From: Xanthomonas sp. Leaf148 | Lineage (GTDB): Bacteria > Pseudomonadota > Gammaproteobacteria > Xanthomonadales > Xanthomonadaceae | Length of the DNA stretch: 64,000 bases | Assembly: GCF_001423585.1 (NCBI RefSeq) | Contig: NZ_LMOP01000014.1 | Location: 1 to 64,000, forward strand | Reading direction: 5' to 3' | Part shown: positions 1-64,000 of the stretch, piece by piece | Position numbering within the stretch: position 1 is the first letter of the stretch | Layout of the letters: each line of letters opens with the position of its first letter | The notes under the pieces: model-generated | Databases searched by the model: none | What the model saw: the letters and a program-made list of their open reading frames with translations, nothing else | Told to the model about the DNA's origin: nothing | Made by a program: the position numbers and the translations under genes

Positions 1-257
1 CCTGCCTGGCGCGGCGACCCGCACGCACGTACCAGCCAATCTTCATTGCGTTACATGGCGCTCGAACCACGCGCAGCTAGGTGACGACGACGTACACGTA
101 TGAGGCGACGCACACAAACCCTCGCTCGGAAACCCTCGGCTGTGCCCCTGCAGACCGCTATCTGGTAGCTGGCTGACCGCCACTCGATTGCTTTTCAGCA
201 TGCCGACCTCCATATCGTGCCGTGCCGGTGCATGACCGGCTGTTGCTGGATGCGCTG

Positions 258-1073
258 ATGCCGGAATTGCCTGAAGTCGAAACTACGGTGCGCGGCCTAG
301 CGCCGCATCTGGTCGGGCAGCGCATCCATGGGGTGATCCTGCGTCGGCCGGATCTGCGTTGGCCCATTGCCGAGCAGATCGAGCGTTTGCTTCCTGGAGC
401 TACCATCACGCAAGTCCGTCGACGTGCCAAGTATCTATTGATGGATACCGATGCCGGCGGGAGTGCGTTGCTGCATCTGGGCATGTCCGGGAGCTTGCGT
501 GTATTGCCTGGCGACACGCTGCCGCGCGCACATGATCATGTAGATATCAGCCTGCAGAACGGGCGTGTGCTGCGCTTCAACGACCCGCGTCGGTTTGGTT
601 GCCTGCTGTGGCAATCCGACACCCAGGTGCATGAGCTGCTTGCTGCGCTAGGTCCGGAGCCATTATCGGAGGCATTTACTGGCGATTATCTCTATGCGCT
701 ATCGCGCGGTCGTCGCGCTGCAGTTAAAACCTTTCTGATGGATCAAGCAGTGGTTGTCGGCGTGGGAAATATCTATGCCGCTGAGAGCCTGCATCGTGCG
801 GGAATCAGCCCATTGCGCGAGGCTGGAAAGGTGTCGCTTGATCGATACCGGCATCTGGCTACTGCGGTGAAGGATATTCTGGGATACGCGATCCAACGCG
901 GCGGCACGACATTGCGCGACTTCATCAGCCCGGACGGCGCACCTGGCTATTTCGAGCAGGAACTGACGGTCTACGGCCGCGAGGGTGAGCCCTGCAAACA
1001 GTGCGGGCGGGCCTTGAAACACGCAACGATTGGACAACGCGCGACGGTGTGGTGCAGCAGTTGCCAGCGTTGA
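258..1073 (+). CDS. mutM: Formamidopyrimidine-DNA glycosylase (Fpg/MutM)
   Basis: Bifunctional base-excision repair enzyme that removes oxidised purines such as 8-oxoguanine and nicks the strand by beta/delta elimination. The chosen start gives the N-terminus MPELPEVETTVRGL, in which Pro2 is the catalytic nucleophile and Glu3 the partner acid; an earlier in-frame GTG at 222 would bury Pro2, so it is rejected. Other family features are the loop around residues 160-180 (MDQAVVVGVGNIYAAE) and a C-terminal zinc finger with CKQC and CSSC pairs near residues 247 and 267. Length 271 aa is normal for the family. It stands alone, with about 200 bp of non-coding DNA downstream. Confidence 0.97.
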   Translation: MPELPEVETTVRGLAPHLVGQRIHGVILRRPDLRWPIAEQIERLLPGATITQVRRRAKYLLMDTDAGGSALLHLGMSGSLRVLPGDTLPRAHDHVDISLQNGRVLRFNDPRRFGCLLWQSDTQVHELLAALGPEPLSEAFTGDYLYALSRGRRAAVKTFLMDQAVVVGVGNIYAAESLHRAGISPLREAGKVSLDRYRHLATAVKDILGYAIQRGGTTLRDFISPDGAPGYFEQELTVYGREGEPCKQCGRALKHATIGQRATVWCSSCQR

Positions 1074-1269
1074 GGTATGGCAGCACCTTTTAAGCCGTTC
1101 CTGCTGCCTCCCGGATCAGATGGATCTTCGCAATCGATGTGCAGCCTCAACGGATAAACAGCCGACCGGGCGATCAATGGCTCCACCTTCGCAGTAACAA
1201 GATGCAAACGGCTAGTTTCCACACCTGCACCACGCCACAATCGATACGTCCTGCATTTGGAACTGCCTT

Positions 1270-2373
1270 ATGCCCATGTCACGGCCTCTTTTCATTCCCT
1301 TGGTGGCTGGCGGGGCACTGGCGCTATTGCTTCCTGGCAAGGCACATACGGATGAGTCCGCGAAAACTGGCCTCGCGCCAGTAGAACGTACCCAGTTGCA
1401 CAACGATGCAGTGGAGCTGAGCGTCACGCCGGCATTTGGTGGCCGTGTGCTGTCCTTCAGCCTGCGCGGACACCCTAGTGTGTTGAAGATCGGAGCAGCA
1501 GTGGATCGCCAGCCTGCGCCTACGGTGTCTGCCAGCGCAGGCGATGTTCCGTATCTCGGTCACGATGTGTGGGTGGGGCCGCAGAGTCAGTGGTGGTTGC
1601 ATCAGCAGGTCAACCTCGAGCGCAAGGCCGCCGCCGCGGTGTGGCCGCCGGATCCGTATCTCTCGTTGGCCAGTACGCGGGCCGTTGTACGTGGACCGAC
1701 CGAGGTGACGCTGAAGGGCGTGCCCAGCCCGGTGACGGGCGTGCAACTGAGCAAGCGCATCGCCCTGTCTACAACGCGCGCCGACACGGTGGACGTGCAA
1801 GCCACGGCGCGCAATATCCGCAAGGATGCAATCGCCTGGGATCTGTGGTTCAACACCCGGGTTGCGGCGAGTACGCGGGTCTTTGTGCCGGTGGCCGATG
1901 CCGGCGATATTCGGGTGCAACCGCCGAGCGAGCCAGGCACGGTGCCGCCCGTGTTCGGCCACCATGCGGGCGTTCTGGCGTTGCGTGCCGACGTACGAGA
2001 TGACGGCATGGTCCAGCGCGGCAAGGTGTTGCTGCAACCGTCGGCGGGCTGGATGGCCGGCTTTGCCGGCGCGCAGGTGCTGGTGATCCGCTTCGTGCAT
2101 CAGCCGTTGGCCGGGATCCATCCGGAACAAGGACAGGTGGAGCTGTACCTGGATGCCCCGCCGCTGCATCCCGAGCAGGGCTTGCTGGAAATGGAGGTGC
2201 ATGCACCGTATCGCCAGCTTGCGCCAGGTGCGCAGATGCAGGCGCAGGAGCAGTGGACGTTGCTGCAATACAGCGGGCCGGACGATGTGCAGGCGCAGCG
2301 GCGCTTCCTGTGCAGCAAGGCGACAGAGCTGGCTTTGGACAATGCGTGCGACGCCGCCGCTGCGGCGCCTTGA
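1270..2373 (+). CDS. Exported DUF4380-like protein
   Basis: A 367-aa protein with an N-terminal hydrophobic segment (LFIPLVAGGALALLLPG, residues 6-22) that reads as a signal peptide. The rest looks like a beta-rich carbohydrate-mutarotase-like or DUF4380 fold: NDAVELSVTPAFGGRVLSFS near residue 45, and alternating strands without an obvious catalytic motif. A second ATG two codons on (1276) is equally plausible. It lies 63 bp upstream of opgD on the same strand, which suggests an envelope or glucan-related role, but that is inference. The family assignment rests on recognising the N-terminal pattern only. Mature protein is probably periplasmic. Confidence 0.75.
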   Translation: MPMSRPLFIPLVAGGALALLLPGKAHTDESAKTGLAPVERTQLHNDAVELSVTPAFGGRVLSFSLRGHPSVLKIGAAVDRQPAPTVSASAGDVPYLGHDVWVGPQSQWWLHQQVNLERKAAAAVWPPDPYLSLASTRAVVRGPTEVTLKGVPSPVTGVQLSKRIALSTTRADTVDVQATARNIRKDAIAWDLWFNTRVAASTRVFVPVADAGDIRVQPPSEPGTVPPVFGHHAGVLALRADVRDDGMVQRGKVLLQPSAGWMAGFAGAQVLVIRFVHQPLAGIHPEQGQVELYLDAPPLHPEQGLLEMEVHAPYRQLAPGAQMQAQEQWTLLQYSGPDDVQAQRRFLCSKATELALDNACDAAAAAP

Positions 2374-2406
2374 CGCACGCACGCGCGTCCACGCCGGGCT
2401 TGTGGC

Positions 2407-2412
2407 TATGAT
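2407..2412 (+). promoter_or_regulatory. Possible -10 element upstream of opgD
   Basis: TATGAT in the context GGCTATGATG lies 25-30 bp before the opgD start. No convincing -35 hexamer is visible, so this is weak evidence of a promoter for opgD separate from the gene upstream. Confidence 0.3.
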
Positions 2413-2436
2413 GTCGCCCAATTCCCGATCAGATCG

Positions 2437-4044
2437 ATGCGCATGCAACGACGCCACTTCCTGAAGAATGCCGCTGCCGCCTTGGCCGCGCTCGGTTTAC
2501 CGGCATTGCCGCAGTGGGCGTTGGCTGCCAAGGCCGTGGGGCTGCGTCGGCTCGGGCAGCCGCAACCGTTCGACTATGCGTGGCTCAAGGGGCAGGCGCG
2601 TGCGCTGGCCAAGGCGCCGTACAAAAGCCACAAGCAAGTGCTGCCGGGGCCGCTGGAAGCGTTGAACTGGGATCAGTATCAGTCGATCCGCTATCGGCAG
2701 GACCACGCGTTGTGGGCCGACGGCAATGGCAAGTTTCAGGCGAAGTTCTTCCACCTGGGGCTGTATTTCCATACCCCGGTGCACATCTACGACATCGTCG
2801 ATGGCAAGGCCCAGCAGTTGGCCTACGACCCGGCTGCGTTCGATTACGGCAGCAGCGGGCTAGGCGGCAAGCAGTTGCCGAAGGATCTGGGCTTTGCCGG
2901 CTTCCGGCTCAACACCCGCAAGGACACCGATCGCGACTTCTCGGCGTTTCTGGGCGCGAGCTATTTCCGTGCGGTGGGCAAGGAAGGCCAGTACGGGCAG
3001 TCGGCGCGCGGGCTGGCAATCGATACCGGCACCGGTGGACCGGAAGAGTTTCCGGACTTCATCGCCTACTACCTGGAGCAACCGGCCGACGACTCCGACA
3101 CCGTGGTGGTGTACGGCCTGCTGGATTCGCCCAGTGTCGCCGGCGCCTACCGCTTTGCCATCACCAACGGCGACGTGCTGGTGATGGATATCGACAGCGC
3201 GCTGTATCCGCGCAAGGCCATCGAACGGCTCGGCATCGGCCCGTGCACCAGCATGTACCAAGTCGGCGAAAACGACAGCCGGATGGATTGGGACTGGCGC
3301 CCGGAGATCCACGATACCGATGGTCTGGCGATGTGGACCGGCGGTGGCGAATGGATCTGGCGGCCGCTGTGCAACCCGCCGCATCTGCGCTTCAACATGT
3401 TTGTCGATGAAAACCCGCGTGGGTTCGGGCTGTTGCAGCGCGACCGCAATTTCGACCATTACCAGGACGACGGCGTGTTCTACGAGAAGCGCCCGTGCCT
3501 GTGGGTGGAGCCCAAGAGCGGTTGGGGCAAGGGCTCGGTGCAGTTGGTCGAGATCCCGACCGTGGACGAGACCTTCGACAACATCGTGGCGTTCTGGAAC
3601 CCGCAGGCCAAGCCGCAGCCGGGGCAGGAGCTGTTGATGGGCTACCGGTTGTATTGGGGCGCCCAACCGCCGGCCAGTTCGCATTTGGCGCATTGCGTGG
3701 CCACCCGCACCGGATTGGGCGGCATCGTCGGACAGAAGCGCAGCCATTTTTCATGGCGCTTTGCGGTGGACTTTGCCGGCGGCGACTTGCCTGGGTTGGT
3801 GAAGGATGCCAAGACCAAGGTCGAAGCGGTGATCCAGGTGTCGCGCGGCACTACCGAGATTGTCTCGGCGCGGCCGTTGCATGAGCTCAAGGGCTATCGG
3901 GCCATGTTCGACCTGGTGCCGCCGGATGACAGCATGCAGCAGATCGATATCCGCCTGTACCTGCGCGCCAATGGCAAGCCGCTGACCGAAACCTGGCTCT
4001 ATCAATGGACGCCGCCGCCGGTGAGCGAGCGCAAGATCTATTGA
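2437..4044 (+). CDS. opgD: Glucans biosynthesis protein D (OpgD/MdoD)
   Basis: Periplasmic protein of the OpgG/OpgD family, needed for the final structure of osmoregulated periplasmic glucans. The N-terminus MRMQRRHFLKNAAAALAALG is a twin-arginine (Tat) signal (RRHFLK followed by a hydrophobic stretch and AxA-type cleavage near PQWALA), as in E. coli OpgD. The body shows the family blocks VLPGPLEALNWDQYQSIRY (near residue 68), HLGLYFHTPVHIYD, and the C-terminal YRMFWG-like segment (MGYRLYWGAQ). Length 535 aa fits the family. Translation may begin at 2437 or at the second ATG, 2443. No opgH is adjacent. Confidence 0.95.
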   Translation: MRMQRRHFLKNAAAALAALGLPALPQWALAAKAVGLRRLGQPQPFDYAWLKGQARALAKAPYKSHKQVLPGPLEALNWDQYQSIRYRQDHALWADGNGKFQAKFFHLGLYFHTPVHIYDIVDGKAQQLAYDPAAFDYGSSGLGGKQLPKDLGFAGFRLNTRKDTDRDFSAFLGASYFRAVGKEGQYGQSARGLAIDTGTGGPEEFPDFIAYYLEQPADDSDTVVVYGLLDSPSVAGAYRFAITNGDVLVMDIDSALYPRKAIERLGIGPCTSMYQVGENDSRMDWDWRPEIHDTDGLAMWTGGGEWIWRPLCNPPHLRFNMFVDENPRGFGLLQRDRNFDHYQDDGVFYEKRPCLWVEPKSGWGKGSVQLVEIPTVDETFDNIVAFWNPQAKPQPGQELLMGYRLYWGAQPPASSHLAHCVATRTGLGGIVGQKRSHFSWRFAVDFAGGDLPGLVKDAKTKVEAVIQVSRGTTEIVSARPLHELKGYRAMFDLVPPDDSMQQIDIRLYLRANGKPLTETWLYQWTPPPVSERKIY

Positions 4045-4706
4045 GTGTGTGGCGGTGCGCGCGCGGGTGCGCATCGCGCGGTTTCGTCTGCAAAGCGACG
4101 TCCTTGTAGGGCGATCCCGGGCGATCGAAGCTAGAAGCGAGGATGCTGCAGTGATCTCGGCGCGGTGAGTGGATCGCCGACATGCGTAAGTCGATCGCAA
4201 CGACGGCAGACCGCCACTCTCCCAGCCATGCGTACGTGCTGTGCGGCGTAGGCAAGCAATGCCTGCGCCTGCCGTACATCTCGCTGATCAGGCCTGGCTG
4301 ACATCAGCGACAGACATGCGATCTCGGACATGCTGCGTCTGCCAATGCGCCCATGCACGCCGCGTCCTTACGTGTTGTGCGGCGGAGGCGAGCAATGCCT
4401 GCGCCTGCCGTACATCTCGCCGATCAGGCCTGTGCTGACACCAGCGACCGACATGCGATCTGGGCATCCGGCGGTGCACCGTTGCACAGCGCGCCGATCA
4501 GGCTGGGATGACGCCAAGGACTGACGTGCGATCTTGGGCATGCAGTGTCCGCCGATGCACCCACGCACGTCGCGTCCTGGAGTGATCGCCGCACGAGAAC
4601 GTGTGTGCCTCCAAAAGCGCCTATGCGTGAACGCGCTTCCGTAGCGCAACCGCACTGCTGCAGGACACGATCGCCGCGGTGGGGCGATATCGTCGGGTTT
4701 AAGCAC
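4045..4706. other. Gene-free stretch with imperfect tandem repeats
   Basis: About 660 bp between convergent genes. No open frame here looks like a protein. Its main content is the imperfect 136-bp repeat listed separately; the rest shows nothing recognisable. Confidence 0.6.
4233..4580. repeat. Imperfect 136-bp tandem repeat, about 2.5 units
   Basis: Two clear units begin at 4233 and 4369; both start TACGTG(C/T)TGTGCGGCG, carry CAATGCCTGCGCCTGCCG and end near GACATGCGATCT. A third, more diverged partial copy covers about 4491-4580 (CGCCGATCAGGCT through CACGTCGCGTCCTGG). It lies between the convergent opgD and histidine-kinase genes. There are no clean inverted repeats at its ends, and the function is unknown. 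Confidence 0.7.
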
Positions 4707-5951
4707 TCAGGCCGAGGTGGTGCCGCTGACCAGGTGCATGCGCGCACGTGGTCGTGCGCAGGCCAGCTCCACGCGGAAGCAGGTGCCGTCCTTGCCGCTG
4801 GTGATACGCAGCTCGCCCTGATGCGCCTGTGCGATCTGCGCGGCCATGTGCAGGCCCAGATCCACTTCCGGCACGGGGCGGCCGGCGGTGTGTACGTGGG
4901 TGGAGGCGTGCAGCACATCCAGCCGGCGTGGGTCGATGCCATCCAGATTGCAGACCTCGATGCGCAGGCGGCCCTGTTCGGTGACCGCGACCGCCTTGAT
5001 CAGCGAACTCTGCTGCCCCTGCACCACCGCGTTGATCATCATGCTGCCGAACATCTGCGCCAGACGCACCGCATCGCCATGCACGGGTTCGTCGATGGCC
5101 ACGTGCGTGGACAGCACCTGGTTGGGATAGGCGGCGCGGGTTTCGTCGACCACCTGCGACAGCGCATCGAGCAGGTCGCTGCCGCTGCCGTAATCCAGCT
5201 GCAGCCAGTCACGCTCGATGCCGCGCGCGAAATCCGAGGCGAAATCGATCAGTTCTTCCATGCGCTGCAGGCTGCGCTGCAGGCAGCGGATGGCGCCGCC
5301 CTGGCGCTGGTTGAGCGGGTCGATGGCGAGCATGTCCACCACCGCATGCATGGACTGCAGCGGGTTGCGCAGGTCGTGCCCGAGGATGCCGATGAACTCT
5401 TCGCGCAACCGCGCCGAGGCGCCGGCGCGGCCCAGTTCGCTGCGTGCGCGCCGCGATTCCTGCGCGCTCTCTTCGGCGCGCTGTTCGGCCTGGATCTGCG
5501 CGGCAAGCAACTGCGCGAGCAGCTCGACCTTCTCCACCAACTGCTGGTCCATGACCCGCGGTAACGGGTCCAGCGCGCACAAGGTGCCGAACACGCTGCC
5601 ATCGTCGAAACGGATCGGCACCGAGACGTAGCTTTCGAAGCCATACAACCGCGGCGATGGGTGGTCGCGATAGACCGGGTCGTCGGAGGCATGCCCGAAC
5701 CACACCGCGTTGCCCTTCACCCGCACGCTGTCGCAGAAGGTGGTGGCCAGCGGCAGCTCGTCGCCCGGCATCAGACCGAAGGACAGCTCGTCGCGCACCT
5801 GGCAGGTGATCCAGCGCGCCTCGGTCACCCGCGCGACGGCGGCAAAGCCCATGCCGGTGAGGCGGGTGAGGATGTTCAGCACATCGGGAACCGACGATAG
5901 CCGGCCAACACGCGCGATATCGGCGCGTAACTCGGGAGGAAGCGTACCCAT
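4707..5951 (-). CDS. GAF-domain sensor histidine kinase
   Basis: A 414-aa cytosolic-type sensor kinase with no membrane segment. Residues about 15-165 form a GAF domain (GYxxx-type loop LYGFESYVSVPIRFDDG and GTLCALD). A short coiled coil (residues 165-200) leads to a HisKA domain with the H-box ILGHDLRNPLQS; its histidine is the predicted phospho-acceptor. The ATPase domain is degenerate: the N-box reads MFGSMMINAVVQG, and the G-box region DLGLHMAAQIAQAHQGEL is short. The start at 5951 is preferred over the longer frame from 6161 because the GAF homology begins there and the extension has no protein-like character. No response regulator is adjacent, so it is an orphan kinase. The signal is unknown. 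Confidence 0.88.
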   Translation of the reverse strand: MGTLPPELRADIARVGRLSSVPDVLNILTRLTGMGFAAVARVTEARWITCQVRDELSFGLMPGDELPLATTFCDSVRVKGNAVWFGHASDDPVYRDHPSPRLYGFESYVSVPIRFDDGSVFGTLCALDPLPRVMDQQLVEKVELLAQLLAAQIQAEQRAEESAQESRRARSELGRAGASARLREEFIGILGHDLRNPLQSMHAVVDMLAIDPLNQRQGGAIRCLQRSLQRMEELIDFASDFARGIERDWLQLDYGSGSDLLDALSQVVDETRAAYPNQVLSTHVAIDEPVHGDAVRLAQMFGSMMINAVVQGQQSSLIKAVAVTEQGRLRIEVCNLDGIDPRRLDVLHASTHVHTAGRPVPEVDLGLHMAAQIAQAHQGELRITSGKDGTCFRVELACARPRARMHLVSGTTSA

Positions 5952-6370
5952 GTGTGCCTCCCGACAAGTGGATGATCGCCAGTTTACAGGACTGCAGTTG
6001 GGCCTGGTTACGTGCCAAGCCACTGCAATCGATGCCAACGATACGCCTTGTCGGCCGGTGTCGGCGATGCCGCTGCGAATGCATGCCTGCATAGGTTTAG
6101 CGATGCGTTCGCAGCGTATAGCTTGGCGCCAATGCGCGCTGGCGATCAGGGATGCGGCCACGTATGGTGGCGGCGCTAACGCAGCTGCCCAACGGCGCTA
6201 TGACCCCGCCGCGCTGACCAAGGCGACGGATGATTCGTGTGTTCGTGCCACACCGCCATCTACTGCTTACAGCGGCGCCATGCGGCAGGTGGCGGAATGA
6301 GCGGGCACTACTCGGCGCAGGCCGGACGGACCGACGCTGCGGTGTCGCCAGTCGGCAGGATGCCGGTCGC
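5952..6370. other. Gene-free interval
   Basis: About 420 bp between two minus-strand genes. It presumably carries the promoter of the histidine kinase, but no convincing hexamer pair, hairpin or small gene was found. Confidence 0.4.
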
Positions 6371-7006
6371 TCAGGCGTCGGCAGACGGCAGCGGCAAGGC
6401 GATCTGCAGTGGGTCGATGCGGCCTTCGCCACGCATGATCTTCTTGAACTCGGGGCGGCTGACCGACACATAGCGCTCGTTGCCGCCGATCTCCACTTGC
6501 GGGCCGTCCTGCACCGCATGCCCCTGTGCGTCCACGCGCACGGTCATGGTGGCCTTGCTGCCGCTGTGGCAGATGGTCTTGATCTCCTCCAGCTCGTCGG
6601 CCCAGGCCAGCAGGAACTGGCTGCCTTCGAACAGCTCGCCGCGAAAATCCGTGCGCAGGCCATAGCACAGCACCGGGATGCGCAGCCGGTCGACCACCTC
6701 GCTCAACTGCCAGACCTGTGCACGGCTGAGGAACTGCGCCTCATCGACCAGCACACAATGCAGGGCGCCCTGGGTGGCGATGTCGCGTTCGACCAGCTGC
6801 TGCAGTTCGGTGTCGCGATCAAACGCGCGCCCGTCTGCGCGCAAGCCAATCCGCGATGCGACCACGCCGCTGCCGGCGCGGTGGTCGAGTTTGGGCGTCA
6901 GGATCAGCGTGCGCATGCCGCGTTCGCGGTAGTTGTGCGCCGACTGCAGCAAGGTGGTGGTCTTGCCGGCATTCATCGCCGAATAATAGAAATAGAGCTT
7001 GGCCAT
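6371..7006 (-). CDS. tdk: Thymidine kinase
   Basis: Type II thymidine kinase of the nucleotide salvage pathway, phosphorylating thymidine with ATP. The P-loop is [14 protein letters not shown] at residues 10-23. The Walker B/DEAQF motif is [10 protein letters not shown] near residue 87, followed by the lasso-region [14 protein letters not shown]-like segment. Length 211 aa is typical. The zinc-binding cysteines common in the family are largely missing (only C in KTICHSG), as in other gammaproteobacterial short forms. It is divergent from rep, with 208 bp between the two starts. Confidence 0.96.
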
Positions 7007-7185
7007 CGGGCGATTTTACCGGGCCGGGCGGCTGCATGCAGCGCGCGTTATTGGTGAGTACTGCCGCGCGGGCCAACGCGGGCGGGCGCTGATGCCGTGC
7101 CGCCGTACCTGCAGACCTGTTGCGACGGGACCATTCCCCTGCCGACCTGAATCCATCGCGCCGGCCAGCCCGGGGCCGCCCCCGG

Positions 7186-7191
7186 TACAAT
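7186..7191 (+). promoter_or_regulatory. Candidate -10 element of rep
   Basis: TACAAT in the context GGTACAATGG sits 24 bp before the rep start. No good -35 is visible, so this may be an extended -10 type promoter. Support is motif only. Confidence 0.4.
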
Positions 7192-7214
7192 GGCGCGCTC
7201 TGTCGGAAGCCTCT

Positions 7215-9191
7215 ATGCACGGTCTCAATCCCCCGCAAAGCGCCGCGGTGCTGCACTGCGAAGGTCCCTTGTTGGTGCTGGCCGGTGCCGGCAGCGGCAA
7301 GACGCGCGTGATCGTGGAAAAGATCGCGCATCTGATCGCGATCGGCCGCTATCCGGCCAAGCGTATCGCCGCGATCACCTTCACCAACAAGTCGGCCAAG
7401 GAAATGCGCGAGCGTGTGGCCAAGCGCATCCGCGGCGACGGCGCCGATGGCCTGACCATCTGCACCTTCCATGCGCTGGGGCTGAAGTTCCTGCAGATCG
7501 AACATGCCGCTGCTGGATTGAAGCGCGGTTTTTCGATCTTCGATTCCGACGATGCTGCCGCGCAGATCAAGGACCTGATGCATGGCGCCAAGCCCGACGC
7601 GATCGAAGATGCCAAGAACCTGATCTCGCGCGCCAAGAATGCCGGCCTGTCGCCGGAACAGGCGATGGCCGCTGCGCGCAGCAACCGTGAGAAGGAAGCC
7701 GCCAGCCTGTACGAGCGCTATCAGGCGCGACTGACCACCTTCAATGCGGTGGACTTCGACGATCTGATCCGCCTGCCGGTGCAGATCCTGGAAGCCAACG
7801 AAGAGATCGTGATGGGCTGGCGCGAGCGCATCGGCTACCTGCTGGTGGACGAGTGCCAGGACACCAACGATGCCCAGTACCGGTTGTTGAAGATGCTGGC
7901 CGGGCCGCGCGGCAACTTCACCTGCGTGGGCGACGACGACCAGAGCATCTACGCCTGGCGCGGCGCCAATCCGGAAAACCTGCAGCAGATGGGGCGCGAT
8001 TACCCGGCGCTGGAAATCATCAAGCTGGAACAGAACTATCGCTGCTCCAATCGCGTGCTGCGCGCGGCCAATGCGCTGATCGCGCACAACCCGCACGAGC
8101 ATTTGAAGACGCTGTGGAGCGACCAGGCCGACGGCGAACGTATCCGCGTGTGGGAATGCCGCGACAGCGAGCACGAGGCCGAAAAGGTCGCGGCCGAAAT
8201 CTCGTTTCTGGGCACCGCCAAGCAGGTGCCGTGGAGCGATTTCTGCATTCTGTTTCGCGGTAATTTCCAGTCGCGGCCGCTGGAAAAAGCCATGCAGCTG
8301 CTGCGGGTGCCGTATCACCTCACCGGCGGCACCGCGTTTCTGGAGCGGCAGGAGGTCAAGGACGTGTTGTCCTGGCTGCGCCTGATCGTCAACCCCGAGG
8401 ATGACGCGGCGTTTTTGCGCGCGGTGCAATCGCCCAAGCGCGAAGTGGGGGCGACCTCGCTGGCGCGGTTGGCCGAACTGGCCAGTGCGAAGTCGGTGCC
8501 GATGTCGCGCGCGGCCGAATCGATGGGCGCATTGCAGCACCTGCCGCCGCGCGCGGCCAATGGCCTGAGTGCCTTTACCGATATTCTGCGCGACATGCGC
8601 GAGCACTCGGCGACCATGCCGGCCGGCGAATTGGTGCGGACGCTGGCCGACAAATCTGGCCTGCTTAACGATCTGCGCAATCAATCCAAAGACGAAACCG
8701 GCTTCCAACGCCGCAAGCGCAATCTGGACGAGTTGGCCGAGTGGTTCGAAGGCGGCCCACGTGGCGCGAGCGCCAGCGATCTGGCCGCGCAGCTGGCGCT
8801 GTTGTCGCGCAACGACAAGGACGACGGCGGTAACCAAGTGCGCATGATGACCATGCATGCGTCCAAGGGTCTGGAGTTCCGCTATGTGTTCATCGTCGGC
8901 TGCGAAGACGGTGTGCTGCCACACGAAGTGAGCCTGGAAGAAGGCAATCTGCAGGAAGAGCGCCGGCTGCTGTATGTGGGCATCACCCGCGCCAAGGAGC
9001 AGCTGTGGATGAGTCACAGCAAGCTGACGCGCAAGTTTGGCGAGCATGTGCGGCTCAAGCCGAGCCGGTTCTTCGATGAGATTCCTGCCGAAGAACTGCA
9101 GCGCGATGGTGCCGACCCGGTTGCCGATGCCGAGCGCAAAAAAGAGCGCGCCAGCGCCGGGCTGGCGGCGATCCAGGCGTTGTTCGATTAG
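7215..9191 (+). CDS. rep: ATP-dependent DNA helicase Rep
   Basis: Superfamily 1A 3'-5' DNA helicase that helps replication forks pass obstacles. The start MHGLNPPQSAAVL places the Q-motif (NPPQ) at residues 4-7 and the Walker A AGAGSGKTRV near residue 23. Other SF1 motifs in order are motif II VDECQDTN near 215, motif III GDDDQSIYAWRGA near 240, motif IV-V TMHASKGLEFRYVF near 552 and motif VI LLYVGITRAKEQL near 592. Length 658 aa is close to E. coli Rep (673). The longer frame from 6999 is rejected because its first 72 codons are intergenic in character. Confidence 0.96.
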   Translation: MHGLNPPQSAAVLHCEGPLLVLAGAGSGKTRVIVEKIAHLIAIGRYPAKRIAAITFTNKSAKEMRERVAKRIRGDGADGLTICTFHALGLKFLQIEHAAAGLKRGFSIFDSDDAAAQIKDLMHGAKPDAIEDAKNLISRAKNAGLSPEQAMAAARSNREKEAASLYERYQARLTTFNAVDFDDLIRLPVQILEANEEIVMGWRERIGYLLVDECQDTNDAQYRLLKMLAGPRGNFTCVGDDDQSIYAWRGANPENLQQMGRDYPALEIIKLEQNYRCSNRVLRAANALIAHNPHEHLKTLWSDQADGERIRVWECRDSEHEAEKVAAEISFLGTAKQVPWSDFCILFRGNFQSRPLEKAMQLLRVPYHLTGGTAFLERQEVKDVLSWLRLIVNPEDDAAFLRAVQSPKREVGATSLARLAELASAKSVPMSRAAESMGALQHLPPRAANGLSAFTDILRDMREHSATMPAGELVRTLADKSGLLNDLRNQSKDETGFQRRKRNLDELAEWFEGGPRGASASDLAAQLALLSRNDKDDGGNQVRMMTMHASKGLEFRYVFIVGCEDGVLPHEVSLEEGNLQEERRLLYVGITRAKEQLWMSHSKLTRKFGEHVRLKPSRFFDEIPAEELQRDGADPVADAERKKERASAGLAAIQALFD

Positions 9192-9616
9192 CCGCGGCTG
9201 ATCAAGCCACCACGCTTGTCGTCGGGTGGGCGCGGCTGATGCGTGGTTAGCGTTTGGCACCGCGGTCTGGCACGCGCCAGCGTATTGGCGGTGGTATGCA
9301 GACCGTTCCAGGCGTGTCCTGCGCTTCAATACGCGTGAGAGTGGCTACTGCACGGATCCGCACACTGCCGCATTGCCAAGGGCGGCACCGCAGTGACCAG
9401 TTGTCGAAAGCCTGGCGTTGGCTGCGTGCGGAATGGATCGTGACCGTCGACATCGACATCGACATCTACTTCGATGTGCCAGGTTGGCGACACGTGCATG
9501 CACGGCGCGGATCGTCTGCTGGATGATCGCCGTGTCCCACCTGGCTGTAGCGCGCCGAGGCTTGCCAGCGCCACACCCGCACGGCAGTCTGGTTTTCCCT
9601 GCTGCAGGAGTGCGCC
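9192..9616. other. Gene-free interval with a GACATC run
   Basis: 425 bp upstream of the acetyltransferase gene. Around 9447-9470 there is a short run of GACATC hexamers. Nothing else recognisable is present. Confidence 0.4.
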
Positions 9617-10195
9617 GTGACTGTCGTGATCGAAACCCCGCGCTTGCGCTTGCGTACGCTCGATCCCGAGCGCGATGCCGATGCGATATTGACGCTGGTC
9701 AACGACCCCGGCTTTATCGCCGGCATCAACGATCGCGGCATCCGTACCCGCGAGCAGGCGAGCGCGCATCTGCGCGAGTGGGCACAGGCGCATCACGACA
9801 TGTACGGGTTTGCGCATTGGGCGCTGGAGACGCGTGACGGGTCCACCTTCATGGGAACGTTGGGTTTGTTGTGCCGCGACACCTTGCCGGTGCCGCATCT
9901 CGGCTTTGCGCTGTTGCCGGCTTATCGCGGCAAGGGCTATGTGCGCGAAGCCGGGCGTGCCGTGCTGGACTATGCACGTGATGGGCTGGGGCTGACCCAG
10001 CTGTGCGCGATCGTGTCGCCGGACAACGCTGCTTCCATTCGCGCGCTGGAAGCGCTGGGGCTGCACCGCGAGGGCCTGCGGGCGTTGAGTCCCGGCACCG
10101 ACGCGCTGGCGTATTACACGATCGACCTCGCCTCCACCGACATGGACAGCACCCCAGGTGTGCGGCACCCTGCCGGCCTGCCTCCGACTGCATAA
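9617..10195 (+). CDS. GNAT family N-acetyltransferase (RimJ/RimL-like)
   Basis: A 192-aa acetyltransferase. It begins TPRLRLRTLDPERDADAI, the classic N-terminus of the RimJ/RimL branch of GNAT enzymes. The acetyl-CoA loop is LLPAYRGKGYVREA (near residue 102), and the NAASIRALEALGL segment near 142 forms the usual terminal helix. The start is GTG, preceded by GCAGGAG at a good distance (9604-9610). Substrate is unknown; family members acetylate ribosomal protein N-termini or small amines. It ends 10 bp before the DUF4272 gene, so the two are probably cotranscribed. Confidence 0.88.
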   Translation: MTVVIETPRLRLRTLDPERDADAILTLVNDPGFIAGINDRGIRTREQASAHLREWAQAHHDMYGFAHWALETRDGSTFMGTLGLLCRDTLPVPHLGFALLPAYRGKGYVREAGRAVLDYARDGLGLTQLCAIVSPDNAASIRALEALGLHREGLRALSPGTDALAYYTIDLASTDMDSTPGVRHPAGLPPTA

Positions 10196-10205
10196 GGACA
10201 CCCGC

Positions 10206-11240
10206 ATGCCGCTGCTGGTCAATGCCTATTCCACGTTGCGCGAACCGCGCTGGCCGGACTTTCTGCCGCACGACGCCGTGCAGCATCGCGACCATGCCGA
10301 CCCGGAGCTGGCCAACCATCTGCATGGCTTTGTCGGCTACGTGAATCAGGCGGGCGACGGGCAAATGACCCAGTCGCGGTATCACCTGATGCGGCATGTG
10401 CAGCGGGTGCGGCAGCACTTCAGCTTCGAGGTCGACGACAGCGCGTTTGGCGATCTGGCGCAGTGGGCCGAGCAGGCCAATGCGGTGTGTTTTCTGGCCG
10501 ACGGCAGCGTGCGCGACCCGCAGGGGCGGGTGCTGATCAGCCAGGGCGAGCCGGCGCTCGATGACCAAGCGCAGGTGCCGTACCCGCCGGACGCGCTCGA
10601 GCGGCGAGCGCATCATCTGGCGCAGCTGAGCGCACAGGGCATTCGCGTACCGCCGAGCTTGCCGCCGGTGGCCGGTGGGAGCGAAGCGCGGGTACGCGAG
10701 GCGACGGCGGTGACGCAACGGATGCTGGCGTTGTTTGCGGTGGCCTTGCGTGCGGAGATGCTGGCCGCCGGCGATGCGCCACCGGCGTTGGAGGAGGTGG
10801 AGACGCGCTTGCCCGGCGTGACGGCTGCACTGTCGCCGCAGGAGCGCGCCTTCTTCGCCGAGGCGCACCCAGAAGCACAGATGCTGGCCAATTTTGGCTG
10901 GCGTTACGAAAGCCTGGCCGTGTTGCAATGGGCGCTGGGCCTGGCCGACAGCTTGCCGCAGCCGACCGCCCTGTGCGACGTGCCGCTGGCCGCGCAGCGC
11001 GCGCTGGAGCATGCGCAGGCGCCTGCGCGCACGTTGCTGACGCTGCGGCCGCTGCCCGGACTGCTGGATGCGTTGGACCTGCATCTGCGCCTGCACTGGG
11101 CCGTGCGCCAGGCCGGTCACACCCAGCAGGCACCGCCGGCCGGCATCGTGCCCGGCGTGGTGTACGAGCGCCATTACGCGCTCAACTGGCTGCTGCACTT
11201 CGAAGATGCGGACTGGGACGAGGTGGATACGCCGACCTGA
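10206..11240 (+). CDS. DUF4272 domain-containing protein
   Basis: A 344-aa soluble protein of unknown function. The C-terminal half matches the DUF4272 pattern: EVETRLPGVTAALSPQERAF near residue 200, a WRYESLAVLQWALGL segment near 235, and a terminal RHYALNWLLHFEDADWDEV motif. The N-terminal 120 residues are less conserved and include a GFVGYVNQAG segment. The start at ATG 10206 is preferred over the longer frame, which would overlap the acetyltransferase end. The name gives family only; no activity is known. Confidence 0.85.
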   Translation: MPLLVNAYSTLREPRWPDFLPHDAVQHRDHADPELANHLHGFVGYVNQAGDGQMTQSRYHLMRHVQRVRQHFSFEVDDSAFGDLAQWAEQANAVCFLADGSVRDPQGRVLISQGEPALDDQAQVPYPPDALERRAHHLAQLSAQGIRVPPSLPPVAGGSEARVREATAVTQRMLALFAVALRAEMLAAGDAPPALEEVETRLPGVTAALSPQERAFFAEAHPEAQMLANFGWRYESLAVLQWALGLADSLPQPTALCDVPLAAQRALEHAQAPARTLLTLRPLPGLLDALDLHLRLHWAVRQAGHTQQAPPAGIVPGVVYERHYALNWLLHFEDADWDEVDTPT

Positions 11241-11641
11241 GCGGAGCGAGCACCGATCACGTCGGGGCTAAGAGCGGCTAACAAAACGTAGCGAGCAGTC
11301 GTCAGGTGGGTGTGGACGGCGCGGAGGAACCGGAGTGTACGGTTGGTACATGAGGATTCCGAGCACCGGCCGCGCCCGCCTGGCGGCTGCACAGTAGTTT
11401 TGTTAGCTGCTCTAAGCGTCCCTCAAGGGATGCATCCGCATGGCGTTATGGCGTCGCGCCTGCCATGGCGTGTGGTTCTCACACGCGCCAGGCAAGCGCT
11501 CAACAACGCGTCCGTGTGGCTTCGATCGACGCCGCTGGCCATCTTCACTACGCGCAAGCGCTTGATGTTCAGCAGGGAAGGCCGCCGCGTTTGAGCGACA
11601 TCCCAGGTTCCCCCGTCATGCCACGCGTTGTTCGGACCTTC
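11241..11641. other. Gene-free interval carrying a MITE-like element
   Basis: Lies between convergent genes. 11272-11411 is the MITE-like element listed separately. The remaining ~230 bp (11416-11641) shows nothing recognisable. Confidence 0.5.
11272..11411. mobile_element. MITE-like element with terminal inverted repeats
   Basis: About 140 bp, non-coding, with ends AGCGGCTAACAAAAC on the left and GTTTTGTTAGCTGCT on the right, inverted repeats that differ at one base. It is bounded by a direct CTAA on both sides (11268-11271 and 11412-11415). A YTAR target duplication is typical of IS5-family transposition, so a non-autonomous IS5-type derivative is the best guess. Related but degenerate sequence occurs at 22991-23092 and 48254-48393. 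Confidence 0.7.
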
Positions 11642-14353
11642 CTAGCCGAGGAAGGACATGGCATGGGTCAGCGAGCGGTCGGTCTGCAGATCCAGCACGC
11701 GGCCGTGCGCGTCATGGAACAGCAGATGGCCGGACTGCTCGCGCACCTTGACCGTGCTGCCCGCAGGCCAGTCCAGCGACGCAACGATGCCGCCGTCATG
11801 GTGGCGCACCACCAGATAGCGCGAGCCGTGCGGCCAATGCAGGCCAACCAGGAATCCCGCTTCAAGCGCCACCACGCTCGATCCATCCGGCGCGCCGAAT
11901 GCGGCACTGTGTTCGTGCAACCGGCACTGACGGGCACTGCCGATGTGCTGGTAGTGCAGGTAACTGTCGCCATTGGGATCGGTGCGCACCTCCGTTTGCT
12001 GCACGCTGCCGAGCCGATGCGCGAGCACCGGCGCTTGCGGGTCCACGCGCAGGGGATCGCGCGCTTTGAGGCGTCGCGCGGGCAGGCTGTAGGTCCAGTC
12101 CTCCAGGTACTCGCCGGCCTGCACCAGATACACCTCGCAATCGCTGAAGAATCCCGCCGCAATCACCGGCCCGGGCAGGTCGCCGACATGCCACAGCACG
12201 CTGTGCAGATCCTTGTCGGTATCGACCACCAGCAGCCGGTTGTCGACCACGATGCTCCAGCCGATTCCGCTGTAGCTGGGCGCGGCGTACTGCAGCGCAA
12301 TCTGACCAAGGTCGCGCACCGCATGGGTGATCAAATCCAGCCGATGCACGGTGGACACGCGCTCGCGGGGTGCGATTGCCAGGGCGACCTGCCCGCTGTC
12401 GGCGATGACCACACCAAAGGCAGGCGCCGGGTAGCGCCGTAGTAAGCGCCCGTGCGCGTCCACCACCGCCGCGCCGGCTTCGCCCAGGGCCAGCAGATAG
12501 CGGCGACCGGGGAGTGCCGCCACATCGTGGATGGCCGCCAGGCCGGCTTGCGGTGCCTGCAGTTGTAGCGGGGTGGCGCCGTCCCAGAGCTTGGATTGGC
12601 TGGCCGCGACCTGTGGTTTGAAGGTTGGAATATCGGCGCTGAGCAGGGGGTCCTTGGCCAGTTTCAGCAGCGTGGTCAGATCGCCGACGGACAGGCTGTT
12701 GCGGGCGAACGCATGATCGGCGGCAATCGCCGGCAGCAGTTGCCGCGCCAGTTGTTGCAGCGAGCGGTTGGGGGCAGCATCCACCAGCAGCGCGGCTGCC
12801 ATGTCGCTGCGCGGTACGGGATCGGCGCTGGGGTCTGCAAGCGCGGCGATGCGGTCTGCGTAGTGTTCCAGCGTGTCCGGCAACAGCTGCGCGCGTTTGA
12901 CCAGCGCGCGTGCGCGCAGCGTGCTGCCGGCCTGTTCTGCGGCCAGCAGCCACTGCGCGGCCTGGTGGCGCGCGTTGTGCAACGGCCACACCGCGTCCAC
13001 GGCGGCCAGCCAGTCGCCGGCCTGCACCAGCGCCTGGCCCCAGTCCAGCCGCAACGCATCGGCCAATGCGCGGTCGGTACCTTGCAGCAGCTGGATTGCG
13101 GCGGCAAAGGCGCCATCGCGGCGCGCGACCTGCACCGCACGCGCGTGGTCGCCGGCCAGCATCAGCAGCCGGATGATCATCGCCGCCGCCATGTCCCAGC
13201 CCAGCGCCAGCTCCGCGGCCTGTTTGTAACGGGCGTGCTTGACCAGATAGTCGAGCGCTTCCTGGCGCGCATTGAGCAATTCGGCCAGCACGAACACCGC
13301 ACGATCGATCTGGCCTTCGCGGTCCAGGCGCGCGAAGGCGCTGCGATAGGTCGCGCGCAGATGCGCCTGCAGCTCTTCGCCCAGGCCGATGCTGGTGCCG
13401 GCGCCACGCGTGCGCGACAGACTCAGGTCGCTGCGCCGCTGTGGCACCCCGAACGCCTGCCCCAAGGATTCGCCCAGGCCATCGAGCGGCAGCGCGTTGC
13501 GCAAGGCTTCGTCCAGATTGCCGTTTTCGAACTGGCGCAGCATCCGGCGCATGTAGGCGCCCTGATGACGTCCGACCAGGCTAGCCATCCGTGAGGCAAC
13601 CAGTGCGCGGGCCAGCCGCGTGCGCCAGGCCGATACCGATGCAGCGCCCCGGCGTGCCGGCACGGTCGTGTTCTGCCCGGTGGCTGCGCCAGACGCTGCG
13701 GATCCGTTCGATGCCGGTGCGTGCTCGCGGCTCAAGCTGCGCTGAGCGCGCGCCAGCAGGCGTTGCCACAGCGTGGTGTTCTGCACGGCGGGGCGCTGCG
13801 TCTTCAGCGAATGCAGGAACGCATCGCGCTCGGCGCTGGCTGGCGGGACGGCATTGCCCAGCAATTGCCGCAGCGGTTTGCCGCGCAGCCGGTCCACCTG
13901 CAGTGGTGGCTCGCTCGGGCTGCAGTCGTAGGGCATGTGCAGCGGGTAGCCAGACACGTCGATCGCCTCGGAAGGATCCAGCGCCACCGCGTGTTGCCAC
14001 TGCAAGGCGATCACCTGGGCGCCATGGACCAGGCCGATATCGGCCGGGGGCAACTGCGCCGCCTCGGCGGCGGTCAACGCGCCCGAGAACAGGCCGCCGT
14101 GCACCTGGCACAGCACCAGGCCGGTCGCCTGCTCGCAGACCAACGCACGCGGCGCGGCGAAGCACAGCACATCGCCGTCGGCAAAGCGCAGCGCCCGGCT
14201 ACCCGGTTGCCAGGCGCAGATAAGCCTGGCCAGGCGTTGTTCCGGGCTGAGCCACGCTGCCGAGAACCACAACGCCGACACCATCTGGCTGCCGTGCCAC
14301 AGCGGGTAGCGCACGCTGCCGCCCGCGTTGTCCGTGCGCGCCGGGCTAGTCAT
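11642..14353 (-). CDS. bpX6-like beta-propeller protein of MoxR ternary system
   Basis: A 903-aa protein, last gene of the four-gene MoxR operon. Residues about 25-160 form an N-terminal domain of the bpX6 type (VSALWFSAAWLSPEQRLARL, then DGDVLCFAAPRALVCEQ). The middle (about 260-560) is helical and repeat-like (AELALGWDMAAAMIIRLLM), resembling TPR or alpha-solenoid. The C-terminal third is a WD/PQQ-like beta-propeller (GVVIADSGQVALAIAPRER and similar blades). Its ATG overlaps the previous stop by 8 bp. Such proteins are known only from comparative genomics as partners of MoxR and vWA proteins; biochemical role is unknown. Assignment to bpX6 is from pattern memory. Confidence 0.7.
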   Translation of the reverse strand: MTSPARTDNAGGSVRYPLWHGSQMVSALWFSAAWLSPEQRLARLICAWQPGSRALRFADGDVLCFAAPRALVCEQATGLVLCQVHGGLFSGALTAAEAAQLPPADIGLVHGAQVIALQWQHAVALDPSEAIDVSGYPLHMPYDCSPSEPPLQVDRLRGKPLRQLLGNAVPPASAERDAFLHSLKTQRPAVQNTTLWQRLLARAQRSLSREHAPASNGSAASGAATGQNTTVPARRGAASVSAWRTRLARALVASRMASLVGRHQGAYMRRMLRQFENGNLDEALRNALPLDGLGESLGQAFGVPQRRSDLSLSRTRGAGTSIGLGEELQAHLRATYRSAFARLDREGQIDRAVFVLAELLNARQEALDYLVKHARYKQAAELALGWDMAAAMIIRLLMLAGDHARAVQVARRDGAFAAAIQLLQGTDRALADALRLDWGQALVQAGDWLAAVDAVWPLHNARHQAAQWLLAAEQAGSTLRARALVKRAQLLPDTLEHYADRIAALADPSADPVPRSDMAAALLVDAAPNRSLQQLARQLLPAIAADHAFARNSLSVGDLTTLLKLAKDPLLSADIPTFKPQVAASQSKLWDGATPLQLQAPQAGLAAIHDVAALPGRRYLLALGEAGAAVVDAHGRLLRRYPAPAFGVVIADSGQVALAIAPRERVSTVHRLDLITHAVRDLGQIALQYAAPSYSGIGWSIVVDNRLLVVDTDKDLHSVLWHVGDLPGPVIAAGFFSDCEVYLVQAGEYLEDWTYSLPARRLKARDPLRVDPQAPVLAHRLGSVQQTEVRTDPNGDSYLHYQHIGSARQCRLHEHSAAFGAPDGSSVVALEAGFLVGLHWPHGSRYLVVRHHDGGIVASLDWPAGSTVKVREQSGHLLFHDAHGRVLDLQTDRSLTHAMSFLG

Positions 14354-16193
14354 GGCCGGGTTGCTCGGCCTGGCCTTGCACGACCATCAGCGGGGTCAGC
14401 CCGCCATCGCCCAAGATCCAGGCCTGCCCCTGCAGGGTCACCAGTGCGACCCGCGCGCCATCGCTGGACACTGCCGCGGCGCTGATCTCGCTGGCGGCGC
14501 GATGCAGGGTCCGCCGGCCGCTGGCCCCTATGGCGAGCAGCGCGCGACGATCGGCGCGCAGCACCAGCAGCAGGCTGTGCTGCGGCGCGTCCGGGTCGCC
14601 GATCAGGCCGATCGGTCGGTCGCCGGACGCCACTATCGCCTCGAATTCCTGAAAGCCGTCGGCCGGGCCCCCGTGCAGCACCCGGTAAGCCAGCGAGCGG
14701 TCGCCGCCGGCCTGACGGCTTGCCAGTTCGAGGGCGATGGCGCCACGCCATTGGCCCTCCTGGACCAGGTTGCGCAGCAACACGACCGGCGGGCGCGACC
14801 CCAGCGCCAGCTGCAGGATGAGGTCCTGCTTGCCGTTGCGATGCAGGCGCAGCACCCGCAGTTCGCCAGCGACATGGGTGGCGTAGACCGCGTGTTCGGC
14901 ATCGCCTTGCGCCAGCGCCACCACCTGCCCGGCGAGCTCGCTGCCTTGCGCAACCCGCTGCCGCTGGTTGGTATCGCGCGTCCAGGTCATCAGCCGGCCG
15001 TGCTGGTCCCACAGCAGGAACCGCTGTGGCTTGCCGCCGCTGTTGAGCCACACGCATGGACGCAGCCGCACCTGGCCGGGTGCGGGGCAGAGGCTCTGCC
15101 CGCCGGCTTCGATGGAGCCGTGCATGCCATCGAGATTCCAGAACGCGGCTTGCTCCCCGAAAGCGACGATGCCGCCCACGTGCTTGTTCTGCGCCGTCAG
15201 GCACAGCGGCTGACCGCCCTGCGCCCATTGGTGGTAGCGCGGCGCCACCCGTTTGGCGATGTTGGCGGGCTGCACCTTCACCATCGCGCTGCGGTAGCCG
15301 TCTGCCAGCAGCAGCGCCACATGGCTGCCGTCCGGGCTGAACAGCGGCGCGTGGCGCAGCGAAAACTTGCCCTTGACCACGTGGTTTGCGGTATCGGCTT
15401 CGGCTGGGCGTTGCGTGTCGGTGAAGTGCCCAAGCAGCAGCTGCCTGGCGGCCATGCTGGCAGGCACCGGCAACAGGCTGCTGCGGGTGCCGTGGCGCGT
15501 TTGCAGCACCACCTGCAGATGCGCATCGGCCGCAGGCACGATGCTGGCCTGGTGGTGGAATGGCGCCACACGCACCGGTTGCGCGCCGATCCACCAGCAC
15601 TCGCTGGTGGTCGGCGTCGCGCTTGCGCACTGCGTGGCCCAGGCCTGTGCGTGCTGCGGGCCGGTCGCCTCGAAGGTGCGGCCCTGCAGTAGCTGTTGCA
15701 GCCGGGCAGGGCTTTCGGCGTCGTGCAGGTCGCCGGGCAGATGCGCCAGACCCCAGACAAAGCGCGCATTGGCGGCCTGCGCACGGCGTGCCAGCAGGAT
15801 CCACAATGCGATCTGTGCCAGACGCGGCGCGCCCCATTGCGCCGGACCGGCATCGAAGATCGCCACCAGGCGCGCATCGCGCGCGCGGGTCTGCATGCGG
15901 GGCACCAGGAACAGGTGCTCGGCATGCGCGGCGCGGCGCAGGAATTCCTCCGGCAGTGCGTCGGCCAGTGCCCACTCGCTCAGTAGCAGGTGGTCGTAGC
16001 TGCCGCGCCGACGCAGGTCGTCGATACCGTCCGGTTCGCTGTCGCCATCGCGGCGGCGCAGGCTGTCGCGGCCGAGCAAGGGGTCCAGACGCAACAACCA
16101 GATGCCGAGCTGGGAGGCGATTTCCGGGTCGAACCAGTCCAGCCACAGCCGCCAGGCCTGGAGCGGGGCGGGCACCTGCAGCGCGGCGCTCAC
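14346..16193 (-). CDS. vWA-like / beta-propeller protein of MoxR ternary system
   Basis: A 615-aa protein. Residues about 1-180 include an LLLSEWALADALPEEFLRRA segment followed by VAIFDAGPAQWGAPRLAQIA, which resembles the degenerate von Willebrand A domain seen in MoxR-vWA-propeller systems (the MIDAS DxSxS is not preserved). The remainder is propeller-like, with blades such as APLFSPDGSHVALLLADGY and ASEISAAAVSSDGARVALVT. The start is GTG at 16193, sharing four bases (GTGA) with the stop of the upstream gene; the open frame continues further upstream to 16592 but that part overlaps the neighbour in another frame and is GC-rich noise. Likely a cytosolic scaffold or client-binding partner of the MoxR ATPase. 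Confidence 0.72.
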   Translation of the reverse strand: MSAALQVPAPLQAWRLWLDWFDPEIASQLGIWLLRLDPLLGRDSLRRRDGDSEPDGIDDLRRRGSYDHLLLSEWALADALPEEFLRRAAHAEHLFLVPRMQTRARDARLVAIFDAGPAQWGAPRLAQIALWILLARRAQAANARFVWGLAHLPGDLHDAESPARLQQLLQGRTFEATGPQHAQAWATQCASATPTTSECWWIGAQPVRVAPFHHQASIVPAADAHLQVVLQTRHGTRSSLLPVPASMAARQLLLGHFTDTQRPAEADTANHVVKGKFSLRHAPLFSPDGSHVALLLADGYRSAMVKVQPANIAKRVAPRYHQWAQGGQPLCLTAQNKHVGGIVAFGEQAAFWNLDGMHGSIEAGGQSLCPAPGQVRLRPCVWLNSGGKPQRFLLWDQHGRLMTWTRDTNQRQRVAQGSELAGQVVALAQGDAEHAVYATHVAGELRVLRLHRNGKQDLILQLALGSRPPVVLLRNLVQEGQWRGAIALELASRQAGGDRSLAYRVLHGGPADGFQEFEAIVASGDRPIGLIGDPDAPQHSLLLVLRADRRALLAIGASGRRTLHRAASEISAAAVSSDGARVALVTLQGQAWILGDGGLTPLMVVQGQAEQPGHD

Positions 16194-16603
16194 GCGGCCT
16201 CCCAGCGCTGACGGATCTGCGCCACGACCTCGGCACGCGCCGGCAGCAACCGATGCAGCGGCAGCACCAGTGCAGGTAATCGCAGCAGCAACAGCGGCTG
16301 CGGCCCGTGTTGGCGGCGCAGCGCACGCTCCAGCAATTCCAGCGGAAGCGCGGGGCGTTCGGCGGTGGGCAACCACAGGCCAGCGGCGTCCGCGCGCGGT
16401 GCCACGTACTGCACGCCGTTGGCCCAGGGCAGCTGCGGCGCATGGCCGGTCAGCAGCAACGCCTGCGCGGTGGCGGTGACCAGCAAGTCCGCGCCGTCGG
16501 GCAAGCGCGCCCATGCCGCCAGCAACGCGCGTGCGGCCTCGCCCACGCCGATCACTCCCTGCGGGGCGACCGGCAGCGGCTCGTCCTGCCACGACCAGGT
16601 CAC
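16190..16603 (-). CDS. bpX5-like small protein of MoxR ternary system
   Basis: A 137-aa protein starting VTWSWQDEPLPVAPQGVIGV, followed by ADLLVTATAQALLLTGHAPQ and LPWANGVQYVAPRADAAGLW; this is the pattern of the bpX5 adaptor domain found between MoxR and vWA genes. The GTG start overlaps the MoxR stop as GTGA, and its own TGA overlaps the next GTG the same way, so all three are translationally coupled. The frame is open much further upstream, but that portion lies antiparallel to nothing and overlaps MoxR, so the short form is chosen. No enzymatic motif. Function inferred only from context. Confidence 0.7.
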   Translation of the reverse strand: MTWSWQDEPLPVAPQGVIGVGEAARALLAAWARLPDGADLLVTATAQALLLTGHAPQLPWANGVQYVAPRADAAGLWLPTAERPALPLELLERALRRQHGPQPLLLLRLPALVLPLHRLLPARAEVVAQIRQRWEAA

Positions 16604-17718
16604 GCGCCGCTGCCGATCTGCTCGATCAGGCGCGTGCGTTCGTGGGCCAGCTCGGCCGGCAGCGAGGCGGCCGTGAAGTTGGCATCGATCTCGCGCAGCA
16701 AGGCTTCGGCCATGGTGCGCAGGGCCGGATTGTGCTGATCCTGCAGGCAAGACTGGGCGGCCTCCACCAGCCGCGCAGTGCGCGAGAGCGGTTGCAGGGC
16801 GGCTTGTTCGACGGCCGCGCGCAGGGTGGGATTGGCCGCGGCGGCCAGGGTGCCGCGCAGCAGGTCCTGTGCGCTGGCTTGCTGCGCGCGCGTGGGCAGT
16901 ACGTAGAACAGCGGCCACAGATCGGCCTCGCTGGCCTGGGTGCGTCCAGCCAGCACGCAGGCGGCGGCGATCAGCCGCTGGGTCTTGACCAGGCGACGGT
17001 CCGACAGCTGCACGCCTGCGCCGCGCAATGTCCGGATCGCCGCGGCGAGCGCCGTGCGCGCGCCCTCCATGTCCACCGCACGCGCCTGTTCGCACAGCAG
17101 GTCCAGATCGGCCAGCCCGGCCACAGGCTGCAGCGGCGCACGCTCGGCCTGCCATCCGCCGGCCAGCAGCGCTTCGAGCTGATGGTCTGCCACCGGGTCG
17201 ACGAACAGATGCAGCAGGAAGCGGTCGCTGAAGGCTGCCAGCGCATCGTCTTCCGGCAGCGCGTTGGCCGCGCCCACACACAGGCGCAACGGGCAATGCA
17301 GGTCGGTCTGGCCACGCCGGAAGCGGCGTTCGTTGAGCAGCCCGAGCAAGGTGTTGAGGATGGCGGTGGAACCCAGGAAGACTTCGTCGAGGAAGGCGAT
17401 GTCCGCTTCGGGCAACATCCCGGTCACATCGGTCTGCACGCTGCCATCGCGCAATTTGCGCAGGTCCACCGGGCCGAATAATTCAGCCGGTTCGGTGAAG
17501 CGGCCGAGCAGATATTCGAAATAGCGGCCGCCCAATGCGGCGGCGACGCGCCGCACCACCGCGCTCTTGGCGGTGCCCGGCGGGCCGATGATCAACAGAT
17601 GTTCCTGCGCCACTGCTGCGAGCACGATCAATTCGGCCAGCTGATCGCGCTCGATCAATCCGGTGGTGGCGGCCTGGACGGTGGCGCGAATGCGCGCGGC
17701 GGCGGGATGGGCATGCAT
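16600..17718 (-). CDS. MoxR-family AAA+ ATPase
   Basis: A 372-aa AAA+ ATPase of the MoxR/RavA branch, a chaperone-like family that usually acts with vWA proteins. Walker A is IIGPPGTAKSAVVRRVA near residue 42, Walker B IAFLDEVFLGSTAILNTLL near 108, and sensor 1 around CVGAANALPEDD near 146. The start MHAHPAAARI at 17718 is preceded by AAGGA at a suitable distance; an upstream ATG at 17802 adds 28 residues with no family similarity. First gene of a four-gene overlapping operon, divergent from the STM4015-type operon 151 bp away. Confidence 0.88.
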   Translation of the reverse strand: MHAHPAAARIRATVQAATTGLIERDQLAELIVLAAVAQEHLLIIGPPGTAKSAVVRRVAAALGGRYFEYLLGRFTEPAELFGPVDLRKLRDGSVQTDVTGMLPEADIAFLDEVFLGSTAILNTLLGLLNERRFRRGQTDLHCPLRLCVGAANALPEDDALAAFSDRFLLHLFVDPVADHQLEALLAGGWQAERAPLQPVAGLADLDLLCEQARAVDMEGARTALAAAIRTLRGAGVQLSDRRLVKTQRLIAAACVLAGRTQASEADLWPLFYVLPTRAQQASAQDLLRGTLAAAANPTLRAAVEQAALQPLSRTARLVEAAQSCLQDQHNPALRTMAEALLREIDANFTAASLPAELAHERTRLIEQIGSGA

Positions 17719-17869
17719 GCGATCGGTCCTTCGAACAAAACGTGCGGTGCGGTGCAGGCACCGGTGACCGCCTGTGGAACGGGCAATGGAACGGTGGCGC
17801 ATGGCATTAACGAGGTTGCCATGACCGTGCGGTTATCCTGTGACCTCACCGAGCCAGGGAGGCAATGCA

Positions 17870-18781
17870 ATGACGATCGGCGAGTATTCGGAATTCTATC
17901 GCGGCAAGCGCGTGGTGGACTTCAGTGTGGACCAGCCCGCCAGCGGCGGCGACGTGGTGTACCGGCTGCGGCAGGAGTACGAAAGCGAAGGCAGCCAGGC
18001 GGAGTTGCTCGACAGCCTGCTGGCGCAGGTCGACCCGGCCAGCATCCAGGCATTGATCATCGGCCCGTGGCGCGAATCCTACGAGGAAGGCCCCAGCGGC
18101 TATCTGCAGCGGCTGATCGAACGCCGCGACGAACTGACCGCGCTGCGCGCGCTGTTCGTCGGCGACATGGTCTGCGAGGACTGCGAGGTGTCGTGGATCA
18201 TCCAGACCGACTACACCCCGCTGCTGGCCGCATTTCCGGCGCTGCAATCGCTGCGCGTGCGCGGTTCATCCAAATTGGTGCTGACCCCGTTCACGCACAT
18301 GCATCTGCAGGAACTGGCGATTGAATGCGGTGGGCTGCCGTCTGCCATCGTGCAGGCGATCGCCGACTCCACGCTGCCGGCGCTGCAACACCTGGAGCTG
18401 TGGCTGGGCGTGGAAGACTACGGTTACGACGGCGATCTGGGCACCTACCAGCGGCTGCTGGCAGCCATCGGCCCGGAGCGTCTGCGCTATCTGGGGCTGC
18501 GCAACGCCGCCAACACCGACGAATTGGCCACCTGGCTGGCCACCCAGCCGTGGTTGGGCAACCTGGACACGCTGGACCTGTCGCTGGGCACCATCGGCGA
18601 TGTCGGGGCGCGGGCGCTGGTCGAAAGCACGCAGCTGGGCCAGTTGCAGCGGATCGATCTGAGCCACCACTACATTTCTGCCGATTGGCAGGCCCGTCTG
18701 GCGACGCTGCCGGCCACGGTGATCCTGGAAGAGCACGAAGAGGAAGACGAAGACGAGCGCTACGTCGCTGTCTCCGAATGA
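17870..18781 (+). CDS. STM4015 family protein (LRR-like)
   Basis: A 303-aa protein of the STM4015 family. Leucine-rich-repeat-like segments occur from residue 120 on: FPALQSLRVRG, LPALQHLELWLG, LRYLGLRNAAN, LGNLDTLDLSLGTIGDVGA, QLQRIDLSHHYIS. The C-terminus is acidic (EEHEEEDEDE). A strong AGGGAGG ribosome-binding site lies before ATG 17870, and the frame from 17840 upstream of it is not needed. It is the first gene of a run of five STM401x-type genes. Its role is probably protein recognition within that system; this is inference. Confidence 0.85.
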   Translation: MTIGEYSEFYRGKRVVDFSVDQPASGGDVVYRLRQEYESEGSQAELLDSLLAQVDPASIQALIIGPWRESYEEGPSGYLQRLIERRDELTALRALFVGDMVCEDCEVSWIIQTDYTPLLAAFPALQSLRVRGSSKLVLTPFTHMHLQELAIECGGLPSAIVQAIADSTLPALQHLELWLGVEDYGYDGDLGTYQRLLAAIGPERLRYLGLRNAANTDELATWLATQPWLGNLDTLDLSLGTIGDVGARALVESTQLGQLQRIDLSHHYISADWQARLATLPATVILEEHEEEDEDERYVAVSE

Positions 18782-18782
18782 C

Positions 18783-19931
18783 GTGAGCGCGCATTGGGTG
18801 TTGGTGGGGCCGCGGGGCAGCCGCAGGATCGCCGCCCTGCAGCAGGCGTTGCAGGCGCAGGGGCAGCCCGCGGCGACGGTGTTCGACTATCTGCAGCTGC
18901 TGGACATCGCCGCGCCGTTGCAAGACTGGCTGGCGCGGCATCCGGCCGCGCTGGTCAAGCTGGAATCGCCGGGCGAAGCGTCGGCGTTGCATCAGGCGCT
19001 GATCGTGCGTGGTTGGCATTGCCTTGGACAGCCTGGGCCTGCGCCTGCGCCATTGGCGCATGGTGAACTGGCGCATCAGCACCTGTGGCATGCCGGGTTT
19101 GCGGATTTGCTCGCGACCTTGCCGGCGGCGCGCTATCTCAATCCACCGGCGGACCTGCTGGCAATGACCGACAAACTTGGCTGCCAGCAACGCTTGGCCG
19201 CGGCAGGGGTCAGCGTGCCGGCCCTGCTGGGCACGGTCGACAGCTACGCCGGCCTGCGCGAATGCCTGCAGGCCAGCGGCTGCACGCAGGCATTTCTCAA
19301 GCCGCGCTACGGCTCCTCCGGTGCGGGCGTGCTGGCGTATCGCTGGCATCGCGATGGACGCCAGATCGCCAGCGGTTCGGCCGAGCTGGTGGTGCAGGAT
19401 GGCCAGGTGCGCGTGTTCAACGCCTTGCGCCAGCGCCGCTATACCCGCACCGACGAGATCGCGCCGCTGGTCGATGCGATCGCCGCGCAGGGCGCTTACC
19501 TGGAACAGTGGATTCCCAAGCCGCGCGCGCCCGGCCTGCCCGGTTATCACTACGACCTGCGCGTGGTCGCGTTCGACGGTGCAGCACGGCAGCGCGTGGC
19601 GCGTGCCAGCCGCGGCCCGTTGACCAATCTGCACTTGGGCAACCGGCGTCTGCCGGCGCAGGCCTGGCAGAGCGCCGACGTGGATGCGGCGGTGGCCAGT
19701 ACCGTGGCGCAGGCGGCCAGCGCGTTTGCCGACTCTCGCATGATCGGTTTCGACCTGATCCAGCGCGCCGGGCGCTGCCACGTGCTGGAGGCCAACGGCT
19801 TTGGCGATCTGCTGCCGGAACTGCGCTGGCAGGGACGCACCACCTACGAAGATCAGGCAGCACTCGGCGCCGTCGCCGCCGCTCCTGGCATGACCGCCGA
19901 CACGCACCAGGAGGGCCTGCTGCATGGCTGA
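18783..19931 (+). CDS. STM4014 family protein (ATP-grasp-like)
   Basis: A 382-aa protein with a GTG start two bases after the preceding stop. An ATP-grasp architecture is visible: a pre-ATP-grasp N-terminus (residues 1-115), TDKLGCQQRLAAAGVSVPAL near 125, the lysine/glycine loop AFLKPRYGSSGAGVLAYRW near 172, and the terminal metal-binding segment CHVLEANGFGDLLPEL near 335. ATP-grasp enzymes ligate carboxylates to amines via acyl-phosphates. With two radical SAM enzymes next door this fits peptide or amino-acid modification, but no substrate is known. Overlaps the next gene by 8 bp. Confidence 0.82.
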   Translation: MSAHWVLVGPRGSRRIAALQQALQAQGQPAATVFDYLQLLDIAAPLQDWLARHPAALVKLESPGEASALHQALIVRGWHCLGQPGPAPAPLAHGELAHQHLWHAGFADLLATLPAARYLNPPADLLAMTDKLGCQQRLAAAGVSVPALLGTVDSYAGLRECLQASGCTQAFLKPRYGSSGAGVLAYRWHRDGRQIASGSAELVVQDGQVRVFNALRQRRYTRTDEIAPLVDAIAAQGAYLEQWIPKPRAPGLPGYHYDLRVVAFDGAARQRVARASRGPLTNLHLGNRRLPAQAWQSADVDAAVASTVAQAASAFADSRMIGFDLIQRAGRCHVLEANGFGDLLPELRWQGRTTYEDQAALGAVAAAPGMTADTHQEGLLHG

Positions 19932-20742
19932 GCTGCTGCCGGACATGCGCGCGATTGTTGGTGCGCACGACATCGTGCTGATCACCTTGGATACGCTGCG
20001 CTACGACGCTGCGCAGCGCTGTTTTGCGCGGGGCGAACTGCCGGTGCTGGCGCCGTATCTGCCGGCCGATGGCTGGGAGCGGCGGCACACGCCGGGCAGC
20101 TTTACGTATGCGGCGCACATGGCGTTTTTCGCGGGGTTTTTGCCGACTCCCGCGCGGCAGGGACCGCATCCGCGCCTGTTTGCGCTGGCCTTCGATGGCA
20201 GCGAAACCATCGTCGCGCAGACCCAGGTGTTCGCCGACAGCGGCACTATCGTCGATGGCCTGGCGCGCTGCGGATACCACACGCTGTGCATCGGCGGCAC
20301 CGGTTTCTTCAACAAGCGCAACGCGCTGGGCGCACAGTTGCCCGGCCTGTTTCGCGAAAGCCACTGGTCGCCGGAGTTTGGCGTCACCGCCGCCGATTCG
20401 ACCGAGCGCCAGGTCGCGCTGGCCTGCGCACGCCTGGGCGACCCCGCGCTGCGCGAGACTCGCTGTTTTTTGTTCATCAACGTCTCGGCCATGCATCAGC
20501 CCAATTGCCATTACCTGCCTGGCGCGGTGCGCGACGACCTCGATAGCCACTGCGCCGCGCTGCGCTATGTGGATGCCGCGCTGGCGCCGTTGTTTGCCGC
20601 ACTGCGCGCGCGCGGCGGTGCGTTTGCCATCGTCTGTTCCGACCACGGCACTGCCTACGGCGAGGATGGCTACCATGGCCATCGCCTGGCCCACGAGGTG
20701 GTGATGACCGTGCCTTATGCCCATTTCCTGGTGACCCCATGA
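19924..20742 (+). CDS. STM4013/SEN3800 family hydrolase
   Basis: A 272-aa member of the alkaline phosphatase/sulfatase superfamily. The N-terminal metal and nucleophile motif is DIVLITLDTLRYDAA (residues 17-31, Thr as candidate nucleophile). The C-terminal metal site is IVCSDHGTAYGEDGYHGHRL near residue 240. Between them is TPGSFTYAAHMAFFAGFLPT, a usual sulfatase-like feature. No signal peptide, so cytosolic. Overlaps its upstream neighbour by 8 bp and the next gene by 4 bp (ATGA). Probably removes a phosphate or sulfate, or transfers a phospho-group, within the STM401x pathway. Confidence 0.85.
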   Translation: MAELLPDMRAIVGAHDIVLITLDTLRYDAAQRCFARGELPVLAPYLPADGWERRHTPGSFTYAAHMAFFAGFLPTPARQGPHPRLFALAFDGSETIVAQTQVFADSGTIVDGLARCGYHTLCIGGTGFFNKRNALGAQLPGLFRESHWSPEFGVTAADSTERQVALACARLGDPALRETRCFLFINVSAMHQPNCHYLPGAVRDDLDSHCAALRYVDAALAPLFAALRARGGAFAIVCSDHGTAYGEDGYHGHRLAHEVVMTVPYAHFLVTP

Positions 20743-22100
20743 GTCTGCCTTCGCTGGCCGAATTGCTGCGCCAGCCGCCGTATCAGGCCTATTCGTACTC
20801 GTATCCGCACAAGACCAGTTACCGGCCGCTGCGGCCGGCCGTGCCGTTGTCGCAGGTCTGGGCCGACGAGCCCCGGCAGGCGCTGTTTCTGTACCTGCAT
20901 ATTCCGTTCTGCTCGTACCGCTGCGGGTTCTGCAATCTGTTCGCATTGGCGCGGCCGGCGCCGGCGCAGGTGGAGGCGTATCTGGCGCAGATGGAGCAGC
21001 AACTGCGCGCCACCGTGCAGGCATTGGGCACGCACCGCTTCGTGCGCTTTGCGATGGGCGGCGGCACGCCGAGCTATCTGGATCCGGCGCAATTGCAGCG
21101 CGTATTCGACATGGTGGACCGCCACGCGACGATCGCGCTGGACACCATTCCGGCCGGCATCGAGGTGTCGCCGGAAACCGTCGATGCCGAGCGGCTGCGG
21201 GTCTGCCGGCAGGCCGGCATCGATCGGGTCAGCATGGGCATCCAGAGTTTCAGCGCTGCCGAAGTGAGCGCACTGGTGCGGCCGCAGCAGCGCGACACGG
21301 TGGAGCGGGCGATCGCCATCATTCGCGCCCAGGACATTCCAACGCTGAATCTGGATCTGATCTACGGCATCGCCGGGCAGACCGTGGACAGTTTCCTGGC
21401 CTCCATCGACAGCGCGCTGCAGCATGCGCCCGAAGAACTGTATCTGTATCCGCTGTACGTGCGTCCGATGACCGGCCTGGGCCGGATAGAGGCCAAGGCG
21501 GGCGGGCGACGCAGCTTTGTGCTGCAACCCGAGCCGCTGGACGAGCGCCTGGTGCTGTACCGCGCCGGCCGCGACCATCTGCTGGCGGCCGGCTACACGC
21601 AGGTGTCGATGCGCATGTTCCGCGCCCCGCATGCGCGCGATAGCGACGCGCCGGTGTACTGCTGCCAGAGCGATGGCATGGTGGGCATCGGCTGCGGCGC
21701 GCGCTCGTATACCGCCGGCCTGCATTACTCCAGCGAATACGGGGTCAGCCGGCGCTCGGTGGCGGAGATTCTCGAGCACTATCTGGCGCGCGATCCGGCC
21801 AGTTTCGCCTGCGCCGACTACGGCATTGCGCTGGATGCCGACGATGCCATGCGGCGGCATGCGATCCAGTCGCTGTTGGTGTTTCCGGGGCTGGACTGCG
21901 ATGAGTTCCGTCAGCGCTTTGGCCGCGATTGCCTGGAGGCTTTGCCGCAGCTGCAGGAGTTGCTGGCGTTAGGGCTGGCGCAACGGCACGGAGCGCTGCT
22001 GGCGCTCACCGCCGCAGGCATGGAGCGGGCCGACACCATCGGCCCGTGGCTGACCTCGGCGCCGATTGTCGAGCGTATGCAGCAGTACCAGGTCGGGTAA
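20739..22100 (+). CDS. STM4012 family radical SAM protein (HemN/HemW-like)
   Basis: A 453-aa radical SAM enzyme. The cluster-binding CSYRCGFC near residue 57 gives the CxxxCxxC motif, preceded by FLYLHIPF as in HemN/HemW proteins. The GGGTPSYL motif (near 105) and DLIYGIAGQT (near 205) also match that branch. The C-terminal part contains an HemN-C-like region (SVAEILEHYLARDPASFACA). ATGA overlap with the preceding stop. It is not a housekeeping HemW: its context is the conserved STM4015-4011 run, so the substrate is expected to be different and is unknown. Confidence 0.9.
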   Translation: MSLPSLAELLRQPPYQAYSYSYPHKTSYRPLRPAVPLSQVWADEPRQALFLYLHIPFCSYRCGFCNLFALARPAPAQVEAYLAQMEQQLRATVQALGTHRFVRFAMGGGTPSYLDPAQLQRVFDMVDRHATIALDTIPAGIEVSPETVDAERLRVCRQAGIDRVSMGIQSFSAAEVSALVRPQQRDTVERAIAIIRAQDIPTLNLDLIYGIAGQTVDSFLASIDSALQHAPEELYLYPLYVRPMTGLGRIEAKAGGRRSFVLQPEPLDERLVLYRAGRDHLLAAGYTQVSMRMFRAPHARDSDAPVYCCQSDGMVGIGCGARSYTAGLHYSSEYGVSRRSVAEILEHYLARDPASFACADYGIALDADDAMRRHAIQSLLVFPGLDCDEFRQRFGRDCLEALPQLQELLALGLAQRHGALLALTAAGMERADTIGPWLTSAPIVERMQQYQVG

Positions 22101-22107
22101 GCGGCCG

Positions 22108-22959
22108 ATGCATCTGTCATTGCTCTATCGCGGCCGGCTGAGCAGCTGCAACTACGCCTGCGATTACTGCCCGTTCGCCAAGACCTACGACAGCCCCGCC
22201 GCGCTGCGTCGCGACGCGCAGGATCTGGCGCGGTTTGTCGGCTGGGCACAGGCGCAGACGCGGCCGTTGTCGATCCTGTTCACGCCCTGGGGCGAGGGGC
22301 TGGTGCGGCGGCATTACCGCGAGGCGATGGTGCAGCTGAGCCAGCTGCCGCAGCTACGCCGCGTGGCGATCCAGACCAACCTGTGCACGGGCATGCGCTG
22401 GCTCGACGCGGCCAATCTCGACCGCCTGGCGCTGTGGTGCACCTACCATCCCAGCCAGGTGACGCGCGCGGCCTTCCTGCGGCGCTGCCAGGCGTTGCGC
22501 GACCGCGGCGTGCGCCACAGCGTGGGCATGGTCGCCGCGCACGCGCACATGGACGAGATCGAAGCGCTGCGTGCGGCCTTGCCCGACACCACGCCGATGT
22601 GGCTCAACGCCTTCGATCCGCGTCCGCCCGATTACTACACGCCCGAGCAGGTGCAGCGCTTGAGCCGGATCGATCCACATTTCAGCTACAACCTCGCCCC
22701 GCCGCCCAGCTTCGGCGCGCCCTGCCTGACCGGCGAATCGGTGTTGTCGGTGGATGGCGACGGCACCGTGCGGCGCTGCCACTTCGTCGATACGCCGCTG
22801 GGCAATCTCTACGACGGCAGTTTCGCGACGCAGCTACGTACCCGCAGCTGCCCCAATGCGCGATGCGATTGCTTTATCGGCTATGCGCATCGGCCGGACC
22901 TGCCGTTCCAGGCCGACTATGCAGGCGGCGTGCTGGAACGGGTGCCGGCGACGGCGTGA
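22108..22959 (+). CDS. STM4011 family radical SAM protein
   Basis: A 283-aa radical SAM enzyme. The SAM cluster motif CNYACDYC lies at residues 14-21. A SPASM-like C-terminus is visible: DGDGTVRRCHFVDTPLGN near residue 220, then CPNARCDCFIGYAH near 250, which would hold an auxiliary Fe-S cluster. Enzymes with that layout commonly modify peptides. The start at 22108 is 7 bp after the previous stop. Last gene of the STM401x run; hairpin-forming sequence follows at 22992-23008. Confidence 0.9.
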   Translation: MHLSLLYRGRLSSCNYACDYCPFAKTYDSPAALRRDAQDLARFVGWAQAQTRPLSILFTPWGEGLVRRHYREAMVQLSQLPQLRRVAIQTNLCTGMRWLDAANLDRLALWCTYHPSQVTRAAFLRRCQALRDRGVRHSVGMVAAHAHMDEIEALRAALPDTTPMWLNAFDPRPPDYYTPEQVQRLSRIDPHFSYNLAPPPSFGAPCLTGESVLSVDGDGTVRRCHFVDTPLGNLYDGSFATQLRTRSCPNARCDCFIGYAHRPDLPFQADYAGGVLERVPATA

Positions 22960-22990
22960 GCCGGCCACTGCAGACCGGTGACTTATCCCG

Positions 22991-23092
22991 GAGCGGCTGA
23001 TAGCCGCTGACGCGCGTTCTCCGGCGGAGTGGATGCGCGAAGGAACCGAGGTGCATACGTGACGCCGCATCGAAGACTGCGGCGTGCGCCCT
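22991..23092. repeat. Degenerate, truncated copy of the MITE-like repeat
   Basis: Begins GAGCGGCTGAT like the left end of the 11.3-kb element and contains GCGAAGGAACCGAGGTGCATAC, comparable to GCGGAGGAACCGGAGTGTACG there. The right terminus is missing. It stops where the plsB-derived piece starts. It also holds two perfect hairpins: AGCGGCT/AGCCGCT (22992-23008) and ACGCCGCA/TGCGGCGT (23062-23085), either of which could end the STM401x transcript. Confidence 0.5.
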
Positions 23093-23266
23093 GGCCTTCG
23101 CGCACGAACATGTCGATGGTCTGTTCGATGCGTTCGGCAAAGCGGTCTTCGCTCCATGGCAGGAACAGCTCGGCCTGCAGGAACGGGTACACCGTGCGAC
23201 CCAGCCGGATCAGACCGGCGCGGCTCATGCGGCGGTTGTTCTGGAAGCAGCACGCCACCCGCGACG
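23093..23266 (-). pseudogene. Fragment of plsB (inverted partial duplicate)
   Basis: 174 bp that read on the minus strand almost identically to plsB positions 39904-40077; only about three mismatches were seen by eye (for example GTGTACCC against GTTTACCC, CCATGG against CCGTGG). It encodes WVACCFQNNRRMSRAGLIRL-like sequence up to DMFVREG and then runs out of homology. It has no start or stop of its own, so it is a non-functional gene piece. Confidence 0.9.
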
Positions 23267-23295
23267 CGGCGGCGCAGTCGCTTCAATCCCCGCGT

Positions 23296-23952
23296 TTACT
23301 CGCCCAAGCGGGTACGCAGCTCGGTCACCTGCTCGCGCAGTTCCTGCAGCTGCTCTTCCAGACTCTGCACCCGCGCTTCCAGGGCAGCGGTGTCGGCGCC
23401 GCGTGGCGTGCTTTCGCGCGTTGCGGCGGCGGCCTGCAGCGCGTCGAGATCCAGCTCGCCACTGAGCAGGTGGGCATAACGCTCTTCGCGCTGGCCGCTG
23501 GCGCGCGGCAGTTGTACCGCCAGGCTGCGCTGGATCAGCCGGTCCAGGTGATGGCGCACGTCGTCGGTATCGTTGAAGCGCGCCAGCCGCTCGCTGCGCG
23601 CGAACAGCTCGCCCAGGGTCTGCGGGCCGCGCAACAGCAGCAGGCCGATCAGGGCCACTTGCTGGCGCGTCAGATCCAGCACGCTGCCCAGCCGGTGTTC
23701 GTAACGTTCTGCACGCGAGGAGAACTGCTGGCGCACCAGTCCCAGCGTTTCCAGCTGGCGCAGCGCGTGATGCACCACGCCGGTCTGCAGGTTCAGCACC
23801 GGCTCGCGCGCAGTTTTCTGGTTGGCGGCCACTTGTGCGGCGTTGACGGTGAGCGGATAAGCGTCCGGGGTGGTCGCTTCCTTTTCGATCAGGCAACCAA
23901 GCACGCGGGCCTGAGCGGCATCGAGGACGGGCGGTGGCGAGGTCTCTGTCAT
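23296..23952 (-). CDS. yceH: YceH family protein (DUF480)
   Basis: A 218-aa protein of the YceH/UPF0502 family. The pattern [25 protein letters not shown] near residues 10-34 and [20 protein letters not shown] near 54 show two winged-helix domains. A C-terminal coiled coil (residues 185-215, [21 protein letters not shown]) is typical. DNA binding is likely but targets are unknown. Good match in length and order to family members, so the name is secure even though the role is not. It is divergent from the acid phosphatase gene. Confidence 0.92.
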
Positions 23953-24269
23953 GGGTGGCTCCAGGGGCGATCAGCCCGCAAGGATATGCCGATCCGGCAT
24001 CGGCGTTCTTCGGCCCCTGCGATCGTGCAGCGTGGCGCGTCGGTATGGACACGCCATTGCGGCGCCGGAGCCGCAATGGCGCGCGCGCGGGGACGTAACC
24101 AGCGCGGCCATCCGGCCACCGGCGGTCGCACCGAAAACCCGGATCGACCAGGCCAGCGGCGGTGTGCCTCTGCGGCTCTCGAATGCACCGCCTTCCGCAG
24201 CGGCGAGCGATGCGGCGCGAACCCGCTAAAATTGCGTTCTTCATTACCGCTCCTGTTCTGGTGGATGCC
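23953..24269. other. Divergent intergenic region
   Basis: 317 bp between yceH and the acid phosphatase gene. A TAAAAT resembling a -10 lies at 24227-24232, 38 bp before the phosphatase start, without a clear -35. Nothing else recognised. Confidence 0.35.
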
Positions 24270-25226
24270 ATGCGCCCCTCGCTTTACGCACCGTTGTCCT
24301 TGCTCGCCTGCACTGCGCTGGCCTTGAGCGCCTGCAAGCCCGGCCAAGAGGAGATGGGCCAGCGTGCGCAAGCCGCTGCCGTGTCGGCCAACGCGGCCGC
24401 CAGTGCCGCTGCGGCGAAACAGGCCTCCGCGCCCACTGCCAGCACCACCCCAGCCGGCGACGACAACCTCAACGCGGTGCTGTGGATGCAGCGCTCGGAG
24501 GAATACCGTGCGGTGGCCGAGCAGACCTACCGCGCTGCGGCCGACAAGCTCGATGTCGCGCTCAAACAGCCCAAGTGGGATGCGCTGGTGCCGGAAGAAC
24601 GCGGCAATGCCGCCACCGGCCTGAAGCCGGCGGTGGTGCTGGACGTGGACGAGACCGTGCTGGACAACTCGCCCTACCAGGCGCGCCTGCTGCGCGATGG
24701 CAAGGAGTACGACGAATTGAGCTGGGACCAGTGGGTGGCCGAGAAGAAGGCCAAGCCGATCCCCGGCGTAGTGGATTTCGCCAAGGCCGCCAACGCCCGC
24801 GGCATCACCCTGATTTACATCTCCAACCGCGCCGTGCACCTCAAGGACGCCACCCTGGCCAACTTGCGCAGCGCCGGCCTGCCGGTGGCCGACGACAGCG
24901 TGTTTCTCGGCCTGGGCACCGTGGTGCAAGGCTGCGAGCAGAACGGCAGCGAGAAGAACTGCCGTCGTCAGTTGGCCGGGCAGACCTACCGCGTGCTGAT
25001 GCAATTCGGCGACCAGCTGGGCGACTTCGTCCAGGTGACCGCCAACACCAGCCAGGCGCGCGGCGCGTTGCTGCAGCAGTACCACGACTGGTTCGGCGAG
25101 CGCTGGTGGATGCTGCCCAATCCCAGCTATGGCGGCTGGGAGCCGGCACAGTTCAACAACGATTATTCCCAACCCTGGCAGACCCGCCACGACGCCAAGC
25201 GCGCCGCACTGGAGCTTGCACGATGA
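24270..25226 (+). CDS. 5'-nucleotidase, lipoprotein e(P4) family
   Basis: A 318-aa HAD-superfamily class C acid phosphatase anchored as a lipoprotein. The signal peptide ends in the lipobox LALSAC (Cys about residue 21). The HAD motif I is [16 protein letters not shown] near residue 120, motif [17 protein letters not shown] near 175, and the C-terminal acidic motif comes with [10 protein letters not shown] near 250. Family members (e(P4), OlpA) dephosphorylate nucleoside monophosphates in the outer membrane or periplasm. An Ala-rich linker of about 50 aa follows the lipobox. Its stop overlaps the pyrF start (ATGA), so the two are coupled; nucleotide salvage fits with pyrF. Confidence 0.92.
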
Positions 25227-25954
25227 GCCGTCCCCCCTTGCCGCTGGCCGCGCACGAGCGGCTGATCTTCGCATTGGACGTGCCCAGCCATGACGAGGCG
25301 ATCGCCTGGGTCGACCGCTTGGGCGACTCGGTGGCCTTCTATAAGATCGGCATGGAGCTGCTGGCGTCGGGCGAGTACTTCCATGTGCTCGATGCCTTGG
25401 CCAAGCGCAACAAGCGCGTGTTCGTCGACCTGAAGTTCTTCGACATTCCCGCCACCGTGGCCGGCACCATCCGCCGGCTATCGCAATGGCCGGTGAGCTA
25501 TTGCACCGTGCACGGCTGGCACGCCGGCATGCTGCAGGCCGCCGCCGAGGCCAACCAGGGCGACATGCGCCTGCTGGCAGTGACCGTGCTGACCTCGATG
25601 GGGCGTCCGGACCTGGCCGCGATGGGCATCGACCGCGAACCGGTGGACGTAGTGGTGGAGCGCGCGCTGGCCGCCCAAGCCGCCGGCATCGACGGCGTGA
25701 TCGCTTCCGGCCAGGAAGCCGGCCCGATCCGCCGCGCCACCGGCCCGGCCTTTTCGATCGTCTGCCCCGGTATCCGTCCGGGCGGCCCGGTCGGCGACGA
25801 CCAGCAACGCACCGTGGGCGTGGCGCAGGCCTTCACCGATGGCGCCGATGCGATTGTCGTCGGCCGGCCGATCCGCCTGGCCGCCGACCCGGCAGCGGCG
25901 GCTGCCGCTATCCAGGCCGAAATCCGCGTAGCGGTCGGACAGCACCGGGAATGA
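25223..25954 (+). CDS. pyrF: Orotidine 5'-phosphate decarboxylase
   Basis: Converts OMP to UMP in the last step of pyrimidine synthesis. The catalytic DxKxxD set appears as [17 protein letters not shown] near residue 66. Other family motifs are [16 protein letters not shown] at the N-terminus and [19 protein letters not shown] near residue 180, followed by [11 protein letters not shown]. Length 243 aa is normal. The ATG start overlaps the upstream TGA; the frame stays open far upstream but that part is a shadow of the phosphatase gene. Confidence 0.96.
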
Positions 25955-26026
25955 CAACACGCATGCCGTACGCCAGCGCATGCGCTGCCAACAAAATCAA
26001 CAAGTTAACCCAATAGAATTAAAGTG

Positions 26027-26055
26027 TTGCTTTAACGTTAAAGTCTGGTTAGCAT
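26027..26055 (+). promoter_or_regulatory. Promoter with 14-bp perfect palindrome in spacer
   Basis: TTGCTT (26027-26032) and TAGCAT (26050-26055) are separated by 17 bp. The spacer region contains CTTTAACGTTAAAG (26030-26043), a perfect 14-bp palindrome overlapping the -35. This arrangement would allow a dimeric repressor to block RNA polymerase. Evidence is sequence pattern only. Confidence 0.5.
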
Positions 26056-26061
26056 GCCGCG

Positions 26062-26153
26062 TCCGATGTCAGTCGGAAGCTGTGCCACTCATTGTCCACC
26101 GGGCTTGTCCCGGTTTTCGAAGGGATCGGGCCTTGTGCCCGATCCTTTTTTTT
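26062..26153 (+). ncRNA. Candidate small RNA ending at an intrinsic terminator
   Basis: Runs from just after the promoter above to a strong terminator, about 92 nt, with no start codon in a credible frame. Three hairpins can form: CCGA/TCGG near 26064, ACCGGG-CTTGT-CCCGGT (26098-26114) and the terminator stem; the last two share the loop CTTGT. The start is estimated from the -10. It could be a trans-acting sRNA or an orphan leader; it does not match any RNA family I can name. Confidence 0.45.
26123..26153 (+). terminator. Rho-independent terminator
   Basis: Perfect stem GGATCGGGC / GCCCGATCC (26123-26131, 26137-26145) with loop CTTGT, followed by eight T. This is the strongest intrinsic terminator in the window. 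It ends either the candidate sRNA or read-through from pyrF. Confidence 0.9.
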
Positions 26154-26310
26154 GGCTTTCGTTGGTTACCGTAACTACATCGCCGCCTGATTGCGCGTAA
26201 TTTGCTGTCGCGGGCGTTCTCGGCTTGCTGCCGCTGCAAATCACCCCTGCATGGTCTCTAGACATGTGTGTCGCCCAGCAGGCATTCAGGGCATAGCCGC
26301 TCGTGGCATT

Positions 26311-26365
26311 AGCGGTAGATGATTGTTGGTAGATCGGCTCAACGTCCACGCAGTGGCTTATTGCC
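26311..26365 (-). pseudogene. Decayed copy of the halogenase 3' end
   Basis: The stretch aligns with 27275-27330, the end of the halogenase gene: AGCGGT.GATGA, TCGGC and CACGTCCACGCAGTGGCT-type blocks are shared, including ACGTCCACGCAGTGGCT identical over 17 bp. On the minus strand it reads AISHCVDVEPIYQQ against TISHCVDVMPTHQQ of the enzyme, with a one-base indel after that. It is a remnant with no open gene. Confidence 0.7.
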
Positions 26366-26562
26366 GTCGAAGAAATTTGCATCGCAATTGGCTGTCCTAG
26401 CCCAGCAGCAAGCAATCGCGGCTTGGATCTTCTTAAGCGTAGAGAATTCACGGAAAATTCTCAAAAAAAACACTGCAAATTTACTTAAATCCCGTTAAAC
26501 AAACAGTGCCGCTTTTCTTGCGGCTTCGTAAGGAATACTTCTAACCCATCAAGGAATGCAAT

Positions 26563-26964
26563 ATGAAAAGAATTCTCGGCGCCTCACCCGTTTTCTTTCT
26601 TATTTTCGTTGCTGGATCTTCATACGCTGCAACTTGCCTCAATTCTGATGGGCTGGTAGTTCCGTGCCCTGCACCGAATACGGTCCAAGCAATATTGCAG
26701 CCTGGCACGTTACCGAAATTCGTAGGCGTCCAGGCTGATATTTACATTACCGGCGGCAATACTGTCGACTACGCAAGTAACTTTAAAATTTATGCCAACG
26801 ACCAATACCTTTGCAACACAAGGGATGAATTTTACAGCGCAACTCCAATAAGGCATTGTAAGGCGACTATTCAGACTCCTGGTACTTATAGAATATCAGC
26901 AGTCGCAACATCACCAGGGCAAAACTTCAATCCACCGGCAAGCGTCTATGTGAATGTTGACTAG
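26563..26964 (+). CDS. Small exported protein, unknown
   Basis: A 133-aa protein with a clean signal peptide (MKRILGASPVFFLIFVAGSSYA, cleavage after SYA). The mature part is small, probably beta-rich, with four cysteines (ATCLNS, VPCPAP, YLCNTR, RHCKAT) that could form two disulfides. AAGGA precedes the ATG by 7 bp. The base composition is much more AT-rich than the neighbours and codon use is unusual (AAA, AAT, TTT frequent), a sign of recent acquisition. I do not recognise a family. It sits alone between the sRNA region and the halogenase gene. Confidence 0.75.
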   Translation: MKRILGASPVFFLIFVAGSSYAATCLNSDGLVVPCPAPNTVQAILQPGTLPKFVGVQADIYITGGNTVDYASNFKIYANDQYLCNTRDEFYSATPIRHCKATIQTPGTYRISAVATSPGQNFNPPASVYVNVD

Positions 26965-27253
26965 CCTATGGATTTTTGTAAATTAATTTTTGAATTAAAT
27001 TGGTTTTATTTAAAATTTTAACTGACAAGAATGGTCTAAAGTTGGAGGGCCCTCGGAGCTGAAGCCGAGCGCCCACTCAGAATGAAGTGTATCTGAGGTT
27101 GACTACCAAACCAAATTTGCAACACGCCGGCTACCTGTAATCAGACTGAAATTCCTGAAGAGCAAGTGGTATATCTCATCTTGCCCCCACTCGATGAGAA
27201 TCGAATTATTGCCAATTTCAGAAACATTATTTAATCTTGGATTAACTGCTCAC
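26965..27253. other. AT-rich gene-free interval
   Basis: Very AT-rich after the small exported gene (for example TTAATTTTTGAATTAAATTGG near 26981), then mixed composition. No gene or clear terminator was found; it marks the right part of an atypical island. Confidence 0.4.
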
Positions 27254-28768
27254 TTATGAAACCGCCTTGCAATAGCGGTCGATGAACTGCTGGTGGGTCG
27301 GCATGACGTCCACGCAGTGGCTGATGGTCTGCGCCACGCTGGCCAGGAAGCCTTCGGCGTCGGTGTCCGGTACCTGGTCCACCAGCGGGTGGTAGCCGGT
27401 CGGCAGGATGCCTTGTCCCACCATCACCTGCACCCAGCTGATCTCGGCGAACATCTCTTCGGCATTGCGATAGAACCGCCCGCTGTCGCGGAACAGGTCC
27501 AGCGTGGCCTGCAGCTCGGGGGTGATCGGCATGGTCCGGCAGTGCCGCCAGAACGCGCTGTCGTCGCGCTCGGTGGCGTGGTAGTGCAGCAGCAGGAAAT
27601 CGCGGATGCGGTCGAACTCGAACGCCAGCCGGTCGTTGTAGCGCTGCACCAGCACCGGGCTGATGCCTTGCCGCGGGAACAGCTCCAGCAACTTGGAAAT
27701 ACCGGACTGGATCAGATGGATGCTGGTGGATTCCAGCGGTTCCAGAAAACCGCTGGCCAGGCCCAGCGCGACCACATTGCGGTTCCAGCACTGCTTGCGC
27801 CGGCCGGTGGTGAAGCGCAGCGGGCGCGGGTCGCCCAAGGGCGTGCCATCCAGGTTGGCGAGCAAGCTGGCCGCGGCTTCGTCGTCGCTGATGTGCGCGC
27901 TGGAATACACGTAGCCGTTGCCGGTGCGGTGCTGCAGCGGGATACGCCATTGCCAGCCTGCTGCGCGCGCGGTGCAGCGCGTGTACGGCGTGGGCGGGCC
28001 GATCTTTTCGCAGGGCACGGCCAGCGCGCGATCGCACGGCAGCCAGTGGGTGAAGTCGTGGTAGCCGGTGTGCAACGCGTCTTCGATCAACAGGCCGCGA
28101 AAGCCCGAGCAATCGATAAACAGGTCGCCGGCGATGACCTGGCCGGACGCCAGTTGCAACGACACCACATGGCCCGACTCGGGGTGCAGTTGCACCTGCT
28201 CCACCATGCCTTCGATGCGGCGCACACCGCGCGCTTCGGCAAACCCGCGCAAGAAGCGCGCGTACAGCGAGGCATCGAAGTGATACGCGTAGGCGATGTT
28301 GGCCAGCGGCGAGGTGGCCGGTACATCGCCGGCCGAGGTCATGAACTTGCCGCGCGCGGCGGCCACGGTATTGAGCGTGTACGCGCCCAACGGCTGCGCT
28401 TTGCCGCGTAGCTGTTGCCTGATCCAGTATTGATGGAATGGCAGCAGCCCGAGCGGATGGCCGATCTGTGTGCCGAAACCATGGATATACGCGCTGCCCG
28501 GGCGTTGCCAGTCGACGAATTCGATCCCCAGCTTGAAGCTGCCCTGGGTCTGGCGCACGAACTCGGCCTCATCGATGCCGAGCAGGTTATTGAAGGCCTT
28601 GATGTGCGGCACGGTGGCTTCGCCGACACCCACGGTGCCGAGCTGCTCGGACTCGATCAGCTGCACGTTGAAGGTTGGGCCAAGCACGCGCGCGAAGGCG
28701 GCGGCCGCCATCCAGCCGGCGGTGCCGCCACCGACGATGACGATGTTGCGAAGTGGAGCGGGGATCAT
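27254..28768 (-). CDS. Flavin-dependent tryptophan-halogenase-like enzyme
   Basis: A 504-aa FAD-dependent halogenase. The dinucleotide-binding GGGTAGWMAAAAFAR is at residues 13-27, and the diagnostic WxWxIP motif occurs as AGWQWRIPLQHRTG near residue 272. The catalytic lysine region would be around VPHIKAFNN (residue 55). Such enzymes halogenate free indoles or tryptophan-like substrates using FADH2 and chloride or bromide, supplied by a separate flavin reductase, which is not adjacent here. In Xanthomonas this family commonly sits beside TonB-dependent receptors, as it does here. The true substrate is unknown. It is separated from the receptor gene upstream by a strong hairpin. Confidence 0.92.
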   Translation of the reverse strand: MIPAPLRNIVIVGGGTAGWMAAAAFARVLGPTFNVQLIESEQLGTVGVGEATVPHIKAFNNLLGIDEAEFVRQTQGSFKLGIEFVDWQRPGSAYIHGFGTQIGHPLGLLPFHQYWIRQQLRGKAQPLGAYTLNTVAAARGKFMTSAGDVPATSPLANIAYAYHFDASLYARFLRGFAEARGVRRIEGMVEQVQLHPESGHVVSLQLASGQVIAGDLFIDCSGFRGLLIEDALHTGYHDFTHWLPCDRALAVPCEKIGPPTPYTRCTARAAGWQWRIPLQHRTGNGYVYSSAHISDDEAAASLLANLDGTPLGDPRPLRFTTGRRKQCWNRNVVALGLASGFLEPLESTSIHLIQSGISKLLELFPRQGISPVLVQRYNDRLAFEFDRIRDFLLLHYHATERDDSAFWRHCRTMPITPELQATLDLFRDSGRFYRNAEEMFAEISWVQVMVGQGILPTGYHPLVDQVPDTDAEGFLASVAQTISHCVDVMPTHQQFIDRYCKAVS

Positions 28769-28809
28769 GTTGCGTTCGAGCCTGTACGAAAGTGGAAACC
28801 GCCAACAAG

Positions 28810-28835
28810 CGAACGGGGCCAGTTGGCCCCGTTCG
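28810..28835 (-). terminator. Strong hairpin between receptor and halogenase genes
   Basis: CGAACGGGGCCA pairs with TGGCCCCGTTCG (12 bp, two-base loop). It lies just after the receptor stop on the minus strand. A T-run is weak (CTTGTTGG), so it may act as a partial terminator or mRNA stabiliser between the two genes. Confidence 0.55.
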
Positions 28836-28878
28836 GATCATATGCCAGCACAGCGCAGGCATATGGCGTTGGGCTGCA

Positions 28879-31800
28879 TCAGAACTTTGCGCCAACTTCC
28901 AGCACGATACTGCGTGGCACGTAGCTGATTTCGCCGTTGTCGACCACGGTGATATCAGGCTGCAGGCGACCATCGCTGCCGAAGCTGTTGTACTGATACT
29001 GGGTGAAGTTTTTGAAGTTGAAGGCGTTGAGCACGTTGATGCGTGCGTTGAGCTTAAAGTCGCCCACTACCGTGAACTCCTTGTTGGCCTGCAGGTCCAC
29101 GGTGCGGTAGCCCCAGATCTTGCCACCGAGCAGGAACTTGCCATTGCCTGGCGGGGTAACGCCTACTGCCTGGCAGGTACCACCATCGGGGTCGGTGAAG
29201 CCGTAGCAGGCGATCGTGTTGATGGGCTCTGGCGTTGCCAGCACGAGTTTGGCACCGAAGGTCACGCCCCACGGGCCATCGATGGAGCCGGATGCGACGA
29301 AGCGATGTGCCGACACGGCATCGGACTTCACGAACGGATAATCGCGGATGGTGGCCTTGTCGAACGCGAAGGGCTCGTCGATGGTGCGGTTCTGGCGCGC
29401 GCTGGTGTGGGTGTAGGACAGGTTCAAGCCCCAGCCCGATTCCTTGGTGTAAGGCTTCTCGGCCGACAGCAACACCTGGCTGCTGCGTTGCTCAAGACCG
29501 TTGTAGCCCAGGATGGTGTTGCGGTAACCCGGTACCGGCTCGCCCCACGGCACGCTGCCATTGGCGTCGAAATACGCACCGTTCGGGTAGCGGTTGACCA
29601 GGCTCATCACCAGGCCGTCGTAAGCCAGCACGCGTTGGAAGGTGACATCGGTTAGCCAGTCGCCCACCTGGTTGCTGATACCGATGCTGTACTGATCACT
29701 GTACGGCGTCTTGAGCTTGTTCTTGAACATGAAAAGCTCGGAGCTGTCGCTGGTACCCGGGATCGCGTTGAGTTGATCGATGCCAGTGAGAAACGCTGGA
29801 TTCCAGGGCGCACAGGCGCGGTCGTCGCGGAAGCAGGGCTGCCCGCTGGCCGCATCACTGAAGTAGACCACCACCGGCGACAACGCTGCCTTGACCGATT
29901 CCAGTGCGAGCTGCTCGAACAGGTTACGATCGTACGAGCGACCGGCACCGCCATGCAGTACCGCGCTCTCGTCGCCGAAGAAGTCATACGAGAAGCCGAA
30001 GCGCGGCGCCCAGGCGTCCTTGAAGTTCTTGCGGTTGTTGCCGGTGCTGATGTAGTCGGCCACGTTGATGCCGCTGGGCAGCAGGCGGTTGGCCCAGGGC
30101 TGACCCGGGTTGGCCGGATCGTCCGAATACAACGCGTCCACAAACGGCTGCGACGTCACGAAGTCGGTGTACGCAGGTGTGTCTTCGTAGTCGTAACGTA
30201 CGCCGATGTTGAGCATCAGCTTGTCGTTTACCGCCCAATCGTCCTGCAGGTAGATGCCGTACTGCTTGGACGGCGACTCCACCACCGGCAACTGGCCGGG
30301 ATTGTCGAACGCGCGGATATAGCGCACCTGGAACGGCACCGGTGCGATGCCATTCTGGCCGACTTCATAGCTGAACTGCGGGTTGAGCGAACTGGACTCG
30401 CGCGATGTCAGCTTGATGTCGCGATAGGTCACACCGGTCTTGATGGTGTGCTCGCCATGCCACTGCAGCGCATTGAAGGTCAGATCGTTCTGGAACGACC
30501 AGCCTTTCTGGCTACGTAGTTTGAAGTCCTCGCCGCTGGCAGCCCCGGTATTGAGAAACACCCATTGGCGCGGATCTGCCTCGGTACGGTCGATGTAGGT
30601 GTAGATGGACCCGTTGCCGGTGCCGCGCGGGGTTGGCACGTTGCGCGAATCCTCGGTGGTGAGGATGGCTTCGTTGAACCAGCTGTCGGCACTATGCTGC
30701 CAGCGCAGACTGGTGCGCTTGTCCTTGTTGATCTTGTCCACCGCGCGGTCGGGCGCGTTCTGACCGCCGACGTTACTGACCTGGGTTTCGTCGCGGTATT
30801 GCGTTGCTAGCTCGATGCGATCGTTATCGGTCGGTTCGAAGTCGATCTTGCCGAAGTACAGGTCTTCGGTGAACGGCATGTTGGACGCGCCGTACTGATC
30901 GCGAAGATTGGACGGCAGCAGGCCGATGAACGGGGATGCCTCCGCACTTGGCTGCACGCTCTTGGGCGCCACGTTGTCCTTACCTTCGTAGGCAAAGAAG
31001 AAATGCATGCGGTCCTGGATCAGCGGGCCGCCGATCGCAAAGCCGTATTCCTTAGTCTGCGAATCGACTTTGCCGTTTTCCTCGTCGGGGCGTTTCTCGC
31101 GCAGATCTTGGTTGGTGAAGCGATAGAACGCCTCGCCATGGAACTCGTTGGTGCCGGACTTGGTAGCCGCAGTGATGGCTGCGCCACTGATCTGGCCGTA
31201 TTCGGCTTTGTAGTTGGAGGTGATCACCTTGTACTCGCCGATGGCGAGTTGCGGGAACGGATTGCCCTGCGTCTCGTCCTGACCGGCAATGCCGCCGCCG
31301 GAAACGTAGCTCTTCTGGCTCACGCCATCGATATACAGATTGCTGGAACTGGCATTGGACGCGCCGCCGCGCAGTTTGGTATTGCCATCCTGGTCTATGG
31401 TGAACACCATGCCTGGCACTGTGTCTGCAAACTCCAGGAAGTTGCGCGTGGCTTGCGGCAACTGCTGAATCTGGCGCAGCGACACCGTGTTCCCCACCTC
31501 GGACGTCTTGACGTCGCGAATCATCGGCGCGCTGACCGTCACCGTCTCCAGCGTGGTCGCATCGCCGGCCGGTGCAGCCGTCTCGGTGCCCAGGTCGACA
31601 GTGGCGCTGGAGGCCACCGACAAGGTCACCGTGCGGCTGACGCCGTTGGACTCGACCTTGTAGGTACCCGGCTGCAACCCGACGATGGTGTAGTTGCCGT
31701 TCGCATTGACCGGCGCACGACGCACCGAGCCGGTGGCGATATTGGTGACGACGACTTCGCTGCCGCTCTGCGCGGAAGCGACCTGGCCGCGCAACGTGGC

Positions 31801-31908
31801 GTTGCTGGACTGGGCCATGGCCGGGGTAGTGGCGAACAACGAGGCGGCCAGGGCGCAGCACAACAGGCTGCGTGCCGGCAGGGTGGAGACGGTGCGGTGC
31901 TTCTTCAT
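28879..31908 (-). CDS. TonB-dependent receptor, Oar-like (paralogue 1)
   Basis: A 1009-aa outer-membrane receptor. The signal peptide is LLCCALAASLFATTPAMAQ (cleaved after AMA). Residues about 28-110 form a carboxypeptidase-regulatory-like beta-sandwich (NATLRGQVASAQSGSEV, GTYKVESNG), followed by the plug (SEVGNTVSLRQIQQLPQ) and a 22-strand barrel. The last residue is Phe (VLEVGAKF), as outer-membrane proteins require. Start is chosen at MKKHRT because it follows a purine-rich GGGGGAAAG site and begins the signal peptide. Strongly similar to the next gene, including the N-terminal 35 codons. The ligand is unknown; the neighbouring halogenase and LacI regulator suggest a carbohydrate or aromatic compound. 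Confidence 0.93.
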   Translation of the reverse strand: MKKHRTVSTLPARSLLCCALAASLFATTPAMAQSSNATLRGQVASAQSGSEVVVTNIATGSVRRAPVNANGNYTIVGLQPGTYKVESNGVSRTVTLSVASSATVDLGTETAAPAGDATTLETVTVSAPMIRDVKTSEVGNTVSLRQIQQLPQATRNFLEFADTVPGMVFTIDQDGNTKLRGGASNASSSNLYIDGVSQKSYVSGGGIAGQDETQGNPFPQLAIGEYKVITSNYKAEYGQISGAAITAATKSGTNEFHGEAFYRFTNQDLREKRPDEENGKVDSQTKEYGFAIGGPLIQDRMHFFFAYEGKDNVAPKSVQPSAEASPFIGLLPSNLRDQYGASNMPFTEDLYFGKIDFEPTDNDRIELATQYRDETQVSNVGGQNAPDRAVDKINKDKRTSLRWQHSADSWFNEAILTTEDSRNVPTPRGTGNGSIYTYIDRTEADPRQWVFLNTGAASGEDFKLRSQKGWSFQNDLTFNALQWHGEHTIKTGVTYRDIKLTSRESSSLNPQFSYEVGQNGIAPVPFQVRYIRAFDNPGQLPVVESPSKQYGIYLQDDWAVNDKLMLNIGVRYDYEDTPAYTDFVTSQPFVDALYSDDPANPGQPWANRLLPSGINVADYISTGNNRKNFKDAWAPRFGFSYDFFGDESAVLHGGAGRSYDRNLFEQLALESVKAALSPVVVYFSDAASGQPCFRDDRACAPWNPAFLTGIDQLNAIPGTSDSSELFMFKNKLKTPYSDQYSIGISNQVGDWLTDVTFQRVLAYDGLVMSLVNRYPNGAYFDANGSVPWGEPVPGYRNTILGYNGLEQRSSQVLLSAEKPYTKESGWGLNLSYTHTSARQNRTIDEPFAFDKATIRDYPFVKSDAVSAHRFVASGSIDGPWGVTFGAKLVLATPEPINTIACYGFTDPDGGTCQAVGVTPPGNGKFLLGGKIWGYRTVDLQANKEFTVVGDFKLNARINVLNAFNFKNFTQYQYNSFGSDGRLQPDITVVDNGEISYVPRSIVLEVGAKF

Positions 31909-31927
31909 GACTTTCCCCCTCCCAGGG
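31909..31927 (-). promoter_or_regulatory. Leader hairpin covering the ribosome site of receptor 1
   Basis: On the minus strand CCCCTGGGAGGGGGAAAGTC immediately precedes the ATG. CCCCT can pair with AGGGG, closing the Shine-Dalgarno purines in a stem with a GGG loop. The same sequence precedes receptor 2, so it is likely a translational control element; a CsrA/RsmA-type site is one possibility. Confidence 0.45.
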
Positions 31928-32184
31928 GTAAAGCGCGAACCAGTGGAGTGACTGGCGCGTCGAGGTTGGTACTTTGATGTGAGTGATACGGGACAACGGA
32001 CAACGCAACAAACAACAGCAACTGCAAACAAAAACGGCAAAGGCGCAAACGTTGCGGGGGCGCAGCGCTTAGGTGCGCGCGCTATACGGCATGCGTCGCG
32101 GCATGCGTCGCACCGAACCAGTAAGCGTTACCAGTCCAGAACGGCGCGATCTCCGTGCGCGGGAAACAGAAGCGTGCGACACCT

Positions 32185-32215
32185 GCGATCTGCACCAGTC
32201 GGTGGTGCAGATCGC
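32185..32215 (-). terminator. 13-bp perfect hairpin after receptor 2
   Basis: GCGATCTGCACCA pairs with TGGTGCAGATCGC around the loop GTCGG, 10 bp past the stop of receptor 2 on the minus strand. No T-run follows, so it may be a Rho-dependent or stabilising structure rather than a classic terminator. Confidence 0.5.
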
Positions 32216-32224
32216 CGGGCCGGC

Positions 32225-35200
32225 TTACCAGATGATGCGGGCGCTCATGAACAAGGTACGGGGCGGGGTGGAGATCGCGCCGTACTGGTTGATGCTCACG
32301 CGCGGGCTATACACGCCGGCATTGCCCCAGTCGATGGCGTACTGGTCGTAGTTGCGGAAGTTCAGCGCATTGATCAGATCGCCACGCACCTGCACGGTGA
32401 GTGCATCGGTGACATGCATGTCCTTGGACAACGACAGATCCAGTTGACGCGTGCCGAAGATGTCGCCGCCGGCCAGGAACTTGCCGCCCGGTGCATCCAC
32501 CGACACGATGCGGATGTTGTCCGATGTCGGGCCGCCGTACTGATCGAACGACACCGCTTCGTTGCGTGGCGCCACCGTAGCCAGGGTCAGCTTGGCCGAG
32601 GCGCTGATGCCCCAGAACAGATCGTAGATGCCGGTGAGCACCAGCCGGTGGCGCGGCACCGAGTTCAGATCCAGGAACGGGTAGTTGGCGATCGTCGCCG
32701 CATCGAAGCCGTACTGATCGTCGTTGCCGCGGTTACCGCGTGCGTGCGAGAACGTGTAGGCGGCGGTCAGGCCCCAGCCGCTTTCCTTGGTGTAGGCCTT
32801 GTCGGTGGACAACAGCAGCTGCGCGGTCTTGGTTTCGACACCGTTGTTGCCGATGATCAGGTTGCCGAAGCCCTGCGGCGGCTGGGTCCACGGCTGCGCA
32901 CCGGCCTGGAAGAAATCGCCATTGGGAAAGCGATTGCCCAAGGTCAAGATCAAACCGTCCTTGCTGTGGATGTACGACACCGTCGCCGAGTTGCTCCACT
33001 CGCCCACGCGCGTGCGCAGGCCGAGCGAGTACTGGTCCGAATACGGCGTTTTCAGATCGTTGTTGAGCAGGTCGATCTCGCCGTTGCGCACACGTGCATT
33101 GACCAGGCCGCCCAGGCTGTCCGGGTTGCTGACAAAGGACGGATTGAAGTTGGTGCAGGTGCCGGCAGCCGGGGTGCAAGCGGAGGATTCGACAAAGCGG
33201 ACGGTGTACTGCGACAGCGCCGACTTGACCTGCTCCAGGCCCATGATGTCGAACAGATTGCGGTCGTAGCTGCGCCCGGCGCCACCGAACAGCACCAGCG
33301 ATTCGTCGCCACGGAAGTCGTAGGAAAAGCCCAGGCGCGGCGCGAAATTGTTGTTGTCCTGTTTGCGATTACGGCCGTTGCTGATGTAGTCGTTGATGTT
33401 CACGCCACCCTTGGCCAGTTGTTCGGCATAGGTGGCGCTGACCGCCGGGTTGGTGCCGGGGCCGTTCAATGCGGCGATCACTTCCGGCGGGGTCACGTTG
33501 TCCAGGTAGGACGGAATCTTTTCGCCATCCCAGCGCACACCGATGTTCAACTGCAACTTGTCGTTGACGTCCCAATCGTCCTGCAGGTACAGGCCCAGCT
33601 GTTTGCTGGTGGTGGTCACCGACGGCGCGGCGCCGGCAAACGGCAGATTGAAGCGCACCTGGTAGGGAATGGACGCGGTGCCTGCGCCATCGGTCACCGC
33701 GTAGTAGAACGACGGGTTGGCCGCGGAGTTTTCGCTCTGGGTCAACTCCACTTCCTTGTACTTCACGCCCATCTTGATGACGTGGCTGCCGTGCCACTCG
33801 ATGTTGTTGAAGGTCAGGTCGTTCTGGAAGCTGGGGCCTTTTTGTCCCTTGCGCTGAATCGCCAGGCCGCTGGTGGCATCGTCGTTGAGCAGCACATCGT
33901 CTTCGGCGACGCCGCGCGTGTACACGGTCTGGCTGCCGATGGTGTAGGCGGTCGGGTTGAACAGCACGTCTTCATACGACACCCGCGCTTCGTTGACGTA
34001 GTTCTCGCCAAAATGCTGCCAGCGCAGGTCGTAGCGTTCTTCGGAATTGAGATTGGTCTTGGCGGCGATGGCGGTGTTCTGGTCGCCCACGCTGTCGCGG
34101 CTTTCTTCGTCGCGCACCTTGGCGGTGAGCTCCAGGCGGTCGTTGTCGCCGATGTCCCAATCGATCTTGCCGAAGTACAGGTCTTCGTTGAACGGACGGG
34201 TGACCGAGCCCAGCCGGCTTTGCACGCCGGCCGGCAAATCGTCGCGCAGTGCGCTGAAGGCGTCCGGCACCGCAACCGGGTTGGCCGAGACTTCAAAGCC
34301 CTTGCCTTCGTAGCTGAAGAAGAAGTGCGCCTTGTCCTGGACGATCGGCCCGCTCAGCGCAAAGCCGTATTCGTCCTGGTGCGTCTTGCGCTTTTCACCG
34401 TCGGCGTTGGGCGCGCCGGCGCGCTCGTCGGCCTGGCGGGCGCGGAAATCGGTGTTGGTGGTGCGCCCGAAGATCTCGCCGTGGAATTCGTTACCGCCGG
34501 ACTTGGTGGACGCCACGATCGCCGCCGACCCGACCTGGTCGAACTCGGCCTTGTAGTTGGAGGTGATGACCTTGTACTCGCCGATCGCCAACTGCGGGAA
34601 CGGGTTGCCCGCGCTCTGCTGCTGGCCGGAGACGCCGCCGAACAGATAGCTCTTCTGGCCCACGCCATCGATATAGACGTTGACCGCCGAACTGGCCTGC
34701 GCACCGCCGCGGATGCGGCTGTTGCCGTTGGCATCGGTCTCGAACTGCATGCCCGGCACGGTGTCGGCAAATTCCAGGAAGTTGCGCGTCAGCTGCGGCA
34801 CCGTGTTGATCTGCTTCAACGAGATATTGGTGCCCACCTCGGAGGTCTTGACCTCCTGCAGCGTGGTGGCGGTGACCTGCACCGCGTCCAGCGTGGTGGC
34901 GTCGCCGGCCGGCGCCGTGGCCGTCGCATCGCCGCTGCCCAGGTCCAGGCTGACCGAGGAGGCCACCGACAGGGTCACGGTCTTTTCGGTGCCCGGGCCG
35001 GCATCCACTTTGTAGGTGCCCGGCGGCAGGCCGACCAGCGCATAAGTCCCGTCCGTACCGGTGGTCACTCGTCGCACCGCGCCGCTGGCGACATTGGTCG
35101 CGGTCACGGTGGTGCCCGCCTGGGACGTGGTCACCTGTCCGCGCAATGTGGCATTGCTGGACTGGGCCATCGCCGGAGCGGCGGACAACAACGAAGCGGC

Positions 35201-35260
35201 GAGGGCGCAGCACAACAGGCTGCGTGCCGGCAGGGTGGACACGGTGCGGTAGGTCTTCAT
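32225..35260 (-). CDS. TonB-dependent receptor, Oar-like (paralogue 2)
   Basis: A 1011-aa outer-membrane receptor, paralogue of the one downstream. Signal peptide LLCCALAASLLSAAPAMAQ; carboxypeptidase-regulatory-like domain at about 29-115 (NATLRGQVTTSQAGTTV); plug with GTNISLKQINTVPQ; barrel to the aromatic C-terminus (FMSARIIW). The start MKTYRTVST follows the same leader as paralogue 1. The two differ mainly in surface loops, so they probably bind related but different ligands. It lies downstream of the LacI gene on the same strand with about 166 bp between. Confidence 0.93.
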   Translation of the reverse strand: MKTYRTVSTLPARSLLCCALAASLLSAAPAMAQSSNATLRGQVTTSQAGTTVTATNVASGAVRRVTTGTDGTYALVGLPPGTYKVDAGPGTEKTVTLSVASSVSLDLGSGDATATAPAGDATTLDAVQVTATTLQEVKTSEVGTNISLKQINTVPQLTRNFLEFADTVPGMQFETDANGNSRIRGGAQASSAVNVYIDGVGQKSYLFGGVSGQQQSAGNPFPQLAIGEYKVITSNYKAEFDQVGSAAIVASTKSGGNEFHGEIFGRTTNTDFRARQADERAGAPNADGEKRKTHQDEYGFALSGPIVQDKAHFFFSYEGKGFEVSANPVAVPDAFSALRDDLPAGVQSRLGSVTRPFNEDLYFGKIDWDIGDNDRLELTAKVRDEESRDSVGDQNTAIAAKTNLNSEERYDLRWQHFGENYVNEARVSYEDVLFNPTAYTIGSQTVYTRGVAEDDVLLNDDATSGLAIQRKGQKGPSFQNDLTFNNIEWHGSHVIKMGVKYKEVELTQSENSAANPSFYYAVTDGAGTASIPYQVRFNLPFAGAAPSVTTTSKQLGLYLQDDWDVNDKLQLNIGVRWDGEKIPSYLDNVTPPEVIAALNGPGTNPAVSATYAEQLAKGGVNINDYISNGRNRKQDNNNFAPRLGFSYDFRGDESLVLFGGAGRSYDRNLFDIMGLEQVKSALSQYTVRFVESSACTPAAGTCTNFNPSFVSNPDSLGGLVNARVRNGEIDLLNNDLKTPYSDQYSLGLRTRVGEWSNSATVSYIHSKDGLILTLGNRFPNGDFFQAGAQPWTQPPQGFGNLIIGNNGVETKTAQLLLSTDKAYTKESGWGLTAAYTFSHARGNRGNDDQYGFDAATIANYPFLDLNSVPRHRLVLTGIYDLFWGISASAKLTLATVAPRNEAVSFDQYGGPTSDNIRIVSVDAPGGKFLAGGDIFGTRQLDLSLSKDMHVTDALTVQVRGDLINALNFRNYDQYAIDWGNAGVYSPRVSINQYGAISTPPRTLFMSARIIW

Positions 35261-35279
35261 GACTTTCCCCCTCCCAGGG
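35261..35279 (-). promoter_or_regulatory. Leader hairpin covering the ribosome site of receptor 2
   Basis: Identical in its first 20 bases upstream of the ATG to the element before receptor 1 (CCCCT, GGG loop, AGGGG then GAAAGTC). Conservation of a non-coding segment in two paralogues points to function or recent duplication. Confidence 0.45.
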
Positions 35280-35426
35280 GTCAGGCGCGTACCGGCAAAG
35301 TGGTCGGCGTGGCGCGGGTAGTGCGTTGTTTCAAAGACAGCAGAACGGCAACAAACAAACGACAGGCGTTATAAAAAGCATAAGAAACTGCAAAGAATTC
35401 GTGAAGATGCGACGTGGCGCATGGTG

Positions 35427-36479
35427 TCAGCCGCCAGGCGAGGCGCGCGGCGCGCTGGACGCACGCACGATCAGCTCAGGCACCATTTCCGAAAACGCCG
35501 GCGGCGCCGCATCGGCCGGCGGTGCGGGTGCATCCACCAACTGCTGGCCCAGCAGCAAGCGCAGCGCACGCGCGCCCAGCCCGGCGATATCCACCCGCAT
35601 GGTGGTCAGCGCAGGCAACACGTAACGCGCCATCGGCACATCGTCGAAGCCGGCCAGCGCGATGTCCTGCGGCACCTTCAACCCGGCATGGCCGAGCGCG
35701 AACAGGCAGCCCAGCGCCATCATGTCGTTGGCGGCGAACACCGCATCCGGATGCACGTCCTGCGCCAGCGTCTGGCCGGCGCGGTAGCCGGATTCCTCAT
35801 CGAAGTTGCCGGGAAGCACCCACGGCTGCGCATCCGCATCCAGCGCCAGCTCGTCGCGATAGCCCCGTAGGCGCTCGTGCGCGTCGAAGTTGTCGGCGGG
35901 GCCGGCGATGAAGGCAATGCGGCGGTGGCCGCTGTCGCGCAGGTGGCGCGTCATCACCCGCGCGCCGCCGTAGTTGTCGACATTGAGCACCGGGCGCTGG
36001 CTGGCGCGGCCGGCGCAGTTGAGCAGCACCGCCGGCAGGCCGCCGGGCAATGCGTCTTCGTGCACGCCCGAATCGCCCAGCGACGGCGACATCACCACCA
36101 CGCCATCCACGCGCCCGGGCAGGCGTTCGAGGGCGCGCCGCTGCGCTTGCGGGTCGCCGTGCGAACTGGACACCAACAAGTGGTAGCCCTGGTCGCGCGC
36201 CACCTGGTCGATGCCGCGGATCAATTCGGAAAAGAACTCGCCATGCAGATCCGGCAACACCACCCCGATGGTGTGGGTGCGACGGCTGCTCAGGCTACGC
36301 GCAGCGTGGTGGGGAATGTAATTCAGCGCCCGCGCCACCTGCAGCACGCGCTCGCGGACCGACTCGGCCACGTGCTGATGCCCGTTCATGGTGCGCGACA
36401 CCGTGGCCACCGACACCTGCGCCTCGCGCGCCACATCCTTGATGGTGACGCTGCCGCCTTCCGAACGGGGCCGACTCAT
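35427..36479 (-). CDS. LacI family transcriptional regulator
   Basis: A 350-aa repressor. The helix-turn-helix is SVTIKDVAREAQVSVATVSR near residues 10-29, followed by the hinge AARSLSSRRTHTIGVVLPD. The periplasmic-binding-protein-like core has typical segments such as VDGVVVMSP, HRRIAFIAGP and DIALAGFDDVPMARYV. The start at 36479 is set by GGAGAAA ten bases upstream and the family N-terminus; the longer frame from 36563 adds 28 unlike residues. It probably controls the two receptors and halogenase downstream; the effector is likely a sugar. A palindrome of LacI type lies upstream. Confidence 0.92.
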   Translation of the reverse strand: MSRPRSEGGSVTIKDVAREAQVSVATVSRTMNGHQHVAESVRERVLQVARALNYIPHHAARSLSSRRTHTIGVVLPDLHGEFFSELIRGIDQVARDQGYHLLVSSSHGDPQAQRRALERLPGRVDGVVVMSPSLGDSGVHEDALPGGLPAVLLNCAGRASQRPVLNVDNYGGARVMTRHLRDSGHRRIAFIAGPADNFDAHERLRGYRDELALDADAQPWVLPGNFDEESGYRAGQTLAQDVHPDAVFAANDMMALGCLFALGHAGLKVPQDIALAGFDDVPMARYVLPALTTMRVDIAGLGARALRLLLGQQLVDAPAPPADAAPPAFSEMVPELIVRASSAPRASPGG

Positions 36480-36879
36480 GGCGCTTTCTCCAAAACAAGG
36501 CGGTGGCGACCGTACGCCAGCACAGGGCGCACGGTCTGCTGGCGCAGAACGTTCGTGTCGCACAGGCTCATGAATGTCATCGGCCCCATCCGATGGCGAC
36601 CTCGAAGCGAGATGGCGCGCACGCTAGCAGGAACTGCAAGCGCTTACATGATGCGCCGCACCATTGGGTCAAACATAGCTGGGACAAGGGCTGCGACCTG
36701 GTGGGTGGACAAAGTTGTCCGAGTAAGACAACAGCAGCCAATGTCGGACACCGGCTGACATCGTGCAGGAAACCACGAAAACCTAACATCTTTGGCCCAT
36801 ACCTTTGCGTACGGCAGCGTCGCGCCTTGCCGCCAGTGCATTCAGACAGCAAGATGCGCCGATCGATCAGGGGAACATC
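36480..36879. other. Divergent intergenic region
   Basis: About 400 bp between the LacI gene and a lipoprotein gene. It contains the palindromic operator-like site at 36635-36648. No small gene is convincing. Confidence 0.4.
36635..36648. promoter_or_regulatory. LacI-type operator palindrome
   Basis: TGCAAGCGCTTACA, a near-perfect 14-bp palindrome with the central CG typical of LacI-family operators. It lies 156 bp upstream of the LacI gene start, so autoregulation is plausible. It differs from the xyl-box motif in this window. Confidence 0.55.
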
Positions 36880-36885
36880 GTGCGC

Positions 36886-37860
36886 ATGTCGCCATTTACC
36901 GTCCGCGCCGGCCGGTGTCAGTCCATTGCGTGGGTGCTGCTGGCTGCGCTGTGCATTGGCGGCTGCCAGCGCAACGACACTGCTGCCCCTTTGCCCGGTG
37001 CGAATGCCGAGCCCGCCGCCGCGATGCAGTCGATGACCCTGCCGTTGCGCCGCAACGATCTGGTCGCCTATGCGCGGATCCGGGTGACGCCTGCGCAATA
37101 CACCCAGTTGGAAGCGGCCTGGCGCAGCGGTGCCAGCCGCTGGCCGCTGACCGAGCTGCCGCTGCCCAACGAAGTCGGTGCGCTGCTGGGGTCGTTGTCG
37201 GCACCCGATGCCGAGCGCCGCCTGCAGCAGGCCTTCGACGCGCAGCTGGCCGGGCAGTCGCGCGGCATCGCCCAGGCCGCGCAGTCGCTGGGCCAGTTCG
37301 GTGTGCAGTACCTGCGCAGCCGTAGCGATTACCAGCCCGAGCAGCGCGCCCATTACGTGCAATTGGTCGACGCGCTGAGCGCCTGGGCGGCCACCGCGCC
37401 GCTGGCCGATCGCCCGCGCGCCAAGGCCAGCATCGCCGACCTGGTGGCCGCGGCCCGCGCCACCGGCATCACCTCCGACGCCGACCTGCAACGGCTAGGC
37501 ATGGAAGAAAGCCTGCGCCGGCTGGGGCCGTTCTGGGCGGCGTGCAAGAAGGTGCTGGAGCGCTACGACCTGTCGATCGACACCAGCCTGGACGCGCTGC
37601 GCACCGGCTTGATCAAGCAGGACGGCGATAGCGCCCAGGTGCGGCTGCGCTATCCGCTGGCGGCGCACGCCATCGACCTGACCGTGGCGCTGATCAAGCG
37701 CGATGGGCACTGGTACCAGCAGCAGACCCAGAACGAGATACAGGCGCTGCTCGACGCCATGCCGGCCAAGCCCTTACCCGATGCTGCGGCAGGCCCCGAT
37801 ACGGCGCTGCTGCCGCCTGTACCGGCCCCAGACGCCGGGCAACGCCCGGCTGGGCGATAA
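36886..37860 (+). CDS. Predicted lipoprotein, unknown
   Basis: A 324-aa protein. The N-terminus SIAWVLLAALCIGGC is a lipoprotein signal peptide with lipobox IGGC. The mature part is mostly helical (residues 60-260), with no motif I can assign, and ends in a Pro/Ala-rich tail. Translation could also start at an in-frame GTG, 36880, which is better spaced from a GGGGA site; ATG 36886 is used here. Its stop shares one base with the plsB start, so the two are likely cotranscribed. A role in envelope maintenance next to plsB is only a guess. Confidence 0.8.
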   Translation: MSPFTVRAGRCQSIAWVLLAALCIGGCQRNDTAAPLPGANAEPAAAMQSMTLPLRRNDLVAYARIRVTPAQYTQLEAAWRSGASRWPLTELPLPNEVGALLGSLSAPDAERRLQQAFDAQLAGQSRGIAQAAQSLGQFGVQYLRSRSDYQPEQRAHYVQLVDALSAWAATAPLADRPRAKASIADLVAAARATGITSDADLQRLGMEESLRRLGPFWAACKKVLERYDLSIDTSLDALRTGLIKQDGDSAQVRLRYPLAAHAIDLTVALIKRDGHWYQQQTQNEIQALLDAMPAKPLPDAAAGPDTALLPPVPAPDAGQRPAGR

Positions 37861-40532
37861 TGACCGCGATGCCAGAACAGAACCCCCTGCCGTTTCCGGA
37901 CGGCCAGCCTGCCCCGACCACCCCGGTCGCTGCCGACCCCGGCGCGAGCGCGGCCGCCCTGCCGTTGCCCACCGCCGCCCCGGTGCCGCCGGAAGCATCG
38001 GCGTCGACAGCGCCGATGCTGGCCACTGCACGTCAGGCCAAGCGCCCGTGGTGGGCGCGCCTGCTCGGGCGCCTGGCCGACCCGTGGCTGAGCCTGACCA
38101 TCGAGCCGGAACCGCTCGCCCGCTACGACGACGGCACCCAGGTGGTTTACGTGCTGGAGGACTACGGTCTGTCCAGCGCCCTGATCCTGGACAAGGCCTG
38201 CCGCGAGGCCGGCCTACCGTCGCCCCTGGTGCCGCTGCCGGGCGACCCGCTGCAGCGCAAGCGCGCCTATCTGGCGCTGTCGCGGCGTAGCAGCAGCAAT
38301 TCGCTGATTCCCGAACAGCGCGGCGGCAAGACCCACTCCGACTCGCTGGCCAAGCTGCTGCAGGCGCATCGGGTGCGCGCCGATCTGGACGTGCATCTGG
38401 TGCCGGTGTCGATCTTCGTCGGGCGCGCACCGGACAAGCAGAGCGGCTGGTTTGCGGTGCTGTTTTCGGAAAACTGGGCGCTGGTCGGCCGGTTCCGCCG
38501 TCTTTTGGCGGTGCTGCTCAATGGCCGCACCACCATCGTGCGTTTCGCCCCGCCGATCTCGCTGCGCCAGACCATGGCCGAAGGTCTGCCGCCCGAGCGC
38601 ACCTTGCGCAAGTTGCAGCGCGTGTTGCGTACGCATTTCCGGCGGATCCGCGAGGCGGTGATCGGGCCGGATCTGTCCACCCGCCGTCTGCTGGTGGACC
38701 AGGTGCTGGCCGCCGACTCGGTACGCGAAGCCATCGCCACCCAGGCCAAGCGCGATAACTCCAAGCCGGTCGATGCCTGGCGCAAGGCGCATGCCTATGC
38801 GTGGGAAATCGCCGCCGACTATTCCAGCCCGGTGGTGCGTTCGGCCAGTTTCCTGCTCACCCATGTGTGGAATCGCATCTACGCTGGCGTGCTGGTGCAT
38901 CACCTGGACAAGCTCAAGCAGGCCGCGCCCGGACACGAAGTGGTGTACGTGCCCAGCCACCGCAGCCACATGGATTACCTGCTGCTGAGCTACCTGCTGT
39001 ACGAACGCGGCATCGTGCCGCCGCACATCGTGGCCGGCATCAACCTCAATCTGCCCGTGGTGGGCACGCTGCTGCGCAAGGGCGGCGCGTTCTTCATCCG
39101 CCGCAGCATCCGCGGCAATGCGCTGTATTCGGCGGTGCTGAGCGAATACGTCGCGCAGCTGGTGGCCGGCGGCTATTCGATCGAATACTTCGTCGAAGGT
39201 GGACGCTCGCGCACCGGGCGTCTGTTGCAGCCAAAGGGCGGCATGATCGCGATGACGCTGCGCGCTTATCTGCGTCAGCCGCGCAAGCCGGTGCTGTTCC
39301 AGCCGGTCTACATCGGTTACGAGAAGCTGATGGAAGGCAACAGCTATCTGGACGAGCTCACCGGCCGGCCCAAGGAAAAAGAATCCATCTGGGGCCTGCT
39401 GTGGTCGATCCCCAAGGTGCTCAAGCAGAACTACGGCCAGGTGGTGGTGAACTTCGGCGAGCCGATCGCGCTCAACGACGTGCTGGCCAAGCACGCCCCG
39501 GATTGGGACGGCCAGCCGCTGCCGGAAGATGCCAAACCCAGCTGGCTGGCACCGGCGGTGGATACCTTGTCCACGCAGATCCAGACCCGCATCAACTGCG
39601 CGGCCGACGTCAACCCGATCAACCTGCTGGCGCTGGCGCTGCTGTCCACGCCCAAGCACGCGATGGGCGAGGCGGATCTGATCGCGCAGATCGAGTTGTG
39701 CAAGAAACTGCTGGCGGAGATGCCGTATTCGGACCGCGTCACGGTGACTCCGCATACCCCGGCACGCATCATCACTCATGCCGAAGAGATCAACGTACTC
39801 ACGCGCGTGTCGCACCCGCTGGGCGATGTGCTCAGCGTCAGCGGCGATACCGCGGTGCTGCTGAGCTACTTCCGCAACAACGTGCTGCATTTGTTCACCG
39901 CATCGTCGTGGGTGGCGTGCTGCTTCCAGAACAACCGCCGCATGAGCCGCGCCGGTCTGATCCGGCTGGGTCGCACGGTTTACCCGTTCCTGCAGGCCGA
40001 GCTGTTCCTGCCGTGGAGCGAAGACCGCTTTGCCGAACGCATCGAACAGACCATCGACATGTTCGTGCGCGAAGGCCTGCTACTCAATGTCACCGAAGAC
40101 GACGGCGGCATCCTGACCCGCAACACCGGGCAGACCGATGAAGTGTTCCGTCTGCGCGCGATTGGCCACTCGCTGCAACAGGCATTCGAGCGCTATTACA
40201 TCGCCATTTCGGTGCTGGTGAAGAACGGCCCCGGCGTGCTCGGCGCTGGCGAACTGGAAAGCCTGTGCCAACAGGCGGCGCAGCGTTTGAGCCTGTTGTA
40301 TGCACCTGCCGCGCCGGAGTTCTTCGACAAGACCCTGTTCCGCAGCTTCATCCAGAAACTGCGCGAACTGCGCCTGGTCTGGCCGGACGAGAACAGCAAG
40401 TTGCTGTTCGATGAGCGGCTGGATGCATGGGCCAAGGATGCCAAGTTCATCCTCGGCCGCGAACTGCGCCACACCATCGAGCGGGTCAGCCCGGAAGCGG
40501 TGAAACCGGATGTGGTGTTGCCGCCGGAGTGA
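37860..40532 (+). CDS. plsB: Glycerol-3-phosphate 1-O-acyltransferase PlsB
   Basis: Inner-membrane enzyme that transfers an acyl group from acyl-CoA or acyl-ACP to sn-glycerol-3-phosphate, the first step of phospholipid synthesis. The acyltransferase motif I is VPSHRSHMDYLLLSY near residue 363 (HxxxxD). Motif II is GAFFIRRSIRGN near 410, motif III YFVEGGRSRTGRLLQPK near 447 and motif IV VLFQPVYIGYEKLME near 480. Length 890 aa is within the family range. Start may be ATG 37860 or the ATG three codons on. A 174-bp internal piece of this gene is duplicated in inverted orientation at 23.1 kb. Confidence 0.96.
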   Translation: MTAMPEQNPLPFPDGQPAPTTPVAADPGASAAALPLPTAAPVPPEASASTAPMLATARQAKRPWWARLLGRLADPWLSLTIEPEPLARYDDGTQVVYVLEDYGLSSALILDKACREAGLPSPLVPLPGDPLQRKRAYLALSRRSSSNSLIPEQRGGKTHSDSLAKLLQAHRVRADLDVHLVPVSIFVGRAPDKQSGWFAVLFSENWALVGRFRRLLAVLLNGRTTIVRFAPPISLRQTMAEGLPPERTLRKLQRVLRTHFRRIREAVIGPDLSTRRLLVDQVLAADSVREAIATQAKRDNSKPVDAWRKAHAYAWEIAADYSSPVVRSASFLLTHVWNRIYAGVLVHHLDKLKQAAPGHEVVYVPSHRSHMDYLLLSYLLYERGIVPPHIVAGINLNLPVVGTLLRKGGAFFIRRSIRGNALYSAVLSEYVAQLVAGGYSIEYFVEGGRSRTGRLLQPKGGMIAMTLRAYLRQPRKPVLFQPVYIGYEKLMEGNSYLDELTGRPKEKESIWGLLWSIPKVLKQNYGQVVVNFGEPIALNDVLAKHAPDWDGQPLPEDAKPSWLAPAVDTLSTQIQTRINCAADVNPINLLALALLSTPKHAMGEADLIAQIELCKKLLAEMPYSDRVTVTPHTPARIITHAEEINVLTRVSHPLGDVLSVSGDTAVLLSYFRNNVLHLFTASSWVACCFQNNRRMSRAGLIRLGRTVYPFLQAELFLPWSEDRFAERIEQTIDMFVREGLLLNVTEDDGGILTRNTGQTDEVFRLRAIGHSLQQAFERYYIAISVLVKNGPGVLGAGELESLCQQAAQRLSLLYAPAAPEFFDKTLFRSFIQKLRELRLVWPDENSKLLFDERLDAWAKDAKFILGRELRHTIERVSPEAVKPDVVLPPE

Positions 40533-41274
40533 GGCGGCGGTCTTGGCGGTAAGAGCCGCGCGCGTGGCAAAGCGCGCGGCAATGCTTGGCGATGACGCAC
40601 TGTTCCCGTTCGGTCGAGTTGGAAATGGTGCGACATCGCGCGCCGCAGTGCGGCCGCCGCAAATCGAACGCGGTGTTGCCGCTGAAGCGGGACAGCGCGG
40701 CAGAGACACGACACGCGCGCGGCATAGACAAAACACCAGCGCGGCATCAAGGCACCCCACCTGCAGCAACGACCCGGTGACTCCTTCTCCCACCGGGAGA
40801 AGGTGGCGCACAGCGCCGGATGAGGGTGCGGCTGCAGGCAACCATGCAGCCATGCAGCGCATCGATCCTCACTACACATCGATTCGCACCCTATCCAACG
40901 ACCCGATGATTCCTTCTCCCACCGGGAGAAGGTGGCGCATAGCGCCGGATGAGAGTACGGCTGCAGGCAACCGTGCAGCCATGCAGCACATCACCCCTCA
41001 CCACACATCGATTCGCTCCCTATCCCACGACCCGATGACTCCTTCTCCCACCGGGAGAAGGTGGCGCGTAGCGCCGGATGAGGGTACGGCTACAGGTAAC
41101 CATGCAGCCATGCAGCACATCGCCCCTCACCAGACATAGATCCGCAGCACCCCACGATTTCACACAACAGTTGCGTTCGTTTCATCAGCCGCTTGCGCGC
41201 ATGTCGATAGCATCGAACCACCTTTTACAGTGATCGAGCGCATCGCAATGCGGATGCGCTTGGCAGGAGATTCC
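40533..41274. other. Gene-free interval with 129-bp tandem repeats
   Basis: About 740 bp. Its right half is the tandem repeat array listed separately. The left part (40533-40768) shows nothing recognisable. Confidence 0.6.
40769..41155. repeat. Three tandem 129-bp units with REP-like hairpins
   Basis: Units start at 40769, 40898 and 41027 (ACGACCCG(G/A)TGA...). Each carries the stem CCTTCTCCC-ACC-GGGAGAAGG near its 5' end (first at 40783-40803), then GGTGGCGC, GCGCCGGATGAG and CAACC(A/G)TGCAGCCATGCAGC. The units differ at a handful of positions. The hairpin is of the Xanthomonas REP type, suggesting array growth by unit duplication. Confidence 0.9.
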
Positions 41275-42255
41275 ATGCGCGCAGCCATCCATACCCAATT
41301 CGGCGATCCCGCCAAGGTGCTTGAACTCGGCGAGCGGCCCGTGCCGCAGCCCGGTAAGGGGCAGGTGCGCATCGCCATGCGCCGCTCACCCATCCACAAC
41401 CACGACCTGTGGACCGTGCGCGGCAACTACGGCTACAAGCCGGAACTGCCGGCGATCGGTGGCAGCGAAGGGGCCGGCGTCATTGACGCCCTGGGCGAGG
41501 GCGTGGAAGGCCTGCAGACCGGGCAGCGCGTGGTCGCGGCCGGCGTCCACGAAAGCTGGGCCGAGTATTTCCTGGCCGATGCAGCCGGCGTGGTCCCGCT
41601 GCCCGACGCACTGGACGACGACCGCGGTTGCCAGTTGATCGCCATGCCCCTGAGCGCCCTGATGCTGATCGAATTCCTGCGCGTGGAAAAAGGCGACTGG
41701 ATCGTGCAGAACACCGCCAATGGCGCCGTCGGCAAGACCGTGGCCATGCTTGCCGCCGCACGCGGCATCAACGTGATCAACCTGGTCCGCCGCGATGCGG
41801 GCGTGGACGAACTCAAGGCGCTGGGCATCGGCAATGCTGTTTCCACCGCGCAGGACGGCTGGCAGGACACCGTGCGCGCGCTGGCCGGCGATGCGCCGAT
41901 CATCCGCGCCGTCGATTCGGTCGCCGGCAGTGCTGCCGGCGACTTGATGGGGCTGCTGGCCGAAGGCGGCGAGCTGGTGTCGTTCGGGTCGATGACCGGC
42001 GAGCCGCTGCAGATCTCCAGCGGCGATGTGATTTTCAAGCAGGCGACCGTGCGCGGCTTCTGGGGCAGTAAGGTGATGCAGGCCACAAAATCAGAGGACA
42101 AGCGCCGCATGATCGGCGAGCTGTTGAAGGCCGCCGTCGATGGCAGCCTGGTCTTGCCGGTGGAAGCGGTGTTCGACCTGAAAGATGCGGCCAAGGCGGC
42201 GGCGGCAAGTGACGAGCCAGGCCGGCGCGGCAAGATCCTGTTGCGTGCTGGCTGA
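41275..42255 (+). CDS. Zinc-independent MDR oxidoreductase (quinone-reductase-like)
   Basis: A 326-aa medium-chain dehydrogenase/reductase. The N-terminal catalytic fold shows MRAAIHTQFGDPAKVLELGE and NYGYKPELPAIGGSEGAGVI (residues 45-64). The NADPH-binding loop is NTANGAVGKTVAMLAAARGI near residue 145. The structural-zinc cysteines of the alcohol dehydrogenases are absent, so a quinone reductase or enoyl reductase role is more likely. GCAGGAG precedes the ATG at 41275. It is monocistronic, followed by REP-like hairpins. Confidence 0.88.
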   Translation: MRAAIHTQFGDPAKVLELGERPVPQPGKGQVRIAMRRSPIHNHDLWTVRGNYGYKPELPAIGGSEGAGVIDALGEGVEGLQTGQRVVAAGVHESWAEYFLADAAGVVPLPDALDDDRGCQLIAMPLSALMLIEFLRVEKGDWIVQNTANGAVGKTVAMLAAARGINVINLVRRDAGVDELKALGIGNAVSTAQDGWQDTVRALAGDAPIIRAVDSVAGSAAGDLMGLLAEGGELVSFGSMTGEPLQISSGDVIFKQATVRGFWGSKVMQATKSEDKRRMIGELLKAAVDGSLVLPVEAVFDLKDAAKAAAASDEPGRRGKILLRAG

Positions 42256-42869
42256 CAGGCGCGTGGCTTAGCAAAAAGAGTGTCAGGAGGTTCGGGGCTG
42301 GTCGTGATCGGAGCAGTCCGTGTGCGGCCGAAGTAGAGCAACTGCGGCCAGAGTGGAACAACGCGGCCAGGGTAGGAATCTGTGGCGACCACGACCGACG
42401 CCGCACTCGCTTTTGTACTCCAATCCGAATCCACACCCAACTGCATCTGCACTCAAATCCGGAACAGGGCAGGAGCAGCGCCGGGCAGCAGAAGGTGCAG
42501 CAGAAGGACCGAAATCGGGCCCCATGTCCGTAGACAAATTCAAACCTGTAAACCGATTCGAATCGCGCCCGTCCCCTCATCCGCCCCTGCGGGGCACCTT
42601 CTCCCGCAGGCGGGAGAAGGCAGTCCGCCGATCGCTGCTCTGAAGCCCCTCTCCCGCCTGCGGGAGAGGGGTTGGGGGTGAGGGGACGGCTTGCGAGGCA
42701 CGGTGCGTCCACTCCGCGTGCTGCTTCACCACTGCTACAAAGTCGATCAGCCTAGGTCACGCCAGACCAGCGCCTGTAAAGGATCGCCGGACACCTGACA
42801 CCGAAGCGCGGGTCCAAGCGCACCTGCCCTCGCAACGAAGGTCCAGGTCCGGGCAAAGCCCCCAACGCC
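42256..42869. other. Gene-free interval with REP-like hairpin pair
   Basis: About 614 bp. The only clear content is the inverted pair of hairpins at 42597-42671. The frames here are not protein-like. Confidence 0.5.
42597..42671. repeat. Pair of REP-like hairpins (BIME-like)
   Basis: CCTTCTCCCGC-AG-GCGGGAGAAGG (42597-42620) and CCCCTCTCCCGC-CT-GCGGGAGAGGGG (42646-42671). The flanks CCCCTGCGGGG and GGGTTGGGGGTGAGGGG also mirror each other. This is the dispersed Xanthomonas repeat type also present in the 129-bp array. Confidence 0.85.
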
Positions 42870-43088
42870 TCAAGCGGGCTCGTCGGGCACCAGCTCCATT
42901 TCCAGCCGAATAATGCAGTCCTTGATCTGCAATTTGCGCTTCTTCAGGCGCTTCATCTGCAGCTCGTCTTCCAGGTTCGCGGGCATGCGCTGGATTTCGT
43001 CGTCCAACGCACGGTGCGTGCGTCGCAACTCGGCGATCTGTTCGACGATCTCGGCGGGTGAGAGGGTTTCCACGCCCCGAGCATACAC
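42870..43088 (-). CDS. YdcH family protein (DUF465)
   Basis: A 72-aa helical protein with the DUF465 pattern LRRTHRALDDEIQRM near residues 22-36 and a basic C-terminal helix (KRLKKRKLQIKDCI). Family members are small, cytosolic and of unknown function. Translation may start at ATG 43088 or at GTG 43073, just before the family similarity begins. Located between REP-like DNA and a divergent exported-protein gene. Confidence 0.8.
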   Translation of the reverse strand: MYARGVETLSPAEIVEQIAELRRTHRALDDEIQRMPANLEDELQMKRLKKRKLQIKDCIIRLEMELVPDEPA

Positions 43089-43229
43089 AACCCCGGGCGA
43101 CCCGCGTCACCCGCGCTTGCCAAGTGGCCGCAGGCTGCGACAATGCGTGTGCGTCGTTGGGGATAACGGCGGCGCGCCTCACCCCATCATTGCCGCGCGG
43201 CCACGGCCGTCGAGAAAGGAGTCTTTACG

Positions 43230-43802
43230 ATGCGTTTGCGTTCTTCCCTGCTGGCCCTGAGCCTGCTCACCGCCGCCAACCTGGCCTCGGCCGCCGATGT
43301 GGCCAAGTACGACGGCTTTCTGTGCTGCAACCTGCGCACCGACGGCAGTTGGATCAGCGACAGCAACTACGCCGAAGACGGCAAGCGCGTGCTCCCCGTC
43401 GGCACCCCGGTCAGCGTCACCGGCTTTGGCCGTAACCGCGTCAACCTCAAGATCGCCGGCGAAAAGCAGTCCATCGGCAACGATTACAGCCGCGACCTGG
43501 ACAACACCGCCTTCGCCGCCCGCTACATCGTCACCGCCGATCCCAAGCTCAAGCTCGCCACCTTCCCGCCGAAGATCCGCCAGGCCATCGTGGACGGCAA
43601 GCTCACCGGCGGCATGACCCGCGAACAGGTGCTCATGGCGGTCGGCTACCCGATCAGCAGCGAGAACCCGAATCTGGAAGCCTCGTTGTGGCGCTACTGG
43701 CGCGACAGCTTCGCCGAGTACCAGGTTCAGTTCGGCCCCAGCGGCAAGCTGGTCAAGGTGACCGCCGACCCGCAGTTGATGAATCTGGTCTGGGTGCCTT
43801 GA
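43230..43802 (+). CDS. Exported protein with BamE/SmpA-like C-terminal fold
   Basis: A 190-aa protein with a signal peptide (LLALSLLTAANLASA, cleaved after ASA). The N-terminal half begins DVAKYDGFLCCNLRTDGSWI. The C-terminal part contains GGMTREQVLMAVGYPIS followed by WRYW and YQVQFGPSGKLVKV, the pattern of SmpA/OmlA (BamE-like) domains that recur in outer-membrane assembly and inhibitor-like proteins. There is no lipobox, so it is periplasmic rather than a lipoprotein. GAAAGGAG precedes the start. A function in the envelope is likely but untested. Confidence 0.82.
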   Translation: MRLRSSLLALSLLTAANLASAADVAKYDGFLCCNLRTDGSWISDSNYAEDGKRVLPVGTPVSVTGFGRNRVNLKIAGEKQSIGNDYSRDLDNTAFAARYIVTADPKLKLATFPPKIRQAIVDGKLTGGMTREQVLMAVGYPISSENPNLEASLWRYWRDSFAEYQVQFGPSGKLVKVTADPQLMNLVWVP

Positions 43803-43930
43803 TTTCACATGGCGGCCGTGTTCCGTGCGCGGTCGCCACTTAGCTGGTTCGTCATCGCGGCACCTCTGCAGATCACAGAGAGCGCACCGCGCTTCGACCA
43901 GCGTGCGGGACACCATTCAAGCAGACGCCC

Positions 43931-44272
43931 ATGCCGTTTCTCTGTGGCCCAAAAAACTCGCGTTTCACCTACACAGGGAGCTTGTGTCCACATCTGGATC
44001 TGGCCTTGCGCTCTACAGCCCGCTCACTCGGCGAAGCGATTTTGGAATATGAGGCGCATTTCAACACCAAGATAGAACCGCTGGCTGAGCCATTCGAAGG
44101 AAATCCTGAGAATGTCGGAAAGTACTTCCACCTGATTGACCTCGATGACAGCGCAAATCGGATTGTCGACATTCATATCTTTCGTAAAAATAGCGAAATA
44201 TGCGTCAAGCAGGATCTCGACTTCCCATTGGAACCCGACGATGTCGTTGAATTAGGTGGGCTGATCTGTTGA
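43931..44272 (+). CDS. Hypothetical protein, possibly a gene fragment
   Basis: A 113-aa frame. From residue 33 on it looks like real protein (LGEAILEYEAHFNTKIEPLA, then GKYFHLIDLDDSANRIVDIH), acidic and with lower GC than its surroundings. The first 30 residues (PKNSRFTYTGSLCPHLDLAL) are less convincing and may be a fused or shifted piece. No family recognised. It lies just before an RraB-type pseudogene, in a stretch with several broken genes. Confidence 0.45.
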   Translation: MPFLCGPKNSRFTYTGSLCPHLDLALRSTARSLGEAILEYEAHFNTKIEPLAEPFEGNPENVGKYFHLIDLDDSANRIVDIHIFRKNSEICVKQDLDFPLEPDDVVELGGLIC

Positions 44273-44351
44273 TGGCTGTCAGCATCGCACGGTGCGCCCC
44301 AACAAAGCGCGCATCTTGTTTTGCAGTTAATGACCGCAATTTTTCTCAGCT

Positions 44352-44599
44352 TTCTATCTCAACAAAGATAGCGGAAACATCTTCTGTAACATTGCTGAGT
44401 GATGAGTGGATCTCGCCGAGTCCAGAGAGATCGTTTTCTAGTTGTGCTTCCTAGCAAGGAATTGGCGATGGAATTGGGCTTGATCATGCTGAGTTGCGAA
44501 CAGAAGGCATGTTGTCGGTATTGCGAACAGACCAAAGACTTGCTTGCGGATGTCATCGTGTATCCGGGCATGGTTCTGATCTGCCAGCGTTGCCTTTGA
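44352..44599 (+). pseudogene. RraB-family pseudogene
   Basis: Similar to the intact RraB-like gene at 46875-47228. One frame reads KDSGNIFCNIAE, then two stops, then VDLAESREIVF, matching KDDNGDTLWHIAEQGVDLSKPREVAF; the match then moves to another frame as VVLPSKELAMELGLIMLSCE and CCRYCEQ and ends at IVYPGMVLICQRC. So there are stop codons, a frameshift and a lost C-terminus. Confidence 0.7.
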
Positions 44600-44755
44600 G
44601 AAGGGCCTGGCGTTGTAAGCAAAGCGCTTGGGTTGGATATCACGATGTTTGAGTTCTCCTAGTAAGCAACAGGCATCTTCCGGCTGCAGTCGTTTATCTA
44701 TCCTCCGATATAAGACGATCGGTGGATTTCGCCCTCATGAGAAGAGAACAAGTTA

Positions 44756-45139
44756 ATGACAAATCCATACGACTCTTCGCCGATCCACTCAGCGATTTAC
44801 TCGCTCAACGACACTATGGTAACCACAGCGCTGGAGCTTCCTGGACATCGAATCATCCGCAACCTGGGCTTGGTGCGCGGTATCACCGTGAGGTCGCGCT
44901 CAATCGTCGGCAACTTCTTCGGCAGTCTGCAGAGCTTGTTCGGCGGCAACATCACCATCTACACCGAACTGTGCGAACAGGCACGCTCGGAGACCTATCG
45001 CGACATGGTGCAGCATGCCAGGCAACTTGGCGCCAACGCCGTCATTGCGGTGCGCTACGACGCTACCGAGTTGATGGCCGGCCTGACCGAAGTCCTGTGC
45101 TATGGCACCGCAGTCGTCGTCGAGGCGCAGCATGCATAG
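44756..45139 (+). CDS. YbjQ family protein (UPF0145, heavy-metal-binding-like)
   Basis: A 127-aa protein of the YbjQ family. The core from residue 28 (LPGHRIIRNLGLVRGITVRS) to the C-terminus, with ITIYTELCEQARSETYRDMV and ARQLGANAVIAVRYDATEL, matches the usual 105-aa fold, a pentameric beta-barrel-like assembly. The first 20 residues (MTNPYDSSPIHSAIYSLNDT) are an extension; a second ATG at 44816 would give the common length but lacks a ribosome site. Function unknown; metal binding was proposed for the family. The stop lies shortly before the next gene, so they may be cotranscribed. Confidence 0.85.
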   Translation: MTNPYDSSPIHSAIYSLNDTMVTTALELPGHRIIRNLGLVRGITVRSRSIVGNFFGSLQSLFGGNITIYTELCEQARSETYRDMVQHARQLGANAVIAVRYDATELMAGLTEVLCYGTAVVVEAQHA

Positions 45140-45167
45140 CGGGTCAAGCATTCACCGAGGGGGCTCC

Positions 45168-46535
45168 GTGAAACTGCGGTGCGTGGCGGTGGTCGTCTTC
45201 GTTATGGCAACTTGGCTGCCGGCGGTGCAGGCCTCGAGCTCGTCCACCTTCATGTCCGAAGTCGGGAAAGTGTCGCCGGTATACGAGCGTCTGGCCAACT
45301 CTGCCGAGTCAGAGCGCCTTATCGATGAAGGTAGGAAGAGCGAGGTCAATGCAAGGTTGAAGCGACTGGTGCCGGAGACAAGCAAAAGCGCGTATGACGC
45401 GTTTGTCCTGTCCAATATCCTCTACCGAGCCGATGTCGCTGCCAGTGACGCCTACATGAAGCTCGCTGACGAAAAGCTTCCTGGCAATCCATTCATCATA
45501 TTCGAGCGAGGTATGCGCGAACACCGCGCGGGACGCTGTGATATCGCGCTGCCTCTGTACGAAAAAGCCGCGAAACTGCTGCCAAGGTCGCAAGTGCCGG
45601 ATCGCCTGTGGGCCTACATCACGCACTGCCGCCTCGTGCTTGAGGATGCACGCGGAGCTGTCGCCGCCTGGACACATGTGGACTTCAAGGAGAAACACAC
45701 GGCGATCGAGAAATCGATGTATGACATCTTCTCGACGACAGATCCGGACGCCGAAAGAGAGCGCTTGATCACGTCCATCCGTGCAGGGGCAGCAGGTGAC
45801 GTTTGTACGTTGATCAAACTCGACAAGAATTGGGAAATCGACTGGTGGAATGCGAAAAAGCAGCCCGAGTACCTTGCGTATGACATTGCACTTGTCAGGT
45901 CATTGTGCAGGAACGACAAGAAGATTCAGAAAGTTGCGGGGCTGTGTATCGACGCGGTGGACCTCGATGACGATAAATTCAGACGCCTTATCGCCTCGGC
46001 GGGTTATTGGGGAGAGGGTGCCCGGTTGCCGGAAGATCCGATAGCGAGCTATACGTTGATCAGTCAGTTGCAGAAACGAAAGATGGCGACGGCGGACGAG
46101 ATCTTCCAGCGTTACGGCGCGGCGCTGGAGCAGCGCTACAAGCGGATGCCCTCCGATCGTTCGACGCTGGATCTGCTGGCGTTTCTGTACAGCGCGACAG
46201 GGCGAAGCAAGCAACTCCAACCGATAGACCTGTACGGCTGGAAGACACTGAAGATCGAGGCCTATGCGCTGAGCTATCTGAAAGGCCTGACCGAGGCAAA
46301 CGCCGGGTACTCCGCTGCGCTTGCGCAGGCCGCACGCGACTTCCCCAATAGCGCCGAAATTCAGCGGCTCAACCTTGTGCTACATGCTAAGTCCGACGAT
46401 AAGGTGACGTATTTGATGCGTTATGTTGCAGCGCAGTTTCCGAATGTGCAGGAGCATCTAAGCGGGCGCTATCGGCTCGATGATTTCATGGCGGCGTTGA
46501 AGAACGAGCTGAAGGTCTCGGCTCCAAAAAAGTAG
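45168..46535 (+). CDS. Exported TPR-like protein, unknown
   Basis: A 455-aa protein. A signal peptide follows the chosen GTG start (VKLRCVAVVVFVMATWLPAVQA). The mature part is helical with TPR-like spacing (residues 75-160: AYDAFVLSNILYRADVAASD, FIIFERGMREHRAGRCDIAL) and no enzyme motif. The start at 45168 is preferred because a GAGGGGG site lies 6 bases before it and it begins exactly at the signal peptide; the frame is open upstream to 45102 inside ybjQ. Probably periplasmic, binding partner unknown. Confidence 0.75.
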   Translation: MKLRCVAVVVFVMATWLPAVQASSSSTFMSEVGKVSPVYERLANSAESERLIDEGRKSEVNARLKRLVPETSKSAYDAFVLSNILYRADVAASDAYMKLADEKLPGNPFIIFERGMREHRAGRCDIALPLYEKAAKLLPRSQVPDRLWAYITHCRLVLEDARGAVAAWTHVDFKEKHTAIEKSMYDIFSTTDPDAERERLITSIRAGAAGDVCTLIKLDKNWEIDWWNAKKQPEYLAYDIALVRSLCRNDKKIQKVAGLCIDAVDLDDDKFRRLIASAGYWGEGARLPEDPIASYTLISQLQKRKMATADEIFQRYGAALEQRYKRMPSDRSTLDLLAFLYSATGRSKQLQPIDLYGWKTLKIEAYALSYLKGLTEANAGYSAALAQAARDFPNSAEIQRLNLVLHAKSDDKVTYLMRYVAAQFPNVQEHLSGRYRLDDFMAALKNELKVSAPKK

Positions 46536-46874
46536 CGGCGCAGGATGCTTTATCGTCTGGGCCTGTGCGCCGTCTGGAGCCGCCGGCGCCAGGTATGAAT
46601 CGCCTCAGATGACTATTAGTGGTCCCTCGTGGCATGGCTGGGACGTGCACGCGTTGCAAGAAAGCGGAGGTGAGCTCACCCCTTCAGAAAGCGACGCTGT
46701 GCATTTTTCAGCAGTGGGCAAGACCCGACCAAGACTGCCTTACGCTCAACTCTCAGGGCAGGCTCCGGCTACACGACTTGGCGGGACGCCTGGATGTTAG
46801 AAGATACAGATCGCTGACCGCCAAGGCGCTAAGCTTCTGTATCGGCCAACCAGGCGCCACACAGCGAATCAACC
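46536..46874. other. Gene-free interval
   Basis: 339 bp before the RraB-like gene. It has an inverted pair GATACAG / CTGTATC spaced about 25 bp apart near 46802-46845. No convincing gene. Confidence 0.4.
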
Positions 46875-47228
46875 ATGCAGCGAAATCTGGATCTGTATCC
46901 CAAAGACGATAACGGCGACACCTTGTGGCACATTGCGGAGCAGGGCGTGGATCTTTCCAAGCCACGCGAGGTCGCGTTTTCCGTGGTGTTCCCGAGCAAA
47001 GAGTCCGCACTGGAATTTTCGGTGACGTTGCTGCGCTTTGAGCAAAAGGTACGTTGCTGCCATTACCCGGAAAACACCGCGTTTCCGATGGATGTCACGG
47101 TGTATCCGACCATGGTGCCGACATACAAGGCGATTTGCGCGTTCGAGGAGGAGTTGGCGACAGAAGCCAAGCCCTTGGGTGGGTTGAACGATGGATGGGA
47201 ATTTTCTGTAGACACCAAAGACGTCTGA
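46875..47228 (+). CDS. RraB-family protein (RNase E inhibitor-like)
   Basis: A 117-aa protein of the RraB/DUF1260-type fold, which in E. coli binds and inhibits RNase E. The pattern is FSVVFPSKESALEFSVTLLR near residue 36 and VTVYPTMVPTYKAICAFEEE near 75, ending GGLNDGWEFSVD. It is shorter at the N-terminus than E. coli RraB (138 aa) and lacks the acidic tail, so activity on RNase E is uncertain. No strong ribosome site precedes the ATG. A degenerate paralogue lies at 44.4 kb. Confidence 0.78.
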   Translation: MQRNLDLYPKDDNGDTLWHIAEQGVDLSKPREVAFSVVFPSKESALEFSVTLLRFEQKVRCCHYPENTAFPMDVTVYPTMVPTYKAICAFEEELATEAKPLGGLNDGWEFSVDTKDV

Positions 47229-47288
47229 TGTGCGCGGCAGGTGCGTTGGAGAGCGCGGCGTGCGGGCTCTCCAACAGGTTGGGCCACA

Positions 47289-47822
47289 TCAACGCGATGA
47301 TTGCGGGACGCGGCGCAGCTGTGACACGTCGTAGCCCATTGCCGCAATGCGCGCGAGCGCCTGCTGATAATCGGCATCGGAGACCTGCGGGGTCCGTGCC
47401 ATGTACCAGACGTAATCGCGCTTGCTGCGCGCCACGATGGTCTGGGTGTAGTCGGCATCGCGCCAGGCGATGACATATTCGGCCTTGAACGGCCAGAGGA
47501 ATTGCATGCTCCATAGCGCGCCGTTGCCATTCTCTGCGACTTGGCCGATCGGGTGCATGGACTTGAGCGGGGCCTGGAAGCTGCCTTTGCGGAAAGTGAA
47601 GGTGGTCTGGATACGGCCATCCTGTCGCAGGGCATAACTCTCTACTGCGTCGTAGGCTTTGCGTTCTGGACGGGTTGGAATATGTGCGATGACATACCAG
47701 TCGCCCATGAAGCGCGGCACGTCAACGCTGTCTGCGCGGGGCAGTGCGGCGCGCGGCTCGCTGCCGCTTGCATTGCCGTAGACCGCAAGGGTGAGTAAGA
47801 ACAGCATCGACGCCTGGCGCAT
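47289..47822 (-). CDS. blc: Lipocalin family protein (Blc-like)
   Basis: A 177-aa lipocalin. The signal peptide is MLFLLTLAVYGNASG. The first lipocalin motif is PRFMGDWYVIAHIPTRPE near residue 37 (GxW), and the strands continue with QTTFTFRKGSF, WPFKAEYVIAWRDADYTQTI and VWYMARTPQ (the RTP/R motif). It does not carry an obvious lipobox cysteine, so it would be periplasmic rather than the outer-membrane lipoprotein of E. coli Blc. It probably binds lipids or other small hydrophobic molecules. Start at MRQASML chosen by signal peptide. Confidence 0.88.
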   Translation of the reverse strand: MRQASMLFLLTLAVYGNASGSEPRAALPRADSVDVPRFMGDWYVIAHIPTRPERKAYDAVESYALRQDGRIQTTFTFRKGSFQAPLKSMHPIGQVAENGNGALWSMQFLWPFKAEYVIAWRDADYTQTIVARSKRDYVWYMARTPQVSDADYQQALARIAAMGYDVSQLRRVPQSSR

Positions 47823-48459
47823 GGCAACCTCTCTCAACAGTCTCAGTGCAGAGGCATACGTTGCGACGATGCGTGTGGATGCAGCGTGCAATGCGCTGCC
47901 TATCGAAAGGCGCGTTGGGTTCCCGTTGGTTGACGGGCTCTACCCTTGCAAGGACGGCTCGGACGCATTGAAGAATGCGATGGCTGCGATGGCTGCGATG
48001 GCTGCGGTGATCACGGGCGGTAGCAGGCAGGTTTGCACGATCTCCCACATCGGCTCGACAGCTGGCTCGCGAGTGTGACGATCAGGTGCTATGCCGGTGC
48101 GAGGTCGGGAGCGAGCTTAGGGCAACGCTGCATAAGTCTTGTCATCCAGGCGATAGCGTGAGGCCATGGACGTGAATCGCTGGCTTGCGAGGCCCTGGAG
48201 TTTCTGCTTTCGCGGGAATGACTGGCGCGGGGGACTTGATGAGCGTTGCCTTACAGCGACTGATACGTCACGAGCAGTCATCAGATGGATGTGAACGGCG
48301 TACTCAGCACTGGAGTGTACGGGTGGTTGGTGCCGCGCCGAGGACCGGCTGAGCCTGCCTGGCCATCAGCCGATGTCGTTCTGTCAGCCGCTCTGATGCG
48401 CATTCGGCCGGCGACCCCATGATGGACAGACAGCAGCGAACTTGATCGCCACCGCCATC
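47823..48459. other. Gene-free interval with repeats
   Basis: About 640 bp. It contains three copies of TGCGATGGC (47976-48002) and a degenerate MITE-like copy (48254-48393). A 95-aa frame at 47791-48078 is not protein-like. Confidence 0.5.
48254..48393. repeat. Degenerate copy of the MITE-like element
   Basis: About 140 bp. CGAGCAGTCATCAGATGGAT and GGAGTGTACGG match the 11.3-kb element (CGAGCAGTCGTCAGGTGGGT, GGAGTGTACGG); ends are CAGCGACTGATACGTCACG and CGTTCTGTCAGCCGCTC, weakly inverted. The interior is strongly diverged. No target duplication is obvious. Confidence 0.6.
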
Positions 48460-49494
48460 TCACCAAGGCGAGACAGCATCTTTTCCGTACGGATAAATCG
48501 TCGCGATCGTTCCGTCCCCCAGATGTTCCAGCGGTGCCATCTTGATGTTGCGCAGATGGGTCTGGCCGCCCGATACCACCGCGTCGTGATAGAACAAATA
48601 CCAATGGCCGTCGAACGCGCAGATGGAGTGGTGGGTGGTCCAGCCGATCACCGGCTGCATCAGTACGCCCTGGTAGCGGAATGGGCCATACGGCGAGTCG
48701 CTGGTGGCGTAGCAGATCAGGTGCGTATCGCCGGTGGAATACGACAGGTAGTAACGACCGGCGTGGCGGTGCAGCCAGGGGCCTTCGAAGAAGCGACGGT
48801 CGAGGTCGTCGGCGCGTAGCGGGGCGCCGTGTTCGTCGAGGATGACGATCTCGCGCGTGGGTTCGGCCAGTGCGGTCATGCTCTCGTGCAGCCGCGCCAC
48901 GCGCGGGCCCAGTGCGGGCGCATCGCCCACCGGTTCCTGGTTGGTCTGCGCGTAGACGTTGTCGCGGTAGTGCTGCAGCTGACCACCCCAGATGCCGCCG
49001 AAGTACAGGTAATGCGCGCCATCGTCGTCGGCGAACACGGCCGGGTCGATTGAGTAGGTGCCGGCGATCGGTTCGGCTTCGGCGATGAAGGGGCCGTGGG
49101 GTTGATCGCCGACTGCCACACCGATCTGGAAGATGCCGTCGGCGCGCTTTGCCGGGAAATACAAATAGGTCTTGCCATTGCGTTGCGCTGCATCCGGTGC
49201 CCACATCTGGCGCTGGGCCCACGGCACGTCGCGCACGTGCAGCACTTCGCCCAGGTCTTCGACCGGCGCGTTGGGATGCGCCATGCGAAAGACGTGGTAA
49301 TCCTCCATGCCGAAATGCGAGCCGTCGTCGCTGAAGGCCACGCCGGCATCGATGTCGTGCGAGGGATAGATGTACAGCGCGCCGTCGAAGACGTGCGCGG
49401 ACGGGTCGGCGGTGTAGAGATGGGTGACCAGCGGTGCGGAAATGGCGGTGCGCGCCAGCGCCTGCAGTGTGGCGGCTTGCAGTTCATCGGACAT
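48460..49494 (-). CDS. Glycoside hydrolase family 43 (xylosidase/arabinofuranosidase-like)
   Basis: A 344-aa five-bladed propeller enzyme. GH43 catalytic residues fall at TADPSAHVF (Asp, general base, near residue 30), YSIDPAVFADD (Asp, pKa modulator, near 148) and RRFFEGPWLHRH (Glu, general acid, near 222). No signal peptide, so cytosolic. It probably trims xylo- or arabino-oligosaccharides taken in by the transporter upstream. Last gene of the minus arm of the xylan locus, 33 bp after the transporter gene. Confidence 0.9.
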   Translation of the reverse strand: MSDELQAATLQALARTAISAPLVTHLYTADPSAHVFDGALYIYPSHDIDAGVAFSDDGSHFGMEDYHVFRMAHPNAPVEDLGEVLHVRDVPWAQRQMWAPDAAQRNGKTYLYFPAKRADGIFQIGVAVGDQPHGPFIAEAEPIAGTYSIDPAVFADDDGAHYLYFGGIWGGQLQHYRDNVYAQTNQEPVGDAPALGPRVARLHESMTALAEPTREIVILDEHGAPLRADDLDRRFFEGPWLHRHAGRYYLSYSTGDTHLICYATSDSPYGPFRYQGVLMQPVIGWTTHHSICAFDGHWYLFYHDAVVSGGQTHLRNIKMAPLEHLGDGTIATIYPYGKDAVSPW

Positions 49495-49527
49495 GCGCGG
49501 ACCTGTGCATGAGGTGGAAGGAAGGGG

Positions 49528-51015
49528 TTAGGGCGACGCGAGCGGAGCGGCCTGACGGCGCACGCCCAGTTCGCGTTCGATGCGGGATTCCAGCGGCTTG
49601 TCGATCTCGTAAAACACCAGCAGTGCGGTGCCGAGCAGGAACGGGATGGACGCATACACGCTGATGGCTAGCCGAATGCCGTCGGTGACCGCGCCGCTTT
49701 GCTGCGGCAGCGCGGCGTCGTAGCCATAGATGGCAAGCAGGCCGGCGACCAGTGCACCGCCGACGCTCAGGCCGATCTTCAGGCCGCACAACATCGCCGA
49801 AAAAATGATGGCGGTGGCACGGCGGTGGTTCTTCCACTCCGAGTAATCGGCCACGTCGGCAATCATCGCCCACAGCAACGGGATGGTGATGCCATAGAAA
49901 AAGCCGTGCAGCACATAGGAGCCGAATACCCAGCCGATGGCAGTCGCCGGATAGACATAGAACGCCAGCAGAAACAGCGTGGAAATCAGCAGCGCCCCAC
50001 CAAACACATTGCGCTTGCCGTAGCGGTCGGCCAGGCGTTTGGAAAACCCGATGCCGACGATCATGGCCAGGATGCCGCCGGCACTGAACACACTGAACGC
50101 TGAGGTTGGCGCGTCTTGCGGCCACTGCAAGGCGCTCATGCCGGCGCCGGTCAGCACGCTGTTGATTGCGGCAATAAACCGGTTGAATCCGGCGGCATCG
50201 AGAAAGTGAGTCAGCGCGCCCGCGTCGAGGGTGTACTTGAAGTAGTAGATGTACATCCCGCCCTTCATGGCGAGATTGATGAAGACCAGAATAGTCAGCG
50301 CCAGCATTACCAGCCAGGGTTTGTTGCGTACCAGGTCGGTGAGGTCCTGTCGCACGCTACTGCGTTGTTCGGTGATCGGCAGCACGCGCTCGCGGGTGGT
50401 GAAAAAGGTGATCAGAAAGCACAGCGTGCCGACCGCGGCGAACAACCCCATGGTGTTGCGAAAGCCTTGTGCCTTGTCGCCATTGCCCAGGATCAGCACC
50501 AGCGGCAGCAGCAGGACCTGGATGATGAATTGCGCAAACGTCACCGCCAGAAAGCGATACGCCGACAGGCTGTTGCGCTGCTCCATGCTGCCGGTGAGCA
50601 CGCCGCTCAGCGCCGAATACGGCAGGTTGTTGGCCACGTAGACCAGCATCAGCAAGGCGTAGGTGGCAAATGCGTAGGTGATCTTGCCGTGCTCGCCCAG
50701 CGCAGGTGTATTGAAAGCTGCCAGCGACAGTGCGCCAAACGGCAGTGCGGTCCACAGGATCCACGGGCGGAATTTGCCCCAGCGGGTGCGGGTGCGATCG
50801 GCCAGGATGCCGATGATGGGCGTAAACACGAACGCGCCCAGCAGGCCGACCACGAAGATCAACGTGGCCGCCGCGCTCGCCGGGATGCGGAATACGTCGG
50901 TGTAGAAGAACGCCAAAAACGTCACCAGCGTCTGGAAGATCAGATTGGCAGCCAGGTCGCCCAGGCTGTAGCCGATCTTTTCGCGCACGGAGAGCTGCTG
51001 TGATCGATCGTTCAT
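49528..51015 (-). CDS. GPH-family sugar:cation symporter (MelB/XynB-transporter-like)
   Basis: A 495-aa MFS transporter of the glycoside-pentoside-hexuronide family with about 12 membrane segments. The signature is DRTRTRWGKFRPWILW near residue 70, preceded by GYSLGDLAANLIFQTLVTFL. Downstream segments include GRTNRFIAAIN-like loops and a final AISVYASIPFLLGTALLVF helix. Members import melibiose, xylosides or uronides with H+ or Na+. The locus context points to xylo-oligosaccharides or xylobiose. It is 241 bp downstream of the TonB receptor gene and 33 bp before the GH43 gene. Confidence 0.93.
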   Translation of the reverse strand: MNDRSQQLSVREKIGYSLGDLAANLIFQTLVTFLAFFYTDVFRIPASAAATLIFVVGLLGAFVFTPIIGILADRTRTRWGKFRPWILWTALPFGALSLAAFNTPALGEHGKITYAFATYALLMLVYVANNLPYSALSGVLTGSMEQRNSLSAYRFLAVTFAQFIIQVLLLPLVLILGNGDKAQGFRNTMGLFAAVGTLCFLITFFTTRERVLPITEQRSSVRQDLTDLVRNKPWLVMLALTILVFINLAMKGGMYIYYFKYTLDAGALTHFLDAAGFNRFIAAINSVLTGAGMSALQWPQDAPTSAFSVFSAGGILAMIVGIGFSKRLADRYGKRNVFGGALLISTLFLLAFYVYPATAIGWVFGSYVLHGFFYGITIPLLWAMIADVADYSEWKNHRRATAIIFSAMLCGLKIGLSVGGALVAGLLAIYGYDAALPQQSGAVTDGIRLAISVYASIPFLLGTALLVFYEIDKPLESRIERELGVRRQAAPLASP

Positions 51016-51256
51016 GAGGTGAGGCAGGCTCGAAGAGTGCTGCGGAAAACGCCGCGGCGCGCGCTACGCCGCTGGCCGCGATCCCTCTGGATCGCGGTTG
51101 CAGGCGCAGTGCCTGAAGTGTCGGGCAAAACCTCGTGCGCCGTCGTGCAGGCATGTTGGACGGCGCGCGGCAGACGGAGTGCACGCGAATCACGCGTGCA
51201 CTCCGAATACCCGCTACACCCGGCAGCCAGCGGCGAGCGCGTCTCGATGGACACTG

Positions 51257-54190
51257 TCAAAACGTGCCGCGGATGCCGAGCATGACGGTGCGCCCGGGCT
51301 CGTACAGATCGTAGGTAGCGTTGGGCCACGCATAGGTGGTGCGCAGCGGCTCGTCGGTGATGTTGGTGACGTTGAGCGTGATTTGCGGCTTGGAAGGCAG
51401 CCAGTCCAGCGCGTAGCTGGCCGACAGATCCAGCTGGCCGCGTGCATCGGCATTCAGGCGTGCGTACGGGATGCCGTTCTGGTTGGCGCCGGAGATCACC
51501 ATGTCGTCGTTCCAGGTGTAGGAAAGGCGCACCGAGGCGGCGTTCTTCTCCCAGTACACGGTGCCGTTCCACAGATTGGGCGCCACACCGACGGCCACTG
51601 CCGGGATGCCTTCGCCTTCCGAGGATTGGGTGACATGGGTGTAGTTCACGCTGAAGCCCATGCCGTCGACCAGCTTGTCCAACGGCTGCACCCAGATCGC
51701 TTCGGTGCCGCGGATGTTGAGCACGCCATCGGCGTTGACCTGGGTCTGCACGTCCACCGTGGCGGCATTGGGGCCACCGCGCTGGTCCAGGCCGGCTTGC
51801 TGGATCGGCAGCAGGCTCTCGTAGGGCACACCAAGATCGTTGAAGGGAATGCGCCGCACGCCATTGACGGTGAAGCCGCTGATGCGCTTGTTGAACAGCG
51901 TCAGGCCCACATAGCCTTCGCCGCCGGTGTACCACTCGCCGCCGAAGTCGACATTGGTGGACAGATACGGCGCCAGGTTCGGATTGCCCTGGGTCGCGGT
52001 CTGTGCGGACGGGTCGCTGAAGTTGGTATTGGGCAACATCGCGCTCGGGTCCGGGCGCGTGAGCGTGCGCGAGCTGGACAGGCGCAGCACCACGTTGTCG
52101 GCCACATCCCAGGCCGCGTTGAACGAGGGCAGGGTTTCGGCGTAATCGGAATCGAGCACCTGCACGCGGCGGATGCCGTTGATGGTGACCGGGCCGGTGA
52201 TGGTCTGGTCGGTGGTGACGTAACGCACACCGGCGTTGAAGCGCAGCGTGCGGTTCCACACTTCGGTTTCGGCGTTGGTTTCGATATAGAAACCCAGGTT
52301 CTTTTCGCGGATGCCGCCGGCCGAGGCGCCGGTGTTGGCGGAGTTGGTTTCCGGGGCGGAATCGCGTAGCGCGTAATAGTTGGTGTCGCCCAGGAAACGG
52401 TTGAAGTCGGCGGTGATGAAGCCGCCCGGGCCGGGCCGCAAGTAACTGGCCAGGGCCGCATTCGGGACTGCGGAGCCGGGGCCGCCGTTGCACACGTTGC
52501 CGCCACCGCCGCGACACACCACCTGCTCCCAGGCAATGCTGTTGTCGAAGCCGCGAATGGTGCGCTCGGCCTGGTCGTATGCGGCGCCGATCTTGATGTT
52601 GCGCTTGTCTTCGCCGAACTGCAGATCGGCACGTCCACCACGGGTCTGGGTGACGCGTTTTTCGTTCTGGATATTGACCCGTCCGCCGCTCCAGCCCCAG
52701 CCCAGGTTCGGGTCGTTGAGATCCAGCGGGCTGCTGATCGACGGGCGGTCGCCGCCTTGGTTGCGGTAATCGACGGTGGTGAACGGCGAGGTGACCAGGA
52801 TGCTGGGCGACTCGCGATCCAGCCAGCTGCGCGTGGCGTTGGCCTGCACGTTGAGCTTGATGTCCTGCTCGGCACCGAACAGCAGTTCGGCACCGGGATT
52901 GACGCTCCAGAACTTGACCTCTTCGCGGTACGGGCGCGCTTCCAGGAAATACTGCGCGTTGGCAAAGGTGGCGCTGGTGACCACGTTGTTCTGATCCAGC
53001 TGCATGCCCAGCGGGATCATGTTGCCGTTGCGGCCGATCAGATTCATGCTGATCCGCTCGGTGGTGCGCTTGGCTTCGGAATACAGCGTGTCCAGGTAGA
53101 AATGCATGCTGTCGGAGGGGCGCCATTCCAGCGACATCACCGACGCATCGCGGTCGCGATCGCCATTCATGTACACGCTGCGGCCCAGGCGCGGAATCAA
53201 TGCATCGCTGATCTGGTCGATGCTCAAGCCGGGGTTGCGCGCCAGCAGCCATGCCGCGTCGATGGTTTCGCCGGTGGTCAAGCCGCTGCCGGCGGTGGCC
53301 GGCACGCGGTCGGGAATGCGCCAGTTGCCGCCGCCGTTGACGTTGCAGGCCGCCGGTTGATTGGTCGCCGGCGTGCCTGCAGGCGGGGTGAGCCCACATT
53401 GGGTGTAGGTGAGGCCGGGGTTGGTCCAGCCCACGCTTTCGAAGCCGCGCACGCCCAGCTTGCTGCGCACCGAGGCCACGCCGAACAACGCGCCGAGCGT
53501 GCCTGCTTCGTTGGTCCAGCTGCCCATGAAGGCGCCACGCGGGGTGGTCTTTTCGCTGGTGCTGTTCCAGTCGGCCTGCGCCTGGTAGGTGAAGTGCACG
53601 CCGGGGCGATCGAACGGGCGCGCGCTGCGCATGTCCACTACACCGGAAACGCCGCCTTCGAGCATGCTGGCGGTGGGCGTCTTGCTCACGGTGAGCTGGG
53701 TGAAGAATTCGGTGGGAAACAGGTTCAGATCGACTTCGCGATTCTGGTTCTGCGCATTCAGACCGATCGAGGCGGTGGCGATGCTGGCGCCGTTGAGCGT
53801 GGTCTTGGTGAAGCTGGTGCCCAGGCCGCGGATGGCGATGTTGAGGCCTTCGCCATTGACGTCGCGCGAGAGCTGCACGCCGGGGATGCGGTTGAGCGAC
53901 TCGGCGATATTCATGTCCGGAAATTTGCCGATGTCCTCGGCAAACACGGTGTCGGCAAAGCCGACCGAGTCGCGCTTGGCATCGGTGGAAAACTGGATGC
54001 TGCGTCGGTAGCCGGAGACGGTGACGGTGTCGAGCTGGGTCACTGCGTCATTGTTGCCGGCCGTGGCCGGTGGCGTTTGCGCGGCGCTGTCGGCGTCGGT
54101 GGACTGTGCCCAGGCGGCAGTGCTGGTCATGCCCAGCAGGATGGACCCCAACGCGCAGGACAACGCGGTTCGTGCGTAGCTGTTCTTCAC
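51257..54190 (-). CDS. TonB-dependent receptor of the xylan locus
   Basis: A 977-aa outer-membrane receptor. The start is GTG at 54190: it follows GGAAGGGA and gives the signal peptide LSCALGSILLGMTSTAAWAQ. The TonB box region is VTQLDTVTVSGYRRS near 45, the plug contains FPDMNIAESLNRIPGVQL near 85 and GLGTSFTKTTLNGAS, and the barrel runs to the C-terminal Phe (GRTVMLGIRGTF). It is the TonB receptor of the 'TonB-xylan' group, taking up xylo-oligosaccharides. The upstream frame to 54748 covers non-coding DNA. Confidence 0.93.
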   Translation of the reverse strand: MKNSYARTALSCALGSILLGMTSTAAWAQSTDADSAAQTPPATAGNNDAVTQLDTVTVSGYRRSIQFSTDAKRDSVGFADTVFAEDIGKFPDMNIAESLNRIPGVQLSRDVNGEGLNIAIRGLGTSFTKTTLNGASIATASIGLNAQNQNREVDLNLFPTEFFTQLTVSKTPTASMLEGGVSGVVDMRSARPFDRPGVHFTYQAQADWNSTSEKTTPRGAFMGSWTNEAGTLGALFGVASVRSKLGVRGFESVGWTNPGLTYTQCGLTPPAGTPATNQPAACNVNGGGNWRIPDRVPATAGSGLTTGETIDAAWLLARNPGLSIDQISDALIPRLGRSVYMNGDRDRDASVMSLEWRPSDSMHFYLDTLYSEAKRTTERISMNLIGRNGNMIPLGMQLDQNNVVTSATFANAQYFLEARPYREEVKFWSVNPGAELLFGAEQDIKLNVQANATRSWLDRESPSILVTSPFTTVDYRNQGGDRPSISSPLDLNDPNLGWGWSGGRVNIQNEKRVTQTRGGRADLQFGEDKRNIKIGAAYDQAERTIRGFDNSIAWEQVVCRGGGGNVCNGGPGSAVPNAALASYLRPGPGGFITADFNRFLGDTNYYALRDSAPETNSANTGASAGGIREKNLGFYIETNAETEVWNRTLRFNAGVRYVTTDQTITGPVTINGIRRVQVLDSDYAETLPSFNAAWDVADNVVLRLSSSRTLTRPDPSAMLPNTNFSDPSAQTATQGNPNLAPYLSTNVDFGGEWYTGGEGYVGLTLFNKRISGFTVNGVRRIPFNDLGVPYESLLPIQQAGLDQRGGPNAATVDVQTQVNADGVLNIRGTEAIWVQPLDKLVDGMGFSVNYTHVTQSSEGEGIPAVAVGVAPNLWNGTVYWEKNAASVRLSYTWNDDMVISGANQNGIPYARLNADARGQLDLSASYALDWLPSKPQITLNVTNITDEPLRTTYAWPNATYDLYEPGRTVMLGIRGTF

Positions 54191-54313
54191 CGTATTCCCT
54201 TCCCTAACAGGTGAGCAGATGTCCCACGCATCGCCCCTGCGTAGGGAGTGCCGCTGCCCGGAATCGGCGCGACGATGATGCGATGGGGGAGACGGGCGAT
54301 CAGTGGCGCTGGA

Positions 54314-54327
54314 TGTTAGCGCTACCA
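54314..54327 (-). promoter_or_regulatory. xyl-box upstream of the TonB receptor
   Basis: On the minus strand TGGTAGCGCTAACA, 14 bp, an imperfect palindrome centred on GCGC. It is the motif known upstream of Xanthomonas xylan genes, bound by a LacI-family repressor (XylR). It lies 124 bp before the receptor start. Confidence 0.8.
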
Positions 54328-54474
54328 AATTCAGAACATCACGCTGCAGGGCAGCATAGTTGCCGGGGCATAGCGAAGCGGCGCTGCCATGACGCTGCAC
54401 CGCGAGCACGCAACGCCGACGGGCGGTCGCCGCGTGCTGCACTGCGCGATGGATTCCTGCGTGCAGCGTGGTAA

Positions 54475-54488
54475 TGGTAGCGCTATCA
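54475..54488 (+). promoter_or_regulatory. xyl-box upstream of the hexuronate transporter
   Basis: TGGTAGCGCTATCA, a 14-bp palindrome differing from the other box by one base. It is 160 bp upstream of the first gene of the plus arm, so both arms would be repressed together in the absence of xylan products. Confidence 0.75.
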
Positions 54489-54647
54489 CCCGTGGCGCAA
54501 GGCCACCTTCGTGCAGGTGCAGTGGTCGATGAATCGAATCGGACAACGCGCAAGCGACATGCTGCTTGCGCCCTTGCTTGCCGCGATGCGCAGCAGGTAT
54601 CGCGACAACGCAGGCGACACGGTTGCGCGCGTGCAGGAGCCTTGCCC

Positions 54648-55964
54648 ATGAGCGATGCGCCTGCGGCCGATGCTGCCGGCCCCGGAGCGCGCCTGGGCCG
54701 GGTGCGCTGGCGCGTCTGCGCGCTGCTGCTGGCAGCGACCACCATCAACTACGTGGACCGCCAGGTGCTGGGCGTGCTTGCGCCGTTCTTGCAGACGCAG
54801 ATCGGCTGGAACGAGATCCAGTACGGTTACATCGTCACTGCGTTTCAGGCGGCGTATGCGCTGGGCCTGTTGTGCAGCGGTGCGGTGATCGACCGCTTCG
54901 GGACGCGGCTTGGCTATGCGTTGGCGATCGGGGTGTGGAGTCTGGCGGCGATGGGCCACGCGTTGGCGACCAGCGTGGTGGGCTTTGCGATTGCGCGGTT
55001 TTTCCTGGGGCTGGGCGAGTCCGGCAACTTTCCCGCCGCGCTCAAGACCGTGGCCGAATGGTTCCCGCGCCGCGAGCGCGCGCTGGCCACCGGCATCTTC
55101 AATTCCGGCTCCAACATCGGTGCCATCGTCGCGCCCTTGCTGGTGCCGGTGATCGCTACTGCCTGGGGCTGGCAGGCGGCATTTCTGTTTACCGGCATCT
55201 TGAGCGCTACCTGGCTGGTGGTGTGGTGGTGCAGTTACCACGCGCCCGAGCAGCAACCCGGTCTGTCGAGCGCAGAACTTGCGCACATCCGCAGCGATGC
55301 ACATGAGCCGGTGCAAGCGCGGTTGTCGTGGCTGCAGGTGCTGCGGCATCGCCAGGCCTGGGCGTTCGTGCTGGGCAAGTTCATCACCGACCCGATCTGG
55401 TGGTTCTTCCTGTTCTGGTTGCCTAAATTCCTGCATGCCGAGTACGGCCTGAGTCTGCTGCAGCTGGGTGCGCCATTGATCGTGATCTTCGTGCTGGCCG
55501 ATATCGGCAGCATCGCCGGTGGCTGGGTTGCCGGGCGCTTCATCGCGCGCGGCTGGAGCGTCAACCGTGCGCGCAAGACCGCGATGCTGATCTGCGCCGT
55601 CTCGGTGGTGCCGATCGTGTTTGCCGCACGCGCAGACAATCTGTGGCTCGCGGTGGGTCTGATCGGCCTGGCCACCGCTGCACACCAGGGCTGGTCGGCT
55701 AATCTGTTTACGCTGCCCTCGGACATGTTTCCGCGGCATGCGGTGGCCACCGTGGTGGGCATCGGCGGATTTGCCGGTGCAGTGGGCGGCATGTTGATCG
55801 CCACGTTCATCGGGTTTCTACTGCAGGCGACCGGCAGCTACGTGCCGGTGTTTCTGATGGCCGGTTCGGCCTACCTGCTGGCATTGGCGGTCGTGCATGC
55901 TCTGGTACCGCGGCTGCAGCCGGCGCAGCTGCCTGCGGCCACCGCAACGCCTCCATCTTCCTGA
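54648..55964 (+). CDS. MFS hexuronate transporter (ExuT-like)
   Basis: A 438-aa major facilitator with 12 helices. The N-terminus WRVCALLLAATTINYVDRQVL is the ExuT/anion:cation symporter signature. Later segments include FFLGLGESGNFPAALKTVAE and RFIARGWSVNRARKTAML. GCAGGAG lies upstream of ATG 54648; the open frame to 54468 is not used. Likely to import glucuronate or methylglucuronate released from xylan. First gene of the plus arm, 9 bp before the xylanase gene. Confidence 0.9.
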   Translation: MSDAPAADAAGPGARLGRVRWRVCALLLAATTINYVDRQVLGVLAPFLQTQIGWNEIQYGYIVTAFQAAYALGLLCSGAVIDRFGTRLGYALAIGVWSLAAMGHALATSVVGFAIARFFLGLGESGNFPAALKTVAEWFPRRERALATGIFNSGSNIGAIVAPLLVPVIATAWGWQAAFLFTGILSATWLVVWWCSYHAPEQQPGLSSAELAHIRSDAHEPVQARLSWLQVLRHRQAWAFVLGKFITDPIWWFFLFWLPKFLHAEYGLSLLQLGAPLIVIFVLADIGSIAGGWVAGRFIARGWSVNRARKTAMLICAVSVVPIVFAARADNLWLAVGLIGLATAAHQGWSANLFTLPSDMFPRHAVATVVGIGGFAGAVGGMLIATFIGFLLQATGSYVPVFLMAGSAYLLALAVVHALVPRLQPAQLPAATATPPSS

Positions 55965-55973
55965 GGAATCACC

Positions 55974-56966
55974 ATGTCCCTGCACACCGCGAGAATCGCA
56001 CTGTTGCTGGCAGCAAGCATCGCATCGGTGGCGCAAGCCGCGCCGCTGGCAGCGGGCGCGTCCAAGTTTCTGGGTAGCGCCTACAGCCCGCAACAGGCGC
56101 AGGGCTTTGCGCAGTACTGGAACAAGCTCACCCCGGAAAACGGCGGCAAGTGGGGCACGGTGGAGACAGTGCGCGACCAGATGGACTGGCGCACGCTGGA
56201 TACCGCTTACCGGTTCGCAAAAGCCAACGGCATGCCGTTCCAGATGCATGTGATGGTGTGGGGCAATCAGCAGCCGGAATGGATCAAGACCTTGCCCCCG
56301 GCCGAGCAGCGCCGCGAGATCGAGCAGTGGTTTGCGGCCGTGGCCCAGCGCTACCCGGACATCGACCTGCTGGAAGTGGTCAACGAGCCGCTCAACGACC
56401 CGCCCAGCAAGGCCGATACCGGCGGCGGCAATTATCTGCAGGCGCTCGGCGGTGACGGCGCCAGCGGCTGGGAGTGGGTACTGCAGTCGTTTCGGCTCGC
56501 GCGCCAGCACTTTCCGCATACCAAGCTGATGATCAACGACTACAGCATCACCAACAGCGCGCAGGCTACGCAGAAGTATCTGCAGATCGTGCGGTTGCTG
56601 CAGCGCGAACAGTTGGTCGATGCCATCGGCATCCAGGAGCATGCATTCGAGACCACGCCAAACGTGGCGATGTCGGTGCATCGCACCAATCTGGATGCAT
56701 TGGCCGCCACCGGCTTGCCGATTTACATCACCGAATTCGATCTGGATGGGCCAAGCGATGCGCAGCAGCTGGCCGATTACCAGCGCGTGTTTCCGATCTT
56801 CTGGGAGCACCCGGCGGTGCGCGGCATCACGCTGTGGGGATTCCGCCCCGGCCTGTGGCGCGATAAGGAAGCCGCCTACCTGGTGCGTGGCGATGGCAGC
56901 GAGCGCCCGGCGATGACCTGGTTACGCGATTACGTGGCTGCCCATCCCGGCACGCCTGCGCCCTGA
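55974..56966 (+). CDS. GH10 endo-1,4-beta-xylanase (1)
   Basis: A 330-aa exported xylanase. Signal peptide RIALLLAASIASVAQA, cleaved after AQA. The general acid/base glutamate is in LLEVVNEPLND near residue 139, and the nucleophile in YITEFDLDG near 253. It is short for GH10 and its N-terminal strand set begins FLGSAYSPQQAQGFAQYWNK. Releases xylo-oligosaccharides in the periplasm or outside the cell. Cotranscribed with the transporter upstream. Confidence 0.92.
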   Translation: MSLHTARIALLLAASIASVAQAAPLAAGASKFLGSAYSPQQAQGFAQYWNKLTPENGGKWGTVETVRDQMDWRTLDTAYRFAKANGMPFQMHVMVWGNQQPEWIKTLPPAEQRREIEQWFAAVAQRYPDIDLLEVVNEPLNDPPSKADTGGGNYLQALGGDGASGWEWVLQSFRLARQHFPHTKLMINDYSITNSAQATQKYLQIVRLLQREQLVDAIGIQEHAFETTPNVAMSVHRTNLDALAATGLPIYITEFDLDGPSDAQQLADYQRVFPIFWEHPAVRGITLWGFRPGLWRDKEAAYLVRGDGSERPAMTWLRDYVAAHPGTPAP

Positions 56967-57011
56967 CGCGCGCGTTGCACGACCCATCTCAACTGTTCGG
57001 TGCCCGACCCC

Positions 57012-58433
57012 ATGCCCACCTCCTTGCCGCTGACCTGGCACGACGACCGCCTGTTGCCAGCCGACCCCGGCACGCGGGCGATTGCGCGCCGGTTGTATGC
57101 GCAGATCGCCACGCTCCCCATCATCAGCCCGCATGGCCATACCGACCCGGCCTGGTTCGCGACCAATGCCGCGTTCGCCAATGCCACCGAACTGTTGCTG
57201 GTGCCCGATCACTACGTGTTCCGCATGTTGTATAGCCAGGGCATCGATCTGGATGCGTTGGGTATCCCGCACGCCGATGGCACGCGCGCACCGGTGGACC
57301 CGCGCGCGGCATGGCGCGTGTTTGCTACGCACTACACGTTGCTGCGCGGCACGCCGTCGGCGGTGTGGCTGAATCATGTCTTCCACACCGTCTTCGATCT
57401 GCGCATCCGCCTGGATGCTGGCACTGCCGATCATTACTACGACCACATCACCGCCGCGCTGCAGACACCAGGCTTTCGTCCGCGTGCGCTGTTCGAGCGT
57501 TTCAACATCGAGGTGATCGCCACCACCGAATCGCCGCTGGACACGCTGCAGCATCACGCGACCATTCGCGACAGCGGTTGGGCCGGCCGTGTGGTGACCG
57601 CGTACCGCCCGGACCCGGTGGTGGACCCGGAGCATGAGCAGTTTGCCGGTGCGCTGCAGCAGTTCGGTGTGCTTACTGGAGAAGACGTGCTGACCTGGCC
57701 AGGCTATCTGCGCGCGCATCGGCAACGCCGCGCATTCTTCGCAGCGCACGGCGCGACCTCCACCGATCATGGACATCCCAGTGCCGCCACCGCCGATCTG
57801 TCGCCGGGCGAGGCGCAACGCCTGTTCGACACCGTGGTGCGTGGCGCTGCAACGCCGGAACAGGCCGAGTTGTTCCGCGCACAGGTGCTGACCGAAATGG
57901 CGGCGATGAGCCTGGACGATGGCCTGGTGATGCAGCTGCATCCGGGCTGCTTCCGCAATCACAACCGGCCATTGTTTGAGCGCTACGGGCGCGACAAGGG
58001 CGCCGATATTCCGATGCGCACCGACTATGTGCATGCGCTCAAGCCATTGCTGGATCGCTACGGCAATGATCCGCGCCTGCGCCTGATCGTGTTCACGCTG
58101 GACGAAACCAGCTACAGCCGCGAACTGGCACCTTTGGCCGGCCATTACCCCTCGCTGCTGCTGGGCCCTGCATGGTGGTTTCATGATGCGCCGGAGGGCA
58201 TGTGGCGCTTCCGCGAGCAGACCCTGGCCAGCGCGGGCTTCTACAACACGGTGGGTTTCAACGACGACACGCGTGCATTCCTGTCGATCCCGGCCCGCCA
58301 CGATGTCGCGCGGCGGGTAGACAGTGCGTTCCTGGCCAAGCTGGTCGCCGAGCATCGCTTGGAGGAAGACGAAGCAGTGGAGGTGGCGATGGATCTTGCG
58401 TATCGGCTGCCCAAACAGGCTTACAAGCTGTGA
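57012..58433 (+). CDS. uxaC: Glucuronate isomerase
   Basis: Uronate isomerase that converts D-glucuronate to D-fructuronate in the cytosol. The amidohydrolase-like N-terminus ISPHGHTDPAWFATN near residue 39 matches UxaC, with LFERFNIEVIATTESPLD near residue 165 and the C-terminal MRTDYVHALKPLLDRYGNDP near 340. Length 473 aa is normal. ATG 57012 is used; GTG 57000 is an alternative. It would use the glucuronate set free from glucuronoxylan. Confidence 0.95.
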   Translation: MPTSLPLTWHDDRLLPADPGTRAIARRLYAQIATLPIISPHGHTDPAWFATNAAFANATELLLVPDHYVFRMLYSQGIDLDALGIPHADGTRAPVDPRAAWRVFATHYTLLRGTPSAVWLNHVFHTVFDLRIRLDAGTADHYYDHITAALQTPGFRPRALFERFNIEVIATTESPLDTLQHHATIRDSGWAGRVVTAYRPDPVVDPEHEQFAGALQQFGVLTGEDVLTWPGYLRAHRQRRAFFAAHGATSTDHGHPSAATADLSPGEAQRLFDTVVRGAATPEQAELFRAQVLTEMAAMSLDDGLVMQLHPGCFRNHNRPLFERYGRDKGADIPMRTDYVHALKPLLDRYGNDPRLRLIVFTLDETSYSRELAPLAGHYPSLLLGPAWWFHDAPEGMWRFREQTLASAGFYNTVGFNDDTRAFLSIPARHDVARRVDSAFLAKLVAEHRLEEDEAVEVAMDLAYRLPKQAYKL

Positions 58434-58524
58434 TGCAACCGCAGCGCTGCGTGTGCGGCAGTGATACGACGCAGCAGCGGCGTGCAACGTCGCGTCATAC
58501 GCAATGCGGGGGGGGGCTGAGGTC

Positions 58525-61302
58525 ATGACCAACGTACAGTCGCCACGCGCTGCAACGTGGAGCAATGCCATGCGCGTTAGCTGCACCAACATGATCTGCA
58601 CCGTCATGATCTGTGCCGGGCTTGCACTGCCCACCCTCGACGCCACCGCACAGACCAGCGCACCGCGCGAGCGGGTGTCGCTCAACGGGCAATGGCGCTT
58701 TCAGCGCGACGACCCGCCGGGTAATACGGTGGTACTCGATTACGACGCGCGCCCGCAGGTGATCCGCAGCGAAGACGGCAAGGTGGCCGATGCGCGCCCG
58801 GATCAGGCGCAGCAGCTGCGCACAGCGGCCAAGGACGTGCTCAAGCCGTGGATTCTGCCAACCGCCAACGCCCTGATCGCCGACCCGGCGCAACGGCATC
58901 GACGCCCGCCCGGCAATCCCGGCAACGACGTCGCGTATGTGCAGCCGCAGTTCGACGATAGCCGCTGGCAAACCGTGGATCTGCCACACGACTGGGCCAT
59001 CGCCGGGCCGTTTCTGGTCGATGGTCCGTACGGCGGGATGGGGCGTCTGCCGAGTTGGGGCATCGGCTGGTATCGCAAAACCCTGGACATTCCGGTCAGC
59101 GATCGCGGCCGCTCGCTGTTTCTTGATCTCGATGGCGCGATGTCCTATGCCACGGTCTGGCTCAACGGCAGGCTGGTCGGCGGCTGGCCTTACGGCTATA
59201 GCTCCTGGCGTGTGGACCTGACACCGTATGCGATTCCCGGCGCGCGCAACCAGCTGGCGATTCGTCTGGATAATCCACCCGATTCGGCGCGCTGGTATCC
59301 CGGTGGCGGGCTATATCGCAGTGTGTGGCTGACCAAGACTGCGCCGCTGCACATCGCACAGTGGGGCACGCAGCTGACCACCCCCCAGGTGTCGGCCGCA
59401 TCCGCACAGATCCAGCTGGCCGTGACGCTGGATAACGCTGCGCGCACTGCTGCGCAGGCGCAGGTCAGCACCGCCATCTACGTGCTCGACGCGGCAACAG
59501 GCACACGCAGTGGCGATGCGGTCGCGCAGATTCCCGTAGCGCAGATTGCCGTGCCTGCCGGCGGTAGCACCCGCGTTCAGGGCAGCGTGCAGATCGATGC
59601 ACCACGCCTATGGGGCCCACCGCCGACCCAGCAACCGCATCGCTACGTGGCGGTGACCGAGGTGCGCCAGCGGGGGCAGGTGATGGATCGCTACGAAACC
59701 CCGTTCGGCATCCGCAGCATCGTGTTCGATGCGGACAAGGGCCTGCTGGTCAACGGCGAGCATGTGGCGATTCGCGGGGTGAACAACCATCACGATCTCG
59801 GCGCGCTCGGTGCCGCGTTCAATGTGCGCGCCGCCGAGCGGCAGTTGCAGTTGCTGCAACAGATGGGTGCCAACGCCATCCGCATGAGCCACAACCCACC
59901 CGCACCGGAGTTGCTGGAACTCACCGATCGCATGGGCCTGCTGGTGGTGGACGAGGTGTTCGACAGTTGGGAGATGAACAAGACGCCGCTGGATTTCCAT
60001 CTGGTATTTGGGCAATGGCATGAGCCGGATCTGCGCGCGATGTTGCGACGCGACCGCAACCATCCGTCGGTGATGCTGTGGAGTGTCGGCAATGAAGTCG
60101 GCGAGCAATACACCGGGCAACAGGGCGCGTCCATCGCGCGCACGCTGCACGCCATCGTGCATGACGAAGATCCGTCGCGGCCGGCCACGGTCGCGATGAA
60201 CTACGCTTCGCCGGACATGCCATTGCCGGCCGCGCTGGATGTCATCAGCCTCAACTACCAGGGCGAGGGCATCCGCGATGCGCCGGAGTTCGCAGGCACC
60301 GAGCGCATCCGCAAACCGCCGCAATATCCGGCGTTTCATGCGGCATTCCCGCACAAGGCCATTGTCAGCAGTGAAACCGCATCGGCCTTGAGCAGCCGCG
60401 GCGTGTATCTGTTTCCGGTGAGCCCGGACATCAGCGCGCCGGTGCGCGACGGGCGCGGCGGCGACTCGGTGGCGCATCAGGTCAGCGCCTACGAGCTGCA
60501 TGCGGTGGACTTCGGCTCCAGTGCCGACAAGGTATTTGCGGCGCTGGACCGGCACCCGTATGTCGCCGGTGAATTCGTCTGGACCGGCTTCGACTATCTG
60601 GGTGAGCCCACGCCGTATTACAGCTCGCGCAGTGCGTATTCGGGCATCTTCGATCTGGCAGGGTTTCCCAAGGATCGCTACTGGTTGTATCAGGCGCGCT
60701 GGCGCCCGCAGCTGCCCATGGCGCATCTGCTGCCGCACTGGAGCTGGCCCGGCCGCGAGGGCCAGGTGACGCCGGTGCATGTGTTTACCTCTGGCGATGA
60801 GGCCGAGCTGTTCGTCAATGGTGTCTCGCAGGGGCGCAAGCGCAAGCGCGCGCTGCACTACCGGCTGCGCTGGGACGATGTGGTGTACCAGCCCGGCGAG
60901 CTACGTGTGCAGGCCTACAAGGACGGCAAGCCGTGGGCCAGCGATCGCGTGCAGACCGCCGGCCGCGCGGCGCGCCTGCAGATCACGCCCGACCGCAGCC
61001 GCATCGACGGCGACGGCCGGGATCTGAGCTTCGTCACCGTGCAATTGCTGGATCGCGACGGACGGCCTGCACCCACCGCCGGCGACCGCCTGCGGTTTCG
61101 GATCGATGGCCCGGGCGAACTGGTCGCCACCGACAACGGCGACCCCACCAATCTGGAGTCGTTCGCTTCGCCGCAACGCAACGCCTTCAACGGGCTGTGC
61201 CTGGCGATCGTGCGGGCGAAGGCGGGCGCACGCGGCACCATCACCCTGCATGTCGAATCGGACAGCCTGGACGCCGCGCAGGCGCAGATCGTGGCGCAGT
61301 GA
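58525..61302 (+). CDS. Glycoside hydrolase family 2 protein
   Basis: A 925-aa exported GH2 enzyme. The signal peptide is about TNMICTVMICAGLALPTLDATAQ. An N-terminal sugar-binding domain begins RVSLNGQWRFQRDDPP (near residue 45) and includes DSRWQTVDLPHDWAI. The TIM barrel has the acid/base glutamate in WSVGNEVGEQYT near residue 518 and the probable nucleophile in IVSSETASAL near 617. The Ig-like domains continue to the C-terminus. Members include beta-galactosidases, glucuronidases and others; which it is here is not decidable, though glucuronidase or galactosidase activity on side chains fits. GAGGTC precedes the ATG at 58525. Confidence 0.88.
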   Translation: MTNVQSPRAATWSNAMRVSCTNMICTVMICAGLALPTLDATAQTSAPRERVSLNGQWRFQRDDPPGNTVVLDYDARPQVIRSEDGKVADARPDQAQQLRTAAKDVLKPWILPTANALIADPAQRHRRPPGNPGNDVAYVQPQFDDSRWQTVDLPHDWAIAGPFLVDGPYGGMGRLPSWGIGWYRKTLDIPVSDRGRSLFLDLDGAMSYATVWLNGRLVGGWPYGYSSWRVDLTPYAIPGARNQLAIRLDNPPDSARWYPGGGLYRSVWLTKTAPLHIAQWGTQLTTPQVSAASAQIQLAVTLDNAARTAAQAQVSTAIYVLDAATGTRSGDAVAQIPVAQIAVPAGGSTRVQGSVQIDAPRLWGPPPTQQPHRYVAVTEVRQRGQVMDRYETPFGIRSIVFDADKGLLVNGEHVAIRGVNNHHDLGALGAAFNVRAAERQLQLLQQMGANAIRMSHNPPAPELLELTDRMGLLVVDEVFDSWEMNKTPLDFHLVFGQWHEPDLRAMLRRDRNHPSVMLWSVGNEVGEQYTGQQGASIARTLHAIVHDEDPSRPATVAMNYASPDMPLPAALDVISLNYQGEGIRDAPEFAGTERIRKPPQYPAFHAAFPHKAIVSSETASALSSRGVYLFPVSPDISAPVRDGRGGDSVAHQVSAYELHAVDFGSSADKVFAALDRHPYVAGEFVWTGFDYLGEPTPYYSSRSAYSGIFDLAGFPKDRYWLYQARWRPQLPMAHLLPHWSWPGREGQVTPVHVFTSGDEAELFVNGVSQGRKRKRALHYRLRWDDVVYQPGELRVQAYKDGKPWASDRVQTAGRAARLQITPDRSRIDGDGRDLSFVTVQLLDRDGRPAPTAGDRLRFRIDGPGELVATDNGDPTNLESFASPQRNAFNGLCLAIVRAKAGARGTITLHVESDSLDAAQAQIVAQ

Positions 61303-61352
61303 TAAGGCTGCTCACTACCTGTCGCCTGCAGCACCTCACCTTGGAACCTGCC

Positions 61353-62534
61353 ATGCACACGCACCTGCCCACTCTTGCAACCCTGTTGCGCATTGCCATT
61401 GTGGGCGTCAGCGCGATCGCCGCCCTGCCTGCAGCCGCGCGTTGCGACACCGCCGCCACATCGCTCAAGCGCGCGTATGCCGACGGGTTTTTGCTCGGCA
61501 CTGCGGTCAATGCCGACATCGTCTCCGGCAAGGACGCCGCGGCCGCAGCATTGGTGGCCTGCCACTTCAACGCGGTCACCCCGGAGAACGTGATGAAGGC
61601 CGAGGTCGTTGCGCCGCGCCCGGGCGTCTTCGACTTTCGCGCTGCAGATGCGTTCGCGGACTACGCGCAACGCAATCACCTGTTTGTGGTGGGGCATACG
61701 CTGGTCTGGCATAACCAGACCCCGGACTGGTTCTTTGTCGATGCGCAGGGCAAGCCTAATAGCTCGGCCGCGCAGATCGAGCGCATGCGCGCACACATCG
61801 CAGGCGTGGCCGGGCGCTACGTCGGCAAGGTGCAGGCCTGGGATGTGGTCAACGAGATCATCGACGAAGATGGCAGTTACCGTTCCACCAACTGGGTACA
61901 ACGCGTGGGCGATGGCGACACCGTGGTGCGCAATGCGTTTACCTTTGCGCAGCGGTATGCACCGGATGCAGAGCTCTACTACAACGACTTCAACGCATGG
62001 CGGCCGGCCAAGCGCGACGGCATCGTACGCATGGTCAAGATGCTGCAGCAATCCGGCATCCGCATCGACGGTGTCGGCATGCAAGGGCACTGGGGGCTCG
62101 ACTATCCCAGCCTGCGCGATATCGAAGACGCCATCGACGCCTACGCCGCACTCGGCATCAAGGTCATGATCACCGAGCTCGATGTGGACGTGCTGCCGCT
62201 CACCAAGGAAGGCCAGGTCATCGGCACCGGGATGGCACACAAACAGTTCCAACTGCCAGAATTCAAGCGCTTTCTGGATCCCTACCGCGATGGGCTGCCG
62301 CCTGCTGTGCAGGCACAATTGCGCGACCGCTACGCGGAGCTGTTCGCACTGTTCTGGCGCAAGCGCGACAAGCTGGCGCGCGTGAGCGTGTGGGGCGTCA
62401 GCGACGGCATGTCGTGGAAGAACGATTACCCGGTGCCAGGCCGCACCAATTACCCGCTGCTATTCGACCGCAATCACCAGCCAAAACCGGCGCTGGATGC
62501 GGTGTTGGCGGTGCCTGAGAGTGCGGGTCGATAG
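61353..62534 (+). CDS. GH10 endo-1,4-beta-xylanase (2)
   Basis: A 393-aa exported xylanase. Signal peptide RIAIVGVSAIAALPAAARC. The GH10 barrel begins LKRAYADGFLLGTAVNADIV (near residue 40); the acid/base glutamate lies in AWDVVNEIIDEDGS near 170 and the nucleophile in MITELDVDVLPL near 275. Length and motif order are typical. The frame is open well upstream but that covers the GH2 gene in another frame. Second GH10 of the same operon, more canonical than the first. Confidence 0.94.
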   Translation: MHTHLPTLATLLRIAIVGVSAIAALPAAARCDTAATSLKRAYADGFLLGTAVNADIVSGKDAAAAALVACHFNAVTPENVMKAEVVAPRPGVFDFRAADAFADYAQRNHLFVVGHTLVWHNQTPDWFFVDAQGKPNSSAAQIERMRAHIAGVAGRYVGKVQAWDVVNEIIDEDGSYRSTNWVQRVGDGDTVVRNAFTFAQRYAPDAELYYNDFNAWRPAKRDGIVRMVKMLQQSGIRIDGVGMQGHWGLDYPSLRDIEDAIDAYAALGIKVMITELDVDVLPLTKEGQVIGTGMAHKQFQLPEFKRFLDPYRDGLPPAVQAQLRDRYAELFALFWRKRDKLARVSVWGVSDGMSWKNDYPVPGRTNYPLLFDRNHQPKPALDAVLAVPESAGR

Positions 62535-62612
62535 TCGCGTTCGCCAACATGCACGGGGACCCTGCCGCCGCATGATGGCATGATGCACTCACCTGGATTT
62601 CCGGACTTCCCG

Positions 62613-63650
62613 ATGCGCTTGCCGTCCTATCTGTTGTTGGCCGTTCCGTTATTGGCGATTGTCGCTGCCTGCACCAAGAAGGATCCGCCGCCGCCGCGCT
62701 TCCCAGCCATCGGGCATGTGGAAACCTTCGATCGCCGCTTCGGCGAGGTGGTTGCCGCAGACGCGCGGATCGAGAAGCTCACCGAAGGCTTCACCTGGTC
62801 CGAAGGCCCGGCATGGGTGCGCAATGGCGGCTATCTGTTGTTTACCGATGTGCCGGAAAACAAGCTGTATCGCTGGTCCGAAGAGGCCGGCCTGTCGGTG
62901 TTGCTGTCGCCCTCGGGCTATGTGGGCCCGGAGCAGGCCACGCTACGCGAAGCCGGTGCCAACGGACTGTATGCCGAGCCCGATGGCACCGTGTTGCTGG
63001 CCGACTCCGGTACCCGCATCGTCGCCAGGCTCGACCCGGCCACACGCAAAAAAACGCCGCTGGCCACCAGCTTCGAAGGCAAACGTTTCAATAGCCCGAA
63101 TGATGTGGTCCGTCGCACTGACGGCGTGGTGTTCTTCACCGACCCGCCGTACGGCTTGAAGGATCTGAACGACTCGCCGGTCAAGGAGCTGCGTTTCAAC
63201 GGCGTCTATCGGCTGGACACCGATGGCAGCGTGCATCTGCTGGACGACAGCCTGAGCTTCCCCAACGGCATTGCGCTCTCGCCCGATGCGCGCACCTTGT
63301 ACGTTTCCAATTCCGATCCGGAACGGCCGATCTGGATGGCGTACGCGCTCGACGCGCGTGGCGCGGTCACCAGCAAGCGTGTGTTCGCCGATGCCTCGGA
63401 TCTGGTGGGCAAGGACTCGCCAGGACTGCCGGACGGCATGGCTGTGTCCGCCGACGGCCACTTGTTTGCCACCGGCCCCGGCGGCGTCATCGTCTTCAAC
63501 CCGGCCGGCCAACGCCTGGGCCGCATCGAAACCGGCGAAGCCATCTCCAACTGCGCCTTCGGCAACGACGGTCACACGCTCTACATGACCTCGCACGCGA
63601 TGCTGACACGCGTGCGGGTCAAGGCGCTGGGGTTGCAGTTTGCGCGATAA
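62613..63650 (+). CDS. SMP-30/gluconolactonase-family lipoprotein
   Basis: A 345-aa six-bladed propeller. The signal peptide LLLAVPLLAIVAAC ends in a lipobox (VAAC), so it is membrane-anchored. The metal-binding positions of the SMP-30 family appear as FTWSEGPAWVRNG near residue 60 (Glu), FNSPNDVVRRTDG near 155 (Asn-Asp) and SFPNGIALSPDA near 218 (Asn). It probably hydrolyses a sugar lactone, fitting the end of a xylan or uronate locus. A second upstream ATG pair at 62580 adds 11 residues. Confidence 0.9.
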   Translation: MRLPSYLLLAVPLLAIVAACTKKDPPPPRFPAIGHVETFDRRFGEVVAADARIEKLTEGFTWSEGPAWVRNGGYLLFTDVPENKLYRWSEEAGLSVLLSPSGYVGPEQATLREAGANGLYAEPDGTVLLADSGTRIVARLDPATRKKTPLATSFEGKRFNSPNDVVRRTDGVVFFTDPPYGLKDLNDSPVKELRFNGVYRLDTDGSVHLLDDSLSFPNGIALSPDARTLYVSNSDPERPIWMAYALDARGAVTSKRVFADASDLVGKDSPGLPDGMAVSADGHLFATGPGGVIVFNPAGQRLGRIETGEAISNCAFGNDGHTLYMTSHAMLTRVRVKALGLQFAR

Positions 63651-63693
63651 CACCTATCGGGCGACCAAACTTTAGTCCATCCAGTCGCCGCTC

Positions 63694-63720
63694 TTGTAGG
63701 AGCGGCCCTGGCCGCGATGG
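63694..63720. repeat. REP-like element GTAGGAGCGGCC
   Basis: TTGTAGGAGCGGCCCTGGCC followed by GCGATGG; the core GCGGCC-CT-GGCCGC folds into a hairpin at 63702-63715. This motif is dispersed in Xanthomonadaceae genomes. Confidence 0.75.
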
Positions 63721-63819
63721 AGCGTTAGCGATATCCCTGCATGACAAGTAGCCCTGCATGACACGTCGCTTTTCCTTCAAGCCACTCCTGCGATTCGACT
63801 CGGCTGTCGCCCACGCTGC

Positions 63820-64000
63820 TTAGCGCATGGCTTCCGCGTCACCCAACATCAACACATCATCCAACTCCGGCCCACCACCCCGGTTGCCGCTGCCCGCAAC
63901 GATGTAGAGATCGTCGCCGACTGCTGCGGCCTGGGTGCCGTGACGCCCTTGCGGGAGTGCGGCCAGCGCTGTCCAGGTGGATTTAGCCGGGTCGTAGGCT
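63820..64000 (-). CDS. Kelch-repeat protein, C-terminal end (partial)
   Basis: Runs off the window edge; the last 60 codons are visible, ending in TAA at 63820. The encoded end reads AYDPAKSTWTALAALPQGRH, then AAAVGDDLYIVAGSGNRGGG and ELDDVLMLGDAEAMR. WTAL..LP..RHG...A.VGD.LYI..G is a kelch blade. Probably a secreted or periplasmic propeller, but only the tail is visible. Confidence 0.75.
   Translation of the reverse strand, partial: AYDPAKSTWTALAALPQGRHGTQAAAVGDDLYIVAGSGNRGGGPELDDVLMLGDAEAMR

Follow-up and report, generated by a model that had tools for sequence, protein, structure and literature searches.

Linkage of the STM4011-STM4015 cassette to two classes of MoxR-vWA systems and a conserved C-terminal tail on its LRR protein

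The STM4011-STM4015 (STM401x) cassette lies head to head with a beta-propeller MoxR-vWA ternary system in Xanthomonas sp. Leaf148, and two of its genes recur beside a second class of MoxR-vWA systems in the order of Myxococcus, while its LRR protein, STM4015, ends in a strongly conserved tail. We give a probability of about 0.5 to the reading that these are two separately evolving modules, coupled more than once, i.e., a bp-type MoxR-vWA ternary system and a tail-modification cassette whose STM4015 would serve MoxR-vWA machines. Both halves are functional orphans. The window, i.e., the whole stretch of DNA that was analysed, comprises 64,000 nucleotides (positions 1 to 64,000 of contig NZ_LMOP01000014.1), and the features of the locus are collected in Table 1.

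Table 1. Coordinates of the locus within the window.
Feature	Position	Strand	Evidence
bpX6, 903 aa, third component of the beta-propeller MoxR-vWA ternary system	11642..14353	-	PF19922, E 7e-53
vWA-like protein, 615 aa, degenerate MIDAS, possible C-terminal propeller	14346..16193	-	invariant D114; weak WD40/Gmad1 matches
bpX5, 137 aa	16190..16603	-	PF19921, E 2e-37
bpMoxR AAA+ ATPase, 372 aa	16600..17718	-	PF20030, E 2e-90; P-loop GPPGTAKS
Divergent intergenic region, 151 bp	17719..17869	.	between MoxR and STM4015
STM4015 family LRR protein, 303 aa	17870..18781	+	NF038076, 322 bits (cut-off 275)
STM4015 tail RYVAVSE-COOH, behind acidic linker, putative modification site	18758..18778	+	conservation across copies
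STM4014 family ATP-grasp ligase, 382 aa	18783..19931	+	NF038074, 330 bits (cut-off 175)
STM4013 hydrolase, alkaline-phosphatase superfamily	19924..20742	+	NF038075, 385 bits (cut-off 250)
STM4012 HemN-like radical SAM enzyme, CSYRCGFC	20739..22100	+	NF006067, 567 bits (cut-off 380)
STM4011 radical SAM enzyme, CNYACDYC	22108..22959	+	NF038073, 374 bits (cut-off 200)

The initial annotation had described four overlapping minus-strand genes and, 151 bp away, five tightly packed plus-strand genes, and both descriptions were confirmed. The overlaps amount to 4 bp for MoxR/bpX5 and bpX5/vWA-like (both GTGA) and to 8 bp for vWA-like/bpX6, and three of the four products match the families listed in Table 1. 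On the other strand, the spacings from STM4015 to STM4011 are +1, -8, -4, and +7 bp, all five proteins exceed the curated NCBIfam cut-offs, and the gene order is the one found in other lineages. A scan of positions 17500-18000 for sigma-70-like promoters gave no site. The resemblance of the locus to known anti-phage defence systems was checked with PADLOC and rejected, since the three partial matches (MoxR with PDC-M54A, E 2e-4, and with mad8, 0.008; residues 121-241 of STM4012 with PDC-M51A, 1e-10) were not convincing.

As described by Kaur et al. 2020 (PMC7159879), a ternary system of the beta-propeller MoxR-vWA class consists of bpMoxR, whose P-loop is often GXXXTAKS, a protein in which a vWA domain precedes a C-terminal beta-propeller, and a third component made of a variable N-terminus, TPR, and a propeller. 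The window shares with it a bpMoxR with a TAKS P-loop, bpX6, the small accessory bpX5, and a divergent vWA-like protein, but differs in its head-to-head junction with the STM401x cassette; the terms "ATP-grasp" and "alkaline phosphatase" are absent from the main text of that paper, its source data aside. The solved sequence nearest to the window bpMoxR was RavA (E 6e-41). The vWA-like protein had no match in Pfam or NCBIfam, and no vWA family figured among the family matches of its 51 homologues. D114, in a degenerate MIDAS-like stretch, was kept in all 51, the Ser positions being replaced. Its profile gave weak matches to WD40 (best E 0.016), the beta-propeller family Gmad1 was found in 2 of the 51 homologues (best E 8.5e-5), and hhalign against ivWA gave a probability of 20% (E 0.001, 62 columns). 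The earlier label of "vWA-like propeller" could not be confirmed by a family assignment of the protein; its basis is the invariant Asp together with the weak propeller matches. With bpX6, a single weak WD40 (LST8) match was obtained for profile residues 721-868 (E 0.075). None of the nine proteins of the locus matched ivWA or an FtsH-type component in Pfam, which places the window locus outside the FtsH ternary system. Literature searches for bpX with MoxR, vWA, and propeller, and for DUF6745, returned no paper.

For the plus-strand half, a profile built from 13 STM4015-type sequences matched PDB 2ra8 (E 4e-85). The STM4014 profile matched RimK, the glutamate ligase of ribosomal protein S6 (E 2e-6), as well as an ATP-grasp enzyme of lysine biosynthesis (1uc8, E 5e-5). 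STM4013 matched NPP/sulfatase, and its candidate active-site residues (D23, T61, D240, H241, H253, and H257) were invariant in 8 of 8 sequences. Next to the cassette, HAD-type hydrolases are encoded in Myxococcus, Undibacterium, and Salmonella. The STM4011-STM4015 families are named in NCBIfam without a function; a literature search with the STM401x names gave none either, and no paper was found that combines LRR with radical SAM and ATP-grasp.

We then counted how often the two halves adjoin. STM401x genes were adjacent in only 5 of 70 bpX6 loci (four Xanthomonas and one Pseudoxanthomonas), or in 5 of 56 when only loci that extend 2 kb or more upstream of MoxR are counted, and STM4013 was absent from 27 of 49 named bpX6 genomes. 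Both sides of the junction were matched in 6 of the 35 genomes of the genus Xanthomonas, and the STM4015 side alone in 4. Two Xanthomonas relatives (G411 and G478) carry STM401x at the identical site without bpX genes, while X. phaseoli retains STM401x but has its bpX5 and vWA-like genes broken across reading frames. A single obligate bpX-STM401x system was rejected because of the rare adjacency, the genomes devoid of STM4013, and the bpX-less relatives. The initial annotation had taken the two halves for a probable single system and had proposed conservation of the neighbourhood as a check; the check spoke against an obligate unit, but a broader link between STM401x and MoxR-vWA systems found independent support in the Myxococcus order (see below).

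These counts also bear on the possibility that the adjacency in Xanthomonas is due to chance or to a neighbourhood of the island type, with independent action of the bpX system and the cassette. The rarity of the adjacency, the bpX-less or disrupted sites, and the separation of the halves in 11 of the 15 genomes of the same family that have both (8 on different contigs and 3 at a distance of 0.6-1.2 Mb) are in favour of this explanation. Against it, STM401x co-occurred in 15 of 17 bpX5 genomes of the family (Fisher p 6e-15, kinship ignored; co-occurrence and locus counts were all taken without correction for relatedness). Furthermore, the head-to-head block, which recurs in other Xanthomonas, is also present in a second genus, in Pseudoxanthomonas sp. 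3HH-4, yet in another context, as 0 of 5 tested Xanthomonas flanking genes were found there. In trees of chosen subsets, Pseudoxanthomonas grouped with Lysobacter Root916 near Xanthomonas for bpX (34 rows, support 0.82) and beside Xanthomonas for STM (42 rows, support 0.94); one ancestral linkage or two joinings are both possible. Taken with the arrangement in the Myxococcus order, the pairing is probably not fortuitous, and we consider independent action of the two halves to be unlikely.

In the order of Myxococcus, an ivWA (FtsH-type MoxR-vWA) gene was found in 25 of 99 genomes. Directly downstream of it, 20 of these 25 genomes contained WGR-LRR STM4015-like and STM4014 genes, the former beginning within about 75 bp of ivWA and the latter lying within about 3.2 kb. 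Upstream were fvmX5, FtsH, fvmX7, and bpMoxR, where the stretch covered them. The Myxococcus locus L191/L210 contained ivWA, FtsH (an AAA + M41 protease), fvmX5/fvmX7, and bpMoxR, and thus corresponds to the FtsH ternary system. Speaking against the coupling, 18 of the 38 STM4014-bearing genomes of the order had no ivWA beside STM4014, and STM4011-4013 make up a facing unit of their own at a distance of up to 20 kb. Together with the bpX linkage in Xanthomonas, this indicates that STM401x is coupled to two MoxR-vWA classes, and the wiring of the cassette into another MoxR system by myxobacteria suggests that the two kinds of machine work together. For the FtsH ternary system, PMC7159879 mentions a radical SAM domain with a relation to Memo-Ammecr1 systems; its relevant sections describe no link to the STM401x families. 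Literature searches gave no report, supplements aside, of a coupling of STM401x to MoxR-vWA systems, and no paper bringing together radical SAM, LRR, and MoxR. As far as we searched, both this coupling and the STM4015 tail are new.

The tail was remarkably constant: all 56 extracted STM4015 copies (some genomes being represented twice) ended in Glu and 53 fitted [RK][YF]xx[VL]xE, while most of the distant copies shared only 31-41% identity with the window copy. When 32 genomes were searched with a strict tail pattern at the DNA level, 12 matches were obtained, all 12 at an STM4015-type gene, as compared to 1 for a reversed control pattern, and none in the five genomes without STM4013; because of its strictness, the pattern gave no match in 15 of the 27 genomes with STM401x. 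The sequence of 2ra8, an STM4015 relative with a solved structure, terminates in a similar tail; neither 2RA8 nor Q64V53 was mentioned among the literature matches listed. Five plasmid-borne cassettes (from Methylobacterium, Streptomyces, Deinococcus, Paenibacillus, and Salmonella) retained the terminal Glu with no MoxR within 6-7 kb on either side, indicating that a linked MoxR is not needed for the tail.

How this tail might be used can be sketched from the predicted families. In the first module, the AAA+ ring of bpMoxR would remodel a complex that bpX6 and the degenerate vWA-like protein hold. In the second, STM4015 would present its C-terminal R-Y-V-A-V-S-E-COOH peptide on an acidic linker, and STM4014 would ligate something to it. 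RimK acts on a protein C-terminus; STM4014, which is related to it at the profile level alone, would have STM4015 as its substrate. The radical SAM enzymes STM4011 and STM4012, and the phosphodiesterase/sulfatase-like STM4013, may modify the tail or the added group, while the LRR (WGR-LRR in some lineages) would recognise a target, and modified STM4015 could serve the MoxR-vWA machine as a client, sensor, or effector. Put more broadly, we tentatively propose that STM4015-4011 is a protein-tail modification system and that the modified LRR or WGR-LRR sensor is read or remodelled by at least two MoxR-vWA classes. If true, bacteria would use a novel type of sensor/effector licensing in their conflict or stress systems. 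With STM401x tied to two MoxR-vWA classes and a seven-residue likely substrate, two unknowns become one mass-spectrometry experiment.

The tail could alternatively be a docking motif or a degron, read as a scaffold by MoxR-vWA, by FtsH, or by the cassette enzymes, without being an enzyme substrate. Its shortness, its strict C-terminal placement behind an acidic linker, and the protease encoded in the Myxococcus operon would fit such a role, but the terminal Glu, at least, is kept in the plasmid cassettes, and a RimK-like ligase suits C-terminal ligation, which makes us doubt this explanation. Synthesis of a small molecule (a tetrapyrrole or cofactor, STM4015 merely sensing or binding it) is quite improbable: STM4012 also matches HemW/HemN models and HAD-type hydrolases are found nearby in the three genera named above, but there is no obvious transporter or scaffold-building enzyme among the five genes, and the conserved tail would be left unexplained.

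Modification of the STM4015 tail would have a parallel in the FxSxx-COOH peptide and SPASM radical SAM systems, which are linked to VMAP ternary systems in the relevant part of PMC7159879. The likeness lies in a conserved C-terminal motif and a radical SAM enzyme beside a MoxR-vWA system; here, however, the motif is on a large LRR protein, and an ATP-grasp ligase and STM4013 replace the metallopeptidase. As to the RiPP-like system evoked by the initial annotation, no conserved small precursor ORF (20-110 aa) was found within 600 bp of the cassettes at 20 loci, which speaks against a separate RiPP or graspetide precursor within that range, and the idea is refined in that STM4015 itself bears the conserved C-terminal tail. 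The four matches between loci in this comparison were three ORFs antisense to WGR-LRR genes and a short one downstream of bpX6.

The two head-to-head operons of the window had been correctly described by the initial annotation as regards gene overlaps and packing. On the minus strand, bpMoxR and bpX5 overlap by 4 bp, bpX5 and the vWA-like gene by 4 bp, and the vWA-like gene and bpX6 by 8 bp, while the spacings along STM4015-4014-4013-4012-4011 are +1, -8, -4 and +7. All five STM proteins exceeded the curated family cut-offs, and bpMoxR, bpX5 and bpX6 strongly matched their own Pfam families. The 615-aa vWA-like protein had no family match; its 51-member alignment gave none to a vWA family, only 2 members matching the propeller family Gmad1, besides two weak matches of an unrelated kind. 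The window belongs to a Xanthomonas genome: among the matches listed, from which the closest relatives of its own sequence may be missing, the nearest named bpX6 was that of X. dyei (96% identity).

Positions of the loci and features discussed
Feature	Sequence	Positions	Strand	Remark
bpX half	window	11642-17718	minus	bpMoxR, bpX5, vWA-like, bpX6
STM401x cassette	window	17870-22959	plus	STM4015 to STM4011; 151 bp from bpX half
Lower-G+C stretch	window	26001-28000		53% G+C
Tryptophan halogenase	window	27254-28768		PF04820, E 3e-203; overlaps lower-G+C stretch in part
bpX5 and vWA-like genes	X. phaseoli locus L093	7755-10005		broken across several reading frames
Lone STM4013-like gene	Streptomyces plasmid locus L165	8980-9774		

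It had also been proposed that the two halves probably form a single system. Their adjacency is real and common to a group of Xanthomonas, but STM401x genes adjoined in only 5 of 70 public bpX6 loci, four from Xanthomonas and one from Pseudoxanthomonas sp. 3HH-4, or 5/56 once loci with less than 2 kb of sequence upstream of MoxR were set aside. Read with the comparisons below, the window exemplifies a less strict pattern, in which STM401x cassettes have become attached to two classes of MoxR-vWA machine. The Pseudoxanthomonas locus has the same head-to-head order as Xanthomonas, and none of five tested Xanthomonas flanking genes was found there. We searched for STM4013 in 49 named bpX6 genomes (20 of the 70 loci lie outside this set) and found it over the cut-off in 22, of which 13 belong to the myxobacterial group. 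The genes adjoined only in Pseudoxanthomonas; they shared a contig, 0.66 Mb apart, in one genome, and in 20 they were split between contigs, of which many are short. The 27 genomes without STM4013 over the cut-off include the Pseudomonas, Variovorax, Massilia and Duganella searched, as well as X. bonasiae and Xanthomonas NCPPB 1128. STM4013 at E 1e-40 or better was found in one of 398 phylum-wide genomes, the window's own, and bpX5 in 2 of 274 genomes drawn from the class. From these counts, the bpX half often occurs without STM401x, and STM401x without bpX. One record, titled Comamonas sp. KCTC 72670, carries a myxobacteria-like bpX locus with Myxococcus-like STM and ivWA genes, and its title looks wrong.

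Among 247 genomes of the window's own family (Lysobacteraceae, judging by named relatives), bpX5 was present in 17 and STM4013 over the cut-off in 27 (83 had matches at E 0.001 or better, the remainder being mostly partial). Both occurred in 15 (Fisher p 6e-15, ignoring kinship), adjoining in 4, all of the window's genus, on different contigs in 8, and separated by 0.6-1.2 Mb of a shared contig in 3. In the fetched stretches, each cassette was intact as a block wherever the contig covered it. Of 35 Xanthomonas genomes, 6 matched a DNA query spanning the junction on either side of it and 4 on the STM4015 side only, the remaining matches being short and weak. In X. phaseoli, bpX5 and the vWA-like gene are frame-split, MoxR and bpX6 give full-length matches in one frame each, and 83-95% identity is seen across the STM401x genes. 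Two further Xanthomonas genomes (G411 and G478) have STM401x between the same neighbours, with no bpX genes in the stretch and no bpX5 genome-wide, and are sisters of X. phaseoli in the STM tree (support 0.89). Because of the broken genes in X. phaseoli and this sister relation, the simplest reading is that the bpX half decayed and was lost beside a retained STM401x half.

A second, independent coupling of STM401x to MoxR-vWA was found in myxobacteria, from the gene neighbourhoods of STM401x. The Myxococcus operon reads fvmX5, FtsH (AAA and M41), fvmX7, bpMoxR, ivWA, two WGR-LRR STM4015-like genes (236 bits for the first, where the STM4015 cut-off is 275) and STM4014, and faces a unit of HAD hydrolase, STM4013, 4012 and 4011. 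It is the FtsH ternary system, of a MoxR-vWA class different from the window's. In 99 genomes of the order (taken as Myxococcales from the centre genome), ivWA was found in 25, STM4013 over the cut-off in 38 and STM4014 in 38. By coordinates, 20 of the 25 ivWA genomes have STM4014 no more than about 3.2 kb from ivWA; the five others were G1033, G1016, G1027 and G991 (no STM4014) and G995 (other contig). In each of the 20 linked genomes STM4013 shares the contig at a distance of up to about 20 kb, but belongs to the facing unit and not to the operon. Conversely, 18 of the 38 STM4014 genomes had no ivWA beside that gene. STM4013 occurred in 21/25 genomes with ivWA vs 17/74 without (Fisher p 9e-8, kinship ignored). 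When 22 further ivWA loci were fetched, STM genes were present in 17 and absent from 5; in those 17 and three Myxococcus-type loci, a WGR-LRR gene began no farther than about 75 bp from where ivWA ends. The distance from bpMoxR to ivWA was 0.8-2.8 kb in some loci of the order. Since identity of linked ivWA proteins with that of M. xanthus falls to 63%, the gene order has persisted through real divergence. An N-terminal WGR domain was seen on STM4015 of Myxococcus, Undibacterium and an Eremiobacterota genome, and the family search gave no WGR match in the window's STM4015.

A profile of STM4014 matched RimK (E 2e-6) and the lysine biosynthesis ATP-grasp enzyme 1uc8 (E 5e-5), which we take to be LysX; STM4014 residues invariant in 8/8 sequences include K173, E241, D258 and N338, presumably with ATP-grasp roles. 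STM4013 matched nucleotide pyrophosphatases and sulfatases, and its D23, T61, D240, H241, H253 and H257, invariant in 8/8 sequences, would fit a metal-dependent enzyme with a Thr nucleophile, as in that family. Both radical SAM enzymes, STM4011 and STM4012, kept CxxxCxxC in 6/6 sequences compared. A search for small precursor ORFs (20-110 aa, up to 600 bp away from the cassettes, 20 loci) gave four inter-locus matches and no clear candidate, three being antisense to WGR-LRR genes and one short and downstream of bpX6. Because only such matches were obtained, the likeliest protein substrate of the cassette is STM4015 itself.

In an alignment of 13 STM4015-type proteins, identity to the window's was 31-41% for ten of the other twelve and 54-63% for two. 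Despite this low identity, a fixed motif, preceded by an acidic linker, ends the protein (in the window, RYVAVSE; elsewhere, for example, RYVAVGE, RYAAVGE, RFVALGE and RYPSLTE). Among 56 extracted copies, one per locus with a few genomes present twice, all ended in Glu and 53 fitted [RK][YF]xx[VL]xE, the exceptions being Salmonella (IYMNAMYTE), Methylobacterium (YRSIAVSE) and the Myxococcus-type locus L193 (RYVAIGE). In 20 sequences picked for divergence, Arg was at -7 in 19 and Glu terminal in 20; by seven-residue-window conservation the tail ranked 20th of 297, the best 8 all lying within the LRR body. In loci of the Myxococcus order, 27 of 36 LRR matches carried the motif and two more had His for Arg; the other seven comprised two cut by the locus end, four shorter second copies beside a tailed one, and one that belongs to no cassette (L247). 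A strict DNA pattern of the tail, run on 32 genomes, matched once in each of 12, always at the end of an STM4015-type gene; it gave no match in 15 other STM401x-bearing genomes or in five without STM4013 (G897, G898, G900, G1016 and G1033), and the reversed control matched once. The nearest solved sequence, PDB 2ra8 from Bacteroides fragilis, is related to STM4015 (E 4e-85), and the portion of it that matched terminates ...DDDYSYPMITE.

From these sequences we infer a possible chemistry. STM4014 would either amidate the C-terminal Glu of STM4015 or extend it by an amino acid or peptide; STM4011 and STM4012 might modify the Tyr/Val region of the tail, or the added group, by radical chemistry; and STM4013 may trim or transfer a phospho- or sulfo-group. 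The modified LRR protein would be a client of MoxR-vWA, which may load, release or reset it. The tail makes this idea directly testable. A parallel for its modification is provided by the FxSxx-COOH peptides and SPASM radical SAM enzymes that PMC7159879 places beside VMAP ternary systems. In tables of PMC3844500 and PMC2784778, STM4013 and STM4015 stand without function, and a table of PMC9677677 puts ravA alongside bpX5 and bpX6 within a variable P. syringae region. The graspetide paper PMC8939145 contains none of 'leucine-rich', 'LRR' and 'WGR', and PMC8195603 lacks 'bpX'. Our search, with supplements and preprints outside it, found no literature linking radical SAM enzymes with LRR proteins and MoxR.

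Elsewhere, the cassettes of Myxococcus-type genomes and of Undibacterium have a HAD-type hydrolase next to them, and that of Salmonella has a Cof-type HAD. On plasmids of Methylobacterium, Streptomyces and Deinococcus, a DUF6745 gene, possibly a further cassette partner, and a small unnamed gene lie beside or near STM401x. A lone STM4013-like gene on a Streptomyces plasmid (locus L165) has a NUDIX hydrolase and a lasso peptide B2 protein nearby, and type I-E cas genes some kb away.
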